Part shown: piece after piece, positions 1-61,249 of the stretch | Layout: each line of letters begins with the position of its first letter | How positions within the stretch are numbered: the stretch's first letter is position 1 | Translations under genes and position numbers: made by a program | Virus record (IMG/VR): IMGVR_UViG_3300009419_000019 | Span: 1 to 61,249 of that record | Length of the DNA stretch: 61,249 nucleotides | From: a virus | Strand: one strand, 5' to 3' | Notes under the pieces: model-generated | What the model was told of the DNA's origin: nothing | The model's database searches: none | What the model saw: only the letters and a program-made list of their open reading frames with translations

Positions 1-13
1 CCCTCATACCCCC

Positions 14-32
14 ATATATTCAGTGAATATAT
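14..32. promoter_or_regulatory. 19-bp operator-like palindrome, copy 1
   Basis: ATATATTCAGTGAATATAT has perfect 9-bp arms around a central G. The identical sequence lies at 13327-13345 and a one-mismatch copy at 56449-56467, both over good promoters. Here no clear promoter can be assigned, because the sequence to the left is missing. Confidence 0.7.
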
Positions 33-76
33 CGCCTGGGTTGAACTAACTTTTTGTGGGGCACCCCCATGAGACC

Positions 77-145
77 CAAGTAACTTCCACGCATCCTGGG
101 TCGATCTCGCAAGCCGCCGAACACGGTTGTGCGGAAGTCACTTCC
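77..145. promoter_or_regulatory. Pair of GAAGTNACTTC-family sites
   Basis: Position 77-87 reads CAAGTAACTTC (one outer mismatch). Position 134-144 reads GAAGTCACTTC, within the 13-bp palindrome GGAAGTCACTTCC at 133-145. The centres are 57 bp apart. They belong to a motif family spread over the whole window and are candidate repressor sites. Confidence 0.6.
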
Positions 146-330
146 AACCCGATGATCGTCGGTGGGTGAAAGTTAGATTTCAGGTTAGAACGTGGGGGTG
201 GCCACCTCGAAGTGACGAGATTGACTAGGAGTGTTTATAAGCTCGCGGAGGGGCCTGGGTAGGCCGCGTATCGGTCTTTGGATTTCACGAGATTAAGAAC
301 TGATCTGTGAGATCCTAACAACACTGGCAG

Positions 331-360
331 TTGAGGGGTCAACCCGATGTTGAGGGGTCA
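331..360 (+). repeat. Duplicated 11-mer TTGAGGGGTCA
   Basis: Two direct copies at 331-341 and 350-360, spaced 19 bp start to start. They may be protein-binding iterons next to the candidate origin; function is unknown. Confidence 0.5.
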
Positions 361-409
361 GTGGTCGGCCAAGTCGTCGTCGCCGGTCGAATGTCCGAAA
401 AACCGGGCC

Positions 410-522
410 TGGACAGCATAGGTCTGAATAAGTCGTTTTTTCCCTTTATGTATAGGTAGACTTTTATAAACCTTCTCGTAGCACATAGTCAAAAAAGCCC
501 TTATCCAGACCTATGCTGTCCA
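410..522. repeat. 32-bp imperfect inverted repeat, candidate origin or control element
   Basis: The left arm 410-441 and right arm 491-522 match as inverted copies at 28 of 32 positions; the outer 17 bp (TGGACAGCATAGGTCTG) are perfect. Each copy, read inwards, ends in a run of six T. The 49-bp centre is A+T-rich. The element lies about 150 bp beyond the 3' end of the primase-helicase gene. It could be a replication origin, a binding site for the primase-helicase, or a pair of convergent transcription signals. Confidence 0.7.
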
Positions 523-638
523 AATGGGGGTAAAAGCAAGGGTAAACCCTTAAAACTTTTCTTTAGACTCGGCGGCGATCCATGGCCGATGTAAAACCGA
601 TTTTTAGGCGTCATGCTGGCAATCTGCGACATAGAACG

Positions 639-660
639 AAAAAACCGCCCGAAGGCGGCT
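639..660 (-). terminator. Rho-independent terminator of the primase gene
   Basis: On the minus strand, stem CCGCC/GGCGG (645-649 with 654-658) closes a TTCG loop and is followed by six U (639-644). It lies just past the stop codon of the primase-helicase. Confidence 0.85.
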
Positions 661-674
661 TGTAAAAAGGTTTT

Positions 675-3197
675 TTAGAGACCTTCACACTCTTCTTGGC
701 GTTTTCGCAGCCAATCCCGCACCTTGATCTTGTAGTCAACTTCTCCCTGAGAGCCGACGTATTCGAACATCTGAGGGTCTCGCACATACACCCTGGCCTT
801 GTCAGAACCAGTGATTCGCATGCGTCCGAGAGCCTCATAACCGTCCCGTTCGAGCATGAAATTGAGGGTCTTTCCAGGGGGTATCGCCGCGCCACGGGCA
901 GCAACCGCTTCCATCAGTGAGCCCAACTCGATCAGTTCCCACGACACACCCGGCACATCGTTTTCACGGATGATTTCGTCGAGCACTTGGATGAACTCGG
1001 GCTTCGAACGGGCGATCATCTGGCGACGTGCTTCGGTCTCAGGCGCGTCACCCATAGGGTCAAAGGCATCGGATTGCTCATGGTCGAGCAGCCACGCACG
1101 CAACGCGGGAGCGCACTCTGAGATGGTCTCGTAGAGCTTGGCGTAGTAGTCCCGGTTCTCGGCCTTGAACGCCTTGATGTCGTCGCGCTTTTGCCACCGT
1201 GAGAACAAGATCAGGTAGCGACGGTCGGTGTCGTCCAGGGGGAGAGCGTCTTTGTAGTTGGTGAACAGGAGGTAGTTGGTCGTGTTGATGCAGTTGTAGA
1301 CAGCCTTGCCCTTGGGATGCACCTCGATCACCGTGTTGGTGATGTAGGGCTTGATCCGGTTGATCACCTCGTACTTGTTCTTGTCGTTGATCAGGCGCAC
1401 TTCCTCGACGCACGCAACGCACTGGCCAGCACACCAGTCAGTGAAGTCGTTGTGAAGGATCTGCGCGTTCAGCATGGTCACGTTGCTCACGCCCATGACC
1501 GCACGCAGCATTTCGGCAAAGAACGTCTTGCCGTCACCCTGAACGCCTTGCAACAAGATCGCGTAATTGGCGTGCTTGCCTGGGTTTTGCACCACCCAGG
1601 AGAGCCAGTCCAAAAGCATGGCCTGTTCATCGGGTCGCTCCAACAGGTGCGCGATGTGGGCCTTGACCCGCTCGACGGCACGCTTGTCACGGGGCAGCAT
1701 CTTCTCGGGACGCTCGGGAATCTCGTGCTCTGCGTAGGTGTTGGCAAACACACCATCGGGCTCGTGGAAGATCGGATCACGACCGGGCATGTACCGACGC
1801 CCACCAACCGTATGGATCTTGTAGATGTTCAGTGCCAGTGAAGAAGCATTGGACGACGGTGTTGTGCGCCCTTCCAGTGCGTCCTTCTTGGTCAGAGCAT
1901 TGCGGTCGTACATCGCGTTGAAGCCTTGTTGCGACGTGGCGATCTTGTTGTTCGTGTTGAAGAAGCGGTCATCGCTGGTGTCGTACACCCAATTGACAGC
2001 CCACTTGGGCGTCTTCTCTTGCTTCTTCGGTGCGTAGGCCAAAGCCTTCTTGATCTCAACCAGCGATGTCTTGGTGCCGGTGATCGAGTCACGACGCTCC
2101 TTGGCCACCACGGCAAGCGCAGAACGCGAGAGACCGTCGATTTCGGCCTCACGAACCATCTGCCTTGCCTTCTCCCACGACTGAATATCTTTGGCTTCGA
2201 GGAATGCGTCACGCAACTTGATGGTCAACTCAGCCGTCGTGTTCTCGACAGCTTCCTTGGCCAAGCGCAAGATGTACCGTGCGGTAATGGGTGCCCGCTT
2301 TTTGCCTTGGACGTTGAAATCTTTCCAGCGTCGATCAAGCGCATCACCGTCGTAGTTGTCAGCGGTCTCAGACCACTCATGCCACAACTCATGGCCGGAC
2401 TCATCACCATCGAACTGATGGAACAAGGCCATGCCAACCTGCACCCACGTCTCGTAGTCGTCGGGGTTGGGCACCAGCAGCAAGCGTGAACGCAACTCAT
2501 CTGTGGTGATGTCGATGGGGTCGGTGTCTTCAAGCCAGGGGTTGTCGGCAAGCGTGCCTGCACCGGCTGAGCCAGCAAGACCGCTTCGGGCTTTCTTGAC
2601 GAGCTTCCAGCCTTCCTCTTGCGCGACTTCCTCGAAGTAGGCGATGAACTCTTGCGCCTTTTCTTCTGTCAGCAAGGGCAGCTTGTCAGCCGGTGTGTCC
2701 GTTGGCCCATTGAAGTCAGGCCACAGATAGGGGCGCTTCGTCTCAGGGTGAATGTGGTACGCGACGAACTGTTGGCCATCACCGAGGATCTCGATGCGGT
2801 GCTCCTGACCCCATTCATCGGCGTACTTCGATGATGTGATCTTGCGGAAGGGCTCGTCACAGCGAAAGACGAAAAGACGCTTGGGCGGCATGCCGATGCG
2901 CATCGGTGCATCTGCGATGTTGTCGATCACCCACTGCCCCAGCTTCTTCGATACATCTTCGTCGTACACGTCGATGTCGATGGCCGGTGTGTGCTTGGTG
3001 ATCACGCCCACGCCTGAGTTCTTGTGCCCGTGTTCGAGCCAGTCTTTCAGTTGTGCCTTGGTCGAGCGCGACTTCTGCCATCCGTCAAAGCCTGGGGCCT
3101 TCTTGCCACGTTGAATCGGGACGATGTTGTACCCGTTGTCGATCAACGTCTCACCGCATGCTGCTAGGAAGTCGCCTTGTTGCTTAAATTCACTCAT
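675..3197 (-). CDS. Primase-polymerase / superfamily 3 helicase
   Basis: An 840-residue bifunctional replication protein. The N-terminal prim-pol domain shows the metal-binding AIDIDVYD motif (about residues 72-79) and a conserved His near 148 (AYHIHPET). A PriCT-like helical domain follows at about 235-295 (DDYETWVQVGMAL). The C-terminal D5/P4-type helicase has Walker A GVQGDGKT (551-558) and a Walker B-like CVACVEEV (about 593-600). This family synthesises primers and unwinds DNA at phage or plasmid origins. The start overlaps the stop of the upstream regulator (ATGA), so the two are translationally coupled. The gene ends at a strong terminator beside the candidate origin. Confidence 0.92.
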   Translation of the reverse strand: MSEFKQQGDFLAACGETLIDNGYNIVPIQRGKKAPGFDGWQKSRSTKAQLKDWLEHGHKNSGVGVITKHTPAIDIDVYDEDVSKKLGQWVIDNIADAPMRIGMPPKRLFVFRCDEPFRKITSSKYADEWGQEHRIEILGDGQQFVAYHIHPETKRPYLWPDFNGPTDTPADKLPLLTEEKAQEFIAYFEEVAQEEGWKLVKKARSGLAGSAGAGTLADNPWLEDTDPIDITTDELRSRLLLVPNPDDYETWVQVGMALFHQFDGDESGHELWHEWSETADNYDGDALDRRWKDFNVQGKKRAPITARYILRLAKEAVENTTAELTIKLRDAFLEAKDIQSWEKARQMVREAEIDGLSRSALAVVAKERRDSITGTKTSLVEIKKALAYAPKKQEKTPKWAVNWVYDTSDDRFFNTNNKIATSQQGFNAMYDRNALTKKDALEGRTTPSSNASSLALNIYKIHTVGGRRYMPGRDPIFHEPDGVFANTYAEHEIPERPEKMLPRDKRAVERVKAHIAHLLERPDEQAMLLDWLSWVVQNPGKHANYAILLQGVQGDGKTFFAEMLRAVMGVSNVTMLNAQILHNDFTDWCAGQCVACVEEVRLINDKNKYEVINRIKPYITNTVIEVHPKGKAVYNCINTTNYLLFTNYKDALPLDDTDRRYLILFSRWQKRDDIKAFKAENRDYYAKLYETISECAPALRAWLLDHEQSDAFDPMGDAPETEARRQMIARSKPEFIQVLDEIIRENDVPGVSWELIELGSLMEAVAARGAAIPPGKTLNFMLERDGYEALGRMRITGSDKARVYVRDPQMFEYVGSQGEVDYKIKVRDWLRKRQEECEGL

Positions 3198-3481
3198 GCG
3201 GCAACCTTGATCTTCAAAGGGTCAGTGAGGTATTCGGCACGCACGACAGCACGGCCAACGGCTTGCTCGATGGCAATGGCCATGGGCACTGTCAGGTAGC
3301 CGCGACGGATGGCGAAAGAAAGAGATGAATGATCCATCTCAATCTTCGCTGCAAGTGCTCGTACACTCTGCTTCCCGGTCGCCTCAATGGCCGCTCGTGA
3401 GATCAGGTAACGCAAGCGTGCCGTAGCACGGTGTTCATCTTTTTTGTGGGTGTCCACCCACGCTGGGAAACGCACAGCCAT
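3194..3481 (-). CDS. Small HTH regulator (Cro-like)
   Basis: A 95-residue protein starting MAVRFPAWVD. I chose the ATG at 3481 because AGGAG lies just upstream; a longer frame reaching 3571 lacks such a site and would cover the promoter. The segment SVRALAAKIEMDHSSLSFAIRRG (given here only as its span, about residues 44-66) resembles a helix-turn-helix, and the following VPMAIAIEQAVG fits a Cro/YdaS-type fold. It is co-transcribed with the primase-helicase and probably controls the divergent promoters at 3482-3613. Confidence 0.65.
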   Translation of the reverse strand: MAVRFPAWVDTHKKDEHRATARLRYLISRAAIEATGKQSVRALAAKIEMDHSSLSFAIRRGYLTVPMAIAIEQAVGRAVVRAEYLTDPLKIKVAA

Positions 3482-3506
3482 AGGTTCTCCTAAGTTGTTG
3501 CTAAAA

Positions 3507-3535
3507 AGTGTACGCCAACTTGTTGACAGCTTCAA
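3507..3535 (-). promoter_or_regulatory. Promoter for regulator and primase-helicase
   Basis: On the minus strand, TTGAAG (3530-3535), a 17-bp spacer and TACACT (3507-3512). The palindrome CAACTTGTTG (3517-3526) lies in the spacer and is a candidate operator for the regulator itself. On the plus strand TTGACA (3523-3528) may be the -35 of a weak divergent promoter for the genes from 3614. Confidence 0.5.
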
Positions 3536-3613
3536 CCAAATGTGGAAAATAGAGTCCTGTTGAGCGATCAACCTGAAACCGCGAAACCGCTAACCCACTC
3601 TTAGGAGAAACCC

Positions 3614-4126
3614 ATGAGCAGCAATGCCGACAAACCCTTCGACTTGATCCAAAGCGTCCGTCGCTTCATGGAGATCCCCGGCCAGTACAAAGGCCACGGC
3701 GAACTTGCCATGTACGGCTTTTACTTCGGCATGCAGCTTGAGGAACTCTCCGAGAAGCTCGAACGCATTGCTTCGGCCTGCCCGGTCACTGATGACCGTG
3801 TTCGCATGCAGCACTTCGCAGCAATCATGAAGGTGCTCGCCAACGAGTTCAAAGCTGGTATGCACCGTTCTGCGCTGGGTTTTGCAAACCTGGGTGACAT
3901 GATCGACGACGACATCGACATGGCCTGGGTCTCCATCGCGGCTGCGCACTTTGCAGCCAAAGACGAAGTGAACGCACAACTCGCCATCGAGCACGTTGCA
4001 GAACGCAACCACGCGAAGTACCCCAACGGTCAAGTGCTGCTCGACGCCAACGGCAAGGTTGTGAAACCTGAAGGTTGGACACCGCCCGACCACAGCAACT
4101 TCGTCACGTCCTTCCGGGCTGACTGA
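3614..4126 (+). CDS. MazG-like nucleotide pyrophosphohydrolase-type protein
   Basis: A 170-residue all-alpha protein. The ExxE-like segment LEELSEKLE, the acidic LGDMIDDDID and the C-terminal AIEHVAERNHAKYPNGQVLLDANGK style (about residues 122-147) resemble phage MazG/PRA-PH-like proteins, which hydrolyse nucleotides or alarmones. The metal ligands are not an exact textbook match, so the activity is inferred. It is the first gene of the rightward replication operon, with AGGAG 7 bases before the ATG. Confidence 0.5.
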   Translation: MSSNADKPFDLIQSVRRFMEIPGQYKGHGELAMYGFYFGMQLEELSEKLERIASACPVTDDRVRMQHFAAIMKVLANEFKAGMHRSALGFANLGDMIDDDIDMAWVSIAAAHFAAKDEVNAQLAIEHVAERNHAKYPNGQVLLDANGKVVKPEGWTPPDHSNFVTSFRAD

Positions 4127-4206
4127 TTTTCCCCTCGTTTTCCACATCCTGTTGTGCCGCCCACACAACGGGCTTCCTTTACCTTGGGCAAACACCGGAG
4201 CTTCAC

Positions 4207-4581
4207 ATGAGCAACCAAAAAATCGCTTACACGCAATACTTCGAAACCAACGCCGAACTGGCCGCTTTCCTGGCCAAACTGGACGGTGCTGCTGATGGTG
4301 CGAAGACCACCAAGGCCGAGACATCCAAGGCCGAGACCACCAAGCCTGCCGCCAAGGCCGCTTCCAAGCCCAAGGTCACCAAGGAGCAGATGCAAGCTGC
4401 CCTGACCGAAGTGAAGGACACCCTGGGCGTGCCTGACGCCAAGGCGTTGATCACCGAAGTGGGTGGCGTCAAGAAGATGGACGACATCCCCGAAGACAAG
4501 TTCGAAGCCGTGCTGAAGGCCGCTCAAGAAAAGCTGGCCGAAGCTGAAGCCGGTGGTGGCGACGACGACAGCGGCATCTGA
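4207..4581 (+). CDS. Ala/Lys-rich phage protein with acidic tail
   Basis: A 124-residue protein of unknown function. Residues about 30-60 are a low-complexity Lys/Ala/Thr linker. The second half (VTKEQMQAALTEVKDTLG, then VGGVKKMDDIPEDKFEAVLKAA) is predicted helical and resembles small phage proteins often found beside DUF2800 nucleases. It ends GGGDDDSGI, one of the acidic tails shared by many proteins of this phage. The start has CGGAG upstream. It may assist replication or recombination; that is inferred from its neighbours only. Confidence 0.6.
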   Translation: MSNQKIAYTQYFETNAELAAFLAKLDGAADGAKTTKAETSKAETTKPAAKAASKPKVTKEQMQAALTEVKDTLGVPDAKALITEVGGVKKMDDIPEDKFEAVLKAAQEKLAEAEAGGGDDDSGI

Positions 4582-4610
4582 TTGGCCGAACCCAGGATCA
4601 GAGAGCCAGC

Positions 4611-5930
4611 ATGACGGAACATCGAATCGACTTGAAGCAGCTTGAGAGCATCCGTGACGGATCGGGACACTCGATCTTCGGAGCTTCAGGTTCTTCGATG
4701 TTCTTGAACTGCCCTGGCTCGCTGATCCCCAACCTGCTTGCACCTGACGACGCTGGCGAGGACGCTGCCTACGGGACAGTGGCTCACGCTCTTGGCGAAG
4801 AATGGCGCAAGTCAGGTGTGAAGCCTGTTCACCGTGTGGGCACGAAGCAGTTCGTACCTGCTGGTGAGTGGGGCTTCATGATCGAGATCGACGACGCGAT
4901 GCTCGACTATGTGCAGATGTCCGTTGACTGGTCATCACTTCTCCCCGGAGATCACATAGTCGAGGTTCGAGTGAACTACTCCGACCTCACCCCAATCAAG
5001 AACCAAGGTGGCACCCTGGACTTCGGTGCCATGCGCCACGGTGTCTGTGTCATCCAAGACGAGAAGTACGGCAAGAGCGAAGAAATCCTGGCCGAAGAGA
5101 ACACCCAACTCATGCTGTATGCCTATGGCGTCTACCGTGAGTGGGATTGGCTGTACGGCTTCAAAGAGTTTGTGATCCGCATTTCGCAGCCCCGTCTCAA
5201 CCACTTCGACGAGTGGACGGTGAGCACGGAACGCTTGCTTGAGTTTGCCGCTTGGGCCAAAGAGCGCATGCATCTGGCATGGTCGCCCGACGCGCCTCGC
5301 GTCCCTGGTCACAAGCAATGTAAGTGGTGCAAGGTCAAGTCGTCTTGCGCTGCTGCTGCGAAGTTGGAGAACGATCTGGTGACGCAAGCGTTTGCCGGGA
5401 TCGTTGAGTACGACGAGAGCGATATTGAGCAGTTCAAGTCCGAGTTGGACATTGGCATGCTCACACGCCCGTTGAGCATCATGACCTTGAGCACAGAGCA
5501 GATGGCCACGCTCAAGCAGTACCGCAAGTTCAGTGAGGCGTTCTGGAAGTCACTCGACAAAGAACTCATGCGCCGAGCCATTGTGCTCGACGAGAAGATC
5601 CCTGGGATGAAGCTGGTCGAAGGCCGCTCCTATCGCCAGTTCAAAAGTAAACAGGAGACGATCAAGACCCTCGTTGGCCTTGGTTGCTCCGTCAAAGATG
5701 TTGTGGTCGAGTCCTTGGTCAGCCCAGCCGAGTCGGAGAAGTTACTTCGCAAAGCTGGTCACCGGCACAAGGACATTCCACGACTGCTTGCCGAACTGGT
5801 TGAAAAGCCGCCCGGTAAGCCCACCCTCGTGCCGTTGAGTGATCGACGGAGCGAGATCAAAGACATCACGGCAGACGCTTTCCAAAGTCTTGCCGCCGAT
5901 GAAGACGATGAAACCCTCGAAACCGATTAA
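4611..5930 (+). CDS. DUF2800-type PD-(D/E)XK nuclease (Cas4/RecB-like)
   Basis: A 439-residue nuclease-like protein. It shows YGTVAHALGEEW (the GxxxH motif of RecB/Cas4 nucleases), GTLDFGA followed by VIQDEKYGK (the D...ExK catalytic core), QLMLYAYG (motif IV), and cysteines in HKQCKWCKVKSSC that could bind an Fe-S cluster with an upstream Cys. In phages this family sits directly before a DUF2815 protein, as here, and is thought to process DNA ends for recombination. A perfect GAAGTTACTTC site lies inside the gene at 5738-5748. Confidence 0.8.
   Translation: MTEHRIDLKQLESIRDGSGHSIFGASGSSMFLNCPGSLIPNLLAPDDAGEDAAYGTVAHALGEEWRKSGVKPVHRVGTKQFVPAGEWGFMIEIDDAMLDYVQMSVDWSSLLPGDHIVEVRVNYSDLTPIKNQGGTLDFGAMRHGVCVIQDEKYGKSEEILAEENTQLMLYAYGVYREWDWLYGFKEFVIRISQPRLNHFDEWTVSTERLLEFAAWAKERMHLAWSPDAPRVPGHKQCKWCKVKSSCAAAAKLENDLVTQAFAGIVEYDESDIEQFKSELDIGMLTRPLSIMTLSTEQMATLKQYRKFSEAFWKSLDKELMRRAIVLDEKIPGMKLVEGRSYRQFKSKQETIKTLVGLGCSVKDVVVESLVSPAESEKLLRKAGHRHKDIPRLLAELVEKPPGKPTLVPLSDRRSEIKDITADAFQSLAADEDDETLETD
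5738..5748. promoter_or_regulatory. GAAGTNACTTC site (intragenic)
   Basis: Exact GAAGTTACTTC inside the nuclease gene, far from any gene start. Part of the genome-wide motif family. Confidence 0.55.
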
Positions 5931-5940
5931 AGGTGAAACC

Positions 5941-6597
5941 ATGTCCCAACTGACTGTTGTCAAAGAGTTCAAAAACGGCGCGATGATGAAAGACGCGAAG
6001 GGGGAGATCCTCTTCCGCATCGACCGCATCCGTGCCTCATACCCGTTCATTGGCACACCTTCTGTTGATGAAGGCGACGATGGCAGCAAGCGTCAGAACT
6101 GGCGCATTGTTGGCATGCTGCCCAAGGCCACGCACGTCGAAATCAAAGACGCGTTGAAGGCCCACATCCAGCAGTTGATGAAGACCAACGAAGCCAAGGT
6201 TCCAGCAGACAAGTGGTTCCTGACGAACGGCGACGACAAGGAAGACGAAGAGATGGCCGGTCACTTCCTCGTGACTGCTGCTGACTCGAAGAAGCGTCCC
6301 AAGGTTCGTGACCGCAAGGGTGTGATCATGGACGACATTGCCAAGATCGACGACACCTTCTACGGTGGCTGCTGGGTCAGCATCTTGATCCGTCCTTGGT
6401 ACTTCAACGGCAAGGCCAAGTCTTCGTCGAAGAGTTACCCCAAGCGCATCTCTGCGAACCTCGTCGGTGTGATGTTCTACAAGGACGACACCCCGTTCGG
6501 CTCCGGTCGCATTGACGACGACGGCGCATGGGGCGATACCGACAATGATGATGACGGTATGAACCAGCATGACAGCGACGACGATTCTGGCCTTTGA
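5941..6597 (+). CDS. DUF2815 family protein, probable ssDNA-binding protein
   Basis: A 218-residue protein starting MSQLTVVKEF; AGGTGAAACC before the ATG at 5941 fixes the start, although the frame is open further upstream. The body (IRASYPFIGTP, KDEEMAGHFLVTA, YGGCWVSILIRPW) matches my recollection of DUF2815, which sits with DUF2800 nucleases and is thought to bind single-stranded DNA. The tail DDDGMNQHDSDDDSGL is acidic, as in SSB proteins, and belongs to the shared tail family. It probably works with the upstream nuclease in replication or recombination. Confidence 0.72.
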   Translation: MSQLTVVKEFKNGAMMKDAKGEILFRIDRIRASYPFIGTPSVDEGDDGSKRQNWRIVGMLPKATHVEIKDALKAHIQQLMKTNEAKVPADKWFLTNGDDKEDEEMAGHFLVTAADSKKRPKVRDRKGVIMDDIAKIDDTFYGGCWVSILIRPWYFNGKAKSSSKSYPKRISANLVGVMFYKDDTPFGSGRIDDDGAWGDTDNDDDGMNQHDSDDDSGL

Positions 6598-6654
6598 TTC
6601 ACCCCGAGTCCACATCCTGTGGGCTCATCCACCCCTCGCTATCAGGAGAACACC

Positions 6655-6849
6655 ATGAGCGAATTGAACCCGCTGGCCAAGGCCGGTAAGAAAGTTGAAA
6701 TCACCCGACGCAACGGCATCGTGGCCAAGGGCACCGTCGATACCGTTGACAGCACCGAGAAGGGTGTTTGGGTCGGCGTGAACATCGGTGAGAAGAAGGC
6801 ACCGAAGATCGTCAAGGTGCGTGCTTCGCAACTGCGCAAGCCTTCCTGA
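6655..6849 (+). CDS. Small basic SH3/KOW-like protein
   Basis: A 64-residue protein starting MSELNPLAKAGKKVEITRRN, with AGGAG 7 bases upstream of the ATG. GKKVEITRRNGIVAKGTVDTV, VWVGVNIG and KIVKVRASQL suggest a five-stranded SH3/KOW barrel able to bind nucleic acid. A strong terminator follows. Function unknown. Confidence 0.65.
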   Translation: MSELNPLAKAGKKVEITRRNGIVAKGTVDTVDSTEKGVWVGVNIGEKKAPKIVKVRASQLRKPS

Positions 6850-6853
6850 TCGA

Positions 6854-6881
6854 CCCAGGCCCTTCGGGGCTTGGGCTTTTT
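6854..6881 (+). terminator. Rho-independent terminator after the DUF2815 operon
   Basis: Stem CCCAGGCCC (6854-6862) with GGGCTTGGG (6867-6875), TTCG loop, then C and TTTTT (6877-6881). One G-U wobble. Confidence 0.85.
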
Positions 6882-6962
6882 GGTGGTGAGGCTGTGGGTG
6901 AGCACACCTTCTACAAAGCTGCCGGTACTGCTGAGAGCAGCACAGCAGCCCCACCACCAAAA
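6878..6962 (+). promoter_or_regulatory. Long leader hairpin closing on the polymerase start codon
   Basis: TTTTGGTGGTG (6878-6888) is exactly complementary to CACCACCAAAA (6952-6962), and AGGCTGTG (6889-6896) continues the pairing with CACAGCAGCC (6941-6950) with a small bulge. The right arm includes the A of the polymerase ATG (6962-6964). No Shine-Dalgarno sequence is visible, so the structure may control translation, or the left arm may belong to the terminator read-through. Confidence 0.55.
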
Positions 6963-9031
6963 TGCCTAAGTACGCAACACAACGATCTGAAGCAGTCTTC
7001 GACCTCGAAGTCTTCTACAACTACTTCTCGGTGGCTTTCAAGTGCTGCACAACTGGTCGTTGGCGGCGCTTCGAACTTCTCCCAGGCACGACCCTAGATC
7101 GCAAGGGTGTTGCCAAGGTCTTGCGTAACTTCCGCATCTACGGCTTCAACAGCAATAACTTCGACATGCCGATCCTGATGGCGGCACTCGATGGGTTCCG
7201 CAACGAGCAACTCAAGCTCGTGTGCGACACGATCATTGGCGAGAACCTCCCTGCCTTCAAGACCTATGAGCGGTTCGGCATCACCAAGCCGCCCGTGTTC
7301 ATCGACCATGTTGATCTGATGAACGTCTCGCCTGGGGCTGCGCAGAAGCCAAGCCTCAAGCTCTTGGCCGGTCGCCTACACAGCAAGCACATCATGGAGT
7401 TGCCCGTCGATGTGAACGCGGAACTCAACAACCGCCAGATCGAGAAGATCCGCACGTACCACATCATTGACCTCGACGACACCATTGATCTGAAGAACGA
7501 TCTGAAGTCGCAGATCGAGATCCGTGCGTTCATGTCAGATCAGTACAGCGTCGATCTTCGTTCACGCTCTGATGCGCAAATTGCAGAAGCCGTGATCAAG
7601 GCTGAAGTTGAACGGCTCAGTGGCCAGAAGATCCAGAAGCCACAGGTCGTCTCGGGCAAGTTTCAATACAAAGCTCCCTCGTTCATCGTCTACAAGACGG
7701 AGGTGCTTCAGAAGTTACTTTCGACTGTCTGCGATGCGAAGTTTGTCATCGGCTATGACGGCAAGGTCTATGAGCCTGCTGAGATCGAGACGATGACGAT
7801 CTCCCTGGGCATTCAGAAGTACACCTTCGGCATCGGTGGCCTGCACTCGACAGAGAAGCGGGTTTCATACGTTGCCGATGAGACGTTCTCCTTGCGAGAC
7901 CGTGACGTGACGAGCTACTACCCTCGCACGATTCTGAACACGGGCCTGTTCCCCAAGCAGCTTGGAATGTACTTCCCTCAGGTCTACGAGAGCATCCTTG
8001 TGCGTCGCGTGTCAGCGAAAGACGCCGGCGACAAGAACACCGCTGAGACGCTGAAGATTGTTCTCAACGGGACGTTCGGCAAGCTGGGTCAAAGCACATC
8101 GCTGTTGTATGCACCGAACCTGTTGATTCAGACGACGATCACAGGCCAGCTTGCGATCCTCATGCTCATTGAGCGTCTCGAACTGGCTGGCATCACCGTG
8201 ATCTCAGCCAACACAGACGGCATTGTCAGCAAGGTTCCTAAGCACCTCGAAGGCACGTTCTTCTGGATCTGCCACGATTGGGAAGTTGATACCGGCTACG
8301 GCACTGAGGAAGTTCAGTACACCGCTGTCTACTCGCGGGACGTGAACAACTACCTCGCCTTCTATCAAGAGAAGGACAAGGCCACTGGTGAGATGAAGAC
8401 CAAGGTCAAGCGCAAGGGAGCCTACGGTGAACGTGGCCCAGGCCAAGCCGGCGCTGCTGGTCAGAAGCACAACCCTGACGCTGAAATCTGCTCCCTGGCT
8501 GTCATCGAGTACCTAAAGAACGGTACGCCGATGGAGACCACCATTGAGGACTGCGATGACTTCCGCAAGTTCGTGATCGTGCGTCGCGTCAAGGGTGGCG
8601 CCGTGCTTGGTGAGGAATACATCGGCAAGGTTGTTCGCTGGTATCAAGCCGTGGGCATGGACGACTGTCTGCGCTACGCATCGAACAACAACAAGGTGCC
8701 ATCGTCGCAAGGTGCTAAGCCAGCGATGGTCATGCCTGATGAACTGCCTGATGACATCGACTATCAGTGGTACATCTCAGAGGCATACGCGATCCTCTCC
8801 GACATTGGTGCCAGTGAGGGCGATCCAGCCCTGGCCGGTCGCACTGGTTGGATGCTGGCTCGTGCGCCTGATCAGAAGACCATCCACAAGGTGAAGCTGC
8901 CAACAGGCATAGCCGCATGTTTCAAGGAACTCGCCAACGTGCGAGACAAGTGGGTTGAGTACAGCGTTGTTCCGAACGGCATGCGCTTTTGCTCGAAGTG
9001 TGCAAGAGCCGTTGACGCTGATGAGCTATGA
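6962..9031 (+). CDS. Family B-like phage DNA polymerase with 3'-5' exonuclease
   Basis: A 689-residue replicative polymerase. The exonuclease domain has FDLEVF (Exo I, residues 13-18), FNSNNFD (Exo II, 62-68) and Y166...D170 (Exo III). The polymerase domain has motif A DVTSYYPRTIL (from 315), motif B KIVLNGTFGKLG (365-376) and motif C SANTDGI (415-421), where Asp419 is the metal ligand. This fits the organellar/viral type-B group. The start is the only ATG before the exonuclease motif but has no clear ribosome site and sits in a hairpin. It overlaps the next gene by ATGA. The tail ends VDADEL. Confidence 0.85.
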   Translation: MPKYATQRSEAVFDLEVFYNYFSVAFKCCTTGRWRRFELLPGTTLDRKGVAKVLRNFRIYGFNSNNFDMPILMAALDGFRNEQLKLVCDTIIGENLPAFKTYERFGITKPPVFIDHVDLMNVSPGAAQKPSLKLLAGRLHSKHIMELPVDVNAELNNRQIEKIRTYHIIDLDDTIDLKNDLKSQIEIRAFMSDQYSVDLRSRSDAQIAEAVIKAEVERLSGQKIQKPQVVSGKFQYKAPSFIVYKTEVLQKLLSTVCDAKFVIGYDGKVYEPAEIETMTISLGIQKYTFGIGGLHSTEKRVSYVADETFSLRDRDVTSYYPRTILNTGLFPKQLGMYFPQVYESILVRRVSAKDAGDKNTAETLKIVLNGTFGKLGQSTSLLYAPNLLIQTTITGQLAILMLIERLELAGITVISANTDGIVSKVPKHLEGTFFWICHDWEVDTGYGTEEVQYTAVYSRDVNNYLAFYQEKDKATGEMKTKVKRKGAYGERGPGQAGAAGQKHNPDAEICSLAVIEYLKNGTPMETTIEDCDDFRKFVIVRRVKGGAVLGEEYIGKVVRWYQAVGMDDCLRYASNNNKVPSSQGAKPAMVMPDELPDDIDYQWYISEAYAILSDIGASEGDPALAGRTGWMLARAPDQKTIHKVKLPTGIAACFKELANVRDKWVEYSVVPNGMRFCSKCARAVDADEL

Positions 9032-9321
9032 GCAAGCCATTCTTCGAACGCGCAGAGCGCGAACGTGCTGACGTTGAGGAACCCGCAATCAGCTTCGCAC
9101 AGAAGCGCGGTTGGTGGCACACGAAAGTAACTTCTCCAACGCGAGACTCGCTGCCTGACGACTTGTTCGTTCGGGCTGGTGTCTACGTCTGGTGGGAGTT
9201 CAAGGCCCCTGGGAAAGAGCCAACACCGAAGCAGACCAAGCGGCACCGCGACATGCGTGCTCGCGGCATGGACGTTCGTTGGACTGACAACCTCGACACG
9301 TTCAAGGCGCAGATGCAATGA
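9028..9321 (+). CDS. VRR-NUC domain nuclease
   Basis: A 97-residue protein with PDDLFVRAGVYVWWEFKAPGKEPTPKQ (residues about 46-72), which carries the D...ExK core and the basic-Pro tail typical of stand-alone phage VRR-NUC nucleases (Holliday-junction or structure-specific endonuclease superfamily). It lies between the polymerase and an SNF2 helicase, overlapping both by four bases, a common arrangement in phage replication operons. Confidence 0.85.
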   Translation: MSKPFFERAERERADVEEPAISFAQKRGWWHTKVTSPTRDSLPDDLFVRAGVYVWWEFKAPGKEPTPKQTKRHRDMRARGMDVRWTDNLDTFKAQMQ

Positions 9322-10916
9322 AGTTCAACCTCCTTGAGCACATTGCTCTGAAGTTTGCCGATGTCGAGTTCACTCGTGAGCAGATGCACGCGTATCAGCG
9401 CGAGGCTTATGAGTTCTTGAAGAAGAACCCGTACTCTGCGTTGTTCATCGACATGGGCATGGGAAAAAGCGTCACGTCACTCACGCTGATCGTGGATCTT
9501 CTGTTGTCCTTCGAGACAGAGAAGGTGCTTGTGATCGGCCCCTTGAAGGTGGCAACCGACACATGGCCGAACGAGATCCGCAAATGGGCACACACCGCTG
9601 TGCTCAATCACACGTTGATCCGCTGTGAGGACGACAACCCCGAGGTCATTGCTGCGGTGAAGGCCATGCGCCAGCGTGGTCGGCTGCTTGGTTGGTCAAA
9701 GGAAGAGATCAACAAGCGTTGCTTGGAAGTGCAAGCTGACACGAAAGAGAAGATCAAGCGTGCCAAAGCCTTGAGTGGCGCATCTGTTCACATCATCAAC
9801 CGTGAGCAGATCGAATGGCTGGTCAACTTCTACGGTCGCAAGTGGCCATACCGCACCGTCTTCATTGATGAGTCCAGTGCATTCAAGGATCACCGCACGA
9901 ACCGCTTCAAGGCTCTTGCCAAGGTGCGTGCGACACCTGGGCTGATCACGCGCATGCACCTCCTGACTGCTACGCCAGCAGCCGAGACATACGAGCACCT
10001 GTTCGCTCAGATTTTCTTGCTCGACGGTGGCGAACGCTTTGGTCGCCACATCACTCGCTTCCGAAACAATTACTTCAGCTACAACCAGTATTCACGCAAG
10101 TACAAGCTGCGCCCTGGGTGTGAGGAAATCATTCTCGATAAGATCAAAGACATCTGCCTCGTGATGAAGGCCAAGGACTACCTGAACTTGGCTGAGCCTA
10201 CGATTGCACCCCGTCAGGTGACTCTCTCAGACGATCAGATGGTGCTCTACAAGAGCATGGAGGAAGAGGGATACGTCAAGCTACCGGACGGCACTGAGAT
10301 CGACGCGGAGACCGCTGCTGCGCTTTCCGGGAAGTTACTTCAGATGTCGTCGGGGGTGCTCTACGAAACGTATGAGCTTGGCGATTGGGAGACCGAGGAT
10401 GTTCGCAAGGTCAAGCGGGTTCACCACTTGCATGACCACAAGATCGAGATGCTTCGCCAGATCGTCGAAGAATGCCCAGGTGAACCGCTCTTGGTCGGAT
10501 ACCACTTCAAGTCGTCTCTCGACCGTCTGAAGAAAGCATTTCCCAAAGCCGTGGCCATGGACAAAGAAGGCCGCTGCATCAAGGATTGGAATGCTCGCAA
10601 AATCCCCATGCTGTTCATCCATCCCCAATCCGGTGGCCACGGTCTGAACATGCAAAAGGGTGGGCACAACCTGATCTTCTTCGATCTGCCCTGGTCGCTT
10701 GAGCTATACCTGCAACTGATCGGTCGCTTGGCACGTCAAGGTCAGAAGCACCCGGTGTTGGTTCAACCCTTGATCGCTAAGGGTACTCTTGACGAACTGG
10801 TCTTCCGCTCACTCGTGGCTAAGCAGGACGCACAAGAAAAGTTGTTCCGCATGCTGAAGAAGATGATCAAGAAAGCACAGGAGAAAGCAAGTCAAGCATT
10901 GGAAGAGACGCTCTAG
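9318..10916 (+). CDS. SNF2-family helicase/translocase
   Basis: A 532-residue superfamily 2 ATPase. Motif I is DMGMGKSV (about residues 44-51), motif II DESSAFK, motif III LTATPA, and the C-terminal half has GGHGLNMQKGGH with LIGRLARQGQ (motifs V and VI). Phage SNF2 proteins of this length remodel replication or recombination intermediates and are usually paired with VRR-NUC. A perfect GAAGTTACTTC site lies inside at 10331-10341. The C-terminus is a basic coiled helix. Confidence 0.88.
   Translation: MKFNLLEHIALKFADVEFTREQMHAYQREAYEFLKKNPYSALFIDMGMGKSVTSLTLIVDLLLSFETEKVLVIGPLKVATDTWPNEIRKWAHTAVLNHTLIRCEDDNPEVIAAVKAMRQRGRLLGWSKEEINKRCLEVQADTKEKIKRAKALSGASVHIINREQIEWLVNFYGRKWPYRTVFIDESSAFKDHRTNRFKALAKVRATPGLITRMHLLTATPAAETYEHLFAQIFLLDGGERFGRHITRFRNNYFSYNQYSRKYKLRPGCEEIILDKIKDICLVMKAKDYLNLAEPTIAPRQVTLSDDQMVLYKSMEEEGYVKLPDGTEIDAETAAALSGKLLQMSSGVLYETYELGDWETEDVRKVKRVHHLHDHKIEMLRQIVEECPGEPLLVGYHFKSSLDRLKKAFPKAVAMDKEGRCIKDWNARKIPMLFIHPQSGGHGLNMQKGGHNLIFFDLPWSLELYLQLIGRLARQGQKHPVLVQPLIAKGTLDELVFRSLVAKQDAQEKLFRMLKKMIKKAQEKASQALEETL
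10331..10341. promoter_or_regulatory. GAAGTNACTTC site (intragenic)
   Basis: Exact GAAGTTACTTC inside the SNF2 helicase gene. Confidence 0.55.
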
Positions 10917-10932
10917 GGGAAAGCTGCACTAT

Positions 10933-10947
10933 TCCACCAGTTGTGGA
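10933..10947. promoter_or_regulatory. Inverted repeat upstream of the XRE regulator
   Basis: TCCAC-CAGTT-GTGGA, perfect 5-bp arms, 43 bp before the GTG of the regulator. It may be an autoregulatory operator. No strong sigma-70 promoter could be fitted with confidence. Confidence 0.4.
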
Positions 10948-10989
10948 GAGTGATGTGATATGCTCCTACATCGTTGACTGAGGTGCATA

Positions 10990-11670
10990 GTGGGCTCAAC
11001 CCTAGAGTTCCGAGTAGCATTCGTTTCCCGATTGAAGCAAGCGTGTGATGAATCCGCGCTGATTCCACCGCCCCACAAGGGTCGTCAGCAGATGATTGCT
11101 GATCGGTTGGGGGTTGCTCCCGAGGCTGTGAGCAAGTGGTTCAAGGCTGTTGCCATGCCACGGCCCGACAAGATGGAGAACTTGGCCGAGATGCTCGGCG
11201 TCGATCAATCTTGGTTGGCGTTCGGCATCTCCCCTGAGATGGATCGTGGTGAGCGCAAGGCTCACGCCCGTCAGGTGGACGGTGCTGTCTACCTCACCAT
11301 GGGCTTGATTACCCTGGGTGGGGGCCTCGTGGGCATGCCGTCAAAGAATGACCCCAGGAAACACTACGTTGACTTTTACGCAACCATCCGTGGATCGGTG
11401 TACCCGATGCACATTGCGTTGGCGAGAGAAACGTCGAAGGGCACTTACGAGGCATTGCTGCCGAAGGAGTATGCGGATACCCGGTGCCTGACCGTTGTGC
11501 CTGCTCCTGCACACAGGTATCACATCCTGTTCATGCCATTGAACATGGTCGAAGAACACAAGCGTCGCAAGAGCGGGCATGTGCAGATTGGCTTTGGTCG
11601 GATGGACAGCCGGTACATCACCGGCTCCGACGTTTGGCCGCAAATTCGTGACTTTACGGAGTTCGTATGA
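10990..11670 (+). CDS. XRE-family transcriptional regulator, candidate phage repressor
   Basis: A 226-residue protein with a GTG start (GACTGAGG 5-10 bases upstream). The HTH is MIADRLGVAPEAVSKWFKAV (residues about 34-53), followed by PRPDKMENLAEMLGVDQSWLAFG. The remaining 130 residues do not show the S24 LexA-type Ala-Gly cleavage site or Ser-Lys pair that I would expect in a self-cleaving repressor, so any induction would use another route. It is a good candidate for binding one of the genome-wide palindromes. It overlaps the next gene by ATGA. Confidence 0.75.
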   Translation: MGSTLEFRVAFVSRLKQACDESALIPPPHKGRQQMIADRLGVAPEAVSKWFKAVAMPRPDKMENLAEMLGVDQSWLAFGISPEMDRGERKAHARQVDGAVYLTMGLITLGGGLVGMPSKNDPRKHYVDFYATIRGSVYPMHIALARETSKGTYEALLPKEYADTRCLTVVPAPAHRYHILFMPLNMVEEHKRRKSGHVQIGFGRMDSRYITGSDVWPQIRDFTEFV

Positions 11671-11879
11671 CCGATGTGCCCTGGGTAGCAGTGAAGGACG
11701 TGTGCCATATGTACGGAGTTACTTTCGAGACTGCCAAGAACAAGATCCACGCGGGCACCTTCGACGTGGACACCTACAAGGTCGGCAAGGTCTTGGTCAT
11801 CGACAGGGAGGTTCACGAAACTTACTTCCGTCTTGCCCGTGAGCGTGGCCTTGCGGCATTGAAATCCACAACGGGTTGA
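11667..11879 (+). CDS. PrtN/excisionase-like small DNA-binding protein
   Basis: A 70-residue protein. WVAVKDVCHMYGVTFETAKN then IHAGTFDVDTYKVGKVLVI reads as a MerR/Xis-like winged helix and resembles pyocin activator PrtN-type proteins. Next to the integrase, an excisionase or activator role is plausible. It contains two imperfect GAAGTNACTTC-like sites (about 11716-11726 and 11820-11828). Its 3' end overlaps a promoter for a possible short RNA. Confidence 0.6.
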   Translation: MTDVPWVAVKDVCHMYGVTFETAKNKIHAGTFDVDTYKVGKVLVIDREVHETYFRLARERGLAALKSTTG

Positions 11880-11905
11880 CGAGCCCCCGAAAAAGCGATT
11901 ACACT
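11876..11905 (+). promoter_or_regulatory. Promoter upstream of a possible short RNA
   Basis: TTGACG (11876-11881), 18-bp spacer, TACACT (11900-11905). It overlaps the stop codon of the PrtN-like gene and is followed by no open frame, only a structured segment and a terminator. Confidence 0.5.
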
Positions 11906-11911
11906 GCCTTC

Positions 11912-11990
11912 GCTCAGTGCGGGGTTGTATTGAGTGGGAAGCGAGCGGTGCCAGAGGGGCGCAGAGGGAAACTTCTGCGCCCTTTCTGCT
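11912..11990 (+). ncRNA. Possible short phage RNA between xis-like gene and integrase
   Basis: The predicted start near 11912 and the terminator at 11957-11985 would give a transcript of about 75 nt. Its 5' half can pair (CGCTC with GAGCG). The convergent integrase gene ends at 11991, so the RNA could alternatively be just a leader or the attP region. There is no direct proof of transcription. Confidence 0.35.
11957..11985 (+). terminator. Terminator between the plus-strand genes and integrase
   Basis: Perfect 9-bp stem GGGCGCAGA (11957-11965) with TCTGCGCCC (11974-11982), 8-nt loop, then TTTCT. It separates the convergent transcription units. Confidence 0.75.
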
Positions 11991-13010
11991 TTACGCCGCC
12001 AACTCCCGAAGTCGCTTCTCCTTCTCGACAAGGCTCGTGGGCTTGAGGTGGGTGTATCTAGCTAAGGTCTTCCAGTTGGTGTGCCCCGAGACCAGACATA
12101 CCTCCTGAATCGCAAACCCAAGCTCGAACAAGCGGCTGATCCCCTCGTGCCGTAGATCGTGCAGCACCACGTCGGGCACCCCAGCCTTGACCGAGGTCTC
12201 GTGGAAGACCCGGCTCATGTAGTTCTTGCACCTGGGGAAGATGCGCTCGTTGACCCTTGGCTGTCGTGCCGCGATCTCGAACGCACCGTTGAGCAGCGGC
12301 ACCGTCTGGTGGTTGCCGAACTTCTTTCTCGGGTGCTTGCGATCCCTGACGATCACCGTCCGGTTCTTCTCGTCGAAGTCACTCCACGTGATGCGAACAA
12401 CCTCGCTGATCCGCATGGCTGACGCAAGGCAGAAGTCCAAGGTGTCAGCGATGGGTTGGAGCGTGTTCGGGCTCAGCTTGCTCTTGATCAGAGTGAGTTC
12501 TTCGTCCGTGACCCGACGATCCCGCTCATTGGCCAGTGCAAGGTAGCCAAGCTCCCACAGACGGTCTCGGCACGTCTTCATGTCCTTCCAGGGGATAGCA
12601 ATGCCCCAATGGCTTTCAGCTTGCCGTAGCACGCCAAAGAGCCGTGCGATGTGCCAGTTGGTCGTTGAGGGTGCTACGTCGTTGCGCTTCAACACCCACT
12701 CCATCAGGCCGCGTCCCTGTAGGTCGCTCATCCTCATGTCGCTGAAGGCTCGCTTGATCGAGGGTATGTCGTGCTTGAGGTGGCTGTCTGCCATCTTGCG
12801 CTTTGGGGCAACCTCGGCAACATACTTGTCAACGAGATCCATGATCTTGATGCGGGGGTTGGTGATCGTCTTCTCTTCAATCTCCTTCTCCGTGTCCCTG
12901 ACCCAATCCTTTGCTTCCTTGTGCGTCTTGAACGTCTCGTACATCGGCTCGTGGCCAACCTTACGGATCATTGCCCTGTACGACGTGCCTCTCTTGGCGA
13001 CTGTGCCCAT
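11991..13010 (-). CDS. int: Tyrosine-family phage integrase
   Basis: A 339-residue site-specific recombinase. Catalytic residues visible: R200 (SAMRISEVV), a basic K near 225 (RDRKHPRKK), H284xxR287 (LHDLRHEG), H310 (SGHTNW) and the nucleophile Y319 (ARYTH). The N-terminal half carries the arm-binding and core-binding SAM-like domains. GGAGGAACC precedes the ATG at 13010. It makes the phage temperate; the attachment site is probably nearby, and three 20-bp direct repeats upstream are candidate arm sites. Confidence 0.95.
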   Translation of the reverse strand: MGTVAKRGTSYRAMIRKVGHEPMYETFKTHKEAKDWVRDTEKEIEEKTITNPRIKIMDLVDKYVAEVAPKRKMADSHLKHDIPSIKRAFSDMRMSDLQGRGLMEWVLKRNDVAPSTTNWHIARLFGVLRQAESHWGIAIPWKDMKTCRDRLWELGYLALANERDRRVTDEELTLIKSKLSPNTLQPIADTLDFCLASAMRISEVVRITWSDFDEKNRTVIVRDRKHPRKKFGNHQTVPLLNGAFEIAARQPRVNERIFPRCKNYMSRVFHETSVKAGVPDVVLHDLRHEGISRLFELGFAIQEVCLVSGHTNWKTLARYTHLKPTSLVEKEKRLRELAA

Positions 13011-13087
13011 GGTTCCTCCGTGCGGGAGGACAAGGTATCTCGCGGCACAGTTTTGGCACAGTGACGAAAGTCCTCCATCACCGTTCT

Positions 13088-13107
13088 CAATGAAATCAAA
13101 GGCTTAG
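13088..13107 (+). repeat. Integrase-adjacent 20-bp direct repeat, copy 1
   Basis: CAATGAAATCAAAGGCTTAG. Consensus of the three copies: CAAYGAAATCA, six variable bases, then TTAG at the end. Candidate arm-type integrase site. Confidence 0.55.
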
Positions 13108-13154
13108 AAGTCTTGCAAAGTTGTTGAAAATTTAGAGGCTCCGTCAGGGCAGTA

Positions 13155-13174
13155 CAACGAAATCAAGCACTTAG
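13155..13174 (+). repeat. Integrase-adjacent 20-bp direct repeat, copy 2
   Basis: CAACGAAATCAAGCACTTAG, 67 bp after copy 1 in the same orientation. Confidence 0.55.
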
Positions 13175-13233
13175 CCATTGGCCGGTGGTGAACACATGGG
13201 GATGATCGAATACCGGCATGTCTGAAACTTCCT

Positions 13234-13253
13234 CAATGAAATCAGGAAGTTAG
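13234..13253 (+). repeat. Integrase-adjacent 20-bp direct repeat, copy 3
   Basis: CAATGAAATCAGGAAGTTAG, 79 bp after copy 2 in the same orientation. Confidence 0.55.
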
Positions 13254-13304
13254 TTTCTGCTGGCACATTCGCTGGCACAAACAGTGGGGCATTGAGCAAC
13301 ACTT

Positions 13305-13333
13305 TTGGCAACGCGGGGGACATGCGATATATT
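13305..13333 (+). promoter_or_regulatory. Late-operon promoter with overlapping operator
   Basis: TTGGCA (13305-13310), 17-bp spacer, TATATT (13328-13333): a near-consensus sigma-70 promoter. The -10 lies inside the 19-bp palindrome, so a bound repressor would block RNA polymerase. It reads into the 79-aa gene and the terminase genes. Confidence 0.7.
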
Positions 13334-13345
13334 CAGTGAATATAT
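13327..13345. promoter_or_regulatory. 19-bp operator-like palindrome, copy 2
   Basis: ATATATTCAGTGAATATAT, identical to 14-32. It covers the -10 of the late promoter and the first two bases of the ATG at 13344. Confidence 0.75.
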
Positions 13346-13583
13346 GCGTGCGTCTGCCCCCAACCCGTTGCTAGTTGCCTTTGAGAGCCGAACCGGCCTC
13401 GGGCCTACCTACGCCGCCTCTCTCCTGGGCATGCCGTACATCACCTACTCACAGTACCGCTCGGGCTCAAGACCGCTCAAGCCGACCGTGCTTCGGCACA
13501 TCGAGCTTGTGCTGTTCCTTGAGCCGCATCAACTCCTGCACTGGATCGAAAAGTATGGTCACCCCCGTATCAACCAAGCGTAA
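13344..13583 (+). CDS. Small HTH-like protein, first gene of the late operon
   Basis: A 79-residue protein starting MRASAPNPLLVAFESRTG. TYAASLLGMPYITYSQYRSGSRPLKPTV reads as a helix-turn-helix of Cro/YdaS type. The ATG lies inside the operator palindrome and very close to the promoter, so the mRNA would be nearly leaderless; a start further upstream at 13305 would cover the -35 and is unlikely. It may repress its own promoter. It overlaps TerS by 29 bases. Confidence 0.6.
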   Translation: MRASAPNPLLVAFESRTGLGPTYAASLLGMPYITYSQYRSGSRPLKPTVLRHIELVLFLEPHQLLHWIEKYGHPRINQA

Positions 13584-14157
13584 CCAACGCAGCCTGGATG
13601 ACGAGAGTCAGATCGCCCTCTACGAAGGGCTGAACCAGTCTCAGCTTGCCGTGGCCTTCGGGATGGACATCCGAACGATCCAACGCAAGATCCACGGTCT
13701 GCACCCCTCGGGTATTCGCAACGGCTCGAAGGTGTGGAAGCTCGCTGATGTAACTCCGTACCTCGTCAAGCCACGAGTGGACATCGAGACCTACATCAAG
13801 AACATGAACCACAACGAGCTACCCAAGCACTTGACCAAGGAGTTTTGGGCAGGGCAGCGGGCTCGTCAGGACTACCTTCTGAAAGAGGGGGACTTGTGGC
13901 CAACGACGCAAGTGGTCGAGAAGGTGAGCGAACTCATGAAGCTCATGTCGATGTCGCTCAAGCTGTTGGCAGACACCGTTGATCGTCAGAGCGAACTCAC
14001 AGAGAAGCAGCGCAAGGTGATCTTGTCCATCGTGGACTCAACTCAGACGGACTTGGTTCGCACTGTGCAGGAGCACTTCTCCAAGGTCGAGCCCAAGCAA
14101 CAACCAAAGGTCGAGTCAGAAGTGACTTTCAATGACGATGAAGACGACTCGCTATAA
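13555..14157 (+). CDS. Terminase small subunit (Nu1-like)
   Basis: A 200-residue DNA-packaging protein. I chose MVTPVSTKRN at 13555; the frame is open upstream, but that part is the shadow of the previous gene. The N-terminal winged helix-turn-helix is SQLAVAFGMDIRTIQRKIHG, with SKVWKLADVTPYL after it, as in lambda Nu1. It recognises the packaging site and recruits TerL. The middle is helical and the tail ends FNDDEDDSL, one of the shared acidic tails. It overlaps TerL by 26 bases. Confidence 0.8.
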   Translation: MVTPVSTKRNQRSLDDESQIALYEGLNQSQLAVAFGMDIRTIQRKIHGLHPSGIRNGSKVWKLADVTPYLVKPRVDIETYIKNMNHNELPKHLTKEFWAGQRARQDYLLKEGDLWPTTQVVEKVSELMKLMSMSLKLLADTVDRQSELTEKQRKVILSIVDSTQTDLVRTVQEHFSKVEPKQQPKVESEVTFNDDEDDSL

Positions 14158-16210
14158 CCACCTCGGTGAAATCTTCATCGAGCTTGCGACGATTCTCAAG
14201 CCGCCCGAGCGCATGTCGCCATCGAAGGCGGCTGAGAAGTATCGCTACGTCAACTCCCCTGGTGCGTACATCGGCCCGTGGCTCAACCGAACCGTGCCCT
14301 ACATGGTCGAACCCCAGGACGTGTACGCCTCTTTGCGCTACTCGGGTGAAATCTTCGTTGGCCCTGCTCAGTGCGGCAAGACCGACTCCCTGGTCTTGAA
14401 CAGCGTTGTCTACTCGATCAAGGTCGAGCCAATGGACACCATGGTCGTGTGCCCAACGATGCTGGCTGCGCGTGACTTCTCGATGCGTCGTATCGACCGT
14501 CTGCATCGCCACAGTGTTGATGTCGGCAAGATGCTGCTGCCCGGTGCTGACAACAACAACACGTTCGACAAGCACTACCGCACGGGCATGCTGCTCTCGC
14601 TGTCATGGCCAACACCAACCGAGCTTGCCGGTAAGCCAATTGGTCGGGTGATCCTGACTGACCGGGATCGGATGCCTGACGACGTTGACGGTGACGGCGA
14701 ACCTTTCGACTTGGCATCCAAGCGCACAACCACGTTCGGCTCTTACGCAATGACCGTGGCTGAGTCGTCACCATCTCGTGAGGTGGACAACCTGAAGTGG
14801 ATTCGCTCATCTCCCCATGAGGCACCGCCGTGCAAGGGCATCTTGGCGCTCTACAACCGGGGTGACCGCCGTCGCTGGTATTGGCCATGCCCGAACTGTG
14901 ATCGTTACTTCGAAGGTAACTTCACGATGCTCACGTGGGACAAGCAGCCTGGGATGACCAACCTCGAAGCTGCCGAAAGCACGCGCATGGTTTGCCCGCA
15001 CTGCGCACACAAGATCCACCCCGATGACCGTGATGACATGCAGCAGTGGGGCATGTGGGTCAAGGATGGTCAGTCTGTCGATGAGTTCGGTCGGATCATC
15101 GGGCCGGTGCCTCGAACGATGATCGCCTCGTTCTGGCTCAACGGCGTGGCCGCTGCCTTTACCAACTGGCGCAAGCTGGTTGCTCTGTTCCTCGACGCCA
15201 ACGATGAGTACGAACGCACGGGCTCAGAAGAAGGCTTGACCAAGTTCTACAACAACGACTTGGGCGAACCCTACTATCCCAAGTCAATGCTCGACATGGG
15301 TCGTCTGCCTGAGACCCTCAAGGGTCGTGCAGAGGCTTTGCCTGAACGCGAGGTGCCCGAGGGTGTTCGCTTCCTGATCGCCAACGTGGACGTGCAGAAG
15401 AACAGCTTTGTTGTCCAAGTCCACGGTGTCATGCCGGGATCTCCGTTCGACACCGTGATCATCGACCGCTTCGAGATCCGCAAGTCAAAGCGCACCGACG
15501 CTGACGGGGACGTGGAATGGATTCGACCGCATGCCTATGCCGAAGATTGGCACGAGATCACAGAGCATGTGCTTGAGAAGGAATACCCCCTGGCCGATGG
15601 CTCCGGTCGCATGATGTCGATTAAGTTCACCACTTGCGACTCCGGTGGTAAGGAAGGCGTGACGACTCGGGCTTATGAGTATTACCGCTCGCTGCGTGAG
15701 CAGAACAAGCACCGTCGATTCATTCTGGTCAAGGGTGAAACCCTGCCGAACCAGCCTCGCACCCGGATCAGTTACCCGGACGCCAGCCGCCGAGATTCAA
15801 AGTCGGGTGCCCGTGGTGACGTGCCAGTTTTGATCCTGAACTCGAACATGCTCAAAGACGACCTCAATGGTCGCCTCGATTGCATTACCCCAGGTAAGGG
15901 CCTGTTCAGGTTTCCAAACTGGTTGTCCGACAGTTTCTTTGCCGAAATGTGCAGTGAGTACCGCACGCCGAAAGGCTGGGAAAAGGCGCACGGGGTTCGA
16001 AACGAAGGCTGGGACTTGGCGTATTACTTCCTGGGCGTGTGTGTCTCTGAACTGCTCCGGGTCGAGCACGTGGATTGGGCAAACCCGCCCTCTTGGGCAC
16101 GAGATTGGGACAAGAACGACTTGGTTCGCTCAGCAGATAAAACTAAGCCTTTTGCTCCTGCCGTAGAATCCGCGTATGATTTCAGGCAACTTGGGAAAGC
16201 CCTAGCCTAA
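14132..16210 (+). CDS. Terminase large subunit (lambda gpA family)
   Basis: A 692-residue packaging motor and nuclease. The ATPase has the Walker A-like GPAQCGKTD (77-85). Two CxxC pairs (CPNCDRYF and CPHCAHKI) resemble the zinc motif of gpA. The C-terminal nuclease half includes ANVDVQKNSF and TCDSGGKEG, fitting an RNase H-like fold with acidic metal ligands. Homology to gpA suggests cos packaging, but no cos site was identified. A near-perfect GAAGTGACTTT site (14119-14129) lies just before the start. The start may be ATG 14132 or 14138. Confidence 0.93.
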   Translation: MTMKTTRYNHLGEIFIELATILKPPERMSPSKAAEKYRYVNSPGAYIGPWLNRTVPYMVEPQDVYASLRYSGEIFVGPAQCGKTDSLVLNSVVYSIKVEPMDTMVVCPTMLAARDFSMRRIDRLHRHSVDVGKMLLPGADNNNTFDKHYRTGMLLSLSWPTPTELAGKPIGRVILTDRDRMPDDVDGDGEPFDLASKRTTTFGSYAMTVAESSPSREVDNLKWIRSSPHEAPPCKGILALYNRGDRRRWYWPCPNCDRYFEGNFTMLTWDKQPGMTNLEAAESTRMVCPHCAHKIHPDDRDDMQQWGMWVKDGQSVDEFGRIIGPVPRTMIASFWLNGVAAAFTNWRKLVALFLDANDEYERTGSEEGLTKFYNNDLGEPYYPKSMLDMGRLPETLKGRAEALPEREVPEGVRFLIANVDVQKNSFVVQVHGVMPGSPFDTVIIDRFEIRKSKRTDADGDVEWIRPHAYAEDWHEITEHVLEKEYPLADGSGRMMSIKFTTCDSGGKEGVTTRAYEYYRSLREQNKHRRFILVKGETLPNQPRTRISYPDASRRDSKSGARGDVPVLILNSNMLKDDLNGRLDCITPGKGLFRFPNWLSDSFFAEMCSEYRTPKGWEKAHGVRNEGWDLAYYFLGVCVSELLRVEHVDWANPPSWARDWDKNDLVRSADKTKPFAPAVESAYDFRQLGKALA

Positions 16211-16229
16211 TTTTTGCGAAAGAATCCAC

Positions 16230-16457
16230 ATGCCGTTGACGACCGAACAGAAACTTGAGGAAGCCGAGAAGGCTTATCACGCACTGGTCACGGGGACGAG
16301 CCCACGTGTGATCGTTGATCGCAATGGTGAGCGTGTCGAGTTCACAGCGGCAAACCGCCAAGGTCTCGCCTCGTACATCACCGAGTTGAAGCTGAGCCTC
16401 GGTTTGCTGACCCCGAGCTTCGCGCCATCGAACGGGCCAGCTACTTTCATCTTCTGA
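16230..16457 (+). CDS. Head-tail joining protein gpW
   Basis: A 75-residue protein with LEEAEKAYHALVTGTSPRVI, the hairpin RNGERVEFTAANRQGLASYI, then TELKLSLG, closely matching lambda gpW in length and pattern. gpW plugs the filled head and forms the platform for gpFII. It lies between TerL and portal, as in lambda. Confidence 0.9.
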   Translation: MPLTTEQKLEEAEKAYHALVTGTSPRVIVDRNGERVEFTAANRQGLASYITELKLSLGLLTPSFAPSNGPATFIF

Positions 16458-16459
16458 CC

Positions 16460-18088
16460 ATGACAAAACAACCTACGACCGAAGTCGCGCCTGTCACGCA
16501 AAAAGCCATCGGTGGTGGGTTGGAGGGTGCCGAACGAACGACTCGTGAGACGTTCAATTGGAGCCCCGCGATCATCTCCCCTGATCGCCAGATCAACCCG
16601 AGCAAAGAGCTTGCCGATGCTCGCGTGCTCGACACGATCCAGAACGACGGCTTCGCCATGGGTGCCGTTGGCACGCACCGCGACAGCATTGTTGGAAATC
16701 AGTTCCGACTCAACGCTCAGCCCAACATCGACGTTCTCGGCGCAGATGAAGCATGGGCAGAAGAGTTTCAGGTTCAGGTTGAGGCCCGCTTCAACCTGAT
16801 GGCTGACAGCGAAGAGTGCTGGTTCGATGCTGCCGGTGCCAACACCTTCACCAACTTGATTCGTCTTGCCGTGGTCGGCGAGGTGATCACAGGTGAAGTG
16901 CTGGCAACGGCTGAATGGCTGCGTTCTGTGACCCGCCCATTCAGCACGGCGATCCAGATGATCTCCCCGAGCCGTCTGTCCAACCCGAACGATGTGCCCG
17001 ATGACCGCTATCTGCGTCGTGGCGTGGCCAAGGATCGCTTCGGCAAGGCGTTGGGCTATCACATTCGTGCGTCGCACCCCACCGACTACTACACCGACTT
17101 CGAGACCTCGCGTTGGGTGTACGTGCCTGCTCGCAAGCCTTGGGGTCGTCGTCAGGTGATCCACATCATTCAGCAGATGCGCCCGGATCAAACCCGTGGC
17201 ATCAGCGACATGGTGACGGTGCTCAAGAACATGAAGATGACCCGCAAGTTCCGCGACGTGGTGTTGCAGAACGCAGTGGTCAACGCGAGCTACGCTGCTG
17301 CCATCGAATCCGAACTCCCCAAGGAAGTTGTTTTCGGTGCATTGGGCGCAGGGCAACCCGGCTTTGGTCAGATGCTCGGTGACTTCATGACATCGCTCAA
17401 CAGCTATGTCTCGGCGTCCGACAACATTGCCATCGACGGGGTGAAGATCCCACACCTGTTCCCTGGCACGAAGCTCTCGCTCAAGCCGATGGGTACCCCA
17501 GGTGGTATCGGTGGTGAGTTCGAAGAGTCGCTTCTTCGCCACACCGCAGCAACGCTTGGTCTGAGCTACGAGCAGTTCGCACGGGATTACTCCAAGACGA
17601 ACTACTCGTCTGCCCGTGCGTCCATGGGCGAGACCGAGAAGCACATGCAGTCGCGCAAGAAAGCCGTGGCTGACCGCTTCGCCACGATGATCTACACGCT
17701 GTGGCTCGAAGAAGAGATCAACGCCGGGAACGTCCCCATGCCCAATGGCAAAGGCGCAGAACTGTTCTACGACCCTGTGATGCGCGAGGCACTGATCAAC
17801 TGCACGTGGATCGGCGCTGGCCGTGGCCAGATCGACGAGAAGAAGGAAACTGAGTCGGCTGTGCTGCGGATTCAGAACAACCTTTCGACCCTGGAATTGG
17901 AGTGCGCTCGCTTGGGTCAGGACTACCGTCGCATTCTTCGCCAACGTCTGCGCGAAGAAGAATTGAAGAAGAAGTACAACCTCGTCGATCCCGTACCCGG
18001 TGCGATGGGGCAAAATGCGGGCAACAATTCCACGAACGGTTCGTCGGATAACCAATCCGACAATGAGAACGGAGATTCCAATGTCTGA
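16460..18088 (+). CDS. Portal protein (lambda gpB family)
   Basis: A 542-residue portal. It contains the family features DSIVGNQFRLNAQP, ISPSRLSNPNDVPDD, GYHIRASHPTDYY and SYEQFARDYSKTNYSSARAS. The ring at one capsid vertex is the DNA channel. The C-terminus is Asn/Ser/Gly-rich and disordered (NAGNNSTNGSSDNQSDNENG). It follows gpW by two bases and overlaps the protease gene by eight. Confidence 0.93.
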   Translation: MTKQPTTEVAPVTQKAIGGGLEGAERTTRETFNWSPAIISPDRQINPSKELADARVLDTIQNDGFAMGAVGTHRDSIVGNQFRLNAQPNIDVLGADEAWAEEFQVQVEARFNLMADSEECWFDAAGANTFTNLIRLAVVGEVITGEVLATAEWLRSVTRPFSTAIQMISPSRLSNPNDVPDDRYLRRGVAKDRFGKALGYHIRASHPTDYYTDFETSRWVYVPARKPWGRRQVIHIIQQMRPDQTRGISDMVTVLKNMKMTRKFRDVVLQNAVVNASYAAAIESELPKEVVFGALGAGQPGFGQMLGDFMTSLNSYVSASDNIAIDGVKIPHLFPGTKLSLKPMGTPGGIGGEFEESLLRHTAATLGLSYEQFARDYSKTNYSSARASMGETEKHMQSRKKAVADRFATMIYTLWLEEEINAGNVPMPNGKGAELFYDPVMREALINCTWIGAGRGQIDEKKETESAVLRIQNNLSTLELECARLGQDYRRILRQRLREEELKKKYNLVDPVPGAMGQNAGNNSTNGSSDNQSDNENGDSNV

Positions 18089-19397
18089 ACATGCAGCCCG
18101 CCAAGCGATCACGCGCATGCACCACCGCGAAGTGGCCGTGGCTGCACACCTGACGACATTGGGTGCTGACATTCGCCAGATGGCCGATGCCAACCCGACA
18201 CAGCAGCAAGAGCAGTTCATGGCCCGTCGTGCCGAACTGTGCCAAGCCTTCGGTTTGTCGGTGACCACGCAGAGCAAGCCGTTCGCCTTCTCGCAAGGCA
18301 TTGCGGTGATCCCCGTGACGGGTTCTCTGGTCAACCGCTTCGGTCAGTCCTACGGCTTTGTCACCGGCTACAACTTCATTCGCTCTCAGGTTGCCGCTGC
18401 TGGCCTCGACCCTGATGTCACAGCCATCGTGTTCGACATGAACAGCTACGGTGGTGAAGCCGCTGGCTGCTTCGAATGCGCTGCTGACATCCCTCGCTTG
18501 GCCAACGGCAAGCCCACCCTGGCAGTGGTTGACTCGAACTGCTACTCGGCGTGCTACGCCTTGGCCAGTCAGTGCGACAAGATCGTCTGCACACCCTCGG
18601 GTGGCGTGGGTTCTGTCGGTGTCGTGGCCATGCACGTTGACATGAGCAAGATGCTCGACAAGTGGGGCATCGACGTGACGTTCATCTACAGCGGTGATCA
18701 CAAGGTCGATGGCAACCAGTTCGAACCGCTGCCTGCCGAAGTCAAAGCTGAGATCAAAGCCAGCGTTGACAAGTCCCGCAAGAACTTCGCAGAACTCGTG
18801 GCCACGGGTCGCAAGATGGACGTGAAAGCCATCATGGACACCGAGGCCCGTACCTATCGTGCCGACGACGCTTTGAGTCTCGGCCTCATCGACGCTGTTG
18901 CAACGCCTCAGATGGCGGTGCAAGCGTTTCTCGACGAGCTATCCGGCTCGACTGTTCAACTGTCCACAACCAAGGAGCCTGAAATGGCAGACCAAGAAAC
19001 GACGAAGCCGGGTGCCGATAACGCAAGCACCCAACAACAAGCCGCCGACGCGGCCCAAGTCCGTGCTGCTGAGCGTGCCCGTATCTCGGGTATCCAAGGC
19101 AGCGAAGAGGCCAAGGGTCGTGAAAAGCTGGCTTCCCACTTGGCCATGAACACCGAAATGTCGGTGGACGATGCCAAGGCCATCCTGGCTGCTGCCCCTG
19201 CCGAAAAGCAGGAAGCCGCTGCCCCTGCCGTCAATGCCTTCCAGCAAGCCATGGACGCATCCAAGCACCCTGAAGTGGGTGCCGATGGTGCCGGTGGTGA
19301 CGCGCAAGCCAATGGCTCTGTCAGCTTGGCTTCGAGCATCCTGAAGGATTTCAGCTTGGCATCTGGCCGCAAGGTCGATCTGCCTGCCAAGCAGTGA
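18081..19397 (+). CDS. Capsid maturation protease / scaffold (gpC-Nu3, S49 family)
   Basis: A 438-residue fused protease and scaffold. GGAG six bases before ATG 18081 fixes the start. The S49 Ser-Lys dyad is visible: Ser156 in DSNCYSACYA and Lys208 in YSGDHKVDGNQFEPLP, the latter matching lambda gpC closely. The C-terminal third (from about residue 302) is an Ala/Gln/Glu-rich helical scaffold like Nu3, ending in a basic SGRKVDLPAKQ. It shapes the procapsid and then processes head proteins. Confidence 0.92.
   Translation: MSEHAARQAITRMHHREVAVAAHLTTLGADIRQMADANPTQQQEQFMARRAELCQAFGLSVTTQSKPFAFSQGIAVIPVTGSLVNRFGQSYGFVTGYNFIRSQVAAAGLDPDVTAIVFDMNSYGGEAAGCFECAADIPRLANGKPTLAVVDSNCYSACYALASQCDKIVCTPSGGVGSVGVVAMHVDMSKMLDKWGIDVTFIYSGDHKVDGNQFEPLPAEVKAEIKASVDKSRKNFAELVATGRKMDVKAIMDTEARTYRADDALSLGLIDAVATPQMAVQAFLDELSGSTVQLSTTKEPEMADQETTKPGADNASTQQQAADAAQVRAAERARISGIQGSEEAKGREKLASHLAMNTEMSVDDAKAILAAAPAEKQEAAAPAVNAFQQAMDASKHPEVGADGAGGDAQANGSVSLASSILKDFSLASGRKVDLPAKQ
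18984..19397 (+). CDS. Internal-start scaffold protein (Nu3-like)
   Basis: AAGGAG (18972-18977), then six bases, then ATG 18984 in frame inside the protease gene. This would yield a 137-residue scaffold starting MADQETTKPG. Lambda makes Nu3 in the same way from within gene C. The ribosome site is stronger than chance, but independent translation is inferred. Confidence 0.7.
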   Translation: MADQETTKPGADNASTQQQAADAAQVRAAERARISGIQGSEEAKGREKLASHLAMNTEMSVDDAKAILAAAPAEKQEAAAPAVNAFQQAMDASKHPEVGADGAGGDAQANGSVSLASSILKDFSLASGRKVDLPAKQ

Positions 19398-19438
19398 TCC
19401 ACACCACATCACCAACATCTACCTGAAAGGACAACATC

Positions 19439-19801
19439 ATGGCTGTCAACGACATTGCTGCTGGCTCTTTGGTCGGCACCTGGGCACCCGAACAACTGTT
19501 CGCTGGTGAAGCACCTGTGACCACTGACGCGGCTCCTGCCCTGGCCGCGATCACGAAGTACCAACTGATCGCAGTGACCACCACTGGCGTCACCCCGTTC
19601 GTCTCGGGCACGCACACCGCCGATCAAGCGTTCGTGGCCGCGCAAGCCGCCAGCATTGGTCAGCAGACCCCGTACTACAAGTCGGGCTGCTTCAACCACG
19701 AAATCATCGGCTGGCCTGCCGGTACTGCCCTGGACACCTATGCCGAGCGCAAGGCGTTCTTCGGCAACCGTCCTCTGTCGGTCGGCAAGCTCCGCGCCTG
19801 A
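19439..19801 (+). CDS. Head decoration protein (gpD-like)
   Basis: A 120-residue protein with the typical N-terminus, APEQLFAGEAPVTTD, and the C-terminal GCFNHEIIGWP...KAFFG. gpD trimers stabilise the expanded capsid. Located between scaffold and major capsid as in lambda, with AAAGGA upstream of the ATG. Confidence 0.88.
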   Translation: MAVNDIAAGSLVGTWAPEQLFAGEAPVTTDAAPALAAITKYQLIAVTTTGVTPFVSGTHTADQAFVAAQAASIGQQTPYYKSGCFNHEIIGWPAGTALDTYAERKAFFGNRPLSVGKLRA

Positions 19802-19843
19802 TCGCACCGGCAACACAACATCTGAACAGAAAGGAAATTCATC

Positions 19844-20890
19844 ATGGCCTTCTACGACACGACCACCCTGTTGGAAGTGCTGCGCTACACCCGCCAGCCC
19901 ACCAACTTCTTCCTCGATCTGGCCTTCCAACGCCAGATCAACTTCGAGACCCCTTCGATCAGCTTCGATGTGGTCTACGGTGATGACCGCAAGCTGGCTC
20001 CCTTCGTGGTGCCGAACGTCCAAGGTCGTGGCTCCAAGATGGACGGCTACGAACAGCGTTCGTTCAAGCCAGCCTACGTCAAGCCCAAGGACGTGGTTGA
20101 CCCCAACATGCTGATCGAGCGTCAGCCGGGTGAAGCCCTGGGCACTGGCTCGCTGTCGAACGATCAACGTCGCAATGCCGTGATCGCGGAACTGCTGCGT
20201 CAGCACTACGTGCGTCACCGCAACACCCAAGAGTGGATGGCCGCTCGTGCGCTGATCGACGGCAAGGTCACCATCAAGGGTGAGGACTACCCCGAAACCC
20301 TGGTGGACTTCCGTCGCCACGCCTCGCTGAGCTACACGCTGACTGGCGGTGCCCTGTGGTCGGCTGGCACGGCTGATCCCCTGGCCAACCTGAAGGCCGC
20401 TCGCGTCAACGCCAACGTGCGTTCGGGTGCTCGCATCCAGAACCACGTTTTCGGTGGCGAGGCGTGGGACAAGTTCACCGCTCGCGTGAACCTGAAGGAT
20501 CTGCTGGACACCCGCTACAAGGACAGCCAATCCGAGATCAAGACCATGACCGATGGTTACGAAGGCGTCGAGTTCATCGGCACCATCCGTTCCCTGAACG
20601 ACGGTGGTCGCATGAACGTGTGGGTCCACACCGGCAAGTACATCGACGAGACTGGCTCCGAGCAGTACATGATGGATCAGAACACCGTGGTCGGTATCTC
20701 GCCTGAGACCGTCCAAGGCGTGCGCTGCTTCGGTGCCATCAAGGACGCCAAGGCCAACTACCGGGCCATCGAAATCTTCCCGAAGAATTGGGAAAACGAA
20801 GACCCGAGCTTGGAATACCTGATGACCCAATCGGCCCCTCTGATGGTGCCCAAGCAGCCTGACGGCACCTTCTCGATCAAGGTGGCCTAA
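19844..20890 (+). CDS. Major capsid protein (gpE family)
   Basis: A 348-residue HK97-fold capsid protein of the lambda E family (341 residues in lambda). Family features: AFQRQINFETPSISFDVV, AYVKPKDVVDP, EWMAARALIDG and IEIFPKNWENEDPS near the C-terminus, with VVFFP-type hexamer loops not discernible by eye. GAAAGGAAA precedes the ATG. Most abundant virion protein by role. Confidence 0.93.
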   Translation: MAFYDTTTLLEVLRYTRQPTNFFLDLAFQRQINFETPSISFDVVYGDDRKLAPFVVPNVQGRGSKMDGYEQRSFKPAYVKPKDVVDPNMLIERQPGEALGTGSLSNDQRRNAVIAELLRQHYVRHRNTQEWMAARALIDGKVTIKGEDYPETLVDFRRHASLSYTLTGGALWSAGTADPLANLKAARVNANVRSGARIQNHVFGGEAWDKFTARVNLKDLLDTRYKDSQSEIKTMTDGYEGVEFIGTIRSLNDGGRMNVWVHTGKYIDETGSEQYMMDQNTVVGISPETVQGVRCFGAIKDAKANYRAIEIFPKNWENEDPSLEYLMTQSAPLMVPKQPDGTFSIKVA

Positions 20891-20958
20891 GCCCCGACCG
20901 CTTCCCTCTCAGACAACCCCCACCCAACCTCATTCTTCAATCATCCTCGGAGCCCATC

Positions 20959-21210
20959 ATGAGCAACCTGATCACCCTTATCCCTCTGAAGTCCATCGTC
21001 GTCGTGCGTGACAACAAGATGGTCGTTCCTCCTGTGGACAAGCCCTTTGGCTTCACTGAGTCCGAAGTGGCCGACGCCGGTCCCGACGCCTTCCGCAAGC
21101 CCGTCAACGAAGCTCCTGCTGAAGCAGAAGAAGTTGCCGAGAAGCCCGTATCCAAGCCAGCCGCCAAGACCGCTGGTAAGGGTGCCAAGAACGCCGACGA
21201 AGGTCTGTGA
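20959..21210 (+). CDS. Small head protein with Ala/Glu/Lys-rich tail
   Basis: An 83-residue protein. The first half, LITLIPLKSIVVVRDNKMVVPPVDKPFGFTE, is beta-rich. The second half is low-complexity Ala/Glu/Lys and ends KNADEGL. The position matches lambda FI, but there is no clear sequence likeness. TCGGAG lies upstream. It overlaps the next gene by TGATG. Function unknown; a head or connector role is inferred from position. Confidence 0.6.
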   Translation: MSNLITLIPLKSIVVVRDNKMVVPPVDKPFGFTESEVADAGPDAFRKPVNEAPAEAEEVAEKPVSKPAAKTAGKGAKNADEGL

Positions 21211-21560
21211 TGCCTTTTGACTTTGCATCAGCAAAGGCGAACGCACGCCGAGTGATCCACGCGACACTCGGCGTGTCTGCGTTCATCAAGGTCAATTCGA
21301 CCAGCACGCCAGAGCCCATCACGGCACGCCTGCACGAAGCCAGCACCGTCTACGGTGACTTGCTCAACCAGGGCTACGCCGAGACCGTGGAGGCTGTTGA
21401 TCGAATTGTCTTTTTCCCCGAGGACATTGCACCCGAGCATCGTCCTCGCAAGCTCGCGGAAGTTACTTTCCCGCATCGAGCCGGTATCACGTTTGTTCTT
21501 CAGACCAAAGATGTCAGCGATGGCCCGTCTGAAGAGGTGTGGCAGGTAACTCGAAAATGA
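21210..21560 (+). CDS. Head-tail connector (gpFII-like)
   Basis: A 116-residue protein beginning MPFDFASAKANARRVIHATLG. The position between capsid and gpZ, the length, and the beta-rich VDRIVFFPEDI...GITFVLQTKD fit the FII/stopper family that joins tail to gpW. ATG 21210 overlaps the previous stop (TGATG). A GAAGTTACTTT site lies inside (21459-21469). Confidence 0.65.
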   Translation: MPFDFASAKANARRVIHATLGVSAFIKVNSTSTPEPITARLHEASTVYGDLLNQGYAETVEAVDRIVFFPEDIAPEHRPRKLAEVTFPHRAGITFVLQTKDVSDGPSEEVWQVTRK

Positions 21561-22153
21561 GTGCATCAATCGTTGCGCAAGCCTTGGACGATGTTGTCAG
21601 GTACTTCGAAGAGTTGCCTGAAGTCGCCACGCAAGCCGCAGCATTGGCCATCAACACCGTCAGTCAGCGTCAAGCCTTGCCTGAGATCCGCAAGGTCATG
21701 CGTGAACAGTTGGACTTCCCTGAAGGCTACCTTGAGTCACCAAAGCGTCTGCGCGTAGCACGCAAGGCTACAAGGAACGTCCTGCAAGCCACCATCCGTG
21801 GTCGTGACGAGCCCACCTCGCTTGCCCGGTTCCGCACCCCTGGGCAGGACGTAAAGAACACCCGTGGTCGCGGTGTGCGCGTCAAGCTCAAGCGTGGTCA
21901 AACCCGCCTGCTGCGCAAAGGCTTCTTGGTCAATCTGCGTGGCGGCAATACCGGGCTCGCCGTGCGCCTCAAGCCGGGTGAAGCCCTGACGAACTCATCG
22001 GCTGCTGTTGAGCTTGCGAACAACGTCTACCTGCTGTACGGGCCATCGGTCGATCAAGTCTTCCGCACGGTCTCGTCTGACGTTGCCCCGTCCGTCACGA
22101 AGAACGTCACCACCGAGTTCTTCCGTCAATTTTCGAGGTTAAGCCGTGGCTAA
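21557..22153 (+). CDS. Minor tail protein (gpZ-like)
   Basis: A 198-residue protein. ALAINTVSQRQALPEIRKVMREQLDFP is the conserved start of the lambda Z family (prophage minor tail protein Z). The rest is basic, with RLKPGEAL near the C-terminus. It helps close and terminate the tail end that joins the head. Start ATG overlaps the previous stop (ATGA). Confidence 0.75.
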   Translation: MSASIVAQALDDVVRYFEELPEVATQAAALAINTVSQRQALPEIRKVMREQLDFPEGYLESPKRLRVARKATRNVLQATIRGRDEPTSLARFRTPGQDVKNTRGRGVRVKLKRGQTRLLRKGFLVNLRGGNTGLAVRLKPGEALTNSSAAVELANNVYLLYGPSVDQVFRTVSSDVAPSVTKNVTTEFFRQFSRLSRG

Positions 22154-22646
22154 CTCACCCCGCCTGAACGTCCTGATCGCGTTGAGTGATCTGCTCAAGA
22201 CCATCACGCCTGCCAATGGCTACACCTACGACGTGAGCACTGCTGTGTTCCGTGGTGTCTCGCGCTTTGGTGATGAGTCCCCCGAGACCATGATCTCGTT
22301 GCTCGAAGCACCCAAGCCCGACTACGGCTCGTTCGCTGGCGAGAACAATGGCCATCGCAAGGAAGAGTGGAACTTACTTTTGCAAGGCTGGTGCCCTGAG
22401 AACGCTGAGAATCCGTCCGACAATGCACACGAGATGATGTGGGACGTTGAGCAGTGCTTGAACCGGGTGATTGCCGTCAACACGCGCAACGGCAACCCGC
22501 TTTACCCCGAGCACTACATGCTCGACAAAACCATTTCCAGTTTTGCCTTCGGGCCGGGTGTTGTTCGCCCTGCTACCGAGGGCATTTCCAACAGGGCCTT
22601 TTTCTACCTGCCGGTGCGAATTGGTCTTGTCACCCGCAACGGTTGA
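22146..22646 (+). CDS. Tail terminator-like protein (gpU position)
   Basis: A 166-residue protein with a GTG start inside the end of gpZ. NVLIALSDLLKTITPANGYTYD is typical of tail-terminator/tail-completion proteins, and the later MMWDVEQCLNRVIAVNT and FFYLPVRIGLV fit the same fold. It lies immediately before the tail tube gene, as gpU does. Confidence 0.65.
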   Translation: MANSPRLNVLIALSDLLKTITPANGYTYDVSTAVFRGVSRFGDESPETMISLLEAPKPDYGSFAGENNGHRKEEWNLLLQGWCPENAENPSDNAHEMMWDVEQCLNRVIAVNTRNGNPLYPEHYMLDKTISSFAFGPGVVRPATEGISNRAFFYLPVRIGLVTRNG

Positions 22647-22655
22647 CACTATTCT
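22627..22655 (+). promoter_or_regulatory. Possible promoter for the major tail protein
   Basis: TTGTCA (22627-22632), 17-bp spacer, TATTCT (22650-22655), overlapping the end of the upstream gene. It could boost the highly expressed tail tube gene. Confidence 0.4.
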
Positions 22656-22703
22656 CGCGGATAATTTCAACCGTTTGTTCATCGTTCCACAAGGAGCTAC
22701 ATC

Positions 22704-23516
22704 ATGCCTTTGACTTCCGATCTCGGCGGCAAGAACTACATCCTCGGTCGAGGCCGGGTGTTCTTCGACCGCTTCGCTTCCAACGTGTCCGTGACCGCTG
22801 CCACCCGTGGCGAAGGTGAACGCTACCTGGGCAACACCCCGGAGCTTTCGACCAACTCGTCCACGGAAAACCTCGACCACTACGACTCTGACGGTGGCGT
22901 CAAGAGCAAGGACGGTTCTGTTCAGTTGAGCTTGGATCGCTCCGGTGCTTTCACCTGCGACAACATCACCAGCGAAAACTTGGCCTTGTTCTTCCAGGGC
23001 AACGCATCGACCCTGACACAGACTGCACAGACCGCCGTGGTCGAAGTGCTGACTGGTGCCAAGCGTGATCGCTTCTACCAACTCGGCGTGAGCACCGCCA
23101 CTCCCTCGGGTGTGCGCAAGGTCACCAACGTGGTCGTCAAGAAGGGCGCTGGTTTCACGACCACCGTCGCTGAAGCTGGCAACTATGAAGTCGATGAAGT
23201 CACTGGCCGCATCTACGTGCTGCCCGGCTCCGTCGGCATCCCTGACAACACCGACATCCAAGTGACCTACGACGTGCAGGCTTCGACCCGCTCGTTGGTG
23301 GTCTCGAAGAACCAGTCGATCTACGGTGCTCTGCGTTTCGTGTCTGACAACCCTGTCGGCAACAACAACGACATCTACATGCCCTACGTCAAGTTGTCGC
23401 CTGACGGTGACTACCAACTCAAGGGTGATGACTGGCAAGTCATGGGCTTCACGGTCGAGATCCTCAAGAAGACCTCGAACATCGAAGCCATCTACATCGA
23501 CGGTCGCCCCGTCTGA
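22704..23516 (+). CDS. Major tail (tube) protein
   Basis: A 270-residue protein beginning MPLTSDLGGKNYILGRGRVFFD. The LGNTPELSTNSSTENLDHYDSDGG segment and SIYGALRFVSDNPVG with a C-terminal MGFTVEILKK are typical of tube proteins in this phage group. It is longer than the minimal lambda V core and may include an extra surface domain. AAGGAG precedes the ATG. The next genes are the frameshifted tail assembly chaperones, which supports the call. Confidence 0.83.
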   Translation: MPLTSDLGGKNYILGRGRVFFDRFASNVSVTAATRGEGERYLGNTPELSTNSSTENLDHYDSDGGVKSKDGSVQLSLDRSGAFTCDNITSENLALFFQGNASTLTQTAQTAVVEVLTGAKRDRFYQLGVSTATPSGVRKVTNVVVKKGAGFTTTVAEAGNYEVDEVTGRIYVLPGSVGIPDNTDIQVTYDVQASTRSLVVSKNQSIYGALRFVSDNPVGNNNDIYMPYVKLSPDGDYQLKGDDWQVMGFTVEILKKTSNIEAIYIDGRPV

Positions 23517-23529
23517 TCGAAAGTAGAGC

Positions 23530-23988
23530 ATGTCCCTCGCTTCCTATACCCCCGAAACCCGCGAAGTACCGCTCGGACGTGGCAACACGTTTTCCGTGTC
23601 CGGGCTGTCACTTCAACACATCGAAATCCTCGTTCGCACACACCTCGAAGACATCGAGGCGTTGTTCGATCTCATTGCCGACGGCGCTGGCAACTTCGAG
23701 CCCGACGACCTCAAGAAGTTGGCGATCTCCCTGGCCACGCGTGCTCCCGGCTTCGTGGCCAACGTGATTGCCCTGGCCGCTGGTGAGCACGATGCGACTG
23801 CCAACGCAGCACGCTTGCCGATGCCCGTGCAGATCCAGGCCATCCATGACATCGGTGAGTTGACGTTCACCGAGGTGGGCGGCATAAAAAAATTCATGGA
23901 GACCGTCGCGGCTCTCCTGGGAACAATGTCGGCAACAATGCCCAAGAAGCTCAGCAAGGTAACAACCCGGATGATGAATCCAGGGTAA
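23530..23988 (+). CDS. Tail assembly chaperone (gpG-like)
   Basis: A 152-residue chaperone for the tape measure protein. The segment LSLQHIEILVRTHLEDIEALFDL and later FTEVGGIKKFMETVAALLG are typical. The sequence A AAA AAA (23886-23892) lies in frame as a -1 slippery site, so a fraction of ribosomes should make a longer G-T fusion. Unshifted translation ends at TAA 23986-23988. Confidence 0.8.
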   Translation: MSLASYTPETREVPLGRGNTFSVSGLSLQHIEILVRTHLEDIEALFDLIADGAGNFEPDDLKKLAISLATRAPGFVANVIALAAGEHDATANAARLPMPVQIQAIHDIGELTFTEVGGIKKFMETVAALLGTMSATMPKKLSKVTTRMMNPG

Positions 23989-24227
23989 TCCGGTTTTACC
24001 GGGGCCTTCGCCGCGATGTGAGCTTGCTCTTGTCGGAAGGCCATCAGGACGCAAGGAAGTATCCAGTTGCGTTCGCATGGTCGGAAGCTCGAATCGTTAG
24101 GCAGCGCAATGCGTTTCGACGACGAGAGGAAACGGCGCTGCTTCAAATGGCTGTAGCGTCCGTCCTCTCAGATAAAGCGGGTAAGCAACTCGCAAAACTG
24201 ATGGAAAGGATGGACGAAAGTGACTGA
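23530..24227 (+). CDS. Frameshifted tail assembly chaperone fusion (gpGT-like)
   Basis: A -1 slip on A_AAA_AAA (23886-23892) opens a frame with no stop until TGA 24225-24227. The extension reads NNPDDESRVIRFYRGLRRDV then SLLLSEGHQDARKYPVAFAWSEAR, which is the conserved T-domain pattern. The fusion would be about 232 residues. In lambda the G:GT ratio is essential for tail assembly on the tape measure. The T part has no good start of its own. Confidence 0.78.
23886..23892 (+). other. -1 ribosomal slippery heptamer
   Basis: Seven A read as ATA AAA AAA TTC in the zero frame (codons from 23884), that is, the canonical A_AAA_AAA slip site. It precedes the overlapping -1 frame exactly where the lambda-like G-to-GT switch is expected. 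Confidence 0.8.
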
Positions 24228-27200
24228 CCAAAAGACCATTGACCTGATCATCCGGGCAAGCCTGGAAGGTAAGGCTGATCTCAACACTGTCACCAAAGCC
24301 ATCAAGGGTCTTGAGTCGGCACTGGATGCTCAGACTCAAGCGGCAAAGAAGGGTGAGTCTTCAATCGACGAGTTGAAGGCCACCCTTTTGTCGTTGGAGC
24401 AGGTTCAACGCAACCTCACTCGCAACTCGTCCCTGGTCAAAGAGTTCGACGCACTGCCTACCAAGGTTGATCGTGCCTCGCGCTCGGTCGAGAAGGCCAA
24501 GACCGCATACGAGAAGCTCGCTGAAGAACAGAAGAAGTCTGCGACGGTCACCGAGGAACAGAGCCAAAAGCTGTTCGACCTGTCTGCGAAGTACGAGAAC
24601 GCACAGAAGCGTCTTGACACGCTGATCACCCGTCAAGGGGCACTGCGTACCGAACTGCAAGCCCTTGGTGCCGACACCAACGATCTGAGCACCTTCCAGC
24701 AGCGGCTTGTTCAGACATCGGCTGACCTGGGTGTCGTGTACGCCAAGACCAAGCAAAGCATCGCCTCGTATGCCGACGACGTGCGCAGTGCCCGTGAGGC
24801 GCAACGAGCCCTGGCTGCTGAGCAAGCCGCTGCTGCCAAAGAAGCCCAGCAGTTCGAAGCTGCCGAGAAGCGTGCGACGGCTGCTGCCAATGCTCGTGCT
24901 GCCGCTGCACAAGAGGTGGCCGATGCGCTCTCGAACCGTCGCTCGGAAAGTGCTGCTGCTGGAAATCAGTTCAACAACGATGCGGCTGACGCTGCACGTG
25001 CGCGTGAGCTTGCCCAACTGCGGGCTGACATCACCCAACGCTCAGAAGAACAACTCGCCGTCGAGAAGCAACTTGCCAAGAACAGTGCCTTGGCCAAGAC
25101 CGCTGACGACGCGCAACAAGCTGCTCGCCAGTACACCTCGTTGGCCCGTGCATCGGCTGACCTCGCGCCCAAGATCATCAGCGTGCGCTCTGCCGTTGAA
25201 GACATCCTGAACCCAACCAAGGCTGCGAACTCAACCCTGGATGGCTTGGAGACACGCATCTCCGATCTGGCTGGCACCATCGGCAAGATCAACGGCCCGG
25301 TGAAGGACTACCGCGAAACCCTGGTGCAGTTGAACGAGACACAGAAGTCACTCGCCACTCAGGCCAACTTGGTCGATGTCTACCAGCGTCAGGTTGCCGC
25401 CTTGCGCTCTGCCCGTGACGAGTTCACAACCGCACGAGCCAAGGTCGCTGAGTACGCTGCTGCCGTTCGCCAAGGTGGCGACAGTGGTCAACAGTTCACC
25501 GCATCGCTCACCCAGGCACAAGCCGCAGCCCAACGTGCTGCACAGGCCCTTCAGGCGCAGCTACAAAGCACGCGAGATGCTCGGGAAGCCCTGCGTACTG
25601 CCGGGATCGCTACGAATGATCTGACGACCGCTCAAGCCCGTCTGGTGGGCAGCAGCCAGCAAGCCAAGCAAGCGGCTGACGACTTGGGCAAGGCCGTCAA
25701 GGAATACGGGCTTGAGTCTGAGAAGGCAGGGGGCAAGTCGGGCAAGGGGATCTTCGGTGATGAAGGTCGTACCACCCTGTCGCTCGCACAGCGCATCCGT
25801 GGTGAGATCCTCGCGCTGACGGCTTCCTACGTTGGCTTGCAGGGTGCGATCTCCCTGGCCACGAGTTCATTGGACTCGTTCAACAGCCGTGCTGCCACAC
25901 GCACGGTCATTGGCGTTGGCCTGCAAAGCACCGACAAGGCTCAGATCGACGCCGAGTACGCGTACATCAAGGGTCAGGCCGACCGCATCGGCTTGGTCTT
26001 TGCCGACACCGCCAAGCAGTACAGCAAGTTCGCAGCCGCAGCAGCTTTTGCCGGTCGCCCTCGGGAAGAGATCAAGTTCATCTTCGAGTCGTTCTCCGAA
26101 GCTGGCCGAGTGCTCAACTTGACGCAAGACAATCTCAACGGCGTCTTCCTCGCGCTTGAACAGATTTTCTCCAAAGGAAAGATCAGTGCTGAAGAACTGC
26201 GTCAGCAGTTGGGCGAACGCCTGCCTGCTGTGTTCCAAGTCGCACAAGAGGCGCTCAAGGGGCAGTTCCCCGATCTGAACAAGGCCATCGAGAAGGGTCA
26301 GGTTGGCGCAGAGAACCTTGTGCTGATCGCACAAAAGTACCGTGAGATGGTTGGCTCGCAACTGCCCGGTGCAACGCAGAGCTTCGCAGCCTCGCAAGCC
26401 CGTCTGACCAATGCCATCGAAGACTTCAAACTGGCCATTGCTGACGCCGGGTTTGTCGATGCTTACGCGCAGGCCATCGGTGAGGTCACGAAGTTTCTCC
26501 AAAGCTCTGACGGTCAGAAGTTCGCAGAAGGTCTTGCGCAGTCCTTCCAAGCTGTTCTGAACGTCGTGCTGCTGATCGTCAAGAACTTCGACGAGTTTGG
26601 TGCGGTGCTTGGCACCATCGCAGCACTCGGCGCGGTCAAGCTGTTCACTGACATGGCGCAAAGCCTTGTGACCTTGGGCGTGGCCGCTCGTGGTGCCGCT
26701 GTCGCGTTGACGGGCATCCAGAAGGCGGCATTGGTGCTCAGCGCATTCATCGTCGGCTGGCAGATCGGTCGTTACCTAAACGAGAAGTTCGTCGAGGTGC
26801 AAGCCTTCGGTGTTGCCCTGGTGACAGGGATGGACATCGTTTGGACGAACATCAAGTACGGCGCACAGATCATGTTTGCCGAACTGCCCAAGTACGCTGA
26901 GAACGCGGGCATCGCCATTGAGAACACGCTGCTCAAGATGGTCAGGGGTGTGATGCGGGCCTTGGCCAACATCGCATCTGCTGTCGGCTCGGAAGACTTC
27001 GCCAAGCTCTACAACAAGATTGCTGACGGTCTGATCGAAAAGAGCTACAAGACCACGACCGACAAGGCGGTGGCGTTGCGCAAGGAGATGGAAGACGAGA
27101 TCGCCAAGATCAAGAAGATCCAAGGTGAGATGTTCGACGACATCATTGCCGGTCAGAAGAAACTTGATTCTGCGAAGAAGCCAGCATCTAGCACAGGGTT

Positions 27201-28692
27201 CCCAGGCTTGAACGCAAAGAGCAACAAGACTGGCCCAACCGAAGCCGAGTTGGCCAAGTCTGCTCGTGAGGTCGAGGCTCTTGAAGATCGCGTGCTCGCG
27301 CTCGAAGGCCGCATCGAGCGTGCGGCATCGCAGACCTTGGACACACAGCTTCAAGGCGTGGACAAGAGCACGAAGGATCTGCGTGACGACATCACCACCA
27401 AGGTCAAGGATCTCCAAAAGCGCAACGAACTCCTGGCACGCGTGGACGAAGCCAACAAGGCCCTGCGTCTGCAAACGACCGAGAAGTTCAACAAGGAGAT
27501 CGCAACCGCCGAAGAGTCGTTGCAGCGTCAACTTGAGCAAGCCGAAGCTGCTGCTGGCCGCAAGTCCAAGGCAAGCCTCGATGACCGTCTGAATGCCGTC
27601 AAGCAGTCCTACGCGAAATACTTCCGCGAGGTGGACGACCTCATCGCCAAGCAACAGGCCAATGGTCTCGACACCACACAGACCCAGGCATCCCGCGACA
27701 AGATGGGCGGCATCGTCGGTGAGCTTCAAGGTCTTGAGGCCAAGAAGTTCTACGAAGAACGCATCAACGAGGTGATCAAGCAGCGTGCTCAGCTTGTTGC
27801 GGCAGTACGCGCACAACAGCAAGCGGGCACGATTGATCAGGACACGGCTGCTCAACGCATCAACGAGATCAACGCACAGTCACTTCCAACGATCACTGCG
27901 ATCAAGGATCAAGCTGTTGCTTGGGCTCAAGCCAACCAGCAGATTTTCGGCACACCTGAGTTGCAGCAGGCGTTCATCGCCAACATGCAGGCCATCTCGA
28001 CCGAGGCAAGCAACACGAAGAGTGAAATGACCTTGCTCCAAGAGAGCATGAAGAAGGGTCTGATCGAAGGCGTGGGCAAGGGACTGGATACCGTGATGCA
28101 GACCTTCGGTGAGGTCGCAGCAGGGCAGATGTCGTTGCGTGAAGGCTTCAACAGCTTGGGTACATCTGTGGCCCTGTTTGCTGCGCAGTTCATCCGTCAG
28201 ATCGCCATGGCCATCTTGCAAGCGATGGTGCTCAAAGCAATCATGGCCACGATCCCAGGCTTGAACGTGGCATCTGCTGCTTCGTCTGCTGGTGGTGTTG
28301 CCACTGCTGGTACTGCAAGCATCCCCGCCAACGTAGCTCACACAGGTGGCACAGTGGGCTCGCTTCAGCGTTCACGTTCTGCCCCGAGTGCTTGGTTCGC
28401 CAACGCACCGAAGTACCACACGGGTGGCATTGCTGGTCTCGCGCCATCCGAGTACCCCGCGATCTTGCAAAAGAACGAAGAGGTGCTCAAGGCGTCTGAC
28501 CCTCGCAACATCCTCAACGGTGGTGCTGCTGCCGGTGGTGGGCAACCTGCTGAACAAGCCCCTGTGCGCTTCGTGCTCGTGGATGACCGCAGCAAGATCC
28601 CTGATGCGATGAACAGTGCTGACGGTGAGCGGGTGATCCTGCAAACCCTGGTGCGCAACGCATCGACCGTTCGTAGTGTCCTGGGTCGCTGA
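24220..28692 (+). CDS. Tape measure protein (gpH-like)
   Basis: A 1490-residue protein, the longest gene, setting tail length. Residues 1-520 are long Ala/Glu/Gln-rich coiled coils. The tape-measure domain follows (about 545-770: FAGRPREEIKFIFESFSEAG, FSKGKISAEELRQQLGERLP). Hydrophobic segments lie at about 800-850, then another coiled-coil stretch and a hydrophobic Ala/Gly-rich C-terminus (FIRQIAMAILQAMVLKAIM). The GTG start at 24220 overlaps the GT stop. If about 1.5 angstroms per residue holds, the tail would be roughly 200 nm or slightly more. Confidence 0.93.
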   Translation: MTDQKTIDLIIRASLEGKADLNTVTKAIKGLESALDAQTQAAKKGESSIDELKATLLSLEQVQRNLTRNSSLVKEFDALPTKVDRASRSVEKAKTAYEKLAEEQKKSATVTEEQSQKLFDLSAKYENAQKRLDTLITRQGALRTELQALGADTNDLSTFQQRLVQTSADLGVVYAKTKQSIASYADDVRSAREAQRALAAEQAAAAKEAQQFEAAEKRATAAANARAAAAQEVADALSNRRSESAAAGNQFNNDAADAARARELAQLRADITQRSEEQLAVEKQLAKNSALAKTADDAQQAARQYTSLARASADLAPKIISVRSAVEDILNPTKAANSTLDGLETRISDLAGTIGKINGPVKDYRETLVQLNETQKSLATQANLVDVYQRQVAALRSARDEFTTARAKVAEYAAAVRQGGDSGQQFTASLTQAQAAAQRAAQALQAQLQSTRDAREALRTAGIATNDLTTAQARLVGSSQQAKQAADDLGKAVKEYGLESEKAGGKSGKGIFGDEGRTTLSLAQRIRGEILALTASYVGLQGAISLATSSLDSFNSRAATRTVIGVGLQSTDKAQIDAEYAYIKGQADRIGLVFADTAKQYSKFAAAAAFAGRPREEIKFIFESFSEAGRVLNLTQDNLNGVFLALEQIFSKGKISAEELRQQLGERLPAVFQVAQEALKGQFPDLNKAIEKGQVGAENLVLIAQKYREMVGSQLPGATQSFAASQARLTNAIEDFKLAIADAGFVDAYAQAIGEVTKFLQSSDGQKFAEGLAQSFQAVLNVVLLIVKNFDEFGAVLGTIAALGAVKLFTDMAQSLVTLGVAARGAAVALTGIQKAALVLSAFIVGWQIGRYLNEKFVEVQAFGVALVTGMDIVWTNIKYGAQIMFAELPKYAENAGIAIENTLLKMVRGVMRALANIASAVGSEDFAKLYNKIADGLIEKSYKTTTDKAVALRKEMEDEIAKIKKIQGEMFDDIIAGQKKLDSAKKPASSTGFPGLNAKSNKTGPTEAELAKSAREVEALEDRVLALEGRIERAASQTLDTQLQGVDKSTKDLRDDITTKVKDLQKRNELLARVDEANKALRLQTTEKFNKEIATAEESLQRQLEQAEAAAGRKSKASLDDRLNAVKQSYAKYFREVDDLIAKQQANGLDTTQTQASRDKMGGIVGELQGLEAKKFYEERINEVIKQRAQLVAAVRAQQQAGTIDQDTAAQRINEINAQSLPTITAIKDQAVAWAQANQQIFGTPELQQAFIANMQAISTEASNTKSEMTLLQESMKKGLIEGVGKGLDTVMQTFGEVAAGQMSLREGFNSLGTSVALFAAQFIRQIAMAILQAMVLKAIMATIPGLNVASAASSAGGVATAGTASIPANVAHTGGTVGSLQRSRSAPSAWFANAPKYHTGGIAGLAPSEYPAILQKNEEVLKASDPRNILNGGAAAGGGQPAEQAPVRFVLVDDRSKIPDAMNSADGERVILQTLVRNASTVRSVLGR

Positions 28693-28694
28693 TC

Positions 28695-29618
28695 ATGATC
28701 TACACACCATTCGAGTTCCCCGTACCTGCACCGCACTCAGCCTCTTTCACCGATGGTGAGAAGGCTGTCTCCGTGGCCACGCCGCTCGCGTCTGCACCGG
28801 CTCGCTCTGAACGCATGATCAGCCGTTGGATCTACCTCGCGCCTGGGTTCTACACGATGCACGGCATCACGAAGACCTCGGGCACTTGGTTGCTCAACAG
28901 CGTGCGTCAGGCAGGCTCTACCCTGGTCGAAGAGAAGCAACTTCTGTTCACCACCCTCGCATCGCAAGGCGTGGTTGACCGGGAGTTCTACGTCAGCCGT
29001 GGTGGTGTCAAGAAGCTCGACATCATCTTGCGCAACATCTCAACGTCTGCCGGTGAGTGCTACGCCGCTTTCAACATCAAGCGCAGTGGGAATCTGATCT
29101 ACGCATCAGACAACGAAGGTTGGGTGGCCAGTGACACCAACAAGGTTCTCACGAGCCAGATGCCCGCCTTGCCCGATTACCGAAAGTCACTTCCGGTTTT
29201 CACGCTCACCCCGAACTGGCAAGGCGGCATCCTCGAAAAGCTGGAATACCTGACGAACGTGTTGCCTAGCAGCACGGACGCTGAGCAACGCCGGATGCTG
29301 CGTGTTCACCCACGGCGTTCGTTCGAGGTGTCGTTCTTGCGTGAGAAGGACGAGCGTGCTCGCCTTGACTCGTTCGTCTCGGGTCATGGGCATGAGCCGT
29401 TCCTTGTGCCCTTGTGGCATGAGGCAGTCCGCTTGCCGTATGGCGATCCAAAGGAAACCGCTGAGATTCCTTTCGATGGCTACAATCTCATCTCAAATGG
29501 CGCACACCTAAGCAACGGCTCTCAGATGTCTTGCGGCTTAGACCTGCTGTTTGACCTGATCTCCGATGGCTCCGTCACCTCTGACGGGACACAACTTTCT
29601 GACGGCTACGAGGATTGA
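28695..29618 (+). CDS. Tail protein, distal-tail position
   Basis: A 307-residue protein directly after the tape measure gene, where minor tail or distal-tail proteins lie. YLAPGFYTMHGITKTSGTWL and VHPRRSFEVSFLREKDERARLDSF suggest two beta domains; the second resembles modules seen in phage proteins that wrap the tail tip. The C-terminus is Asn/Gly/Asp-rich (ISNGAHLSNGSQMS, ISDGSVTSDGTQLSDG), like a flexible or beta-helical ending. No precise function can be assigned. Confidence 0.6.
   Translation: MIYTPFEFPVPAPHSASFTDGEKAVSVATPLASAPARSERMISRWIYLAPGFYTMHGITKTSGTWLLNSVRQAGSTLVEEKQLLFTTLASQGVVDREFYVSRGGVKKLDIILRNISTSAGECYAAFNIKRSGNLIYASDNEGWVASDTNKVLTSQMPALPDYRKSLPVFTLTPNWQGGILEKLEYLTNVLPSSTDAEQRRMLRVHPRRSFEVSFLREKDERARLDSFVSGHGHEPFLVPLWHEAVRLPYGDPKETAEIPFDGYNLISNGAHLSNGSQMSCGLDLLFDLISDGSVTSDGTQLSDGYED
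29183..29193. promoter_or_regulatory. GAAGTNACTTC-like site (intragenic)
   Basis: AAAGTCACTTC, one outer mismatch, within the longer near-palindrome CGAAAGTCACTTCCGG. Confidence 0.35.
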
Positions 29619-29620
29619 AC

Positions 29621-30304
29621 ATGGCCAACTTGACACCTACCCCCGACGAGAACGCAGATGTCTTCCAGTGGGATGGCCAAACGCCACTTATCGGTGGCTC
29701 GCCTACGGCACCGTTGAACCGTCAGGCACAAGCACTGCTGAATCGCATCGCTGGTGTGAAGGCGACACTGACGACAGCGATTGCCACAGTTGCATCGGCA
29801 GCACAGTCGGCTCAAGACGCAGTGCAACTGTTCCTTGGTTACCGGCAACTTGCGCAGATTCAGCGGTTCTCAACAGGTGCATTTGCATCCGGGACAACCC
29901 GTTTCAATTACGACAACACCGTTCCTCTGAGCAACGAAGGTGATCAGTACCTAAGTGTGACGATCCCGCCTCAAGACGCGAACAGTACATTGACGGTGAA
30001 GGTTCTGCTGAACTTCGGCATTAACGTCAGCGCCACAGCGGCAGTTGCCTTGTATGTTGACGACGAAACAGAAGCTCGTGCTGTGACAGCGAAGACATTG
30101 CCCAACAACGGGGACTCTGCCGGTCAGATGCTTCTCAGCTTCTCGATGGTTGCTGGTTCAACGTCTCCGAAGACGTTTAAGGTTCGCGCTGGTATTTTGG
30201 GTGCGCCTGTAGGCACTTTCTCAATCAACGGACTACCGAACCTTGGCGCGACATTTGGCGGGAAGATGATTTCATCCATCGAAGTTAAGGAGTATTTGCC
30301 ATGA
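29621..30304 (+). CDS. Tail fibre-like protein
   Basis: A 227-residue protein starting MANLTPTPDENADVFQWDG (AGGA upstream; a TTG two codons earlier is less likely). PLNRQAQALLNRIAGVKATL is the anchoring helix common in phage tail fibres. The rest is predicted beta-rich. It overlaps the next gene by ATGA. It may attach to the tail tip; receptor binding is inferred. Confidence 0.55.
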   Translation: MANLTPTPDENADVFQWDGQTPLIGGSPTAPLNRQAQALLNRIAGVKATLTTAIATVASAAQSAQDAVQLFLGYRQLAQIQRFSTGAFASGTTRFNYDNTVPLSNEGDQYLSVTIPPQDANSTLTVKVLLNFGINVSATAAVALYVDDETEARAVTAKTLPNNGDSAGQMLLSFSMVAGSTSPKTFKVRAGILGAPVGTFSINGLPNLGATFGGKMISSIEVKEYLP

Positions 30305-30567
30305 GCTACAAAGTCGTGATCGCCCAAGATGGTTCGGTGAAAGCATGTGGGCCAAACGTGCCTGAGTACGCACCCCATGTCCCAGCGGGTTGCCAGCTTG
30401 TTGTGCGTGACACAGTGAGCCTCGTCACCCTTGACCCGACTGCGCAGATCGCAGCCATCGAGGCAACGATCACACCTCGTCGCATGCGTGAAGCTGTGCT
30501 TGGCACAGACAACGGTTGGCTTGCCGCCGTGGATGCACAGATCGCTTCTTTGCGTTCACAGCTTTGA
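30301..30567 (+). CDS. Small protein linked to tail fibre genes
   Basis: An 88-residue protein with a beta-rich first half (SYKVVIAQDGSVKACGPNVPEY) and a helical end (TPRRMREAVLGTDNGWLAAVDAQIASLRSQL, span about 58-88). The C-terminal pattern is widespread beside phage tail genes. Function unknown; a chaperone or fibre accessory role is possible. Confidence 0.55.
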   Translation: MSYKVVIAQDGSVKACGPNVPEYAPHVPAGCQLVVRDTVSLVTLDPTAQIAAIEATITPRRMREAVLGTDNGWLAAVDAQIASLRSQL

Positions 30568-30587
30568 ACTGAGTCAGGGTCTAGCCT

Positions 30588-32291
30588 GTGGCCAATCGCA
30601 TCATCCACACCAACTACGGACTGCGGGCGCTGGGTCGTGCCTTGCCATCCCTGACCCCTATCACTGTTGCCAACGTAGCCGTTGGTGCGGGTGTCACAGA
30701 TCCAGATCGTGCAGCTACCGGGCTTGTCGATGAACGCTTTCGCTTGCCACCAGCGTTCGTGTACTACGCCGACAGCGAGACGCTCGAAGTCATCATCGAA
30801 GTGATCCTGCCGGTGACGACAACGCAGTTCACCCCGCGTGAAGTTGCTCTGTTCGATTCAACAGGCGGTTGCCTCGCGGTCGGTGAGTTGAATCGCTTTA
30901 CCAAGCTGCCTGATGACCGCATGCGCATTCGCATGCACTTGGCCTTGCCGAAGAACGGTCTGATCGCAACCAGCAGCGGTGTCGTTGGTGACCCCAAGCG
31001 CATCGAGTTCGCACCGGGCACCCTGGTTGATCGTGAGTTCGTGGCCAACACGATGGCACTGCTCTACAACCGCGATGCCGTCACACCGGAGGTGGTCAAG
31101 ATCGAGAGCGTCACCGACAGCGCGATCACCCTCACTGACGCACCAACACGCTTTTGGCCCTCTGGCTCACGGCTTGCGCCACTGCGCGTTGCACGGTTCG
31201 ATGCGCTGCCACAGATCGCCAATATGACGGATCGTGTGGGCACAAGCACTGCCCGCTTTGAGTTGCTTGAGAACTCGCCATACGAGCCGGTTGAGGATTG
31301 GGGCTACTGCGCACCCGTCTTCAACTTCCCGCTTGATTGGGCGGACTCCGTGACCGTGAGCCACGACCGCAACGTCAGCATGGTTGAGAGCGTCATGGGT
31401 GATCGGCACATTGTCGATCCAGGCCAGCGTGATCGAGTGATGACGCGTGCTGGTCTCAAGCTCATTGGTCGTGAGCAGGCTTGGGCCTTCCGTCGCTTCC
31501 TCTCGGCTGCACGCGGCAAGACCGTTCGTTTTTGGGCACCGTCGTTCACCATGGACATCGAGCCCATCGGTGCCATCAGTGGTGACTCCTTCGTTGCACG
31601 AGACACCGGCTTTACCGAAGCCTTCGTCAAGCCACAAGACAGCCGCTTGATGATCGCCATCGTCTTCACGGACGGTCGGCCCACGCTGTACCGCAAGCTC
31701 ACTGGCGTCGTGCGCGTGCTCACGGGTGAGCGGTTCTACCTCGAAGTGCCGCTGCCGCTGATCAAGCGTGAGGACATCGACAGCGTGCAGTTCATGATCC
31801 CCTCGCGCTTCGATCAAGACACGTTCGAGTTCCGCCACCACGTCGATGACAGCAAAGCCGTGTCCACGTCTGTCGTGCTCAAGTCGTGCGATGTGACGGG
31901 CATGCCGGTCATCGAGTGCTTCACGACATCGAAGCCGTACCCGATCCATTCGAGCGAGATGATCGTAAGTGGCATGACGGTCACAGGCGGCTTGCTGCAA
32001 GAGGTGGCACCACCGTTCGCCGGTATCGCGCCAAACATGAACGTCTCAGGTGGCCAGCTTGTCGAGCCCCTGACGGACATGAGCTTCGAGCCTGAAGCCA
32101 TGGACGTTGGCGTCAGCGTCACAGGCGGCACGCTCGCGGCATCGCTCACGCAGATCACGGCAGAGCCAGATGGCATCGTCGTCCTCATGGACGTGTCGAG
32201 CGGTCAACTCAAGAACGCCCTCATCACGATCACCGACGAGCCACACGGGCTCGAAACTTCTCTCAGCGTTACCGGAGGTACATTGGAATGA
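30588..32291 (+). CDS. Tail fibre/tip protein with C-terminal repeats
   Basis: A 567-residue protein with GTG start. The N-terminus (NRIIHTNYGLRALGRALPSL, then PREVALFDSTG) resembles the tail-fibre N-terminal attachment domain. The middle (LENSPYEPVEDWGYCAPVF, GREQAWAFRRFLSAARGK) resembles tail proteins that embrace the hub. The last 110 residues contain about four repeats of roughly 25 residues with the cores VTGGLLQ, VSGGQLV, VTGGTLA, VSSGQLK and VTGGTLE. These probably form a repeated beta structure at the tail tip. Confidence 0.6.
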   Translation: MANRIIHTNYGLRALGRALPSLTPITVANVAVGAGVTDPDRAATGLVDERFRLPPAFVYYADSETLEVIIEVILPVTTTQFTPREVALFDSTGGCLAVGELNRFTKLPDDRMRIRMHLALPKNGLIATSSGVVGDPKRIEFAPGTLVDREFVANTMALLYNRDAVTPEVVKIESVTDSAITLTDAPTRFWPSGSRLAPLRVARFDALPQIANMTDRVGTSTARFELLENSPYEPVEDWGYCAPVFNFPLDWADSVTVSHDRNVSMVESVMGDRHIVDPGQRDRVMTRAGLKLIGREQAWAFRRFLSAARGKTVRFWAPSFTMDIEPIGAISGDSFVARDTGFTEAFVKPQDSRLMIAIVFTDGRPTLYRKLTGVVRVLTGERFYLEVPLPLIKREDIDSVQFMIPSRFDQDTFEFRHHVDDSKAVSTSVVLKSCDVTGMPVIECFTTSKPYPIHSSEMIVSGMTVTGGLLQEVAPPFAGIAPNMNVSGGQLVEPLTDMSFEPEAMDVGVSVTGGTLAASLTQITAEPDGIVVLMDVSSGQLKNALITITDEPHGLETSLSVTGGTLE

Positions 32292-33187
32292 ACCATGCAA
32301 ACGTCAATTTCGCAGGACGCTACAAGCTCACTGCCACCAAGCCCGATGGCACTCAACGAGTTCTGTCCGATTGGTTCAACAACCTTGTGCTGCTCAACGG
32401 TCTGAACCGCATCGGCACTGGCGGCATCATGTCGATGGCCCATGTCGGTTCAGGCTCGTCAGCACCGGCCTTCGGTGAGAGCTTGCTGAGCAACCTCATC
32501 GGTACATCCGAGAACGTGCCGGGTGCTGACATCACGGGCACGAACCTCGGTGAAGGCTATGCCTACTGCCGACGCACCTTCCGCTTCCCGGCTGGCACGG
32601 CCACGGGGAACATCTCGGAGGTGGGCGTGGGCTGGGCATCCAACCAACTGTTCAGTCGTGCCCTGGTCAAAGACGGTGCTGGTGATCCAACCACGGTGAC
32701 CGTGCTTGCCGATGAGGTGCTCGACCTCGTGTACGAGCTTCGGGTCTACTGGCCAACGACAGACAACACCACGACCGTGACCCTCGGTGGCGTGGGCTAC
32801 AGCGTCACGGTGCGTGCAAGCGACGTTGACCAGTGGGCGACAGGCACGTCCATGTTTGCTTACCTGTTGGCCAACGGTGTGACCAACGGGCTTCAAGACG
32901 TGTTGGGCTACAACGGGAGCTTGGGCACGATCACAGAAGGCCCCGGTGGTGACTTCGTTGGTCGCCCTGCCGTGAAGACCTTCGACGGCTCGTACTCGAA
33001 CAACAGCCAAGAGCGCAACATGAAGCTGGTCGCTGGCCTGGGTGACATCACCGAGTCGGTCAGTGCGTTCAACGTGATCTGCCCATTGGGTGTGTTCAAG
33101 ATGGGCTTCACCCCGCCGATCCCCAAGACCGGCAGCAACATCCTGACGATCAACTTCCGCCTGTCCTGGGCTCAGAAGGAAATCTGA
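32288..33187 (+). CDS. Beta-rich tail tip protein
   Basis: A 299-residue protein overlapping the upstream gene by ATGA. GRYKLTATKPDGTQRVLSDWFNNLVL and SRALVKDGAGDPTTVTVLADEVLDLVYELRVYWP (about 122-155) are patterns seen in phage tail proteins that sit between fibre and hub genes. Function unknown beyond a likely structural role. Confidence 0.55.
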   Translation: MNHANVNFAGRYKLTATKPDGTQRVLSDWFNNLVLLNGLNRIGTGGIMSMAHVGSGSSAPAFGESLLSNLIGTSENVPGADITGTNLGEGYAYCRRTFRFPAGTATGNISEVGVGWASNQLFSRALVKDGAGDPTTVTVLADEVLDLVYELRVYWPTTDNTTTVTLGGVGYSVTVRASDVDQWATGTSMFAYLLANGVTNGLQDVLGYNGSLGTITEGPGGDFVGRPAVKTFDGSYSNNSQERNMKLVAGLGDITESVSAFNVICPLGVFKMGFTPPIPKTGSNILTINFRLSWAQKEI

Positions 33188-33780
33188 TGCTGCCGTCAAA
33201 CGCACCATCTGCCTTCCCACTGCCGGGGCGCTTCTTGAGCCCCGATGATCGCGTCACGGGTGATCTGATTGACCATGAGCGGGGCGGCATCGGATTGAAC
33301 GACGCCAGCCTTGGTCGTGACGTGCAGGAGTGGTCTTGTTGGTACGACGGCGTTGAGGTGATCGCTGCCCCTGACGGTGGCCAGCAGTACCAGCTTTTCA
33401 CGCATGCCGGGATCGAGCAACTGAGCTTCACGTTCGATCAGAACATGCGCCCCCTGGTTGTGTTCATCGCCGCTGGCGAGACTAAGTTGTGGTGGTATGA
33501 CCCGATGGCATCGGCCTACGTGTCCACCAGCTTTGGCACCAGCTTCAAGAGCCCACGCTTGGCCATGGATGACAAACGTGCGATGGCCACAAGCACATCG
33601 GACGTGATCTTCGCTTACATTCGCTATGACAGCGGTTCATCCTCCCACGCTCTGTGTTACCGGCAGCAGCGGGATCGCTATCAGACCGAGCGTGTACTGC
33701 GCACGGGCCTCTCGTCGAGGACGCGCTTGAAGAACATCGGCATGTCCTCAAACCTGCGCTTCCAGTTTGAGTTGGTGTGA
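33187..33780 (+). CDS. Tail protein of unknown function
   Basis: A 197-residue protein. QEWSCWYDGVEVIAAPDGGQ, FTFDQNMRPLVVFIAAGETKL and SPRLAMDDKRAMATSTSDVI suggest a beta-propeller-like or repeated-strand fold common in phage tail-tip genes. It lies between tail genes and overlaps the preceding stop (TGATG). Confidence 0.55.
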   Translation: MLPSNAPSAFPLPGRFLSPDDRVTGDLIDHERGGIGLNDASLGRDVQEWSCWYDGVEVIAAPDGGQQYQLFTHAGIEQLSFTFDQNMRPLVVFIAAGETKLWWYDPMASAYVSTSFGTSFKSPRLAMDDKRAMATSTSDVIFAYIRYDSGSSSHALCYRQQRDRYQTERVLRTGLSSRTRLKNIGMSSNLRFQFELV

Positions 33781-33783
33781 CCC

Positions 33784-34617
33784 ATGACCTTCAACGCCTA
33801 CGAAACATCCACAGAGGGTGGACGCCCCATCCGGTGTTACCGCTTCATGTTCGACGATCTGAGCAAGGTCTTCGGCTACACCTCATGCGACACCGAGCAG
33901 TTCATTGACGACGGCACCACGCAAGTGTGGTGCGTGCCCGTGGCCATCAAGGACGACGGTGTGAAGTTCTCGGGCGACAAGGTGGCCGACACGATCAACA
34001 TCACAGCGGCATCGGAGATTGAGCCCGCACAGTGGTTCCGTCGCACCCCACCCTCGACAGCCGTGCGCGTGACGATCCACGACCGGCACGTTGGCGACAA
34101 CGAGTTCACGATCACCTACGTCGGTGAGATCCGTGAGGCCAGCTTCGACAGCCCTGGCCAAGTCAAGTTCGCAGTCAGCGAGATCGGTGCGTCCCTGGAT
34201 CGAGAAGGCTTGCGTCTGTGCTGGCAACGCACCTGTCCTCACACCGTCTACGACCCCACCAACTGCAAAGTCAACCCGGTGCTCTGGCAGACCTCCATCG
34301 TGGTCACCGACATCTCGGCATCAGGCATCACCGTTGAGGGGCTTGGTGGTCTCCCTGATCACAAATTCGACGGTGGTTTCATCACGTTTGAGCACCCGGT
34401 CAAAGGGTCGATGAGCCTGACGGTGCGCTCGCATGTCGGGAACACGCTTCAGATTTTCGAGGGCACGGGTGACATCCTCCCTGGCGTCTCGGCTTTCGTG
34501 CACCCCGGATGCAACCACACACCCGATGCCTGCACAGCGTTTGGGAACTACCCCAATTACGGTGGCGTGCGCTCTCTTCCCGGCAAGTCACCGTTCGACG
34601 GCAACCCCGTGTTCTAA
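33784..34617 (+). CDS. Phage BR0599 / DUF2163-type tail protein
   Basis: A 277-residue protein. CWQRTCPHTVYDPTNCKVNP, later HPGCNHTPDACTAFGNYPNYGG, gives four or more Cys that in gpL-like tail proteins bind an Fe-S cluster. This pattern is characteristic of the BR0599/DUF2163 family in tail tips of siphophages and gene transfer agents. It probably forms part of the hub below the tape measure. Confidence 0.78.
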   Translation: MTFNAYETSTEGGRPIRCYRFMFDDLSKVFGYTSCDTEQFIDDGTTQVWCVPVAIKDDGVKFSGDKVADTINITAASEIEPAQWFRRTPPSTAVRVTIHDRHVGDNEFTITYVGEIREASFDSPGQVKFAVSEIGASLDREGLRLCWQRTCPHTVYDPTNCKVNPVLWQTSIVVTDISASGITVEGLGGLPDHKFDGGFITFEHPVKGSMSLTVRSHVGNTLQIFEGTGDILPGVSAFVHPGCNHTPDACTAFGNYPNYGGVRSLPGKSPFDGNPVF

Positions 34618-34626
34618 GGAGCCATC

Positions 34627-34866
34627 ATGCATATTGCAATCTACGTGGCCATCGTCATTGCCACATACCTCATCACTGCGGCGCTGACGCCCAAGGCAAA
34701 GCCGCAGCCCCCCACAGCGTTCGAGGACATCGACTTCCCCCAGGTTGACGAGGGCACACCGCAAGCTGTGATCTTCGGTGATTGCTGGTCAGGCGATTGG
34801 GTCGTGCTTGCCGTTGGCAACTACCGCACTGAGGCTGTGCGTTCCAGCGGTGGGGGCAAGAAGTGA
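34627..34866 (+). CDS. Small membrane-anchored tail-associated protein
   Basis: A 79-residue protein. Residues 3-20 (IAIYVAIVIATYLITAAL) form one membrane segment, followed by a Pro-rich linker and a soluble end. AAGGAGCC precedes the ATG. It sits between the two tail-hub genes, and such small hydrophobic proteins in this position are common in phages. Role unknown. Confidence 0.65.
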   Translation: MHIAIYVAIVIATYLITAALTPKAKPQPPTAFEDIDFPQVDEGTPQAVIFGDCWSGDWVVLAVGNYRTEAVRSSGGGKK

Positions 34867-35075
34867 GCGAGCCAATCATCGTGACCGTTGCCGACGTGCG
34901 TGCGTGCAACCTGTGCGTGCGTGGTGCCCGTCAGTGGTTCAGCCTGCATGGTTTGGACTTCTCGACGTTCCTCATCCACGGCTACCCCATTGAAACCATC
35001 GAAGCCACGAACGATGCCTTGGGCACGAAAGTGGCCACGTATGCACGTGCTCGTGCAGCAGGAGAAGAAGCATGA
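34863..35075 (+). CDS. Small protein of tail hub operon
   Basis: A 70-residue protein with VADVRACNLCVRGARQWFSLHGLDFSTFLIHGYP, in a tight ATGA-type overlap with both neighbours. This short pattern recurs in phages just before the gpJ-like gene. A CxxC pair may bind a metal. Function unknown. Confidence 0.6.
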   Translation: MSEPIIVTVADVRACNLCVRGARQWFSLHGLDFSTFLIHGYPIETIEATNDALGTKVATYARARAAGEEA

Positions 35076-36664
35076 GCCGTTGGCATCGTCATGAGTGGGA
35101 CATGCTGCCCGAGCGGGCTTTCCAACCCCGTGGGCCACATGGCCAGATGACCCTTGAAGGTGGGGGCGGTGGTGGCGGTGGCTCACAAGTCATTGGCTAT
35201 CGCTACTCCTTTGGCATCCACATGGGTGTGTGCCGTGGCCCTGTTGATGAACTCGTGGCCATCCGTGTCGGTGACAAGTCGGCATGGACAGGCAGTGTCA
35301 CGGGCTCAGGTTACTTCCCGATCAACAACTACAACCTGTTCGGTGGTGACAAGGGCGAGGGTGGCATCCAGGGTGAGGCCCATGCGATGTTCGGTCATCC
35401 TGCCCAATCGAGCTTGCCCCAGCTTGAGGCAATGACGGGTGTGGCACAGCCTGCCTTTCGCGGCATGTTCACCTTCTTCTTCGACGGCATCATCTCTGCG
35501 ATCAACCCGTACCCGAAAGCGTGGAAGCTGCGCGTTCGCCGGATCATCCAGGGCTGGCAAGCTGACACGCTGCCCACCTGGGCCTTGAGCTACGCCAAGA
35601 TCGTCATGGTGCCGTCTGACGCTGCTGCGTTGGGCACCGGCTACGGGGACACGGACATCCATGCGATGAACCCTGCCCTGATCATCTACGAGTGCCTGAC
35701 CAACCGTGAGTGGGGTCGAGGTTTTCACCCAAGCGCACTCGACACCGAGGGCACGTTCCGCCAAGCCGCACAGACCTTGTACGAAGAAGGCTTCGGCATG
35801 TGCATCAAGTGGTCGCGCAAGGACTCGATCAAGTCGTTCATTCAGGGTGTGCTCGATCACATTGCAGGCACGCTCTACACGGATCGCACGAGCGGTCTGA
35901 TCAAGCTGCGGCTGATCCGTGACGACTATGACCGTGACACGTTGCCGCTGTTCACACCCGAGAGCGGGTTGTTGGAGATCACAGGCAACACGGTCAGCAA
36001 CAGCGGTGAGTCGGTCAACGAGATCCAAGTCAAGTACCGGCACCCGGTGACCAACGAGATGCGGATCGTTCGCACTGACAGCCTCGGTGCGATCCGTGCT
36101 GCCGGTGGCGTCAACAACCCGAGCACCCGTGACTACCCTGGCTTGCCGACAGCAGAGCTTGCCTTGCGCGTGGCTGAGCGTGACTTGCGCACCGTGGCCA
36201 CCTCGCTTCGCCGCTACTCCTTCACGCTAGATCGCCGGGGCTACGCGATCTACCCTGGCCAAGCCATTCGCATCGCTGACCCGTCAACGCTGGTGCCCGA
36301 CACCGTGGTGCGCGTTGGCAAGCTCGACGACGACTTCGAGAGTGGTCGCATCAAGGTCACAGCCGTGCAAGACGTGTTCGGTCTGCCGTCTGAGAGCTTT
36401 GGTGGCACGGTGGGTCAGACGTGGACGCCACCTGACAACAAGCCCTGCTTGTCGTATCACCGTGTTGTCGAGGCTCCGTACTTCATGGTTGCCCGCAACA
36501 CGTCGGCTGCTGACTTCGCCTACGTCGATACAACGTCGGCGGGCATGCTGACGATGTGCAACGAAGGCAAGCCACTCAACGGTGCTTATGACATGGCCGT
36601 TCGCATCGGTGGCTCCACCACGGACGACAACCCGCCTGATGGCTCCTACAACTGCCCGATCTGA
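35072..36664 (+). CDS. Tail tip hub protein (gpJ-like/phage tail protein family)
   Basis: A 530-residue protein with a Gly-rich stretch (EGGGGGGGGSQ) at about 29-39. The core (ALIIYECLTNREWGRGFHPS, IKSFIQGVLDHIAGTLYTDRTSGLIKL) matches the central hub domain shared by gpJ and T4 gp27-like proteins. It forms the lower ring through which DNA and tape measure leave. It is shorter than lambda J (1132 residues), so receptor binding probably lies in separate proteins. Confidence 0.78.
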   Translation: MSRWHRHEWDMLPERAFQPRGPHGQMTLEGGGGGGGGSQVIGYRYSFGIHMGVCRGPVDELVAIRVGDKSAWTGSVTGSGYFPINNYNLFGGDKGEGGIQGEAHAMFGHPAQSSLPQLEAMTGVAQPAFRGMFTFFFDGIISAINPYPKAWKLRVRRIIQGWQADTLPTWALSYAKIVMVPSDAAALGTGYGDTDIHAMNPALIIYECLTNREWGRGFHPSALDTEGTFRQAAQTLYEEGFGMCIKWSRKDSIKSFIQGVLDHIAGTLYTDRTSGLIKLRLIRDDYDRDTLPLFTPESGLLEITGNTVSNSGESVNEIQVKYRHPVTNEMRIVRTDSLGAIRAAGGVNNPSTRDYPGLPTAELALRVAERDLRTVATSLRRYSFTLDRRGYAIYPGQAIRIADPSTLVPDTVVRVGKLDDDFESGRIKVTAVQDVFGLPSESFGGTVGQTWTPPDNKPCLSYHRVVEAPYFMVARNTSAADFAYVDTTSAGMLTMCNEGKPLNGAYDMAVRIGGSTTDDNPPDGSYNCPI

Positions 36665-36666
36665 TC

Positions 36667-37489
36667 ATGGCCACCTCCGACTACACCGTCACCGCTACCT
36701 CGATCCCGTTCTGCCCGAACGCGGCCTTGTCGTCTGCCATTGCCCCACTGACCACGGTCATCCCGATCACGGGCTACCGATCTGCCGGCATTGAGGAAGT
36801 CGTTGCCGGTGAGGCTGCGATGATCAACGACGAGATCGTTCGCATCGAGAGCTTCAGCCCTGTCTCGATCACCGTGGCCCGTGGCTGCGCTGACACGATC
36901 CCCCAGGCGCACGCAGCAGGCTCGACCATCTGGTTCTTCGACGACAGCTTCGGCAATGACGCTCGTGAGTACGCCGGGTCTGAGACCATCGCTGTGAAGT
37001 TGCTTCCGAAAACGGCCAGTGCCCAGGTGCCCATTGCCAACAGCACACCGGCCAATGTGACGTTCAACTTCCGCTTTGCCCGTCCTTACGCACCCGGCAA
37101 GGTCGAGGTCGATGGTGAGCCGTTCACTGCCGTGAGCATCGTTGGCCCTGCCAATCCTGCTTTGAACCTGACCTGGGCGCACCGTGATCGCGTCAGCCAG
37201 TTTGACCAGTTGATCGACCACAGCATGAGCAGCGTCGGCCCCGAGGCTGGCACGACGTATGTTGTGAAGGTCTACAAGGCTGACAACACGCTCGTGCGCA
37301 CCGTCTCAGCCATCACCGGGACATCCTGGGGATTACCCCTTGGCCACGGCGAGAAGTGACTTCGGGATCACGGTGGGTGCCGGTGCTGCGTTGACAGCCG
37401 GCTACCTCACGCTTGAGTCCGTGCGCGACGGCTACGTCTCGTGGCAGAAATACCGGGTTGAGTTCCAAGTCAGTAACGCCGCAAGTTGA
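36667..37489 (+). CDS. Tail protein with an apparent +1 frameshift
   Basis: The frame starting MATSDYTVTATSIPFC ends at 37359 after 230 residues (SWGLPLGHGEK). Skipping one G of GGGG (37328-37331) continues as SWDYPLATARSDFGITVGAGAALTAG and runs to TGA 37487-37489 (VEFQVSNAAS), giving about 273 residues. The shifted ending completes the expected VYKADNTLVRTV...YP pattern of this tail family. It may be a sequencing error, a mutation or programmed +1 frameshifting. A perfect GAAGTGACTTC site lies in the extension. Confidence 0.6.
37353..37363. promoter_or_regulatory. GAAGTNACTTC site
   Basis: Exact GAAGTGACTTC overlapping the first stop codon of the tail gene, about 140 bp before the lysis promoter. 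Confidence 0.55.
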
Positions 37490-37501
37490 TTTTTGCGGGT
37501 G

Positions 37502-37529
37502 TTGGAAAAACGCAGCTTGTGCGTACAAT
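37502..37529 (+). promoter_or_regulatory. Promoter of the lysis and spike cassette
   Basis: TTGGAA (37502-37507), 16-bp spacer, TACAAT (37524-37529). It is followed by a small hairpin, GTTGA-TTCG-TCAAC (37543-37556), and then the holin gene. Confidence 0.6.
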
Positions 37530-37573
37530 GAGCGTCCAAATGGTTGATTCGTCAACATAACTTTGGAACGCCT

Positions 37574-37996
37574 ATGCAAAACAGCCAGCTTAATCCGGTG
37601 GAAGCGATGGTGGCGTTGCTCTTGCTGGTCTTCTCACCGGAAGCTGCCAAGATCATCGGCCCCTACGCAGTGATCATCCTCTCCGCGACGACGGGAGCCG
37701 CTTGGTCTCTCGGTCGCAGGCAACCGACAGAGCGCAATGGGGCGCTGTTCTTCATCTGCAAGATCATCTTCACGGCTTGCTTGATCACCGTGGCCCTGGC
37801 TGTACTGCTGACGGGCTACTTCAAACTCAACATCGACATCACTTGGTTGCTTGCCCCCATCGGCTTGCTCATCGGCGGTGTTGGCGAGGATTGGAATGAT
37901 CTGATCAAGTGGGTTTGGAGCAAGGTCAAGAACAACATTCCGGGTTTGAAATCGGATGTTCAGGGTGCCACAGGAGATGACAATGCACAGCGTTGA
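37574..37996 (+). CDS. Holin-like membrane protein
   Basis: A 140-residue protein beginning MQNSQLNPVEAMVALLLLVF. Three to four membrane segments are visible (about 12-22, 28-43, 58-80, 88-101), with a charged C-terminus. Its place before the endolysin fits a holin. I chose ATG 37574 rather than an upstream ATT/ATA region in the same frame, because the promoter hairpin lies there. Confidence 0.65.
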   Translation: MQNSQLNPVEAMVALLLLVFSPEAAKIIGPYAVIILSATTGAAWSLGRRQPTERNGALFFICKIIFTACLITVALAVLLTGYFKLNIDITWLLAPIGLLIGGVGEDWNDLIKWVWSKVKNNIPGLKSDVQGATGDDNAQR

Positions 37997-38282
37997 ACTT
38001 TGGGCCTCTGCGAATCTGACCATCTGTGCAGGCTGCTTTTGGGCTTGCGTGTGCCGCCTCAACACGATGACGTGTGCGGTGCCCAAGAAGGTCCGACTCC
38101 AATTCGTCTTGATTCTCGTCGGTGCGATGGCCAGTGGCCTTCAGCCGGTGTTGTTTCAACAGTGGCCGGGAGTGGGGCAAACCCTGTTCTCGGCTGCTGT
38201 CTTTCTCGGTCTGCTGTTGTCCATGTCGAGATGGCGTGACGGGCCACCTGAAGACCTCATCTGCAAGGGAGAGCGCAAATGA
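37983..38282 (+). CDS. Second small membrane protein of the lysis cassette
   Basis: A 99-residue protein with membrane segments near 9-25, 38-55 and 65-80, overlapping the upstream holin gene by 14 bases (AGGAG then ATG 37983). It may be an antiholin or second holin. No cleavage motif is visible. It overlaps the endolysin start by ATGA. Confidence 0.6.
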   Translation: MHSVELWASANLTICAGCFWACVCRLNTMTCAVPKKVRLQFVLILVGAMASGLQPVLFQQWPGVGQTLFSAAVFLGLLLSMSRWRDGPPEDLICKGERK

Positions 38283-38710
38283 CTCAGATCACCTTGGCCC
38301 AGTACTGGATGGGTCGTGATGGCACAAACCCGTTCGATCTCAGCACGCAGATCCGCAAGAACGCTGAAGTGCTGCTGGCGCTGGTCAACAAACTCATCGC
38401 TGTGGCCGAAGCTGACGGTGTGCAGTTCCACATCAACCCGGTGCGCAAGAGCAATTTGACGAGCGGTTGGCGTCCACCATCGGTTAACGCCACCACCAAG
38501 GGTGCGGCTGTGAACTCACTTCACATGACCGGCCAAGCGGTTGACGTGTACGACCCTGACGGTGACTTCGACGAGTGGCTCATGAGTGACCGTGGCCAGC
38601 AAGCGATGAAAGACCTGGGAATTTGGCATGAGCATCCAGCCGCCACAAAAGGCTGGACGCATTTGCAATCCAAGCCGCCCAAGTCCGGTCGTCGCACCTT
38701 CTACCCATGA
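38279..38710 (+). CDS. Endolysin, peptidase M15 type
   Basis: A 143-residue peptidoglycan peptidase. SGWRPPSVNATTKGAAVNSLHMTGQAVDVY carries the zinc motif (H...D), and WHEHPAATKGWTHLQ gives the third ligand (H) typical of M15 D-Ala-D-Ala carboxypeptidase-like endolysins. No signal peptide, so it depends on the holin. It lies between holins and spanins. Confidence 0.87.
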   Translation: MTQITLAQYWMGRDGTNPFDLSTQIRKNAEVLLALVNKLIAVAEADGVQFHINPVRKSNLTSGWRPPSVNATTKGAAVNSLHMTGQAVDVYDPDGDFDEWLMSDRGQQAMKDLGIWHEHPAATKGWTHLQSKPPKSGRRTFYP

Positions 38711-38718
38711 GACCAACC

Positions 38719-39042
38719 ATGAGCTACAAAGGCAAAGGTGTCTATCACGCTGGCCCTGGTGGCATTGAAAAGCCGGGTGACTTTGGTTGGCGAATTGATA
38801 TTGGCCGCGAACAAGTGGATGGCATTCAGCGAGACGCTGTTGCCCAGGTGACATTTGTGCAGCACTGCCCGAAGTATGGAGTGTGCATGATCAAGGTTCA
38901 TCAAGCTCCACCAGATCAGGCTAAAGCCATTTGGCAGTGGGACGGCAATTGGGAAGCTCCTACGATTAACCCATCTATCGGGTGTGACAACGCACCGCGA
39001 TGTGGATCACACCGAACCATTGTGTGCGGTGTACCAACCTGA
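38719..39042 (+). CDS. DUF6527-like small protein
   Basis: A 107-residue protein. WQWDGNWEAPTINPSIGCDN and the Cys/His-containing end (PRCGSHRTIVCGVPT) resemble DUF6527, seen in lysis cassettes of several phages. It starts after the seam TGAGACCAACCATG, which recurs before the next gene. An earlier ATG at 38707 overlaps the previous stop. Function unknown. Confidence 0.6.
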   Translation: MSYKGKGVYHAGPGGIEKPGDFGWRIDIGREQVDGIQRDAVAQVTFVQHCPKYGVCMIKVHQAPPDQAKAIWQWDGNWEAPTINPSIGCDNAPRCGSHRTIVCGVPT

Positions 39043-39050
39043 GACCAACC

Positions 39051-39554
39051 ATGCTGATCCCCACCGGATACAAGGTTCTCGCTGGTGCCGCTCTTGCGGC
39101 CCTTTGCGCTTTTGGCATCTGGTCTTATGGCGAGATGCGCTACGCCGATGGCCAGCAGTTCGAGAAGTCAGTCAACGACGCATTGGCCCTGACCAAGAGC
39201 GAAGACGAACGCCACCTCGAAGCCAACGTGACCACTGACAAGGATGACCGCTATGACGAATACATCGAAGCACGGGATCGTGCGATTGATGCTGCCGCTG
39301 CTGCTCACACTGAGCTTGGTCGGTTGCGCAACGACCTCGCCCGTTACCAGCGTGGAGCCAGCCAAAGCACCGGAACCCAATGCCGAGTTGATGAAGCAGC
39401 CGCGCTCGCTGAAAGCCTCGCAAGCTGCGCAGAACGACATCAAGCAGTGGCGAGAGACGCTGAACTCGACGCAGAGCAAGTGATCGGCTTGCAGCAGTAC
39501 ATCGAGACGATTGCCCCGATCTGCATCCGTGGTGTAACGCCACTTCCAAACTAA
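39051..39554 (+). CDS. Inner-membrane spanin (Rz-like)
   Basis: A 167-residue protein with an N-terminal membrane anchor (GYKVLAGAALAALCAFGIWSY) and a long charged helical coiled coil, ending with Cys residues. It joins an outer-membrane lipoprotein across the periplasm to fuse membranes at lysis. The Rz1 gene is nested inside in another frame. It starts after the same seam as the previous gene. Confidence 0.85.
   Translation: MLIPTGYKVLAGAALAALCAFGIWSYGEMRYADGQQFEKSVNDALALTKSEDERHLEANVTTDKDDRYDEYIEARDRAIDAAAAAHTELGRLRNDLARYQRGASQSTGTQCRVDEAAALAESLASCAERHQAVARDAELDAEQVIGLQQYIETIAPICIRGVTPLPN
39244..39483 (+). CDS. Outer-membrane spanin lipoprotein (Rz1-like)
   Basis: A 79-residue lipoprotein (or 76 from ATG 39253). 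The signal peptide MLPLLLTLSLVGC has a lipobox ending in LVGC, so the mature protein begins at Cys. It lies wholly inside the Rz gene in a shifted frame, the classic nested spanin arrangement. The mature part is Pro/Glu/Lys-rich. Confidence 0.85.
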   Translation: MTAMTNTSKHGIVRLMLPLLLTLSLVGCATTSPVTSVEPAKAPEPNAELMKQPRSLKASQAAQNDIKQWRETLNSTQSK

Positions 39555-39574
39555 CTTCTGAAAGGACTTACACC

Positions 39575-41194
39575 ATGCCACCCATCGGACAACGCGAGGT
39601 AACTGCGAATGGCCTGACCATGCCCAATGGTCTCGGTGATGAACAGGACGACATCAAGAACTGGCGTGCTTTGGATCAGATGATCTCGGGCACTCACCCG
39701 ACTGTTCAACTGCACAGCAACTTGAATCCGGGTGCTGCCGCTGCTGCACCCACGTTGCCCGCACCGGCACTGTTGGAGAGCTTTGATTCGACAACGGGCT
39801 TCACGGCATCCGGTGGCGCAACCATTGCACTTGACACGACCAACAAGGTGCAGGGCTCCGGTGGCCTGTCTTTGCGCGGTGGTGGCGTGTTGAACAACAA
39901 CTCCATTGCAACGAAGTCATTGGCTGTGCCGCTGCCCAAGGACGCGCTGGGCGTGGTTGCGTTCTACGTCAACAAGCGACTGCCACGGGTCACACAGAAC
40001 GCGGCCATGCGTTTCGGCGCTGGTGGCACGTACTCTGCGATGACCAACAAGGTCTCCGAAGCAAACATCGGCCTTGATTCTGAACCCGGTGGCTACTGGC
40101 AAGCCTTCCACCAGAGCGAGATTTCCGACATCCCTGTAACCATCGACGCCATTCAGGTGCGTGCGAACCATGGTGCGTCGAACTTCCCCTATGACGGTTA
40201 CCTGACCTACGACGCTCTGTACTTCAACGCCAAAGGTCGTCCAACCTGGGTCATTGGCTTTGACGACGGTGAAGACACAACACACGACATCGCCTTGCCC
40301 ATCATGCAAGCAGCGGGCTTCAAGGGCACGGTCTACATCCCAACCGCACAGATCGGCGTCTCCGACTCGATGACCTGGGATGAGGTTCGTGTCTTGCGTG
40401 ACGCTGGTTGGGCGATCTGCCTCGACGGCTCACCTGATGACGCTGAGATGACCTTGGCTGCTTCTGTGCAAGCTGCCGTGGACAACTGCAAGAGCCAGTG
40501 GGTGAAGTTGATCCAAGAGGGTTGTGCCTCTTCAGCGATGTATCACATCTGCTACCCGAACGGCACCGCACACGTTTCACCCACGCCAGTGCAGATCGCA
40601 GCCATGACGGGCAACGGCACGACGGCTGTGACGTTTGGTGCTGCGGCTGCTGTGACCAACGGCATGGAGATTTACGGTGCGGGTGTACCTGAAGGAACCG
40701 TGGTCGTCAGTGGCGGCGGTGCCAGCGTGACAGGTGTCACTCTGAACAACGTGATCCCGACTCAAACCAAACCGGCCATTGCTCAAGACACGTCGGGCAC
40801 CTTCTACATGGGCAAGCTGCCTGCTGCACTGAAGGCTGCTGGCTTCAAGTCGGCACGCCGCACGATTGGTGCTCCGGTGTTCTCGCGCTTCGGCTTCGCT
40901 GGTCGTGAGATGTACCACGCTGGTCAGGGTGTGTCGTCCATGACGTTGAACCAAGCTCTTGCACTCTTGGCTCAAGACGTGCTGCGTGGTCAGACGCGTG
41001 AGTTCTACTTCCACAAGATTCAAGAAGATCCTGTTGGTTGGACGCCTGACACGCAGAACGTGAGCATCAATATGTATCGCAGCTTCTTCGCTGGTCTCGT
41101 GGCTGCGATGAAGGCGTACACCGATGCCGGTGTTGCTGACGTTCTGACCAAGTCCCAATGGTACGAGCGCGACATCAAAGCGACGCTGCCTTGA
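39575..41194 (+). CDS. Tail spike with polysaccharide deacetylase-like domain
   Basis: A 539-residue protein. Residues 1-53 are an anchor domain shared with the next gene (MPPIGQREVTANGL... to SNLNPG). A lectin-like beta segment follows (residues about 65-205). The C-terminal half is a NodB-type deacetylase fold: WVIGFDDGEDTTHDIALPIM with the DD metal motif and GFKGTVYIPT, and SAMYHICYPNG for the later active-site region. It may remove acetyl groups from host surface polysaccharide during adsorption. AAAGGA precedes the ATG. Confidence 0.78.
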   Translation: MPPIGQREVTANGLTMPNGLGDEQDDIKNWRALDQMISGTHPTVQLHSNLNPGAAAAAPTLPAPALLESFDSTTGFTASGGATIALDTTNKVQGSGGLSLRGGGVLNNNSIATKSLAVPLPKDALGVVAFYVNKRLPRVTQNAAMRFGAGGTYSAMTNKVSEANIGLDSEPGGYWQAFHQSEISDIPVTIDAIQVRANHGASNFPYDGYLTYDALYFNAKGRPTWVIGFDDGEDTTHDIALPIMQAAGFKGTVYIPTAQIGVSDSMTWDEVRVLRDAGWAICLDGSPDDAEMTLAASVQAAVDNCKSQWVKLIQEGCASSAMYHICYPNGTAHVSPTPVQIAAMTGNGTTAVTFGAAAAVTNGMEIYGAGVPEGTVVVSGGGASVTGVTLNNVIPTQTKPAIAQDTSGTFYMGKLPAALKAAGFKSARRTIGAPVFSRFGFAGREMYHAGQGVSSMTLNQALALLAQDVLRGQTREFYFHKIQEDPVGWTPDTQNVSINMYRSFFAGLVAAMKAYTDAGVADVLTKSQWYERDIKATLP

Positions 41195-41229
41195 ACTAAG
41201 TTCCACATCCAATTGAAAGGAAAACCATC

Positions 41230-42561
41230 ATGCCTCCTATCGGACAACGCGAAGTCACTGCCAACGGTTTGACCATGCCCAACGGGCTTGGCGACGAGCA
41301 GGACGACATCAAGAACTGGCGTGCCCTGGATCAGATGATCTCGGGTACTCATCCCACGGTGCAACTTCGCAGCAACTTGAATCCGGGTTCTGTTGTGACC
41401 AGCCCTTACGGTTCACGAAAGTCTGGTCGCTCAGCATTTCAGGCCCGTGTGGCACCAAGCTCGCGTGCAGCGGCCAACAGCACGATTGCCCTGGCGATCA
41501 GCCAAGCGGGCGGCTTCCGCGCATTCCGACTTGTCGTGCGCAACGCCAACACGACCGTGCCGCTGAACATCACGGCAAAAGCTGGGGTATCGGCTACAGC
41601 AACGCCATCCGGCTCAGGCATCAGCCCTGTCAACGTGACCTGGGGTCGAGACAACGCAGGCGCGTTGATCACATCCAAGACTGTCCCTGTTGGCTCCACT
41701 GCAAACATGATCGGTGGCCAAGCTGCTTCTGGCGTGGCAGTCTCAGACTGGATCGGGCTCGAAAGCATTGCCCGGACAGACGTGGTGGGCGCTGATCCGA
41801 TCTTGTACTTGCGCATCGCATCACCAGACGGACTCTTGTACGACCCGATCGACTGGACTGCTGCGCTGCCTGTTTCCACTGGCCGCGTGCTGCGCTCGTC
41901 CTTTGCAAGCGGGGTTGACAACGTGGCTTCTTGGGCCACAGCAATGGCGCTGAGTGCCGCCAACTCGAACATCCTTCCGGACGTTTGTGTCGAGTTTTTG
42001 AGCGGCGGGCGCACAGCGTCAGTGGCTGTTTTTGCTGACTCACTCGCTGCCGGTGGGGCCTCCCCGACTGTCAACTACATCTTGGCAACGCAAGCCAAGC
42101 TCGCCACTGCTGGCGTTACCGCTGGCATCGGGATGTATGCTGTCGGCGGGCAACGTCGTCAAACGACGTCGGCAAACTTGCAGGCCGTAGTAGCTCTGCA
42201 AAAGCCTGACTTTGTTGTGATGCACGATTACTCGGTCAACTCTGCGGCCGCTCCGGCCATCGCGGCAAACGAGCAGTGGACGTACCTGTGCAATGACATT
42301 GCAGCGGTCGTTGCCAATGGTGGCATCCCGATCATCGTGACCATGCACACGAATGACACCTATGCTGCGCGAACCCGTGCAGCGTTCGGAGGCATTTACC
42401 CAATCGTGGACATGGCTGCGCTGCTCTCAAATGGTGCGGGTGGCATCCAAGATCAGTATTGCGCTGACCCTGTGTCGGATCGCACCCACATCTCTGCTCT
42501 CGCGTGCGACGTGGTTGGGACAGCACTTTCGGATGTGCTCGTTTCGCTGATCCCTGCGTAA
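41230..42561 (+). CDS. Tail spike with SGNH-esterase-like domain
   Basis: A 443-residue protein with the same 53-residue anchor as the previous gene (52 identities) but a different body. The C-terminal domain has VAVFADSLAAGGASP (the GDS-like nucleophile block, here ADS), VVMHDYSVNSA (the block III/N region), IIVTMHTNDT and SDRTHISAL (the Asp-x-x-His block), fitting an SGNH/GDSL acetylesterase. It may remove O-acetyl groups from host polysaccharide. Ends at a bidirectional terminator. Confidence 0.75.
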   Translation: MPPIGQREVTANGLTMPNGLGDEQDDIKNWRALDQMISGTHPTVQLRSNLNPGSVVTSPYGSRKSGRSAFQARVAPSSRAAANSTIALAISQAGGFRAFRLVVRNANTTVPLNITAKAGVSATATPSGSGISPVNVTWGRDNAGALITSKTVPVGSTANMIGGQAASGVAVSDWIGLESIARTDVVGADPILYLRIASPDGLLYDPIDWTAALPVSTGRVLRSSFASGVDNVASWATAMALSAANSNILPDVCVEFLSGGRTASVAVFADSLAAGGASPTVNYILATQAKLATAGVTAGIGMYAVGGQRRQTTSANLQAVVALQKPDFVVMHDYSVNSAAAPAIAANEQWTYLCNDIAAVVANGGIPIIVTMHTNDTYAARTRAAFGGIYPIVDMAALLSNGAGGIQDQYCADPVSDRTHISALACDVVGTALSDVLVSLIPA

Positions 42562-42584
42562 CACCACAACCCACCAAAACAAAA

Positions 42585-42605
42585 GGCCCCAAGCGGGGCC
42601 TTTCT
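42585..42605. terminator. Bidirectional terminator between convergent operons
   Basis: GGCCCC (42585-42590), AAGC loop, GGGGCC (42595-42600), then TTTCTT. On the other strand the stem is followed by TTTTGTTTTGG. It serves both the rightward late operon and the leftward accessory operon. Confidence 0.8.
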
Positions 42606-42629
42606 TCATTGCGCCTGACCGCTCAACGG

Positions 42630-42950
<321 letters not shown>

Positions 42951-42985
42951 CGCGCTTTCCTTCTTCTGGTGGTTGGGTTGTTGGT

Positions 42986-43249
42986 TTAATCGAGACCCGT
43001 TTCTGGCGGGGCTGTGCGGAAGATGTGAGCAATCGTCTCGAATGCCCTGGCCATCTCTTCGCGACGTTGCTGTGACTTCGGCAACCAGAAGGTCACAGCA
43101 CTGCGGTCGTCGTCTTCAGGTGGGTGGTGCAGGCGAGGTGACGAGTGCAAGATCAGTTGCGCAGCGTGGTAGGTGACACCCGTGTTGCTCGGCTTCTCGA
43201 CGATCTGAACTTCACTGGTGAGTTCTTGGCTGTAGACGTTGATACGCAT
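42986..43249 (-). CDS. Unknown accessory protein
   Basis: An 87-residue protein starting MRINVYSQELTSEVQIVEKP. The beginning is beta-rich, with SAVTFWLPKS then REEMARAFETIAHIFR as a C-terminal helix. GAGG six bases before ATG 43249 favours this start over a GTG at 43261 that overlaps the ParB-like stop. Function unknown. Confidence 0.6.
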   Translation of the reverse strand: MRINVYSQELTSEVQIVEKPSNTGVTYHAAQLILHSSPRLHHPPEDDDRSAVTFWLPKSQQRREEMARAFETIAHIFRTAPPETGLD

Positions 43250-43257
43250 CACACACC

Positions 43258-44199
43258 TCACAGAGCTTCGTCGTCTTCAGCCGCAGCAGCCTTGGGCACG
43301 TCACCCAGGATGCTCAGCGTGACCCGCTTGCCGTCCACGGCATCGGCGTGCTCGCGTGGCACGCGAATCAAGAACACCACGTAGTCGTTGTCCTCGTGGT
43401 CTTGGTAGGGGGCATGGAAGTCAGCCACGATCTCGGCGCTGGGCTCTGGTGTGGTTTTGAGCTTCTTCTTGCCACCGTTCAAGGTCTTCTGAGTCACCTT
43501 GCCCTTGCCGGTGCTCTTGGCCACTTCTGCGGCCTCTGTGAGCTTCTTGGCAGCACCCTTGGGATCTTTCTTGATCTCGCTGATGGCCAGCGTCGCAGAG
43601 ACCTTGCCCTGCTCGACGAGCTTGCGCACAGCCGAAGGTGCTGACAGGAGACCCAGGAGGTCTTCAACGTACTTCTTGGTGTAGCCCAACTTGGCCGCGA
43701 TACCCTTCTCGTCTTGGCCAAAGCCCAGCAGACGCTTGCAGACCACAGCGATCTCAATGGGGCTCAAGGGACGACCGGAGTTGCCGGTGACCAGGGCAAC
43801 GGTGAGGTCTTCTTGTGAGGTGCCAGCGGGCTTGACGATCACCGGCAGGGCGACGATCTCGTGGCCCTCTGCGATGGCCAGTCCAGCGGCCTCGTGACGC
43901 GTGTGGCCACCCGTGATGTAGATGACGTTCTGGCCATCTTCCTTGGCCACGTAGCCTTCGAGCGGCTTGTCGCGGTAGAACCCGTTGGCGATGATCGAGT
44001 TCTTGATGTCCTGCACGTGCGCGAGGTACTCGGCGTTGCGCGTGCGGACGTTGAAGCCCTCGATCACACGGATGTTCTCGTAAGGCACCATCCAGAGGTC
44101 AGACGACGATGCGCCTGCCTCCTTCATTGCAGCTTTGACGCTGCCTGGGGCGAGGTTGTCAATCACAAGGTCTGTGGTTGGGGTTGCGGCGGTGCTCAT
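43258..44199 (-). CDS. ParB-like nuclease/DNA-binding protein
   Basis: A 313-residue protein. The ParB N-terminal domain is visible as VIEGFNVR..., IKNSIIANGFYRDKPLEGY and GGHTRHEAAGLAIAEG, in place of the usual GERRxxA. The HTH region is EIAVVCKRLLGFGQDEKGIAAKLGYTKKYVEDLL. A Lys-rich linker and a beta domain follow. It ends AAAEDDEAL. There is no ParA neighbour, so partition is unlikely; a regulator or CTP-binding DNA clamp is possible. Confidence 0.75.
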   Translation of the reverse strand: MSTAATPTTDLVIDNLAPGSVKAAMKEAGASSSDLWMVPYENIRVIEGFNVRTRNAEYLAHVQDIKNSIIANGFYRDKPLEGYVAKEDGQNVIYITGGHTRHEAAGLAIAEGHEIVALPVIVKPAGTSQEDLTVALVTGNSGRPLSPIEIAVVCKRLLGFGQDEKGIAAKLGYTKKYVEDLLGLLSAPSAVRKLVEQGKVSATLAISEIKKDPKGAAKKLTEAAEVAKSTGKGKVTQKTLNGGKKKLKTTPEPSAEIVADFHAPYQDHEDNDYVVFLIRVPREHADAVDGKRVTLSILGDVPKAAAAEDDEAL

Positions 44200-44231
44200 G
44201 GCGGAAGTTCCTTCTCAGGGTTGATGGCCGA

Positions 44232-44468
44232 TCAGATGGCCGTGGGTTGCGGTTGGCGAGAGAGGTAGCGGTGGGAGATCAGTGCATCAAGCAGTTCGTC
44301 AACCTGATCGTCAGGCAGCACCAGGGTCGAGGTCTGCGTGCCGTTGAGGCCCGGTGTGCGAACGGTGACAACGGTTTGCTTCTCGGCGTCTTCCTTCACG
44401 TTGAGGTAGCCGGGGTAGCTGCTGTTCGAGGCTTCGGTGTAGGCGAAGATGGTTTGCTCTTGGCTCAT
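44232..44468 (-). CDS. Unknown accessory protein
   Basis: A 78-residue protein: MSQEQTIFAYTEASNSSYPGYLNV, TVRTPGLNGTQTSTLVLPDD and a C-terminal helix DQVDELLDALISHRYLS. GGAG-like AGGAGC lies upstream of the ATG. Function unknown; adjacent to the ParB-like gene in the same operon. Confidence 0.6.
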   Translation of the reverse strand: MSQEQTIFAYTEASNSSYPGYLNVKEDAEKQTVVTVRTPGLNGTQTSTLVLPDDQVDELLDALISHRYLSRQPQPTAI

Positions 44469-44512
44469 GGTCTGCTCCTAAGCAGGTGTTGATGGAGTGA
44501 TCAGTGTAGTGG

Positions 44513-45049
44513 TCACACCGTGGGCAGGAAGGGCCGGATCGCAGCCATTCGCTTGCGCACAGAGACCCGATAGCGGTTGGTCTTCTCCGTGGCCGTCAGC
44601 GGTGCAATGGGCTCAGCGTGCGCCTTGGCACCGAGCATGTAGAACGGCTTGGTGTGCAGCTTGCGGCCTTCGGCAATGCGGTCGAAGTAGGCGATGTAGA
44701 CCTGCTGTGGGAACTCCCGCGATGCACTGCTCATCATGGCCAGGGTGTTGCGAGCGGTGTTCTCAACAAGCCCAAGTTCTTCAGCGATCTCGATGGCGCT
44801 GAACGCCTGAGTCGGGTGCTCACTGAGGAAGGCCATGATCGCCTCACGGGCGGTGGTCTTGCCGGTGCGCAGACGGAGCACCTCGCGCTGAGCCCGGTAC
44901 TCGGCATTGCGAAGGCTGGCGTGCTTGTCGAGCAGCTTGCCCAACTCGATGTCAGCCTTTGCGATGGCCATCTCGACTTCAGCGAGATCGGCTTGCACGC
45001 TCTTGAGACGATCAGCGGCAGGCAGCTTGAGGTACTTCTTCGTGTCCAT
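44513..45049 (-). CDS. Coiled-coil plus winged-helix protein
   Basis: A 178-residue protein. Residues about 12-60 are a coiled coil (VQADLAEVEMAIAKADIELGKLLDKH). TTAREAIMAFLSEHPTQAFSAIEIAEELGLVENTARNTL (about 65-103) reads as a winged helix. A basic C-terminus follows. Probably a DNA-binding regulator of unknown target. Confidence 0.6.
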   Translation of the reverse strand: MDTKKYLKLPAADRLKSVQADLAEVEMAIAKADIELGKLLDKHASLRNAEYRAQREVLRLRTGKTTAREAIMAFLSEHPTQAFSAIEIAEELGLVENTARNTLAMMSSASREFPQQVYIAYFDRIAEGRKLHTKPFYMLGAKAHAEPIAPLTATEKTNRYRVSVRKRMAAIRPFLPTV

Positions 45050-45051
45050 GG

Positions 45052-45351
45052 TCAGAGATCCTTGACCTCGCAGATCACGCCCAAGCCCTGTATCTGCCAG
45101 TGCTCGGGGAACGTGTCAGGGCCTTCCGATGAGAGCCGCCATGCCCATTTGTGCTTGCCGTCAACTGGTTGTGGACGACCACGCCACGCGACGGCAACAC
45201 CATCGTGCGTGAAGCGTTTGGCCTCGAAGTCGAACTCCTGTTCATCGGCACGACGGCCAACGATGCACATGGAGATGAACATCACACCGAGCACGGCACC
45301 GAGCGTCAGGCACGAGACGGCGACAAGGAGAACTTGGCTTGATGTCCACAT
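45052..45351 (-). CDS. Single-pass membrane protein
   Basis: A 99-residue protein starting MWTSSQVLLVAVSCLTLGAVLGVMFISMCIV, one membrane segment at about 6-31, then a soluble beta-rich part (FTHDGVAVAWRGRPQPV, GLGVICEVKDL). GGGGAG five bases before ATG 45351 favours this start. Role unknown; could be a superinfection-exclusion type protein, without evidence. Confidence 0.6.
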   Translation of the reverse strand: MWTSSQVLLVAVSCLTLGAVLGVMFISMCIVGRRADEQEFDFEAKRFTHDGVAVAWRGRPQPVDGKHKWAWRLSSEGPDTFPEHWQIQGLGVICEVKDL

Positions 45352-45353
45352 GA

Positions 45354-46142
45354 TCACTCCCCTTGGTCGGCTTGCTCGTCTTCATCCAGCATGGCCACGC
45401 GACGTTGCAGCGTGTCGATGGCCTCGGTCAGATCCTTGCGGAAGTCCTTCTGGCCACGGGTGCCGGTACACAAGAGCTTCTTGGCAGCATGGCCAATGGC
45501 TTGGTCGGTGACATTGAACAGATCGAGCACCCGGTACACGTCGATCTCGTCGAGGTGTGACACGTCCTTGAAGTAATGCGCGTGCTTGCGCTGGGCGCGG
45601 AACTGCGCTTGCCGCAGAGAGATCAACGTGTCGGCGGAAGGCTCGGTGGCTTGGGCGACGGAGCAGCCTTCAGGGAACACCAAGTCAGAGACCATGCCAC
45701 CACAGTGTTGCTTAGGCAGACCGAGCGACTTGGCGATGCTTTCGAGGCTCTTGTTCACGAACTGCGCGAACGTCGTGTCTTGCTGCTCATCTTCAGCATC
45801 GAGCATGAACACATGCAGCGATGGGTGAGTCTTGGGAGACACACCGGAGAACGTCAACTTCGCAAAATGAACAAACTCTTTGTCCTTCACGTTCGTGGGC
45901 ACGTCGAACGGGCTGCGCACACCGGCACGGCAGATCCAGAACTTATCCACTTGTGACCATGCGACGTTCTTGGCCAACAAGCGATGAGCCCTCTCTGCCT
46001 TGGGGTGTGCGTGGTACAGCACCTCGACAAAGGTGTTGTCGGGATCAGTGATGGCGGGTGGCACACCGTGAAAGAACATCCAGTTGGTCAGGACGTAGAC
46101 TTCGGGGTGCTCACTGTGATTGAATTGTGTTCCTTGGGTCAT
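45354..46142 (-). CDS. Unknown accessory protein with helical C-terminal module
   Basis: A 262-residue protein. AGGAG eight bases before ATG 46142 fixes the start; the frame extends to 46190 over the promoter. The last 70 residues (DVYRVLDLFNVTDQAIGHAAKKLLCTGTRGQKDFRKDLTEAIDTL) resemble small helical modules found in phage DUF3310-type proteins. The rest (AHPKAERAHRLLAKNVAW, TFSGVSPKTHPSLHVFML) is unfamiliar. The preceding promoter overlaps a perfect GAAGTNACTTC site. Confidence 0.6.
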   Translation of the reverse strand: MTQGTQFNHSEHPEVYVLTNWMFFHGVPPAITDPDNTFVEVLYHAHPKAERAHRLLAKNVAWSQVDKFWICRAGVRSPFDVPTNVKDKEFVHFAKLTFSGVSPKTHPSLHVFMLDAEDEQQDTTFAQFVNKSLESIAKSLGLPKQHCGGMVSDLVFPEGCSVAQATEPSADTLISLRQAQFRAQRKHAHYFKDVSHLDEIDVYRVLDLFNVTDQAIGHAAKKLLCTGTRGQKDFRKDLTEAIDTLQRRVAMLDEDEQADQGE

Positions 46143-46168
46143 CTCATCTCTCCTGTTGTGTTGGCGCG

Positions 46169-46207
46169 ATCTTAAATCAGAATCAACCAAATGTGGAAGT
46201 AACTTCC
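46169..46207 (-). promoter_or_regulatory. Candidate internal promoter with GAAGTNACTTC operator
   Basis: On the minus strand TTCCAC (46193-46198), 18-bp spacer, TAAGAT (46169-46174). The perfect 13-bp palindrome GGAAGTAACTTCC (46195-46207) overlaps the -35. The adjoining 16-mer TCAACCAAATGTGGAA (46183-46198) also occurs at 3532-3547 in the regulator promoter. The promoter itself is weak by sequence. Confidence 0.45.
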
Positions 46208-46216
46208 AAAGAAAAT

Positions 46217-46471
46217 TCAGAGTTCTTCGTCTTCTAGGATCACCTTGTTGGCTTGAAGCAGCACCACGCTGTAGATCAACTTCTGTTCGAGCTTCTCACC
46301 TGGGTACAGGCTTTCGTAAGCTCGATTCAACGTAGCGTCATCTTTGGCCATGATGGCGAACTCTTCGAACTCATGGGTGCTGATCGAGACCGCACGAGCG
46401 AACACGCCGAGTGTGCTGTCACCAACGATCCCGCTCACGTTCTCACGCAGCATTCTCTTCTTGAGGCTCAT
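46217..46471 (-). CDS. Small protein with acidic tail
   Basis: An 84-residue mostly helical protein (MSLKKRMLRENVSGIVGDST, STHEFEEFAIMAKDDATLNRAYE) ending VILEDEEL, one of the shared acidic endings. It overlaps the neighbouring gene by ATGA. Function unknown. Confidence 0.6.
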   Translation of the reverse strand: MSLKKRMLRENVSGIVGDSTLGVFARAVSISTHEFEEFAIMAKDDATLNRAYESLYPGEKLEQKLIYSVVLLQANKVILEDEEL

Positions 46472-46725
46472 AGCTCACTTTCGAAGTCAAGGTGTTTGGG
46501 GTTGGCCATGGCGACGTCCATCATCTTGGCCGGGTCGAGCACGCACCGCTCGCTCATGCTCGTGGCCAGTTGATCGACCACGTACTGCACGTCGCTGTCC
46601 ACCCTGGCCATGATGATGACCTCGGTGCCATCGCGCAGCCGCACAGCCGCAGCACGACCCCGGTAGGCCATGCTCTTGCCGTTAGCAAGTAGCTCGCGCT
46701 TGAGGGTCTTGATCCGGTTGGACAT
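46468..46725 (-). CDS. Small unknown protein
   Basis: An 85-residue protein starting MSNRIKTLKRELLANGKSMA. It is basic at the N-terminus, beta-rich in the middle (AVRLRDGTEVIIMARVDSDV) and ends HLDFESEL. I chose ATG 46725, inside the 3' part of the small membrane gene; ribosome site weak. Confidence 0.55.
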   Translation of the reverse strand: MSNRIKTLKRELLANGKSMAYRGRAAAVRLRDGTEVIIMARVDSDVQYVVDQLATSMSERCVLDPAKMMDVAMANPKHLDFESEL

Positions 46726-46834
46726 GAGGTTTGTCTTTCTGTGGGATGGGCTCAGCACGCACACGCTCGGCATACGTGAAGCCGGTGTAGACGCCGAACA
46801 GGAACACGGTGGTGAGGAAGAGTGGCTTCAGCAT
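46682..46834 (-). CDS. 50-residue membrane protein
   Basis: ATG 46834 with AGGAG seven bases upstream, TAA at 46682-46684. The product begins MLKPLFLTTVFLFGVYTGFT, a signal-anchor or small membrane segment, then a charged tail. It overlaps both neighbours. The first 28 bases of the region are duplicated at 47314-47341. Function unknown. Confidence 0.6.
   Translation of the reverse strand: MLKPLFLTTVFLFGVYTGFTYAERVRAEPIPQKDKPHVQPDQDPQARATC
46807..46834 (-). repeat. 28-bp direct repeat, copy 1
   Basis: Identical to 47314-47341. It includes the start codon and first nine codons of the 50-residue membrane gene. Confidence 0.75.
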
Positions 46835-47268
46835 GGGTGGTTCTCCTGGGCGGTGGCGGGCCAGATGTCATCAAGGATGGCCTCGATAACGTGAGTCTTG
46901 ACTTCTGAGCGTTCCCAGGCACCACCCCGCCCCCAACGCCCAGGGTTGATGTCGCTGATACAGCGATTGGTCAACGAGTAGCTGTATTGCCAGCGAGGGC
47001 TCTCGCGGTACTCCAACTCGCCGTTGCTCAAGCGGCCACGGTCGAGCACGCGCTCGCGGTACAGACGGAGGGCGACGGCGCGCAGAACTCGCTGCATCGC
47101 AGGCGTAGAGCTTGGCTCCCAGCCGGCGTCTTTGCAGATGTCGTTCATGAACTCGAACGGGTCATCCATGCAGCAGAACTCGATTGTTGGGAGGCTCGTC
47201 TGCGTCCAGTTCTCAGCCAGGGCGGTAATCATGGCTCTGGCAATTCGGCGGTCACGAAGTTCGGCCAT
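46828..47268 (-). CDS. Unknown accessory protein
   Basis: A 146-residue protein: RRIARAMITALAENWTQTSLP, FCCMDDPFEFMNDICKDAGWEP, MQRVLRAVALRLYRERVL and RWQYSYSLTNRCISDINPG. No family recognised. GAAGGGAG lies upstream of the ATG. Confidence 0.55.
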   Translation of the reverse strand: MAELRDRRIARAMITALAENWTQTSLPTIEFCCMDDPFEFMNDICKDAGWEPSSTPAMQRVLRAVALRLYRERVLDRGRLSNGELEYRESPRWQYSYSLTNRCISDINPGRWGRGGAWERSEVKTHVIEAILDDIWPATAQENHPC

Positions 47269-47269
47269 A

Positions 47270-47341
47270 TCAGCGGCTCCCTTCTACCTGAACGCCTTGG
47301 TTGGACTCCTGGGCGGTGGTGAGGAAGAGTGGCTTCAGCAT
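47270..47341 (-). CDS. Possible 23-residue peptide from a duplicated start
   Basis: The second copy of the 28-bp repeat gives ATG 47341 and the peptide MLKPLFLTTAQESNQGVQVE..., ending TGA one base before the next ATG (47268). It looks like a remnant of a duplicated small membrane gene or a leader peptide. It may not be translated. Confidence 0.3.
   Translation of the reverse strand: MLKPLFLTTAQESNQGVQVEGSR
47314..47341 (-). repeat. 28-bp direct repeat, copy 2
   Basis: Identical to 46807-46834; 507 bp away. Suggests a local duplication of the start of the small membrane gene. Confidence 0.75.
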
Positions 47342-47514
47342 TGCTCGGGTTCTTTCTGTGGCTTGGGGGTGAACGATGGGCAACTCTCACCCTTGGCTTC
47401 TGGCAAGCAGTACCAGGGGTCATCGACCTCCGGTGGCACGGGCTCACTGCGCTTGCAGGTTGCACACACGGGAGCACCGTTGCCCATGCAGTAGGTGAAG
47501 TGGGGGTTGTTCAT
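47335..47514 (-). CDS. Small Cys-rich protein
   Basis: A 59-residue protein starting MNNPHFTYCMGNGAPVCATC. It has six Cys, including CATC, CLPEAKGESC and a final C, suggesting a zinc knuckle. Its ATG overlaps the upstream stop (ATGA). Function unknown. Confidence 0.6.
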   Translation of the reverse strand: MNNPHFTYCMGNGAPVCATCKRSEPVPPEVDDPWYCLPEAKGESCPSFTPKPQKEPEQC

Positions 47515-48068
47515 GCTGCACCGCCTTGCGCAGCTTTCATCACTGCTTGCACGATGCACACGGCTTGGTCTTCGGTGTTCTCACCGTTGGCGAAGTTGCG
47601 CAGGGCTTCGTCCACCTCTGGCACCTCGGAGATGCGTAGGGCCTCGTCCCAGGTGGGTGCGGCGGGTGCTGCTACTGTGTCACGTGGCTTTTGTTCGGCT
47701 TTAGAGCGAACACGCTCACGTAAACGCGCCTCGATGCACTGGTTCAGTTGTGCGTTGTCTCCGGCTACGCCGCAGTTCCACCCAAACTTTGCGCCAGAAA
47801 TCCATGCGCTGTCGTAAAGGCGGTCGGCAACGTCATCTGCCGATGCCCCCACAGACTGCGCGGGTGCTGGGCGCAGTGCCCACAGGCGGCGCTCGATGAT
47901 CCCGGCGATGGCCTTGGTTCGGCGCTCATCGCCCATCGCATGAATGTCGTCAGAGCCTTCCATGCCGATCCAGCCACTCACCATGCCAGCCACGTACTCG
48001 CACCACTTGGACTGCTCATCAGACACAGGCGCGGCGGGTGCCTCGCGCAGTTGGTTCTCGTTGCTCAT
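47511..48068 (-). CDS. Unknown accessory protein
   Basis: A 185-residue protein: SKWCEYVAGMVSGWIGMEG, RLWALRPAPAQSVGASADDVADRLYD, and an Ala/Pro linker before TWDEALRISEVPEVDEALRNF. No family recognised. In a tight run of ATGA-overlapping genes. Confidence 0.55.
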   Translation of the reverse strand: MSNENQLREAPAAPVSDEQSKWCEYVAGMVSGWIGMEGSDDIHAMGDERRTKAIAGIIERRLWALRPAPAQSVGASADDVADRLYDSAWISGAKFGWNCGVAGDNAQLNQCIEARLRERVRSKAEQKPRDTVAAPAAPTWDEALRISEVPEVDEALRNFANGENTEDQAVCIVQAVMKAAQGGAA

Positions 48069-48244
48069 CGTCTGCCCTTCTGCACCTTGCGTGCGTTCTG
48101 CTTGTGCGTGCTGTGGGCACGACGAGTCTTGGTTGCTTTGGTGTTGCTGGGCTTAGCTGGCCAGTAGTTACCGTGTGCCAGATCACCCACGGCACCAGCA
48201 CTCATGGCCAGTGCGCTTGCCATCAGGCTCATTGTTCGGTTCAT
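48065..48244 (-). CDS. Small secreted or membrane basic protein
   Basis: A 59-residue protein starting MNRTMSLMASALAMSAGAVGD, a signal peptide-like segment, then a Lys/Arg/His-rich tail (KTRRAHSTHKQNARKVQKGRR). AAGGGGG lies upstream. Function unknown. Confidence 0.55.
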   Translation of the reverse strand: MNRTMSLMASALAMSAGAVGDLAHGNYWPAKPSNTKATKTRRAHSTHKQNARKVQKGRR

Positions 48245-48657
48245 CACGGTTGTTCCCCCTTTGGCTCTTGCTTGGTGTCCCATTGCGGATCACCTTGCAG
48301 GCGCCAGAAGTCTTCGTAGGTGGTCTCGATCCAGTCATCACCTTCACCGATCTCACGCTTGACGTAACGCATCGTGGCGGCGTTCTTCTGTTTCTCCTGA
48401 TGGTGCTTGTGGGTCTCGATGGCCTGATGCACATCACGAGATGCCAGCACAAGCACAACATCGGTGTCGCCCTTGCTCTTGAAGAACTCAAAGAGTCCGC
48501 TGTTCTGTACGTCGGCCACGTACATCTGGCTACCGTTGGCACCGCCACGCAGATGCTTGATCGGCCCGAGTTCACCCATGACGCACATGCCAGGGAACTC
48601 GACGCCTTCGACGGTCACGGTGTAGATCGTCTGTTCGTGTTTGAGAGTTGCTTTCAC
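48244..48657 (-). CDS. Unknown accessory protein
   Basis: A 137-residue protein, beta-rich at first (YTVTVEGVEFPGMCVMGELG), then VVLVLASRDVHQAIETHKHHQEKQ and a charged end. No family recognised. Overlaps both neighbours. Confidence 0.55.
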   Translation of the reverse strand: MKATLKHEQTIYTVTVEGVEFPGMCVMGELGPIKHLRGGANGSQMYVADVQNSGLFEFFKSKGDTDVVLVLASRDVHQAIETHKHHQEKQKNAATMRYVKREIGEGDDWIETTYEDFWRLQGDPQWDTKQEPKGEQP

Positions 48658-48923
48658 AGTTCTTCATCCTCATCATCGTTGAGTGGGTCGATGGCCTTGG
48701 TGGGTTTGGCCTTGTAGCCAACGGGCGGGTGCCAGCGGTACACCCACTCTTGCGTGGCTTGGTCGGAAGTGATTTCCAAGTAGCCATGCTCAACACCTTC
48801 AAGCACGCTGTGGCCAACGACGGGAACACCTTTGCCCTTGAGTTGCTTGACCACATCCAGGGCAAAGAAGATGGGGTTGTTGAGCCATTCCCGGTGGCTC
48901 TTGCTGACGCGATGTTCAACCAT
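48654..48923 (-). CDS. Small protein with DPLN acidic tail
   Basis: An 89-residue protein: EWLNNPIFFALDVVKQLKGKG, PVVGHSVLEGVEHGYLEITSD, WVYRWHPP, then a Lys-rich linker and the end DPLNDDEDEEL. The DPLN[D/E] acidic ending is shared with 42630-42950 and 52249-53325. Function unknown. Confidence 0.6.
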   Translation of the reverse strand: MVEHRVSKSHREWLNNPIFFALDVVKQLKGKGVPVVGHSVLEGVEHGYLEITSDQATQEWVYRWHPPVGYKAKPTKAIDPLNDDEDEEL

Positions 48924-49764
48924 TGCTGAGCACCTCGCGTATCACGTTCAGGGCTTCAGCCACGCGCAGCAGTTCGACGTTTGCCTTGGCAACGCTCTCA
49001 CGCATCTTGTCGAGCTTGGGGACGTGATCGCTGCTGCCTTTGGACAGACGCACACCAACGGCTTCGGGCTTCATGATGTAGCGAGGTGGGTAGAAGCACT
49101 CTTCGAGTTCGGAGCGGGTCATGCGCATCGTGTTGCCCATGTCGGTGACGACGTGTGCCAACGTGCCGAGACCGTGCTTTGCGACGGAGAAGTCTGTGAT
49201 CACAGCGTTGCCCATGCGGCGACCGTCACGTGTCAGGAGTTGTGCGTACTGGCACTGGTAACCATCGGTGCCAGAGAGCAACTCGAAATCGGCCCACTCT
49301 GGCAACTGCGCTGGCAGATCGGTCTCGCCACCGAACGTGTCACGCAAATCACGACGGTCATTGATGTCAGGTTCAGGCAAGACCATGGGTGGCTTGTTAA
49401 CCACTTGCACATCGCGTTCTGCGATCAACTCCGTGTTGAGGCACGGGACAACCGTCGGATCGCTCTCACGACGAACCATCCGATGTGAGTAGCCCAGCAC
49501 CTTCATCAGTCGGTACAGGTTCTCGGTGCTGGCTGCGATCACGGTGAGGTCATCGTCAAAGTGCTTGAAGCCGAAGTGCATGGCCAGTTCTTCAGCCCAG
49601 GACTTCTCTTCTTCGACGCTGGTGGTGGGCAGCTTGTCGAGGTCTTCGAGTTGATCTGCGAGTTCGAACAACCACTGTGGGCCTTCGTCCCAGGTGTTCA
49701 ACGCACGGTTGAGTGCGAGCTTGAAGTCAGCCAAGCGGTCAGAGTGAATGTTGAGGTGGATCAT
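48916..49764 (-). CDS. Unknown accessory protein
   Basis: A 282-residue protein starting MIHLNIHSDRLADFKLALNR at ATG 49764, after an extended form of the seam TGA-AAGCACC...ATG. It has LMKVLGYSHRMVRRESDP, GTDGYQCQYAQLLTRDGRRM and a C-terminal helix KMRESVAKANVELLRVAEAL. No family recognised. Confidence 0.55.
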   Translation of the reverse strand: MIHLNIHSDRLADFKLALNRALNTWDEGPQWLFELADQLEDLDKLPTTSVEEEKSWAEELAMHFGFKHFDDDLTVIAASTENLYRLMKVLGYSHRMVRRESDPTVVPCLNTELIAERDVQVVNKPPMVLPEPDINDRRDLRDTFGGETDLPAQLPEWADFELLSGTDGYQCQYAQLLTRDGRRMGNAVITDFSVAKHGLGTLAHVVTDMGNTMRMTRSELEECFYPPRYIMKPEAVGVRLSKGSSDHVPKLDKMRESVAKANVELLRVAEALNVIREVLSNG

Positions 49765-49778
49765 GGTGCGGGGTGCTT

Positions 49779-50216
49779 TCACAGTGAGTTGCGGTCAATG
49801 ATGATGGGCGGGAAGGTCTTGCCTCGGATGCGCAGCGAGGCTTGTTGGTACTCGGGGGTGTCTCGGTCTTGCTCGTCGCCCACCCACAGGATGCGGTCGG
49901 CGTAGGCGTACCAGCCAACCATGCATGTCGGCAGTTGCGGCAGGATGAGCACACCACTGACACACATTGTGGTGATGCGTTGCCAGTGCCGCAGCAGAGA
50001 TTGGATCGAGACATGCCCGTGGTAATCAACGATGGGCATGTTCACGGAGTCGCAATACTTCGCTACGGCGAGACCTTGAGAGATCGTCTCAACGAAGATG
50101 ATGGACAAGCCGGTGGCGGCAACTTGGGCGAGCGTGGTCATGATGAGGTGAGGTTCAAAAGCAAATCTGCGGTTATTGATCTGTGCGAGGTACGGTGCTG
50201 CGTGGTCAGAGCGCAT
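49779..50216 (-). CDS. Unknown protein, possibly Rossmann-like
   Basis: About 145 residues from ATG 50216, chosen because it overlaps the upstream stop; the frame is open to 50501, but that part is the shadow of the upstream gene. LSIIFVETISQGLAVAKYCDSVNMPIVDYHGH and SGVLILPQLPTCMVGWYAYADRILWVGDE alternate strands and helices. Function unknown. Confidence 0.5.
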   Translation of the reverse strand: MRSDHAAPYLAQINNRRFAFEPHLIMTTLAQVAATGLSIIFVETISQGLAVAKYCDSVNMPIVDYHGHVSIQSLLRHWQRITTMCVSGVLILPQLPTCMVGWYAYADRILWVGDEQDRDTPEYQQASLRIRGKTFPPIIIDRNSL

Positions 50217-50547
50217 TGGCATCCCGCAGCTTCTTGAGTTGGGCGAGTCCGATGTCGAGGATCTTGTCGCTGTGCAACCGTGTGTCGAGGATCTGTTGCG
50301 AACGCATGGCGGCGAAGCACACAAGACGCTCTTGCTCGGTGCAATCAGGGTGAATCTGAAGCAAGGCCACACGGGCCACGGCTTGAGCACACCATTCAAC
50401 CGCTTGTGGATACGACGCACATGCGTGATGGCTTGGATCGCTTGCAGGGTCAGCCATGGTGGTCGGGAACACCACGTACCAAGGGCCGATCTGACGACCA
50501 ATGCGGCAGACGCGACGGGCAGCGATGAGGGCGAGTTGCTTGTTCAT
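50206..50547 (-). CDS. Unknown accessory protein
   Basis: A 113-residue, mainly helical protein: LALIAARRVCRIGRQIGPWYVV, YPQAVEWCAQAVARVALLQIH, then ERLVCFAAMRSQQILDTRLH. Several Cys. It overlaps the upstream stop (CCATGA). Function unknown. Confidence 0.55.
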   Translation of the reverse strand: MNKQLALIAARRVCRIGRQIGPWYVVFPTTMADPASDPSHHACASYPQAVEWCAQAVARVALLQIHPDCTEQERLVCFAAMRSQQILDTRLHSDKILDIGLAQLKKLRDANAL

Positions 50548-50885
50548 GGTGCTTTAGGCACTGGTCGTGCTTTGTGATGCTCGATGAACTCCATGGGGGT
50601 GGAGAAGACGGCTTCGTGGTCTTTAGGCAGCTTGTGTTCAGGAGGTTGGAACTTGGCGACGTTGCTGCGGTAGATCGCCAATCCCGCACACCGGCTACCG
50701 GCATGCACGTGACACTCAACCACTTGATCAGAGTGGCACAGACGTGCGTACTCTTCAGGGCTCGCCCCACCCAGCCAACCGTTCAAAGCGTCACGACGCA
50801 GAGGGCAGTCTGTGCATGCCTTGGCGAGTTGTTTCTTGGCCGGTGCTGCCTCACCTCGTGCCACAAGTTTTCCGAGTTTGTTCAT
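50544..50885 (-). CDS. DUF6283-like Cys motif protein
   Basis: A 113-residue protein starting MNKLGKLVARGEAA. CTDCPLRRDALNGWLGGASPEEYARL followed by VVECHVHAGSRCAGLAIY (Cys-Cys ... Cys-His-Cys) resembles DUF6283, a family of small phage proteins with a probable metal site. It starts after the seam TGA-AAGCACC-ATG. Confidence 0.6.
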   Translation of the reverse strand: MNKLGKLVARGEAAPAKKQLAKACTDCPLRRDALNGWLGGASPEEYARLCHSDQVVECHVHAGSRCAGLAIYRSNVAKFQPPEHKLPKDHEAVFSTPMEFIEHHKARPVPKAP

Positions 50886-50892
50886 GGTGCTT

Positions 50893-51216
50893 TCAGTCTT
50901 TGACGTACCCGTAGCTGATGCCACGTTGAATGTTGAGTACGGTGTTGACGCTGATGCCGGTGATCGCAGCAACGTCACTGCCACGGTTGGTCTTGAGCAG
51001 TGTGCGGATCTCGCGCACTTGGTCGTCTGTCAGGGAGCCTCGGCGGCCACGGATCTTGACTTCCTTTGGCTGCATGCGAGCCTGGGTCTTCTCGCGCTGC
51101 TCTTTGTAGTAATGAGCCTCGTCTGCCTTGGAGATGTTGAGGTGAGGCATGCCGAACTCGTAGGACGCTGGTGACGCGACCTTGCTGTCTCGGCTGGGCT
51201 GGTGACGTTTGGCCAT
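50893..51216 (-). CDS. HTH DNA-binding protein
   Basis: A 107-residue protein starting MAKRHQPSRDSKVASPASYE. The end GSLTDDQVREIRTLLKTNRGSDVAAITGISVNTVLNIQRG is a resolvase/HNH-type helix-turn-helix. Basic overall. It starts after the TGA-AAGCACC-ATG seam. Probably a regulator. Confidence 0.65.
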   Translation of the reverse strand: MAKRHQPSRDSKVASPASYEFGMPHLNISKADEAHYYKEQREKTQARMQPKEVKIRGRRGSLTDDQVREIRTLLKTNRGSDVAAITGISVNTVLNIQRGISYGYVKD

Positions 51217-51223
51217 GGTGCTT

Positions 51224-51421
51224 TCAGTTGTTAACTGGTTTCCAACGACCCTTGGCAGACTTGCGTTGCCACACGCTGACGTTGGGTGCGCACTTGCTGT
51301 GGTTGTAGCCACAAAGCAAGTCGATGACGATCTGCCAGTTGTCCCAAAAAGAGACCATGGGGCCATCGCATGTGTGCGTGAGCACGGCAAATCGTGACGT
51401 GGGTTGGACGATGTATGCCAT
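51224..51421 (-). CDS. Small unknown protein
   Basis: A 65-residue protein starting MAYIVQPTSRFAVLTHTCDG, with WDNWQIVIDLLCGYNHSKC and a basic end KSAKGRWKPVNN. It starts after the same seam. Function unknown. Confidence 0.55.
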   Translation of the reverse strand: MAYIVQPTSRFAVLTHTCDGPMVSFWDNWQIVIDLLCGYNHSKCAPNVSVWQRKSAKGRWKPVNN

Positions 51422-51428
51422 GGTGCTT

Positions 51429-51659
51429 TCAGGCGATCTTGGGGATGCGGGCAAGCACGTCACGCAACTCGACATGGCCGACGTAGCGTGCTCCATCACC
51501 CGTGGCCTTGCGAGCATCTTCCAGCAGCTTGTCTGCCACTTCGAGTTGCTTGGCCAGTTCGGCATACGTGGGCACGTCGGTGAGGTGCGAGCGGTTGAAC
51601 ATGCGGATCTCGGTGTCGTTGTCTTCAATCAAGCACGACTTGTTTTCTTCGAGGTTCAT
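51429..51659 (-). CDS. Small helical protein
   Basis: A 76-residue protein (MNLEENKSCLIEDNDTEIRM, TYAELAKQLEVADKLLEDARKA). CGGAGAACC lies upstream and a strong promoter with a 13-bp palindrome precedes it (51697-51726). Function unknown. Confidence 0.6.
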   Translation of the reverse strand: MNLEENKSCLIEDNDTEIRMFNRSHLTDVPTYAELAKQLEVADKLLEDARKATGDGARYVGHVELRDVLARIPKIA

Positions 51660-51696
51660 GGCGGGGTTCTCCGGTATTGCGTGTTGCGATGTAGCA

Positions 51697-51726
51697 ATTA
51701 TTGACGATAGACGCGGCGTCTGTCAA
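51697..51726 (-). promoter_or_regulatory. Strong internal promoter with palindrome in the spacer
   Basis: On the minus strand TTGACA (51721-51726), 18-bp spacer, AATAAT (51697-51702). The spacer contains AGACGCGGCGTCT (51709-51721), perfect 6-bp arms, a likely operator. It would drive the genes from 51659 leftward. Confidence 0.65.
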
Positions 51727-51731
51727 CAACC

Positions 51732-52043
51732 CTACGTCGCAGTAGGAGATTCGCTTCCGTTGAGTTTGTAGCACCACACCCAGGAAGGAAAGCCCCTGCT
51801 GTGCATGTCACCCAGGCCAATGCGGCAACGAGAAAGTCGCCCATTCTTCTGCATCATGCTTAGGTCTTTACCGAGTTGACGACAACGATGTGCCCCGTAA
51901 ACCTGAGGAACAAAGTTGGCACCTGTCGCTTCAATGTACGCATCGACAAAATGCTGTGCGCATACGTCTACTGTGTACATGACACTGAACGAACGAACCT
52001 TCAGGTACGACTCGATCCATGCATAGCGATCAGCCGGTTTCAT
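51732..52043 (-). CDS. Unknown conserved-looking phage protein
   Basis: A 103-residue protein. YTVDVCAQHFVDAYIEATGANFVPQVYGAHRCRQLGKDLSMM and GRLSRCRIGLGDMHSRGFPSWVWCYKL match a pattern I associate with small phage proteins of unknown function. AAGGAG five bases before the ATG. A DNA-binding role is possible. Confidence 0.6.
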   Translation of the reverse strand: MKPADRYAWIESYLKVRSFSVMYTVDVCAQHFVDAYIEATGANFVPQVYGAHRCRQLGKDLSMMQKNGRLSRCRIGLGDMHSRGFPSWVWCYKLNGSESPTAT

Positions 52044-52249
52044 GTCGTCTCCTTGACGTGCTTGTTGCCATCCTCAACAGCAACGCGCACGCACTGCCCG
52101 TGAACCCGATGGTCGGTGCCACCAGGGTCACGAACGAGGTCGAAGTAGAAGAGGCCCAAGCCCTTGCCTGGGGCACGTTGAAGCTGCTTGAGACAAACCC
52201 AACAGATCGACGGTGCCCCTGACCCCTGACGTGATCGGGCCTTGCTCAT
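52040..52249 (-). CDS. Small protein with Cys/His zinc motif
   Basis: A 69-residue protein starting MSKARSRQGSGAPSICWVCL. CWVC with VHGQC later suggests a zinc finger. Its ATG overlaps the stop of the RdgC-like gene, and its stop overlaps the next start (ATGA). Confidence 0.6.
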   Translation of the reverse strand: MSKARSRQGSGAPSICWVCLKQLQRAPGKGLGLFYFDLVRDPGGTDHRVHGQCVRVAVEDGNKHVKETT

Positions 52250-53325
52250 CACAGGCTCTCGTCGTCGTCTTCGTTGAGGGGATCGACGGCATTGGCCTTG
52301 ACCGCAGCTTTGGCTTCTTCCTTGGCCTCGCGCTTGAGGTCAGAGAGGGACTTGTAGCCGCCGAACTCGGCCATCAGGGCCACCAGCATGTCGGCGTAGG
52401 TGCGAGCGGTCAGCCACATCACAGCGGCGATCTGGTCGTCCTTGGTCTCGGTCTCGCCGTACTCGATCTTGGCGGCACCGTCGTCGAACTTCAGACGCTT
52501 GAAGACCATCTTGTCGCTGAGCGTGAACGACAGCAGGCGGCTCTCGTCGTTGCCGGTGGGGTCGTAGCTCAGCCCGAGTTCATGCACGTCGTAGGCTTGC
52601 TTGAGCAGTTGCACAACGTCGTGCCCTTCAACGTCCTTGTCCTTGATGCGGATCGTCTGCTTGCCCTCACCACGCAGCACCGCGTTGTCGGTGATCATGA
52701 ACTGCTGGTGCTCGTCGCTGTTGAAGCCGTCCTTGGCCACAGCGGTCATCTGGCCAACCAGGGAGTTCTCAGGGGTGACGAAGGCCCACGTGGTTGCGGT
52801 CTGCGACTGAGCATCGAACAGGGCACGCAGGATGGCCACTGTGTCTTCAGCACGCTTGGGCGATGTGGTGCAGATCAGCACCAGCTTTTGCTTGGCGATG
52901 AAGATCACGGGTGTGACCGAGCGACGCAAGAACGCCTTGGGCAGCAGCGAGAACTCGACCTCTTCCTTGAGCATCGCGTAGTCCTTCTTGCCGATGGCAC
53001 GACCCTCGCGTTCGTTGAACTTCTGCACCTCTTTGGCGAGGTACTCATCCCGCACGGTCGAGGGCAGGATGCGTTCGTTGAACTGCACGGCCATCAGGTG
53101 CTTGCCCGGTTCGATCTCGTAGATCAGATCGTCCTTGAACGCGTTGATCAGGCCCGCCGAACGCCATGAAGTAGGGGAGGGGTCTTGTGACAGGAAGGGT
53201 TCGATGGAAACACCCTTGTCTCGGATGCCCTGAGCAATCAGGTTGAGGTTGTTGTCCTTGAGCACGTTGAAGACCGCAGGCTGTGTCAGCACAGGGATGA
53301 AGGAGGTGAACTTGAGTTTGGCCAT
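52249..53325 (-). CDS. RdgC-like recombination-associated protein
   Basis: A 358-residue protein resembling RdgC, which forms a ring on DNA and modulates RecA. Family signs: EPGKHLMAVQFNERILPSTVRDEYL, REGRAIGKKDYAMLKEEVEFSLLPKAFLRRS (residues about 105-135), LVLICTTSPKRAEDTVAILRALF and the C-terminal half LLSFTLSDKMVFKRLKFDD. E. coli RdgC has 303 residues; the extra part here is a Lys/Glu linker and the tail DPLNEDDDESL. The phage may use it to control host recombination or protect DNA ends. Confidence 0.75.
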   Translation of the reverse strand: MAKLKFTSFIPVLTQPAVFNVLKDNNLNLIAQGIRDKGVSIEPFLSQDPSPTSWRSAGLINAFKDDLIYEIEPGKHLMAVQFNERILPSTVRDEYLAKEVQKFNEREGRAIGKKDYAMLKEEVEFSLLPKAFLRRSVTPVIFIAKQKLVLICTTSPKRAEDTVAILRALFDAQSQTATTWAFVTPENSLVGQMTAVAKDGFNSDEHQQFMITDNAVLRGEGKQTIRIKDKDVEGHDVVQLLKQAYDVHELGLSYDPTGNDESRLLSFTLSDKMVFKRLKFDDGAAKIEYGETETKDDQIAAVMWLTARTYADMLVALMAEFGGYKSLSDLKREAKEEAKAAVKANAVDPLNEDDDESL

Positions 53326-53363
53326 GATGGTGTGTTGTGGTTGGGTGAACAGGATGTGGAGAC

Positions 53364-53771
53364 TCAGGGCAAGAGAACGCCCGACTGAGCCAACGAGATG
53401 CCCAGGGCGATGCCGACGACCATGCCCGTGCTGAATGCTGCCCAGGCCAAGCGGTTGATCGCGTCATCGTTGATGCCCGTGGGCTTGGGGAACAGGTAGC
53501 CGTGCAGGTCAGCATGGTCAGAGGGTTGCTCGACCCACTTGATGTAGTGATCACGCTCACCGTTGATGCGACCGAGTTCGGTGATCGAGATGACACGGCC
53601 ATCGCGGCGGTGCCGGTCGATCTTGGAAAGCTCTTGCCACACGGGTGACAGCGGCCCTTCGGACTGCGCGATGTTGCGAGCCTTGTGCTCGATGTCGCGG
53701 GATTCACGGTCGGTGATGCGACGTGCGTGCTCGGTGAAGTTGTAGAGGTTGGTGGTCTCGGGTTTGTTCAT
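53364..53771 (-). CDS. C-terminal membrane-anchored protein
   Basis: A 135-residue protein starting MNKPETTNLYNFTEHARRIT. The first 105 residues are charged and partly coiled; the last 30 (RLAWAAFSTGMVVGIALGISLAQSGVLLP) form a membrane anchor. Its start overlaps the stop of the tiny upstream gene. Function unknown. Confidence 0.6.
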   Translation of the reverse strand: MNKPETTNLYNFTEHARRITDRESRDIEHKARNIAQSEGPLSPVWQELSKIDRHRRDGRVISITELGRINGERDHYIKWVEQPSDHADLHGYLFPKPTGINDDAINRLAWAAFSTGMVVGIALGISLAQSGVLLP

Positions 53772-53884
53772 GGGAGGCTCCAAAGTGAGAAGTTGTAGCG
53801 GAGAACGTCGATCAGGTGAGTGCGGTTCAGACGCGTTTGCCGGTGCGCGTTGAGCAGCCAGTACATGATTTCGAGTTCGGTCAT
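53768..53884 (-). CDS. 38-residue peptide gene
   Basis: ATG 53884, TGA 53768-53770, overlapping both neighbours by ATGA. The product MTELEIMYWLLNAHRQTRLN continues to a Trp/Ser/Leu/Pro end. The precise double overlap supports translation. Confidence 0.55.
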   Translation of the reverse strand: MTELEIMYWLLNAHRQTRLNRTHLIDVLRYNFSLWSLP

Positions 53885-54450
53885 TTGCGCAAGTTCTCTT
53901 TGCTGTACTCAACGTCGAGGTGCAGCAGTTCTTCTTGGCTTTCGCTGTAGCACCAGTCGAACTTGGTTGTCAGTGGCAGCGACAACACCTCGCACAAGAG
54001 CTTTTCGATGTGACCGATGCTGATGCGACCGGAGATGGTGGTCTTCTCGGTGACGACGGTCTCGCGCTTGATGGAGTTGACCAAGGCGACTTGGGCGTTG
54101 AGAGTTGGCGTGGCGTCAGGGATGGGGTTGTAGGGCGTGGCCATGGTGTTCTCCGTTGGTTGTTGTTCACTGTCGATGTTCATGAGGGCTTCTCGGCATG
54201 CTTCTCCAACTTTGTGGAGGCTATGTGTCAACACCTCAGAGACCCTCGAACAGCCACCGTGTGTCTTCAGGATGCTCTTCGCTGCATTTTTTCCAATCTT
54301 GCTGCACACGAGCACGATCAGTAGTTCAACGTCGTTATGGTCTGGAAACAAGGCAGTGCGAATGAAATCTCGCTCTTCGTCTGTGAACGTGACAGGCTTC
54401 GGTCTTGCGATACCGAAGGCTTCTTCATCAATGGGGGGCATAGGGGCCAT
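53881..54450 (-). CDS. Unknown protein with a possible second internal start
   Basis: A 189-residue protein from ATG 54450 (AAGGA eight bases upstream; an earlier ATG at 54459 has none). The first part (FTDEERDFIRTALFPDHNDVELLIVLVCSKIGKNAAKSIL) and the second (MATPYNPIPDATPTLNAQVA onwards) look like separate domains. CGGAGAACACC before ATG 54144 is a better ribosome site than the first, so an 87-residue protein may also be made. Confidence 0.55.
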   Translation of the reverse strand: MAPMPPIDEEAFGIARPKPVTFTDEERDFIRTALFPDHNDVELLIVLVCSKIGKNAAKSILKTHGGCSRVSEVLTHSLHKVGEACREALMNIDSEQQPTENTMATPYNPIPDATPTLNAQVALVNSIKRETVVTEKTTISGRISIGHIEKLLCEVLSLPLTTKFDWCYSESQEELLHLDVEYSKENLRK

Positions 54451-54469
54451 GGTGGGCATCCTTAAAAAG

Positions 54470-54498
54470 TTTGGAACGGGCGAGGGTCACAAAGTAAG
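54470..54498 (+). repeat. 29-bp intergenic repeat, copy 1
   Basis: TTTGGAACGGGCGAGGGTCA then CAAAGTAAG. Nearly identical copies at 56541-56569 and 56648-56676. Here it sits between a candidate promoter and the start of the gene at 54450. Confidence 0.7.
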
Positions 54499-54529
54499 AA
54501 CGGGTTGCGGGTCAACCGTTTGTGGAATC

Positions 54530-54558
54530 ATTGTAGATGAGAAATCTGTCACCGACAA
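54530..54558 (-). promoter_or_regulatory. Candidate internal promoter
   Basis: On the minus strand TTGTCG (54553-54558), 17-bp spacer, TACAAT (54530-54535). The block TGACAGA, five bases, CATCTACAA resembles the main promoter region at 56480-56501. It would drive genes from 54450 leftward. Confidence 0.45.
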
Positions 54559-54583
54559 TAGTTCCAGAGCACAAATTGAGAAG

Positions 54584-54850
54584 TTAGTTTGTTCGGGTGA
54601 TCAGCACGACCACGTAGATGTTGCCCATGGACGTGAGGGTCTCCGTCGTCTCCATGGTGTACTCATAGCCCGTGGCATCTTTGGCACGTTTGACCGCAGG
54701 GCTGAAGTTCTGGCGCAGCGTGCTCTTGGTCTCGTTGAGCAGATGCAGATCAGTCGGTGCGAACTGCTGAGCATGGCTGAAGGTCTCGCCCACTTCCAGG
54801 GCTGCGATCATGGCTCGAATGGAGGGCTTGGTTGTTTGGTCTTGGCTCAT
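54584..54850 (-). CDS. Small unknown protein
   Basis: An 88-residue protein starting MSQDQTTKPSIRAMIAALEV. GETFSHAQQFAPTDLHLLNETKSTLRQNF and YEYTMETTETLTSMGNIYVVVLITRTN (C-terminal strands) suggest an alpha plus beta fold; the pattern recalls small phage regulators. Overlaps the upstream stop (ATGA). Confidence 0.55.
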   Translation of the reverse strand: MSQDQTTKPSIRAMIAALEVGETFSHAQQFAPTDLHLLNETKSTLRQNFSPAVKRAKDATGYEYTMETTETLTSMGNIYVVVLITRTN

Positions 54851-55149
54851 GATGGGTCTTTCTTCGTGATCATCGTTTTGAGTTTGTACTTCAGCGAGTC
54901 GCACATGAACGCTTCGGTCTTGGTGCTCGGGTTGTGCCATCGCACAGGCAGCAACGGCTGTTGTCGCGTAAGGGACTCGACGAAGAGACGCTGATACGGG
55001 AACGGGCTTGTTCGCAGTGCAGCGATGTCCCACTGGCCAATGGGCAACCACATACCAAAGCCCCAGGTGGCGAAGTTGCGCTGCATCACGATGTCCGTGA
55101 ACGCGCTGAGCTTGCGAGTGCTCGCGTAGATGTCGTCGATGTCGATCAT
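54847..55149 (-). CDS. MIDIDDIY paralogue 1
   Basis: A 100-residue protein starting MIDIDDIYASTRKLSAFTDI. The first eight residues and their DNA are identical to the next gene upstream, and FGMWLPIGQW aligns loosely with RGWVPMFVQP. GAAGAGGT precedes the ATG. Probably a diverged tandem duplicate; function unknown. Confidence 0.6.
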   Translation of the reverse strand: MIDIDDIYASTRKLSAFTDIVMQRNFATWGFGMWLPIGQWDIAALRTSPFPYQRLFVESLTRQQPLLPVRWHNPSTKTEAFMCDSLKYKLKTMITKKDPS

Positions 55150-55475
55150 TTGCGATACCTCTTCTGCTCGTTCTTCCATTGAGCGGTTTTGCGGGTGACA
55201 GTGAAGGTTGGGTAGAACCGTTCGCTGGCTTTGGCGAATTGATCATTCACCTGACCAAACCCTCGGTGAGCGAAAGCCATCTGCTCAATGTCATTCAACA
55301 ACCGTGCTGTTGGTGCTGCCCAAGATGAGGCAGATGGTTGAACGAACATAGGCACCCAACCTCGCATCGCACAGGAGAAGATCGCCATGTTCACCTGAAG
55401 TAACACCTTGTTGGTGAGATCCTTTTGCGAACCTGCTGCGTGGATCGCCTCGTAGATGTCGTCGATGTCGATCAT
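55146..55475 (-). CDS. MIDIDDIY paralogue 2
   Basis: A 109-residue protein starting MIDIDDIYEAIHAAGSQKDL. It has a hydrophobic middle (LLQVNMAIFSCAMRGWVPMFV) and a basic end (TRKTAQWKNEQKRYRK). Shares its start with the downstream paralogue. Function unknown. Confidence 0.6.
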   Translation of the reverse strand: MIDIDDIYEAIHAAGSQKDLTNKVLLQVNMAIFSCAMRGWVPMFVQPSASSWAAPTARLLNDIEQMAFAHRGFGQVNDQFAKASERFYPTFTVTRKTAQWKNEQKRYRK

Positions 55476-55858
55476 GATGGAAGCAAGTCCTTGAGGTTGT
55501 ACGGGTTGCGCAGGAGCACGATCTGGCATGGGCAATAGAACACGCTCATGCAGTCACGGATCGAGAACAACATCTGCCCCAGGTCTTTCTTGTTGTAGCG
55601 ATCACAGTCGTCGATCACGACCAGGGATGCGACACGCTGGGGAGGGTCTTTCATGATCTGCCGTGGCCATGTGACGCACTGAGGGTCGAGGCCGCGATGC
55701 TGAACCATGAACTTGCTCATCTGCTGGTTGATTGCGATGAACAGCGGCACCGTGAGACCTTGTGCGTGAAAGCCGTTGACCATGGCGCAACCGAGTGAGG
55801 TCACGCCGGTTTGACGTTCACCGGCTGTGCCGATGTTGATGATGGCAATGTTGGTCAT
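55472..55858 (-). CDS. P-loop-like protein without the Walker lysine
   Basis: A 128-residue protein starting MTNIAIINIGTAGERQTGVT. The strand-loop-helix GTAGERQTGVTSL looks like a Walker A loop but has Gln-Thr instead of Gly-Lys-Thr, while VASLVVIDDCDRYNK is a good Walker B. It may be a degenerate AAA/ATPase or a nucleotide-binding fold. An alternative TTG start at 55906 would overlap the upstream stop. Confidence 0.5.
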   Translation of the reverse strand: MTNIAIINIGTAGERQTGVTSLGCAMVNGFHAQGLTVPLFIAINQQMSKFMVQHRGLDPQCVTWPRQIMKDPPQRVASLVVIDDCDRYNKKDLGQMLFSIRDCMSVFYCPCQIVLLRNPYNLKDLLPS

Positions 55859-55902
55859 AGGGTGGTACGGGTAAAAGGGTGGTAGGGCTTTTCTGAGAGG
55901 GG

Positions 55903-56430
55903 TCAACCCTGGGTAGGTTGCTGGGCCTCGATATTGGCCAGGAGGGCGCGTGCGCGTTCCATGCTCTCGAAAGCCTGAGCACCTGTGCTGGTGAGTTCGC
56001 GCAGCAGGTTGAACATGCGCTGAGCGTTAATGATCAATGCGACGTTCTGCCGCATGCGCTGAACATGCTCGGGCTTATGTTGAACCTTCTCACCAAAGAA
56101 GCCAGCAATATGACCATAGGGTTGAGCGTGAACTGCTGCGACTCGTGCGCCAGTGTTGTCGATAATTCGACACCCAAGATCAGTCTCCATACCAATGCGC
56201 CACCCGTCATCGTTAGGCACGCTTGAACCTTGGATGCGCTCGCAGCGATCAACGATGTCCTGCATGTCCGACGTGCGAGGCACAGCAGGGTTGTCGGTGG
56301 TGAGGTAGACCGTGGTGTTGGTCTTGAGGTCTTTGGGCAGGCTGCTTGCGCCGTCCTTGAGGTGCAGCAGCACAGCATTGGACAGGTGGTACAGGGTCGA
56401 GACGTTGAACGCCTGAGTGGTGAAGGTCAT
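55903..56430 (-). CDS. First gene of the leftward accessory operon
   Basis: A 175-residue protein starting MTFTTQAFNVSTLYHLSNAV. It has a helical N-terminus, GWRIGMETDLGCRIIDNTGARVAAVH in the middle, and QRMFNLLRELTSTGAQAFESMERARALL at the C-terminus. AAGGAG precedes the ATG. Its promoter carries the 19-bp operator-like palindrome. No family recognised, but its position suggests an early, repressor-controlled product. Confidence 0.6.
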   Translation of the reverse strand: MTFTTQAFNVSTLYHLSNAVLLHLKDGASSLPKDLKTNTTVYLTTDNPAVPRTSDMQDIVDRCERIQGSSVPNDDGWRIGMETDLGCRIIDNTGARVAAVHAQPYGHIAGFFGEKVQHKPEHVQRMRQNVALIINAQRMFNLLRELTSTGAQAFESMERARALLANIEAQQPTQG

Positions 56431-56448
56431 CTGGTGCTCCTTGGTGCG

Positions 56449-56467
56449 ATGTATTCAGTGAATATAT
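56449..56467. promoter_or_regulatory. 19-bp operator-like palindrome, copy 3
   Basis: ATGTATTCAGTGAATATAT, one mismatch from copies 1 and 2. It covers the predicted transcription start of the leftward operon. Confidence 0.72.
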
Positions 56468-56472
56468 CGACG

Positions 56473-56501
56473 ATCATCGTTGTAGATGTACCCTCTGTCA
56501 A
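56473..56501 (-). promoter_or_regulatory. Main promoter of the leftward accessory operon
   Basis: On the minus strand TTGACA (56496-56501), 17-bp spacer, GATGAT (56473-56478). Transcription would start near 56466, inside the palindrome at 56449-56467. Confidence 0.6.
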
Positions 56502-56540
56502 CACCCTGATTGCATTTTGTCGTCGAAAGTTCCTTCGATG

Positions 56541-56569
56541 TTTGGAACAGGCCAGGGTCACAAAGTAAG
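56541..56569 (+). repeat. 29-bp intergenic repeat, copy 2
   Basis: TTTGGAACAGGCCAGGGTCA then CAAAGTAAG; differs from the other copies at one or two positions. Confidence 0.7.
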
Positions 56570-56647
56570 GCATGGCCAGGATTGGGCTTTCAGCCAGGGC
56601 CTTGCGTGGCCGGTCGTTCGATTTCAACGGCTGGCACGTCAGAAAAT

Positions 56648-56676
56648 TTTGGAACGGGCCAGGGTCACAAAGTAAG
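56648..56676 (+). repeat. 29-bp intergenic repeat, copy 3
   Basis: TTTGGAACGGGCCAGGGTCA then CAAAGTAAG, 107 bp after copy 2 in the same orientation. Confidence 0.7.
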
Positions 56677-56716
56677 GAAAGGGTTCGTGGTTGTTGCCGG
56701 GGTTGCGACGGGGGTG

Positions 56717-56727
56717 GAAGTTACTTC
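56717..56727. promoter_or_regulatory. GAAGTNACTTC site (intergenic)
   Basis: Exact GAAGTTACTTC about 100 bp upstream of the first rightward candidate promoter. Confidence 0.55.
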
Positions 56728-56813
56728 TGAAGCTGGCACGGTGGCGCCCTCTCACGTGCGAGATGTTCGCCTGCTTTTTCTGATCTGTTGCGCACAATCT
56801 AATCGCGTGCGGC

Positions 56814-56841
56814 TTGATCGTGTGCGGCTTGCCTATATAAG
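56814..56841 (+). promoter_or_regulatory. Candidate rightward promoter 1
   Basis: TTGATC (56814-56819), 16-bp spacer, TATAAG (56836-56841). The direct repeat GTGCGGCTTG occurs at 56807-56816 and 56822-56831 across it. Confidence 0.5.
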
Positions 56842-56888
56842 AATGTCGGCAGATGCGGCATGTGTCACACTTGCTTACACTTACCCGC

Positions 56889-56919
56889 TTGTCAGTGTTC
56901 GCATCTGGCATGCTAGAAT
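56889..56919 (+). promoter_or_regulatory. Candidate rightward promoter 2 with inverted repeat
   Basis: TTGTCA (56889-56894) and an extended -10 TGCTAGAAT (56911-56919), spacer 19. The -10 lies in the inverted repeat GCTAGA-ATCCAA-TCTAGC (56912-56929), a likely operator. It reads into the gene at 56969. Confidence 0.5.
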
Positions 56920-56968
56920 CCAATCTAGCCAAGGCATCCCGCCTTGAATCCCTCAGTTAGGACTGAAC

Positions 56969-57568
56969 ATGGCAAACGCAAACACCCCCCGCGCCTATCG
57001 TGGCAAGTACCCGCACCGCATCAAAGCGGTTGTGTCGCATTCGTCCGATAAGGGCATGGTTCGCATTGAATCGAACGATGGCCAAACGTTTGGCTTTATC
57101 ACGGCCAAAGCCGCCACGTGGGCGCACGGTCAAGCCCGCATGCCTAAGCTGGGCGAAGACGCACGCGAATGGAATACGGTGCAAGACGCCTACGATGCCT
57201 TGGTTGCAAACGTGCGTTTGGGTTTGAAATGGGGCATTGAGGGTGCATTGTCGCAACCTTCCCCCATGTTTCAAGACACCGACCCATCTGGCAAAGTGAC
57301 TGCCTGCTTTGTGGCTTGCGCTATCACTCTTGGCCGTGAGGCGGCAACGCAAAACAAACCCGGTAACCCATTCAAAACCGCCGATGGTGCATTCAAGGCA
57401 TCGGGCCTTGAGTTTTGCCGGGATATGTTTGTGGCCGGTTTTCTCATGCACATGAGGGAGGTATACCCTAGCGGCGTGCCGGTTTGCCGTGATTCTGGTT
57501 TCGTACTGGTTGACGGTGTGAAACACGTTAACGCTGTGCGCGTTGTCGGTGTTGGTCTCATTGCATAA
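56969..57568 (+). CDS. Unknown protein, first gene of the right-end cluster
   Basis: A 199-residue protein starting MANANTPRAYRGKYPHRIKA. Beta-rich start (VRIESNDGQTFGFITAKA), helical middle (EWNTVQDAYDALVANVRLGL) and FCRDMFVAGFLMHMREVYPSG. TTAGGA lies upstream. No family recognised. G+C-rich like the main genome, unlike the following genes. Confidence 0.6.
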   Translation: MANANTPRAYRGKYPHRIKAVVSHSSDKGMVRIESNDGQTFGFITAKAATWAHGQARMPKLGEDAREWNTVQDAYDALVANVRLGLKWGIEGALSQPSPMFQDTDPSGKVTACFVACAITLGREAATQNKPGNPFKTADGAFKASGLEFCRDMFVAGFLMHMREVYPSGVPVCRDSGFVLVDGVKHVNAVRVVGVGLIA

Positions 57569-57579
57569 GAGGCCCCCAA

Positions 57580-57660
57580 ATGATCCCCCTCATTCTCACT
57601 TTGTGCGTTATCGGTGGCTGGGTTATCTCGCGCCCCGTTGTTCGCATGCTTGGCGTTTGA
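57580..57660 (+). CDS. 26-residue membrane peptide
   Basis: ATG 57580 to TGA 57660, product MIPLILTLCVIGGWVISRPV plus RMLGV-type end. One hydrophobic segment. AAGAGG lies upstream. Small membrane peptides like this are common in phages; expression is unproven. Confidence 0.45.
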   Translation: MIPLILTLCVIGGWVISRPVVRMLGV

Positions 57661-57700
57661 ACGCCTATCAATTCCACAAACAGTTAAGAGGTGAACCGAA

Positions 57701-58429
57701 ATGATGACTCCTGAACAATTCGCAGAAAAACAAGCAAAAGAACGCGCAGCATTTGAGCTTGAACAATCACGGGCCAATATTTTTATCGAAGCGGGTTTAC
57801 CCGTGCCTGATTACATATCAAGCGGGCACTTGCACGGTGCAGTATACGTGACATATCGAAACGATGCATTAAACCCTCACGGTATCCGGGGGGCCATTGA
57901 TATTTTCAAACAATTCCCCGTGATTGTGCCGTGCAATGTCTTGCGCTCAAGCTGCACCATGATTCACCCTGAAAAACACTTACCCGAAAAGGAACAAAAA
58001 CAAGGTTACAAACGGGGGGGTTGTCAAAATGGCGACTATGCCGCTTACGTCAAAGTCGATCACATTCGAAACAGTCAAACAAAAGCATCTATTGAGTTTT
58101 TCGCCATTGTCGGGGGTAAATTGTTCGATGTTTCGGTTGAGTTTGGCCGTGACTATATCGGGAACTGTGGCCGCTTGGCCCCTAATCCCGTCGAAACCCG
58201 TGGACGTGGTGGCCGTTTGGAGTCGCGTACATTCAATGCATCGCCCCTCATGAATGGTATGTTCGATACTTTCATTTCTTATGCATCGGGCGATATCGGG
58301 CCGATCAAAGAATCAGCATCCCATTGTTATTTTTTGAGTGCAGAAAATGGGGAGGAAAACAAACCCCCTTCCGATTGTTCGCATGCACTTGGCATGCTTG
58401 AAAATCTGGCCGATGCATTGGGGGAATAA
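57701..58429 (+). CDS. Unknown protein (A+T-rich gene)
   Basis: A 242-residue protein starting MMTPEQFAEKQAKERAAFEL (second Met at 57704 possible; AGAGGTG upstream). YISSGHLHGAVYVTYRNDAL, KASIEFFAIVGGKLFDVSVEFG and LMNGMFDTFISYASGD alternate strands and helices. The gene is clearly more A+T-rich than the structural genes, suggesting recent acquisition. No family recognised. Confidence 0.6.
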   Translation: MMTPEQFAEKQAKERAAFELEQSRANIFIEAGLPVPDYISSGHLHGAVYVTYRNDALNPHGIRGAIDIFKQFPVIVPCNVLRSSCTMIHPEKHLPEKEQKQGYKRGGCQNGDYAAYVKVDHIRNSQTKASIEFFAIVGGKLFDVSVEFGRDYIGNCGRLAPNPVETRGRGGRLESRTFNASPLMNGMFDTFISYASGDIGPIKESASHCYFLSAENGEENKPPSDCSHALGMLENLADALGE

Positions 58430-58431
58430 TC

Positions 58432-58623
58432 ATGGCAAAGCACAGAGGCCGATTGTTTGAAATGCTGGAATCCGGCGAGATTGACGCATTCACGCTAGCC
58501 CGTGACCTCATGGGTTATCTGAGTGATGACGAATGTGCAGACTTCGCACACAAAAACGATATTCAATTGTTCCCTGACGAAGACGAAGACGAAGACGAAG
58601 ACGAAGACGAATACAACGAATAA
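58432..58623 (+). CDS. Small protein with Asp-Glu repeat tail
   Basis: A 63-residue protein: GRLFEMLESGEIDAFTLARD then LMGYLSDDECADFAHKNDIQ, ending in a run of about seven Asp-Glu pairs then YNE. The tail is encoded by a GACGAA tandem hexanucleotide repeat, prone to length change. It resembles the DNA-mimic or acidic-tail style of other proteins here. Confidence 0.6.
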   Translation: MAKHRGRLFEMLESGEIDAFTLARDLMGYLSDDECADFAHKNDIQLFPDEDEDEDEDEDEYNE

Positions 58624-58633
58624 GGGGCGCACC

Positions 58634-58843
58634 ATGCCAAGCTGCACAAAGTTTGAATTGAATATCGAATGCGTTAACGCCGCTTTTGACGAAAACACGG
58701 GGGCAGAGACAGCACGCATTTTGCGTGAGCTGGCCGATAAAATCGAGTTTTCCTACAATGGCCGGTTGCCTGACGAATATCCCGTGTGGGATTACAACGG
58801 TAACCGGGTAGGCGTAGGCCGGTTTTATCGTGGGCACAATTGA
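58634..58843 (+). CDS. Small unknown protein
   Basis: A 69-residue protein starting MPSCTKFELNIECVNAAFDE, with ETARILRELADKIEFSYNG and WDYNGNRVGVGRF. The DxNGNxVG ending recurs in small phage proteins. I chose ATG 58634, just after the previous stop. Function unknown. Confidence 0.6.
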   Translation: MPSCTKFELNIECVNAAFDENTGAETARILRELADKIEFSYNGRLPDEYPVWDYNGNRVGVGRFYRGHN

Positions 58844-58915
58844 ACGCCCACGAATCCACAAACCGTTATCCATTCAACCGGGCATTGTCCCGACTATCAA
58901 TTTAGGAATTGAAAA

Positions 58916-59671
58916 ATGCGAGTTATTCAAACCACGGTATATACGTTTGACGAATTGTCAGACAAGGCAAAAGAAAAAGCCCGCGAATGGTACAGAGGGC
59001 ACATCGGCACCGATCCCGATATGTTCGAATCGACCATTGAAGACTTTTGCGAGATTGTCGGGTTTCTCGGCGTCGATATTGGCACCAAGCCAGTGCGCCT
59101 CATGAATGGCAAAACACGGTACGAACCTATGGTCTATTGGTCTGGTTTCGGCTGTCAAGGTGACGGCGCATGTTTTGCGGGTTCGTTCAATCTGAGCACG
59201 TTTAAGCCCGTTTCACTGGCCGCATGGGGTGGCGGTGAGACAGTTGCCGAATGCCTCAAGGATGCCGCGTCAATGCGTGCCGACATTCTCACGTTCTATC
59301 GTGCCATTCTCAAATGCACACCGATGCAAGCATGGCCGGATGTGCGCCGTTTGTTCACCTCAGAATCAACCCGCGTCAATATTTCGCAAAGCGGACGGTA
59401 TACGCACCAATACACAATGTCGGTTAATGGCGCGGAGGACATTTACAATAACGTGGCGTATTACTGCGGTGATCGTATGTTTGACGAATCCGCATTAGCT
59501 CATGCTTGCGAAGTGTTCGCATCTGCCGTGCAAGAGTTTGTACGCGGACTGGCACATAACCTGTATCACGCTTTGGATCGTGAGAACGATCATCAAAACG
59601 AGGATTCGACCGTTGATGAAAACATCCGGGCGAATGAATACGAATTCACTATTGACGGCGCACGCGCATAA
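58916..59671 (+). CDS. Unknown phage protein (VYTFDELSDKAKEKAREWY family)
   Basis: A 251-residue protein. The opening MRVIQTTVYTFDELSDKAKE recurs in phage proteins sometimes annotated as antitoxin-like, without proof. YWSGFGCQGDGACFAGSF is a striking aromatic/Gly block. The C-terminus is acidic. Function unknown. Confidence 0.6.
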   Translation: MRVIQTTVYTFDELSDKAKEKAREWYRGHIGTDPDMFESTIEDFCEIVGFLGVDIGTKPVRLMNGKTRYEPMVYWSGFGCQGDGACFAGSFNLSTFKPVSLAAWGGGETVAECLKDAASMRADILTFYRAILKCTPMQAWPDVRRLFTSESTRVNISQSGRYTHQYTMSVNGAEDIYNNVAYYCGDRMFDESALAHACEVFASAVQEFVRGLAHNLYHALDRENDHQNEDSTVDENIRANEYEFTIDGARA

Positions 59672-59681
59672 GGGGTAGGCC

Positions 59682-59969
59682 ATGATTAAAGTGAAGCAAA
59701 CCGGCAATGCTTCAGATGCGGGTTTTCAATCAATGGGTGAAGAAAACATGCGCCGCATTTCTGAGAAAACTGCACGGGCTTTGTGCGGCATGTACCCGAT
59801 GCCCGATATGGGGCGCGAAGTGTGCGTAGCGTTCGCATCAGATAAAGAATGGCCTACGTTCAAGCATCGGCTGAGCGTGCAAAACATTTCGGGTTTGTTC
59901 TTTCTCGCATGTTCTAGCGTTAGCGTCGATGCATGGCCAGATGTTTTTAAGGTTGAGGTGATCGCATGA
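59682..59969 (+). CDS. Small unknown protein
   Basis: A 95-residue protein: MIKVKQTGNASDAGFQSMGE, NMRRISEKTARALCGMYPMP and FFLACSSVSVDAWPDVFKVEVIA. Overlaps the next gene by ATGA. Function unknown. Confidence 0.55.
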   Translation: MIKVKQTGNASDAGFQSMGEENMRRISEKTARALCGMYPMPDMGREVCVAFASDKEWPTFKHRLSVQNISGLFFLACSSVSVDAWPDVFKVEVIA

Positions 59970-60103
59970 AGCCCGCATATTGGATTGTCTTTGTTTCTGG
60001 CAAAGAATCTGCCCGATTCGAAACCCGCAAAAGCGCGAAACTCTACGCCATGGGGCAACGCATTGCGGGGCATGACGTGATCATTAAAACCATTGGAGCG
60101 TAA
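59966..60103 (+). CDS. 45-residue protein
   Basis: ATG 59966 (overlapping the previous stop) to TAA 60103. The product MKPAYWIVFVSGKESARFET runs on to KLYAMGQRIAGHDVIIKTIGA, a small alpha-beta protein. Function unknown. Confidence 0.55.
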   Translation: MKPAYWIVFVSGKESARFETRKSAKLYAMGQRIAGHDVIIKTIGA

Positions 60104-60106
60104 ACC

Positions 60107-60286
60107 ATGCGCCCTTTTGAATTCAACAATTGGCACGCATGGGAAGGCACTAGCGGCGTTCTCTTGTCCGACGAATCCGTTAAGAAACTGCGTCAATTCT
60201 CAACGGTCGATGATGCTATTAACTGGCTTTTTATCAATGGCCACAAAGACGCAGCACGCGCATTGAACGCGCACAAGAAAGGGTAA
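60107..60286 (+). CDS. 59-residue protein
   Basis: ATG 60107 to TAA 60286. The product MRPFEFNNWHAWEGTSGVLL continues with VDDAINWLFINGHKDAARAL. Three bases after the previous stop and four before the next start. Function unknown. Confidence 0.55.
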   Translation: MRPFEFNNWHAWEGTSGVLLSDESVKKLRQFSTVDDAINWLFINGHKDAARALNAHKKG

Positions 60287-60289
60287 ACC

Positions 60290-60637
60290 GTGAACCAACA
60301 CCAAGCATTGAGCGAAGCCGCAAAACACGTGGGTTTCTACGCACAGGGTACAGAATACATTGTGTATTCCCCTTACAAAGACTCAAACCCAAAAGGGGGG
60401 CGCACCGAATTTAAACGGCGGTCATATGCTGCGGCATTGCAGCATGCCGCGTTAAGACGTGCTTGCGTGGCCCTCACATTGTGGGCAGATGCGCACGGGT
60501 TGAGCTATGACGCTGAGACGTGGCTTTGCTGCGAATTCAAGATGCAAGACGCTCAGACCATGCGCAAGCTGAATGCACGTCAAATGCTGAGCATGGGCGC
60601 GGCATACCTCAAGGGGCAAACATGCGCCACGGACTGA
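60290..60637 (+). CDS. Unknown protein with GTG start
   Basis: A 115-residue protein starting MNQHQALSEAAKHVGFYAQG, helical in the second half (ALQHAALRRACVALTLWADA). It overlaps the next gene by 16 bases. Function unknown. Confidence 0.55.
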   Translation: MNQHQALSEAAKHVGFYAQGTEYIVYSPYKDSNPKGGRTEFKRRSYAAALQHAALRRACVALTLWADAHGLSYDAETWLCCEFKMQDAQTMRKLNARQMLSMGAAYLKGQTCATD

Positions 60638-60855
60638 TGTTGTTTCGTCTTGCCCTTGGTCTGGTCTTGTCAGGCTATGGGCTCACGTGGGGGGCGTGGC
60701 TGTATATCGGCCAGAGCAAACCCGGTGAAGCATTGGCGCATGCTCTCATTTGGGGGCTATTCGGTGCCCTTGTCGCCCCACTGGCAGAGGATGTGGGCGC
60801 CATGGTTGAGCGCCTAGCCAAGCAAAAAGAGGCACGCGACACCGGATCACGTTAG
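60622..60855 (+). CDS. Two-segment membrane protein
   Basis: A 77-residue protein starting MRHGLMLFRLALGLVLSGYG. Membrane segments at about 5-28 and 38-55, with a charged end (VERLAKQKEARDTGSR). AAGGGGC precedes ATG 60622. Last gene before the terminators; function unknown. Confidence 0.6.
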   Translation: MRHGLMLFRLALGLVLSGYGLTWGAWLYIGQSKPGEALAHALIWGLFGALVAPLAEDVGAMVERLAKQKEARDTGSR

Positions 60856-60860
60856 CCCCT

Positions 60861-60871
60861 GAAGTTACTTC
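60861..60871. promoter_or_regulatory. GAAGTNACTTC site before the right-end terminator
   Basis: Exact GAAGTTACTTC, directly after the last stop codon and seven bases before the terminator stem. Confidence 0.55.
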
Positions 60872-60877
60872 CAAACA

Positions 60878-60907
60878 AGGCCCCCTAGTGGGGCCTTTCC
60901 TTTTGCC
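60878..60907 (+). terminator. Terminator of the right-end cluster
   Basis: GGCCCC (60879-60884) with GGGGCC (60890-60895), then TTTCCTTTT. Confidence 0.8.
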
Positions 60908-60917
60908 CTCATGCGAT

Positions 60918-60936
60918 GCCCCCGCATGGGGGCTTT
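60918..60936 (+). terminator. Second tandem terminator
   Basis: GCCCCC (60918-60923), GCAT loop, GGGGGC (60928-60933), then TTTGT. A backup to the preceding terminator. Confidence 0.6.
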
Positions 60937-60960
60937 GTCGTTTGTGGGGGTGTAGGGGGT

Positions 60961-61170
60961 GAGCATGGGCGCACGGTGTCAGGGTGTGACCCATAGCAGG
61001 GTGTGACCCATAGCAGGGGCAGACCAGTAGCAGGGTGTGACCCATAGCAGGGTGTGACCTAGAGCATGGGTGCACGGTGTGACCTAGAGCATGGGTGCAC
61101 GGTGTGACCTAGAGCATGGGCGCACGGTGCCATGGCATGCCCTTGAGCATGGGCGCACGGTGTGGCCGTG
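60961..61170 (+). repeat. Right-end tandem repeat array
   Basis: A minisatellite-like array. Five 17-bp units of the form CAGGGTGTGACCCATAG lie head to tail from 60980 to 61064 (one degenerate). They are followed by 25-bp units beginning CATGGGTGCACGGTGTGACC (61065-61089, 61090-61114) and degenerate forms to about 61165. A related GAGCATGGGCGCACGGTGT also opens the array at 60961. No gene is seen in 60856-61249. It may be an origin, a packaging region or a simple repeat. Confidence 0.75.
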
Positions 61171-61249
61171 CTGGCAGATTAGGGGCAAGAGAGGGTCAAA
61201 CGAGGGGGCGTTTGGGTCCCTCTTGGGGGCTTTTCTGGCACGGGGGTGC

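Follow-up and report, generated by a model that had tools for sequence, protein, structure and literature searches.

An inverted repeat 3' of a viral PrimPol-helicase gene as a probable iteron-type replication origin

The inverted repeat at positions 410-522 of the IMG/VR virus record IMGVR_UViG_3300009419_000019 (61,249 bp, all of which was analysed and is referred to here as the window) is probably a replication origin, with inverted tandem iterons that would be bound by the winged helix of the PrimPol-helicase encoded beside it. This assignment is made by sequence comparison; it is quite likely that the element is an origin of the kind found in the archaeal plasmid pRN1. An origin recognised by the adjacent primase-helicase had been the original prediction, and it is the reading that the comparisons support best. 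That origins can lie 3' of such genes is already known; what is new concerns the substructure of the arms and their co-evolution with the protein.

Direct reading bears out the geometry first described, i.e. two 32-bp arms, 410-441 on the + strand and the reverse complement of 491-522, identical at 28 of 32 positions (four mismatches), with TTTTTT at the inner edge of both and a 49-bp centre (442-490) between them. The ungapped core, 410-432/500-522, matches at 22 of 23 positions around a 67-bp centre with 66% A+T, and a repeat search of positions 1-3400 returned an inverted repeat at 410-450/482-522 with 80% identity. Among inverted repeats in the window with outer ends no more than about 260 bp apart, that at 410-522 has the top score (20, the next being 16); the core 23-mer, with up to three mismatches, occurs in the window at the two arm sites only, with none expected in 100 shuffles. 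Folded as single-stranded DNA, 410-522 has a z score of -4.67. The second-best inverted repeat (score 16), at 6870-6894/6946-6970, has a similar counterpart at locus L003 and is perhaps a terminator. The element was said to have no coding explanation, and indeed no ORF of at least 60 aa in the window ORF list spans the arms.

Each arm can be divided further. The left arm (410-432, + strand) comprises degenerate tandem 10-bp units at 411-420, GGACAGCATA, and 421-430, GGTCTGAATA; the right arm (500-522, - strand) has units at 512-521, GGACAGCATA, and 502-511, GGTCTGGATA. Read as tandem GGACAGCATA-GGTCTGRATA, a split made post hoc by analogy with relatives, the units agree at 7 of 10 positions, and the pattern obtained from them, GGWCWGNATA, has five matches in the window, of which four fall within the arms. 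The candidate iteron copies in the window are the four degenerate units in the arms, with none beyond them. The centre (433-499, neither strand), a candidate unwinding element, has 66% A+T compared with about 43% for the genome, with T6 tracts at both inner edges. It includes, on the - strand at 473-490, the motif GACTATGTGCTACGAGAA, which contains GTG and resembles GACTACGTGTAGCGAGAA of relatives in a comparison of 14 loci plus phage BPP-1, aligned by eye on hand-chosen anchors. GTG is reported as the triplet at which ORF904 and NrSPol start their primers (PMC8718748). Elsewhere in the window, an inverted 12-mer pair, CTCGACTATGTG/CACATAGTCGAG at 4902-4913/4953-4964, lies inside a DUF2800 exonuclease-like gene and is also present at L003 and L009; GACTATGTG of this pair recurs in the centre of the candidate origin.

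The arms begin 153 bp 3' of the stop codon of the candidate initiator gene (675-3197, - strand), past a separate intrinsic terminator of that gene found by a terminator scan (642-661, - strand). By Pfam the gene encodes a PrimPol domain (PF09250), PriCT-2 and a DUF5906 SF3-type helicase, a protein type of Casjensviridae-like phages. Among the best 30 of 408 matching phage records, the closest primase is that of SS2019XI (52% identity), followed by those of FoX4, phiAxp-2, AXY1, Nazgul, AH2 and JS26 (42-44%), these phages being mostly Casjensviridae. P4-type primase-helicases had been named as the parallel for this gene. The alpha protein of phage P4, which has an iteron origin, is comparable in that it is described as an SF3 helicase with a C-terminal winged helix that binds origin repeats (PMC4234260). 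It differs from the window protein in having a bacterial TOPRIM primase, and the label of P4-type primase, with that of a P4 alpha-type replicon, has to be given up, the window gene having no P4-TOPRIM and instead an archaeo-eukaryotic (AEP) PrimPol with PriCT-2.

The C-terminal region of about 120 codons (678-1040, - strand), the part least conserved compared with L003, is a candidate repeat-binding domain. A winged helix is predicted at residues 726-809 (about 771-1022, - strand) from a structural model (pLDDT 92.8) and structural comparison, with VIA-align matching generic winged-helix proteins over model residues 27-110 at Z of at most 5.6. The P4 domain is not among the best 50 VIA-align rows, which excludes nothing; Foldseek with the C-terminal model against the PDB gave no match at E ≤ 0.001, and a profile of the C terminus gave none among PDB sequences. 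Residues shared by the window and L003 primases number 42-50 in each of the first four 60-residue blocks, 51-60 in the middle blocks, and 41 and 29 in the last two, so the C terminus is the least conserved, yet not the sole variable, part. As in pRN1-type replicons, the element is thus located just 3' of a gene for a PrimPol/SF3 helicase/winged-helix protein, the winged helix being a predicted one with low-Z matches.

The position and layout of the element are kept in close relatives. At L003 and L009, where the primase is 83% identical, an inverted repeat with a similar centre is found at the same place, with arms that read TTGTCCCGTTGGTCCC... compared with TGGACAGCATAGGTCTG... in the window; at L004 (62%) the arms of the inverted repeat read ACTGGACTGGATGGACTGG.... 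Between the window and these three loci the arm letters differ and complementarity is kept, as is characteristic of pRN1-type origins. The expected conservation in related phages therefore holds for position and layout but not for the letters, which change even at 83% primase identity, so that the refutation first proposed, a lack of the arms among close relatives, must be understood as a lack of the layout. No strong inverted repeat is present at L005, L006, L008, L027 and L038, where identity is about 59%; the central motif is nevertheless retained at L005, L027 and L038. By eye, the DNA 3' of the primase at L006 and L008 looks more like protein-coding sequence than like an origin, which suggests the insertion of a gene there.

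At the DNA level, an exact search of viral contigs with a motif from the centres of the window and L003 matched no contigs other than those of L003 and L009, and when phage records were searched with 300-680 at E up to 10, the best 20 of 667 matches all fell on the terminator stretch. Duplicated 11-mers had been noted near the repeat, and TTGAGGGGTCA is indeed present at 331-341 and 350-360; among 187 loci its exact matches are in L001 and L002 only, both of them window DNA, and its absence from relatives implies that it is not a conserved part of the element. GC skew, suggested as a check, does not point at 410-522, its cumulative minimum being near 42 kb. The contig ends of L003 and L009, at GGTGCGCTGAGC, resemble the annotated cos of phage Season12 (GGTGCGCAGAGC) and by eye lie about 40 bp beyond the first base of the window. 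Near the right end of the window and the presumed cos, at 60970-61160, near-repeats of the types GCAGGGTGTGACCCATA... and GTGTGACCTAGAGCATGGGTGCACG... are clustered, also as judged by eye.

A survey of primase 3' regions at 129 loci (the window and 128 others) places the element in a wider setting. Inverted repeats with a score of at least 14 and a 35-130-bp centre are present in 27 of 129 downstream regions; none was seen in the 129 coding controls, and a single one in 645 shuffles. A 9-mer in at least four exact copies occurs just 3' of the gene in 43 of 129 regions versus 12 of 979 coding windows, and with one mismatch allowed 71 of 129 regions lie above the 99th percentile of shuffles. The repeated words are lineage-specific, e.g. 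AGGTCCGAAT in AH2 and Nazgul, AACTTAGGGC in Smarc1, AGGTAACAG in Season12 and CATRCCGAAT at L041 and L149. When eight whole records of 56-61 kb were searched for exact copies, these all lay, in each of the eight, no more than about 750 bp from the primase 3' end (AH2, 9/9; Nazgul, 4/4; Smarc1, 5/5; and the records of L040, 10/10; L125, 8/8; L111, 5/5; L041, 12/12; and L149, 8/8), the AH2 and Nazgul counts running across the record ends, beyond which one or two copies lie; in two control records, CATRCCGAAT gave one stray copy each. In many relatives the same word is also found as direct repeats and in extra copies on both strands. Considering full-length primase relatives, 59 of 86 have iterons or an inverted repeat within 600-800 bp and 27 of 86 have neither within that distance, though among the latter clear iterons lie at a greater distance downstream at L017, L048, L053 and L054. 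L053 has, 1236 bp past the primase stop, a very long inverted repeat (score 36), the arms of which contain three tandem CTTGTGACA; AGTGTCACA occurs there 12 times in about 300 bp.

Across relatives, the arms have a tandem substructure of 8-10 bp and so are more than simple stems. Over 25 non-redundant arms with a score of at least 14, tested at lags of 5-15, self-matching at lag 9 is 137/293 (0.47), compared with 0.28 in shuffled arms (z 7.9); lags 8 and 10 are also raised (z 4.8 and 3.4, respectively), and the remaining lags are not. The tandem units are exemplified by AGGTGCCGGA-AGTGCCGGA at L112 and GGACTGGAT-GGACTGGAT at L004. Copies beyond the arms total 127 over the 25 loci versus 33 expected, with only 9 of the 25 loci exceeding all 20 of their shuffles; outside copies are absent from the window, L004, L028, L032, L121 and L128, and at L003 are no more frequent than by chance.

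The repeat word also varies together with the protein. In a partial Mantel analysis of 56 loci, relating word similarity to the identity of each part of the protein with correction for the rest of it, the C terminus tracks the word (partial r 0.18, P 5e-4) and the N-terminal PrimPol domain does not (partial r 0.02, P 0.35); the helicase (r 0.15) and middle part (r 0.13) track it too, so that the co-variation is not confined to the C terminus. In two chi-like comparisons, L099/L100 and L099/L101, identity drops sharply at the C-terminal domain. For L099/L100, DNA identity is 88-98% over the primase body, falls to 57-73% in the final 390 bp and stays at 51-76% from there to the end of the 3' region; high identity is never regained on the 3' side, and the sequences 5' of the gene have diverged as well. 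For L099/L101, it is 89-99% upstream, 71-95% over the body, 61-74% in the final 390 bp and 43-64% in the 600 bp that follow the gene, returning to 92-94% from +714, an arrangement which, going by these identities, looks like a flanked cassette. The corresponding words are related yet altered, i.e. AGGTAACAG in Season12 (the primase of which equals that of L099), (A)GGTTACAAG at L100 and AGGTTACAAA at L101. Since the C terminus and the repeats are adjacent, their joint change could be explained by linkage without function.

Comparison with better known replicons extends the layout beyond these relatives. In pRN1, as in the window, an inverted repeat lies just 3' of a PrimPol-SF3 gene; the 23-bp arms and 67-bp centre of the window are of the pRN1 type (about 20-bp inverted repeat, about 60-nt AT-rich centre), the pRN1 values being 21 bp and 58 nt. 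Stem sequence is likewise reported not to be conserved within the pRN1 family. By contrast with the window, pRN1 is an archaeal Sulfolobus plasmid, its arms are perfect and it was published as a stem-loop without iterons. The pRN1 arms, TTATGTCCATAGTGTCCAACT, can nevertheless be read as tandem 9-bp units, TGTCCATAG-TGTCCAACT; those of the plasmid pHEN7 read GTCACCACT-GTCACAACT, the unit is weak in pRN2, and the pSSVx arms have no tandem unit. In the Bordetella phage BPP-1, both arms consist of exact 9-bp tandem units, TTGCCTCGT-TTGCCTCGT, around a 60-bp centre. BPP-1 resembles the window in having a PrimPol gene with PriCT-2 and an inverted repeat on its 3' side, and differs in that the repeat is 467 bp past the primase stop, beyond a hypothetical gene, with a predicted role. 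The near-identical BIP-1 has been assigned a 3' stem-loop origin (PMC4234260), which may be the same stretch as the BPP-1 inverted repeat. Stenotrophomonas phage S1 has similar arms too, within a gene that follows the primase and is annotated as hypothetical. An iteron reading of the pRN1 or BPP-1 arms was not found in print in a search of the open-access literature, including parts of PMC4234260 and PMC3869888.

The Nitratiruptor phage NrS-1 bears on a first alternative. Directly after its primase gene (14895-17051), at 17062-17377, are 11 of 11 exact copies of AAGTGTAAC, the reversed pattern of which occurs once in the genome; like the window, NrS-1 thus has repeats immediately 3' of a PrimPol-helicase gene, and, unlike the window, many spaced copies. 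An annotated hypothetical CDS, NRS1_29 (17055-17456; 3556-3957 of L182), coincides with the cluster and may be spurious. NrS-1 PrimPol is reported to recognise the 8-nt sequence TTTGGTTA on single-stranded templates (PMC8718748, PMC7102993), and an exact copy lies within the repeat cluster, at 17198-17205, this being the one copy found compared with two in the genome according to the paper. The location of this site in such a cluster counts in favour of an origin recognised by the adjacent primase-helicase. It may alternatively be that iterons are single-stranded priming templates read by the PrimPol/helix-bundle domain, as opposed to duplex sites for the winged helix. The lack of any tie between N-terminal PrimPol identity and repeat similarity, and the drop in identity at the C-terminal domain in both chi-like comparisons, argue against this proposal, which is regarded as rather doubtful.

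A second alternative is the model published for pRN1 and BIP-1 (PMC4234260), i.e. that the arms pair and the initiator recognises an extruded hairpin or cruciform, not the arm sequence. The retention of pairing as letters change, the strong single-strand fold and the lack of extra copies in the window are all consistent with it, as is the experimental work on pRN1. There, replication depends on a 100-nt stem-loop on the 3' side of orf904 and is restored when this element is placed elsewhere (PMC4234260, PMC3869888), and a one-arm change that blocks replication is made good by the symmetric change in the other arm, further alterations of the stem being tolerated; Berkner et al. describe the origin as without iteron structure, report no specific binding in gel shifts or footprints, and present the stem-loop as an origin without direct proof (PMC4234260). 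Symmetric rescue together with negative binding favours pairing or helper factors over plain iterons. Against a hairpin are the occurrence of relatives' words as direct repeats and in extra copies on both strands, the 8-10-bp internal repetition of the arms, which is not needed for pairing, and the cases of AH2, where many copies accompany best arms of only 13 bp, and Smarc1, where many copies occur with no inverted repeat of score at least 11. A single-copy hairpin as the whole story is thus weakened, and the model is considered unlikely.

It is somewhat less likely still that the repeats are sites for another protein, be it the product of the small Cro-like ORF located upstream, a protein of the host or, with a cos close by, the small subunit of the terminase. 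The small ORF does track repeat similarity, more weakly and independently (partial r 0.10, P 0.002); the region ends at the annotated cos in Nazgul, Smarc1 and Season12, and in NrS-1, S1 and BPP-1 (L182, L183 and L184) the cluster or inverted repeat is located between the primase and terminase genes. Given the latter arrangement, a role in packaging is less easily dismissed, and it raises the possibility that origin and packaging start are neighbours. However, exact copies occur nowhere else in the AH2 record, so that the promoter beside the small ORF is also without them, and correcting for the small ORF leaves the winged-helix correlation in place (0.171). Arms of the same layout also occur in the plasmids pRN1 and pHEN7, and pRN1 needs its arms to replicate (PMC4234260).

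A structured RNA or transcription terminator is very improbable: the covarying arms look like a stem, but the canonical terminator is separate, at 642-661, the arms enclose a 67-bp loop in place of the short loop of a GC-rich intrinsic terminator stem, a T run is missing after the outer stem end, no sigma-70-like promoter was found in 1-900, and no Rfam family matched in the window at the gathering score, which excludes described families only. No tRNA was found in the window. Protelomerase sites are near-continuous palindromes, and the 67 bp between the arms do not fit such a site.

In the preferred reading, that of an origin with inverted iterons, each arm would consist of two head-to-tail initiator-binding sites of about 9-10 bp, the arms facing each other over the AT-rich centre, and the C-terminal winged helix of the PrimPol-helicase would bind the iterons of both arms. 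Their inversion may serve to load two SF3 helicase rings in opposite orientation, bidirectional loading being suggested by the symmetry; the centre would then melt and the PrimPol domain would make the first primers there, possibly at the GTG. The iteron sequence would be private to a lineage and change with the winged helix, sometimes as a contiguous cassette.

More generally, the chances appear about even that what has been published as a 'stem-loop origin' in pRN1-type PrimPol replicons, in archaeal plasmids as well as in phages, consists of tandem 9-bp iterons in inverted pairs, and that initiator and iterons, i.e. the winged helix and the repeats downstream of it, form an exchangeable cassette; close relatives with a near-identical enzyme would then differ in their origins and not recognise each other's. 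PrimPol-SF3 helicases are widespread among phages and plasmids, and the proposal that tandem 9-bp units change with the winged helix gives a concrete and cheap hypothesis for finding their origins, specifying which domain and which bases are involved. If it is correct, sequence alone would suffice to locate the origins of such phages, and exchange of cassettes would offer related replicons a natural way of becoming compatible.

Follow-up and report, generated by a model that had tools for sequence, protein, structure and literature searches.

Adjacent putative tail spikes with a protein-identical N-terminal anchor and saturated synonymous sites in an uncultured phage

The window analyzed here, a virus record of 61,249 bases (IMG/VR IMGVR_UViG_3300009419_000019), contains two adjacent genes, spike 1 and spike 2, whose products begin with the same 46 residues and continue into different bodies, and the codons for the shared residues differ between the two genes as much as would be expected of two independent codings. 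The same twin layout, with other bodies, is present in two relatives. It is probable that both proteins are tail spikes of a siphovirus resembling phages BcepNazgul and Carli, that both are held by the same N-terminal dock of ~46 residues, that their bodies occupy a swap site, and that spike 2 de-esterifies a glycan and spike 1 binds one. The combination of a peptide-identical anchor and saturated synonymous sites suggests that the spikes use equivalent docking sites and that the underlying DNA has diverged enough to resist recombination.

The phage and its twin spike genes

Family and PHROGs matches identify a lambda-type portal, a gpA-type terminase, a capsid protein E, and a long tail module in the window (features are collected in Table 1). 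The J-like tail-tip protein is 46% identical over 88% coverage to its counterpart in BcepNazgul (Casjensviridae), which relates the tail module to the type members, and 38% identical to that of Sphingomonas phage Carli. The rightward late genes finish with the spike genes, which lie downstream of the lysis genes. As a separate observation, the gene right after J (36667-37359) encodes 230 aa in the window and 277 aa in both relatives, and the missing C-terminal part is found just downstream, near 37328, in another frame; a frame disruption or a sequencing or assembly error is likely.

Table 1. Positions of tail, lysis, and spike features in the window
Feature	Positions	Strand	Evidence
Third modular tail fibre, with its own conserved N-terminus of ~50 residues	29621..30304	+	N-terminus distinct from the spike anchor; body replaced in both relatives
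J-like tail-tip protein, candidate tail platform	35072..36664	+	PF13550; phrog_1101; BcepNazgul tail protein (46%)
M15-type peptidase (lysis)	at 38279	+	ORF and family match
Rz-like protein (lysis)	at 39000	+	Position and appearance only
Spike 1 (539 aa): anchor, beta-sandwich, NodB-like domain	39575..41194	+	ORF; PF01522 match
Anchor copy 1, spike 1 residues 1-53 (1-46 identical in copy 2)	39575..39733	+	Sequence comparison
Probable carbohydrate-binding-like beta-sandwich, spike 1 residues 66-222 (putative boundaries)	39770..40240	+	Weak model match; layout as in the NodB spikes of L001 and L004
NodB-like domain, spike 1 residues 223-539	40241..41191	+	PF01522 and profile alignment
Motif 1 FDDG, spike 1 residues 229-232, conserved Asp pair	40259..40270	+	Alignment
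Motif 2 position, spike 1 residues 283-289, LDGSPDD in place of HxxxH, no histidine	40421..40441	+	Alignment
Spike 2 (443 aa): anchor, domain common to phiPLPE gp33, SGNH-like domain	41230..42561	+	ORF; BLASTP to phiPLPE gp33
Anchor copy 2, spike 2	41230..41388	+	Sequence comparison
Ser271 in FADSL, putative SGNH block I nucleophile	42040..42042	+	phiPLPE gp33 alignment; TesA serine alignment
Asn337 in YSVN, putative SGNH block III	42238..42240	+	phiPLPE gp33 alignment
Asp417-Arg-Thr-His420, putative SGNH block V DxxH	42478..42489	+	phiPLPE gp33 alignment
Terminator-like hairpin and T run, 3' of spike 2	42580..42602	+	Sequence

The two spike genes are separated by 35 nt, and each ORF is preceded by a GAAAGGA-type ribosome site. 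An earlier note on this DNA, made from the sequence alone, had reported that 52 of the 53 N-terminal residues are common to both proteins and that about 22 codons differ synonymously; the recount returned exactly these numbers, with His47/Arg47 as the sole residue change, residues 1-46 identical, and all 22 synonymous differences lying in codons 2-46. Past residue 53, pairwise comparison detected no similarity between spike 1 and spike 2, in agreement with the two different bodies that had been proposed to follow the anchor. No match to the anchor was found in annotated phages, Pfam, or PHROGs, and its docking role is therefore inferred from the layout; no match was found in genome contigs either.

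Selection on the anchor

Over its 46 codons the anchor has a dN of 0 and a dS of ~2. Random coding of two copies with the codon usage of this phage predicts 23.0 synonymous differences, and with 22 observed, the synonymous sites are saturated. The same comparison (22 observed versus 23.0 expected) gave no sign of a synonymous excess above the saturation level, such as active anti-repeat coding would produce.

As a yardstick, all 46-codon segments of 32 orthologous ORFs were compared between the window phage and L001 or L004, its two relatives (n = 17,239). Identity at 46 of 46 residues was found in 173 segments, all in an 840-aa protein (675-3197), the helicase, and the capsid protein, and in none from tail proteins. 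In only 14 segments (0.08%), all from one place in the helicase, does such full identity accompany synonymous change of 50% or more, and the identity of the anchor is therefore not attributable to chance; it sits among the most constrained 0.1% of segments. The six anchor copies in the three phages vary at 19 columns, at all of which (19/19) spike 1 and spike 2 agree, compared with differences at 7 columns within the L001 pair and 8 within the L004 pair. At the rates of those two pairs, the chance of agreement at all 19 would be near 1e-4, a rough figure given that the columns are not equivalent. The plain reading of these patterns is purifying selection on the anchor peptide, and the claim of the earlier note that the anchor is kept by selection and that the duplication is not recent stands. 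The saturated codons, together with the twin layout in two relatives, argue that the anchor pair is an old, selected docking module. The socket by itself does not demand full identity, since L001 and L004, which have nearly the same tail tip, tolerate 15-28% differences among their anchors.

The spike bodies

Residues 220-331 of spike 1 match PF01522 (Polysacc_deac_1) at 24.9 bits, just over the 23.1-bit cut-off, and the domain is also picked up by a profile of 20 cellular NodB domains and is 39% identical to gp10 of Arthrobacter phage Qui over about 110 residues. The assignment of spike 1 as a NodB-type polysaccharide deacetylase held for the family match and for motif 1 (FDDG), with its conserved Asp pair for catalysis and metal binding, and failed at motif 2, H(S/T)xxH, where both metal-binding histidines are absent. 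A YPNG at residue 327 resembles motif 3 and an FHK at residues 479-481 (His480) resembles motif 5, with an alignment that is uncertain past an insert. This insert, rich in Gly, Val, and Ala (residues ~337-412, about 40583-40810 in the window), lies within the NodB-like domain and is absent from Qui gp10 and from the NodB spikes of L001 and L004. The spike 1 model predicted from a four-sequence alignment has a pLDDT of 36 and is not usable for catalytic geometry; in a fold search this low-confidence model gave weak matches to CBM27/CBM22 and to the HFTV1 turret, the turret head being the best match.

BA0150 and ECU11_0510, CE4-like proteins of solved structure that lack the Asp-His-His triad, are regarded as inactive (PMC5855634, PMC10967932). 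Because both motif-2 histidines are missing, ordinary CE4 deacetylase activity of spike 1 is doubtful, and a glycan-binding or altered-metal role is likelier. The NodB spikes of the relatives also depart from the canonical ligands, each differently: motif 2 retains only the first histidine in L001 (NHGANN) and only the second in L004 (NEGLNH), where motif 1 is FDGA. Annotation of NodB-like spikes should take into account that the metal site may have been lost.

Spike 2 has no direct Pfam match to GDSL families. It matches gp33 of Iodobacter phage phiPLPE in a pairwise BLASTP comparison (E 1e-10), and that protein, a putative acylhydrolase, matches PF13472 at 1.6e-11. Since the assignment rests on phiPLPE gp33, spike 2 is called SGNH-like, without formal family membership. 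The SGNH-type domain proposed in the earlier note is borne out by the retained catalytic residues Ser271, Asn337, Asp417, and His420, with block I (FADSL) being GDS-like with Gly replaced by Ala. Spike 2 is a probable esterase; its single-sequence structure prediction (pLDDT 34) is not usable for catalytic geometry. Judged by these residues, only spike 2 of the two clearly looks like a working enzyme.

Related phages and the origin of spike pairs

Besides the window, only two anchor-bearing contigs were found in IMG/VR, L001 (60,445 bases) and L004 (59,294 bases), and each of the three phages contains exactly two anchor copies across its whole length, in adjacent genes and nowhere else. In L001, a 704-aa spike with a sub-threshold pectate-lyase-like match (25.0 bits against a 27-bit cut-off) is followed by a 502-aa NodB-like spike; in L004, a 473-aa NodB-like spike is followed by a 653-aa spike of parallel-repeat appearance without a family match. 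No close relatives of either whole window spike were found in viral contigs. The J-like proteins of L001 and L004 are 99.4% identical, their anchors 72-80% identical, and their spike bodies unrelated or barely alike (28%), which makes the spike cassette a swap site between phages that otherwise resemble each other closely. Within pairs, the anchors differ synonymously at 14% (L001) and 24% (L004) of codons. Tuning of the anchors to the socket of each genome by coevolution is not claimed: anchors resemble each other most within a genome, but only three genomes are involved, and the nearly identical tail tips and different anchors of L001 and L004 also disfavor it. A small protein of 123-126 aa, apparently with a signal peptide, is encoded upstream of the spike pair in L001 (7264-7641) and downstream of it in L004 (17719-18090); no homologue was noticed beside the window spikes.

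The third modular fibre, upstream of the spike cassette, is a second swap site (29621-30304). Its conserved N-terminus (MANLTPTPDENADVFQWDG...) matches the start of the tail spike of Acinetobacter phage Alexa (53%), and the bodies are unrelated among the three phages, with 229 aa in the window, 558 aa in L001 (G001:27227-28903; RCC1-repeat-like, a label given by eye), and 290 aa in L004 (G002:31136-32008; another protein).

The 282 bases between the L001 spikes (10116-10397) consist of two copied flanks: first that of the cassette's 3' side (the terminator and the coding end of a converging gene with an acidic tail), then that of its 5' side (the end of the ...LIHPPQ...ARQFR ORF and the ribosome site), which also precedes the first spike. 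These copies look like the remnant expected of unequal exchange between two one-spike genomes. The 45-bp stretch around the hairpin downstream of spike 2 recurs in L001 at 93% identity, once after each of the two spikes. No trace of flank duplication was found in the 35-nt gap of the window.

Proposed roles and alternative explanations

The explanation considered probable at the outset treats both genes as encoding tail spikes, that is, receptor-binding proteins, which would be held to the tail by one short N-terminal docking peptide. The bodies found on this anchor belong to spike-type families (pectate-lyase-like, NodB, and SGNH through phiPLPE gp33). With an identical peptide, both spikes would probably sit at equivalent sites, and the two would be mixed on a virion. 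The relatives keep the double-anchor layout, with other bodies presumably acquired by recombination via the flanking sequences. As an SGNH hydrolase, spike 2 probably de-esterifies a host surface glycan, and spike 1 most likely binds glycan through its beta-sandwich and a NodB-like domain lacking the usual metal site; it would be a binder devoid of catalysis or else an enzyme whose metal site is altered.

The earlier note had instead envisaged two active deacetylases removing N- and O-acetyl groups from one host polysaccharide. The PF01522 match, the motif 1 Asp pair, the motif-3-like YPNG, and a possible motif 5 at His480 speak for this on the side of spike 1, as do the SGNH residues on the side of spike 2, and tail-spike deacetylases are known (PMC8471582, PMC6989608, PMC9569702). 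The idea is nevertheless judged improbable, as the spike 1 part is unsupported at motif 2, which has no histidine and thereby resembles the CE4-like proteins described as inactive. Moreover, the partner of the NodB spike in the relatives is a pectate-lyase-like or repeat-type body and not an esterase, which means that the pairing of complementary deacetylases is not conserved.

Other alternatives concern the history of the pair. Recombination may have joined the anchors of two long-separated phages with the same socket, in which case the identity would reflect an ancient fixed peptide and would be uninformative about equivalent sites in the virion; the two genes may even be alternatives, one of them poorly expressed. 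This possibility, regarded as somewhat doubtful, draws on the unequal exchange of which L001 bears a direct trace, on a synonymous distance between the window anchors that matches the range between phage lineages for tail genes (35-58%), and on a tendency of spike 1 to be a codon outlier; third-position G+C shows no evident foreign codon usage in either gene. It requires the same selection on the peptide, however, and so differs from the preferred explanation mainly in history, and it must accommodate two intact, closely spaced genes, each with its own ribosome site, and twin copies that persist in three phages. A recent duplication in which one body was later replaced would suit the adjacent tandem arrangement, and the low synonymous differences in the L001 and L004 pairs are compatible with younger duplications there. 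For the window pair it is refuted by codon saturation, with 22 of 42 degenerate codons differing, the level of random coding, and it is given almost no credence. A more speculative idea, rather unlikely as it stands, invokes opposing selections: the peptide would be kept identical for the same tail positions, giving mosaic virions, and the DNA kept dissimilar since identical tandem copies recombine away. In phage S117, an added fifth spike sharing N-terminal coding DNA with tsp4 led to recombination between them or loss of neighbors (PMC11414711). Protection of the spike pair by its DNA difference is compatible with the window data, in which no excess over saturation is seen; if the idea is correct, saturated codons would be a condition for the stability of a double-spike phage. 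Spike pairs may arise by unequal exchange, as the L001 flank duplication suggests, and may be stabilized by DNA divergence under a fixed peptide. Whether double-spike phages with identical anchors form mosaic virions, with a random mixture of spikes at equivalent positions, is a testable question.

Comparison with known systems

The layout of spike 1 (anchor, beta-sandwich, NodB) resembles that of the HFTV1 turret head gp31 (8qpg), a trimer with an N-terminal stalk, a galactose-binding-like beta-sandwich, and a C-terminal NodB-like/deacetylase domain (PMC12494034), which is also the best, if weak, sequence match of the L001 NodB spike (E 0.11). Unlike spike 1, gp31 sits on an archaeal virus capsid, has three zinc sites, and retains both motif-2 histidines. 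Spike 2 resembles phiPLPE gp33, with 27% identity over its residues 56-275, including the serine block, and aligned SGNH residues; unlike spike 2, gp33 lacks the shared anchor, and its gene adjoins capsid genes. BcepNazgul and Carli (Casjensviridae and kin) share with the window the J-like protein and a similar tail gene order. In contrast to the window, neither has a detectable anchor copy, and BcepNazgul has one long fibre gene (1,270 aa) after J. Both were rejected as carriers of twin-anchor genes, as was Serratia phage JS26 (L013), whose three tandem paralogues after the tail tip (14541-17485) are 26-32% identical along most of their length, with no N-terminus conserved alone, and form a multi-copy arrangement, within the same family, that is unrelated to the spike pairs.

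Branched multi-spike phages carry several receptor-binding proteins with conserved short N-terminal docks and exchangeable enzyme bodies (PMC6872550, PMC11414711). Compared with these systems (TSP1-4 of the Ackermannviridae CBA120 and S117; phages K1-5 and G7C; the Klebsiella KP32, Menlow, and PhiK64-1 groups), the genes of the three phages described here, with two anchor copies each, likewise place a conserved docking N-terminus on at least two spikes. No T4gp10-like branching domain was matched in the spikes in Pfam or PHROGs. Spikes of the branched systems usually have a dock of their own (T4gp10-like XD/TD domains or distinct conserved peptides), whereas both spikes of the window carry one and the same 46-residue anchor. 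Multi-spike phages with conserved docks are thus already known, and the unusual feature of the present pair lies in anchors that are identical in protein sequence and saturated at synonymous sites.
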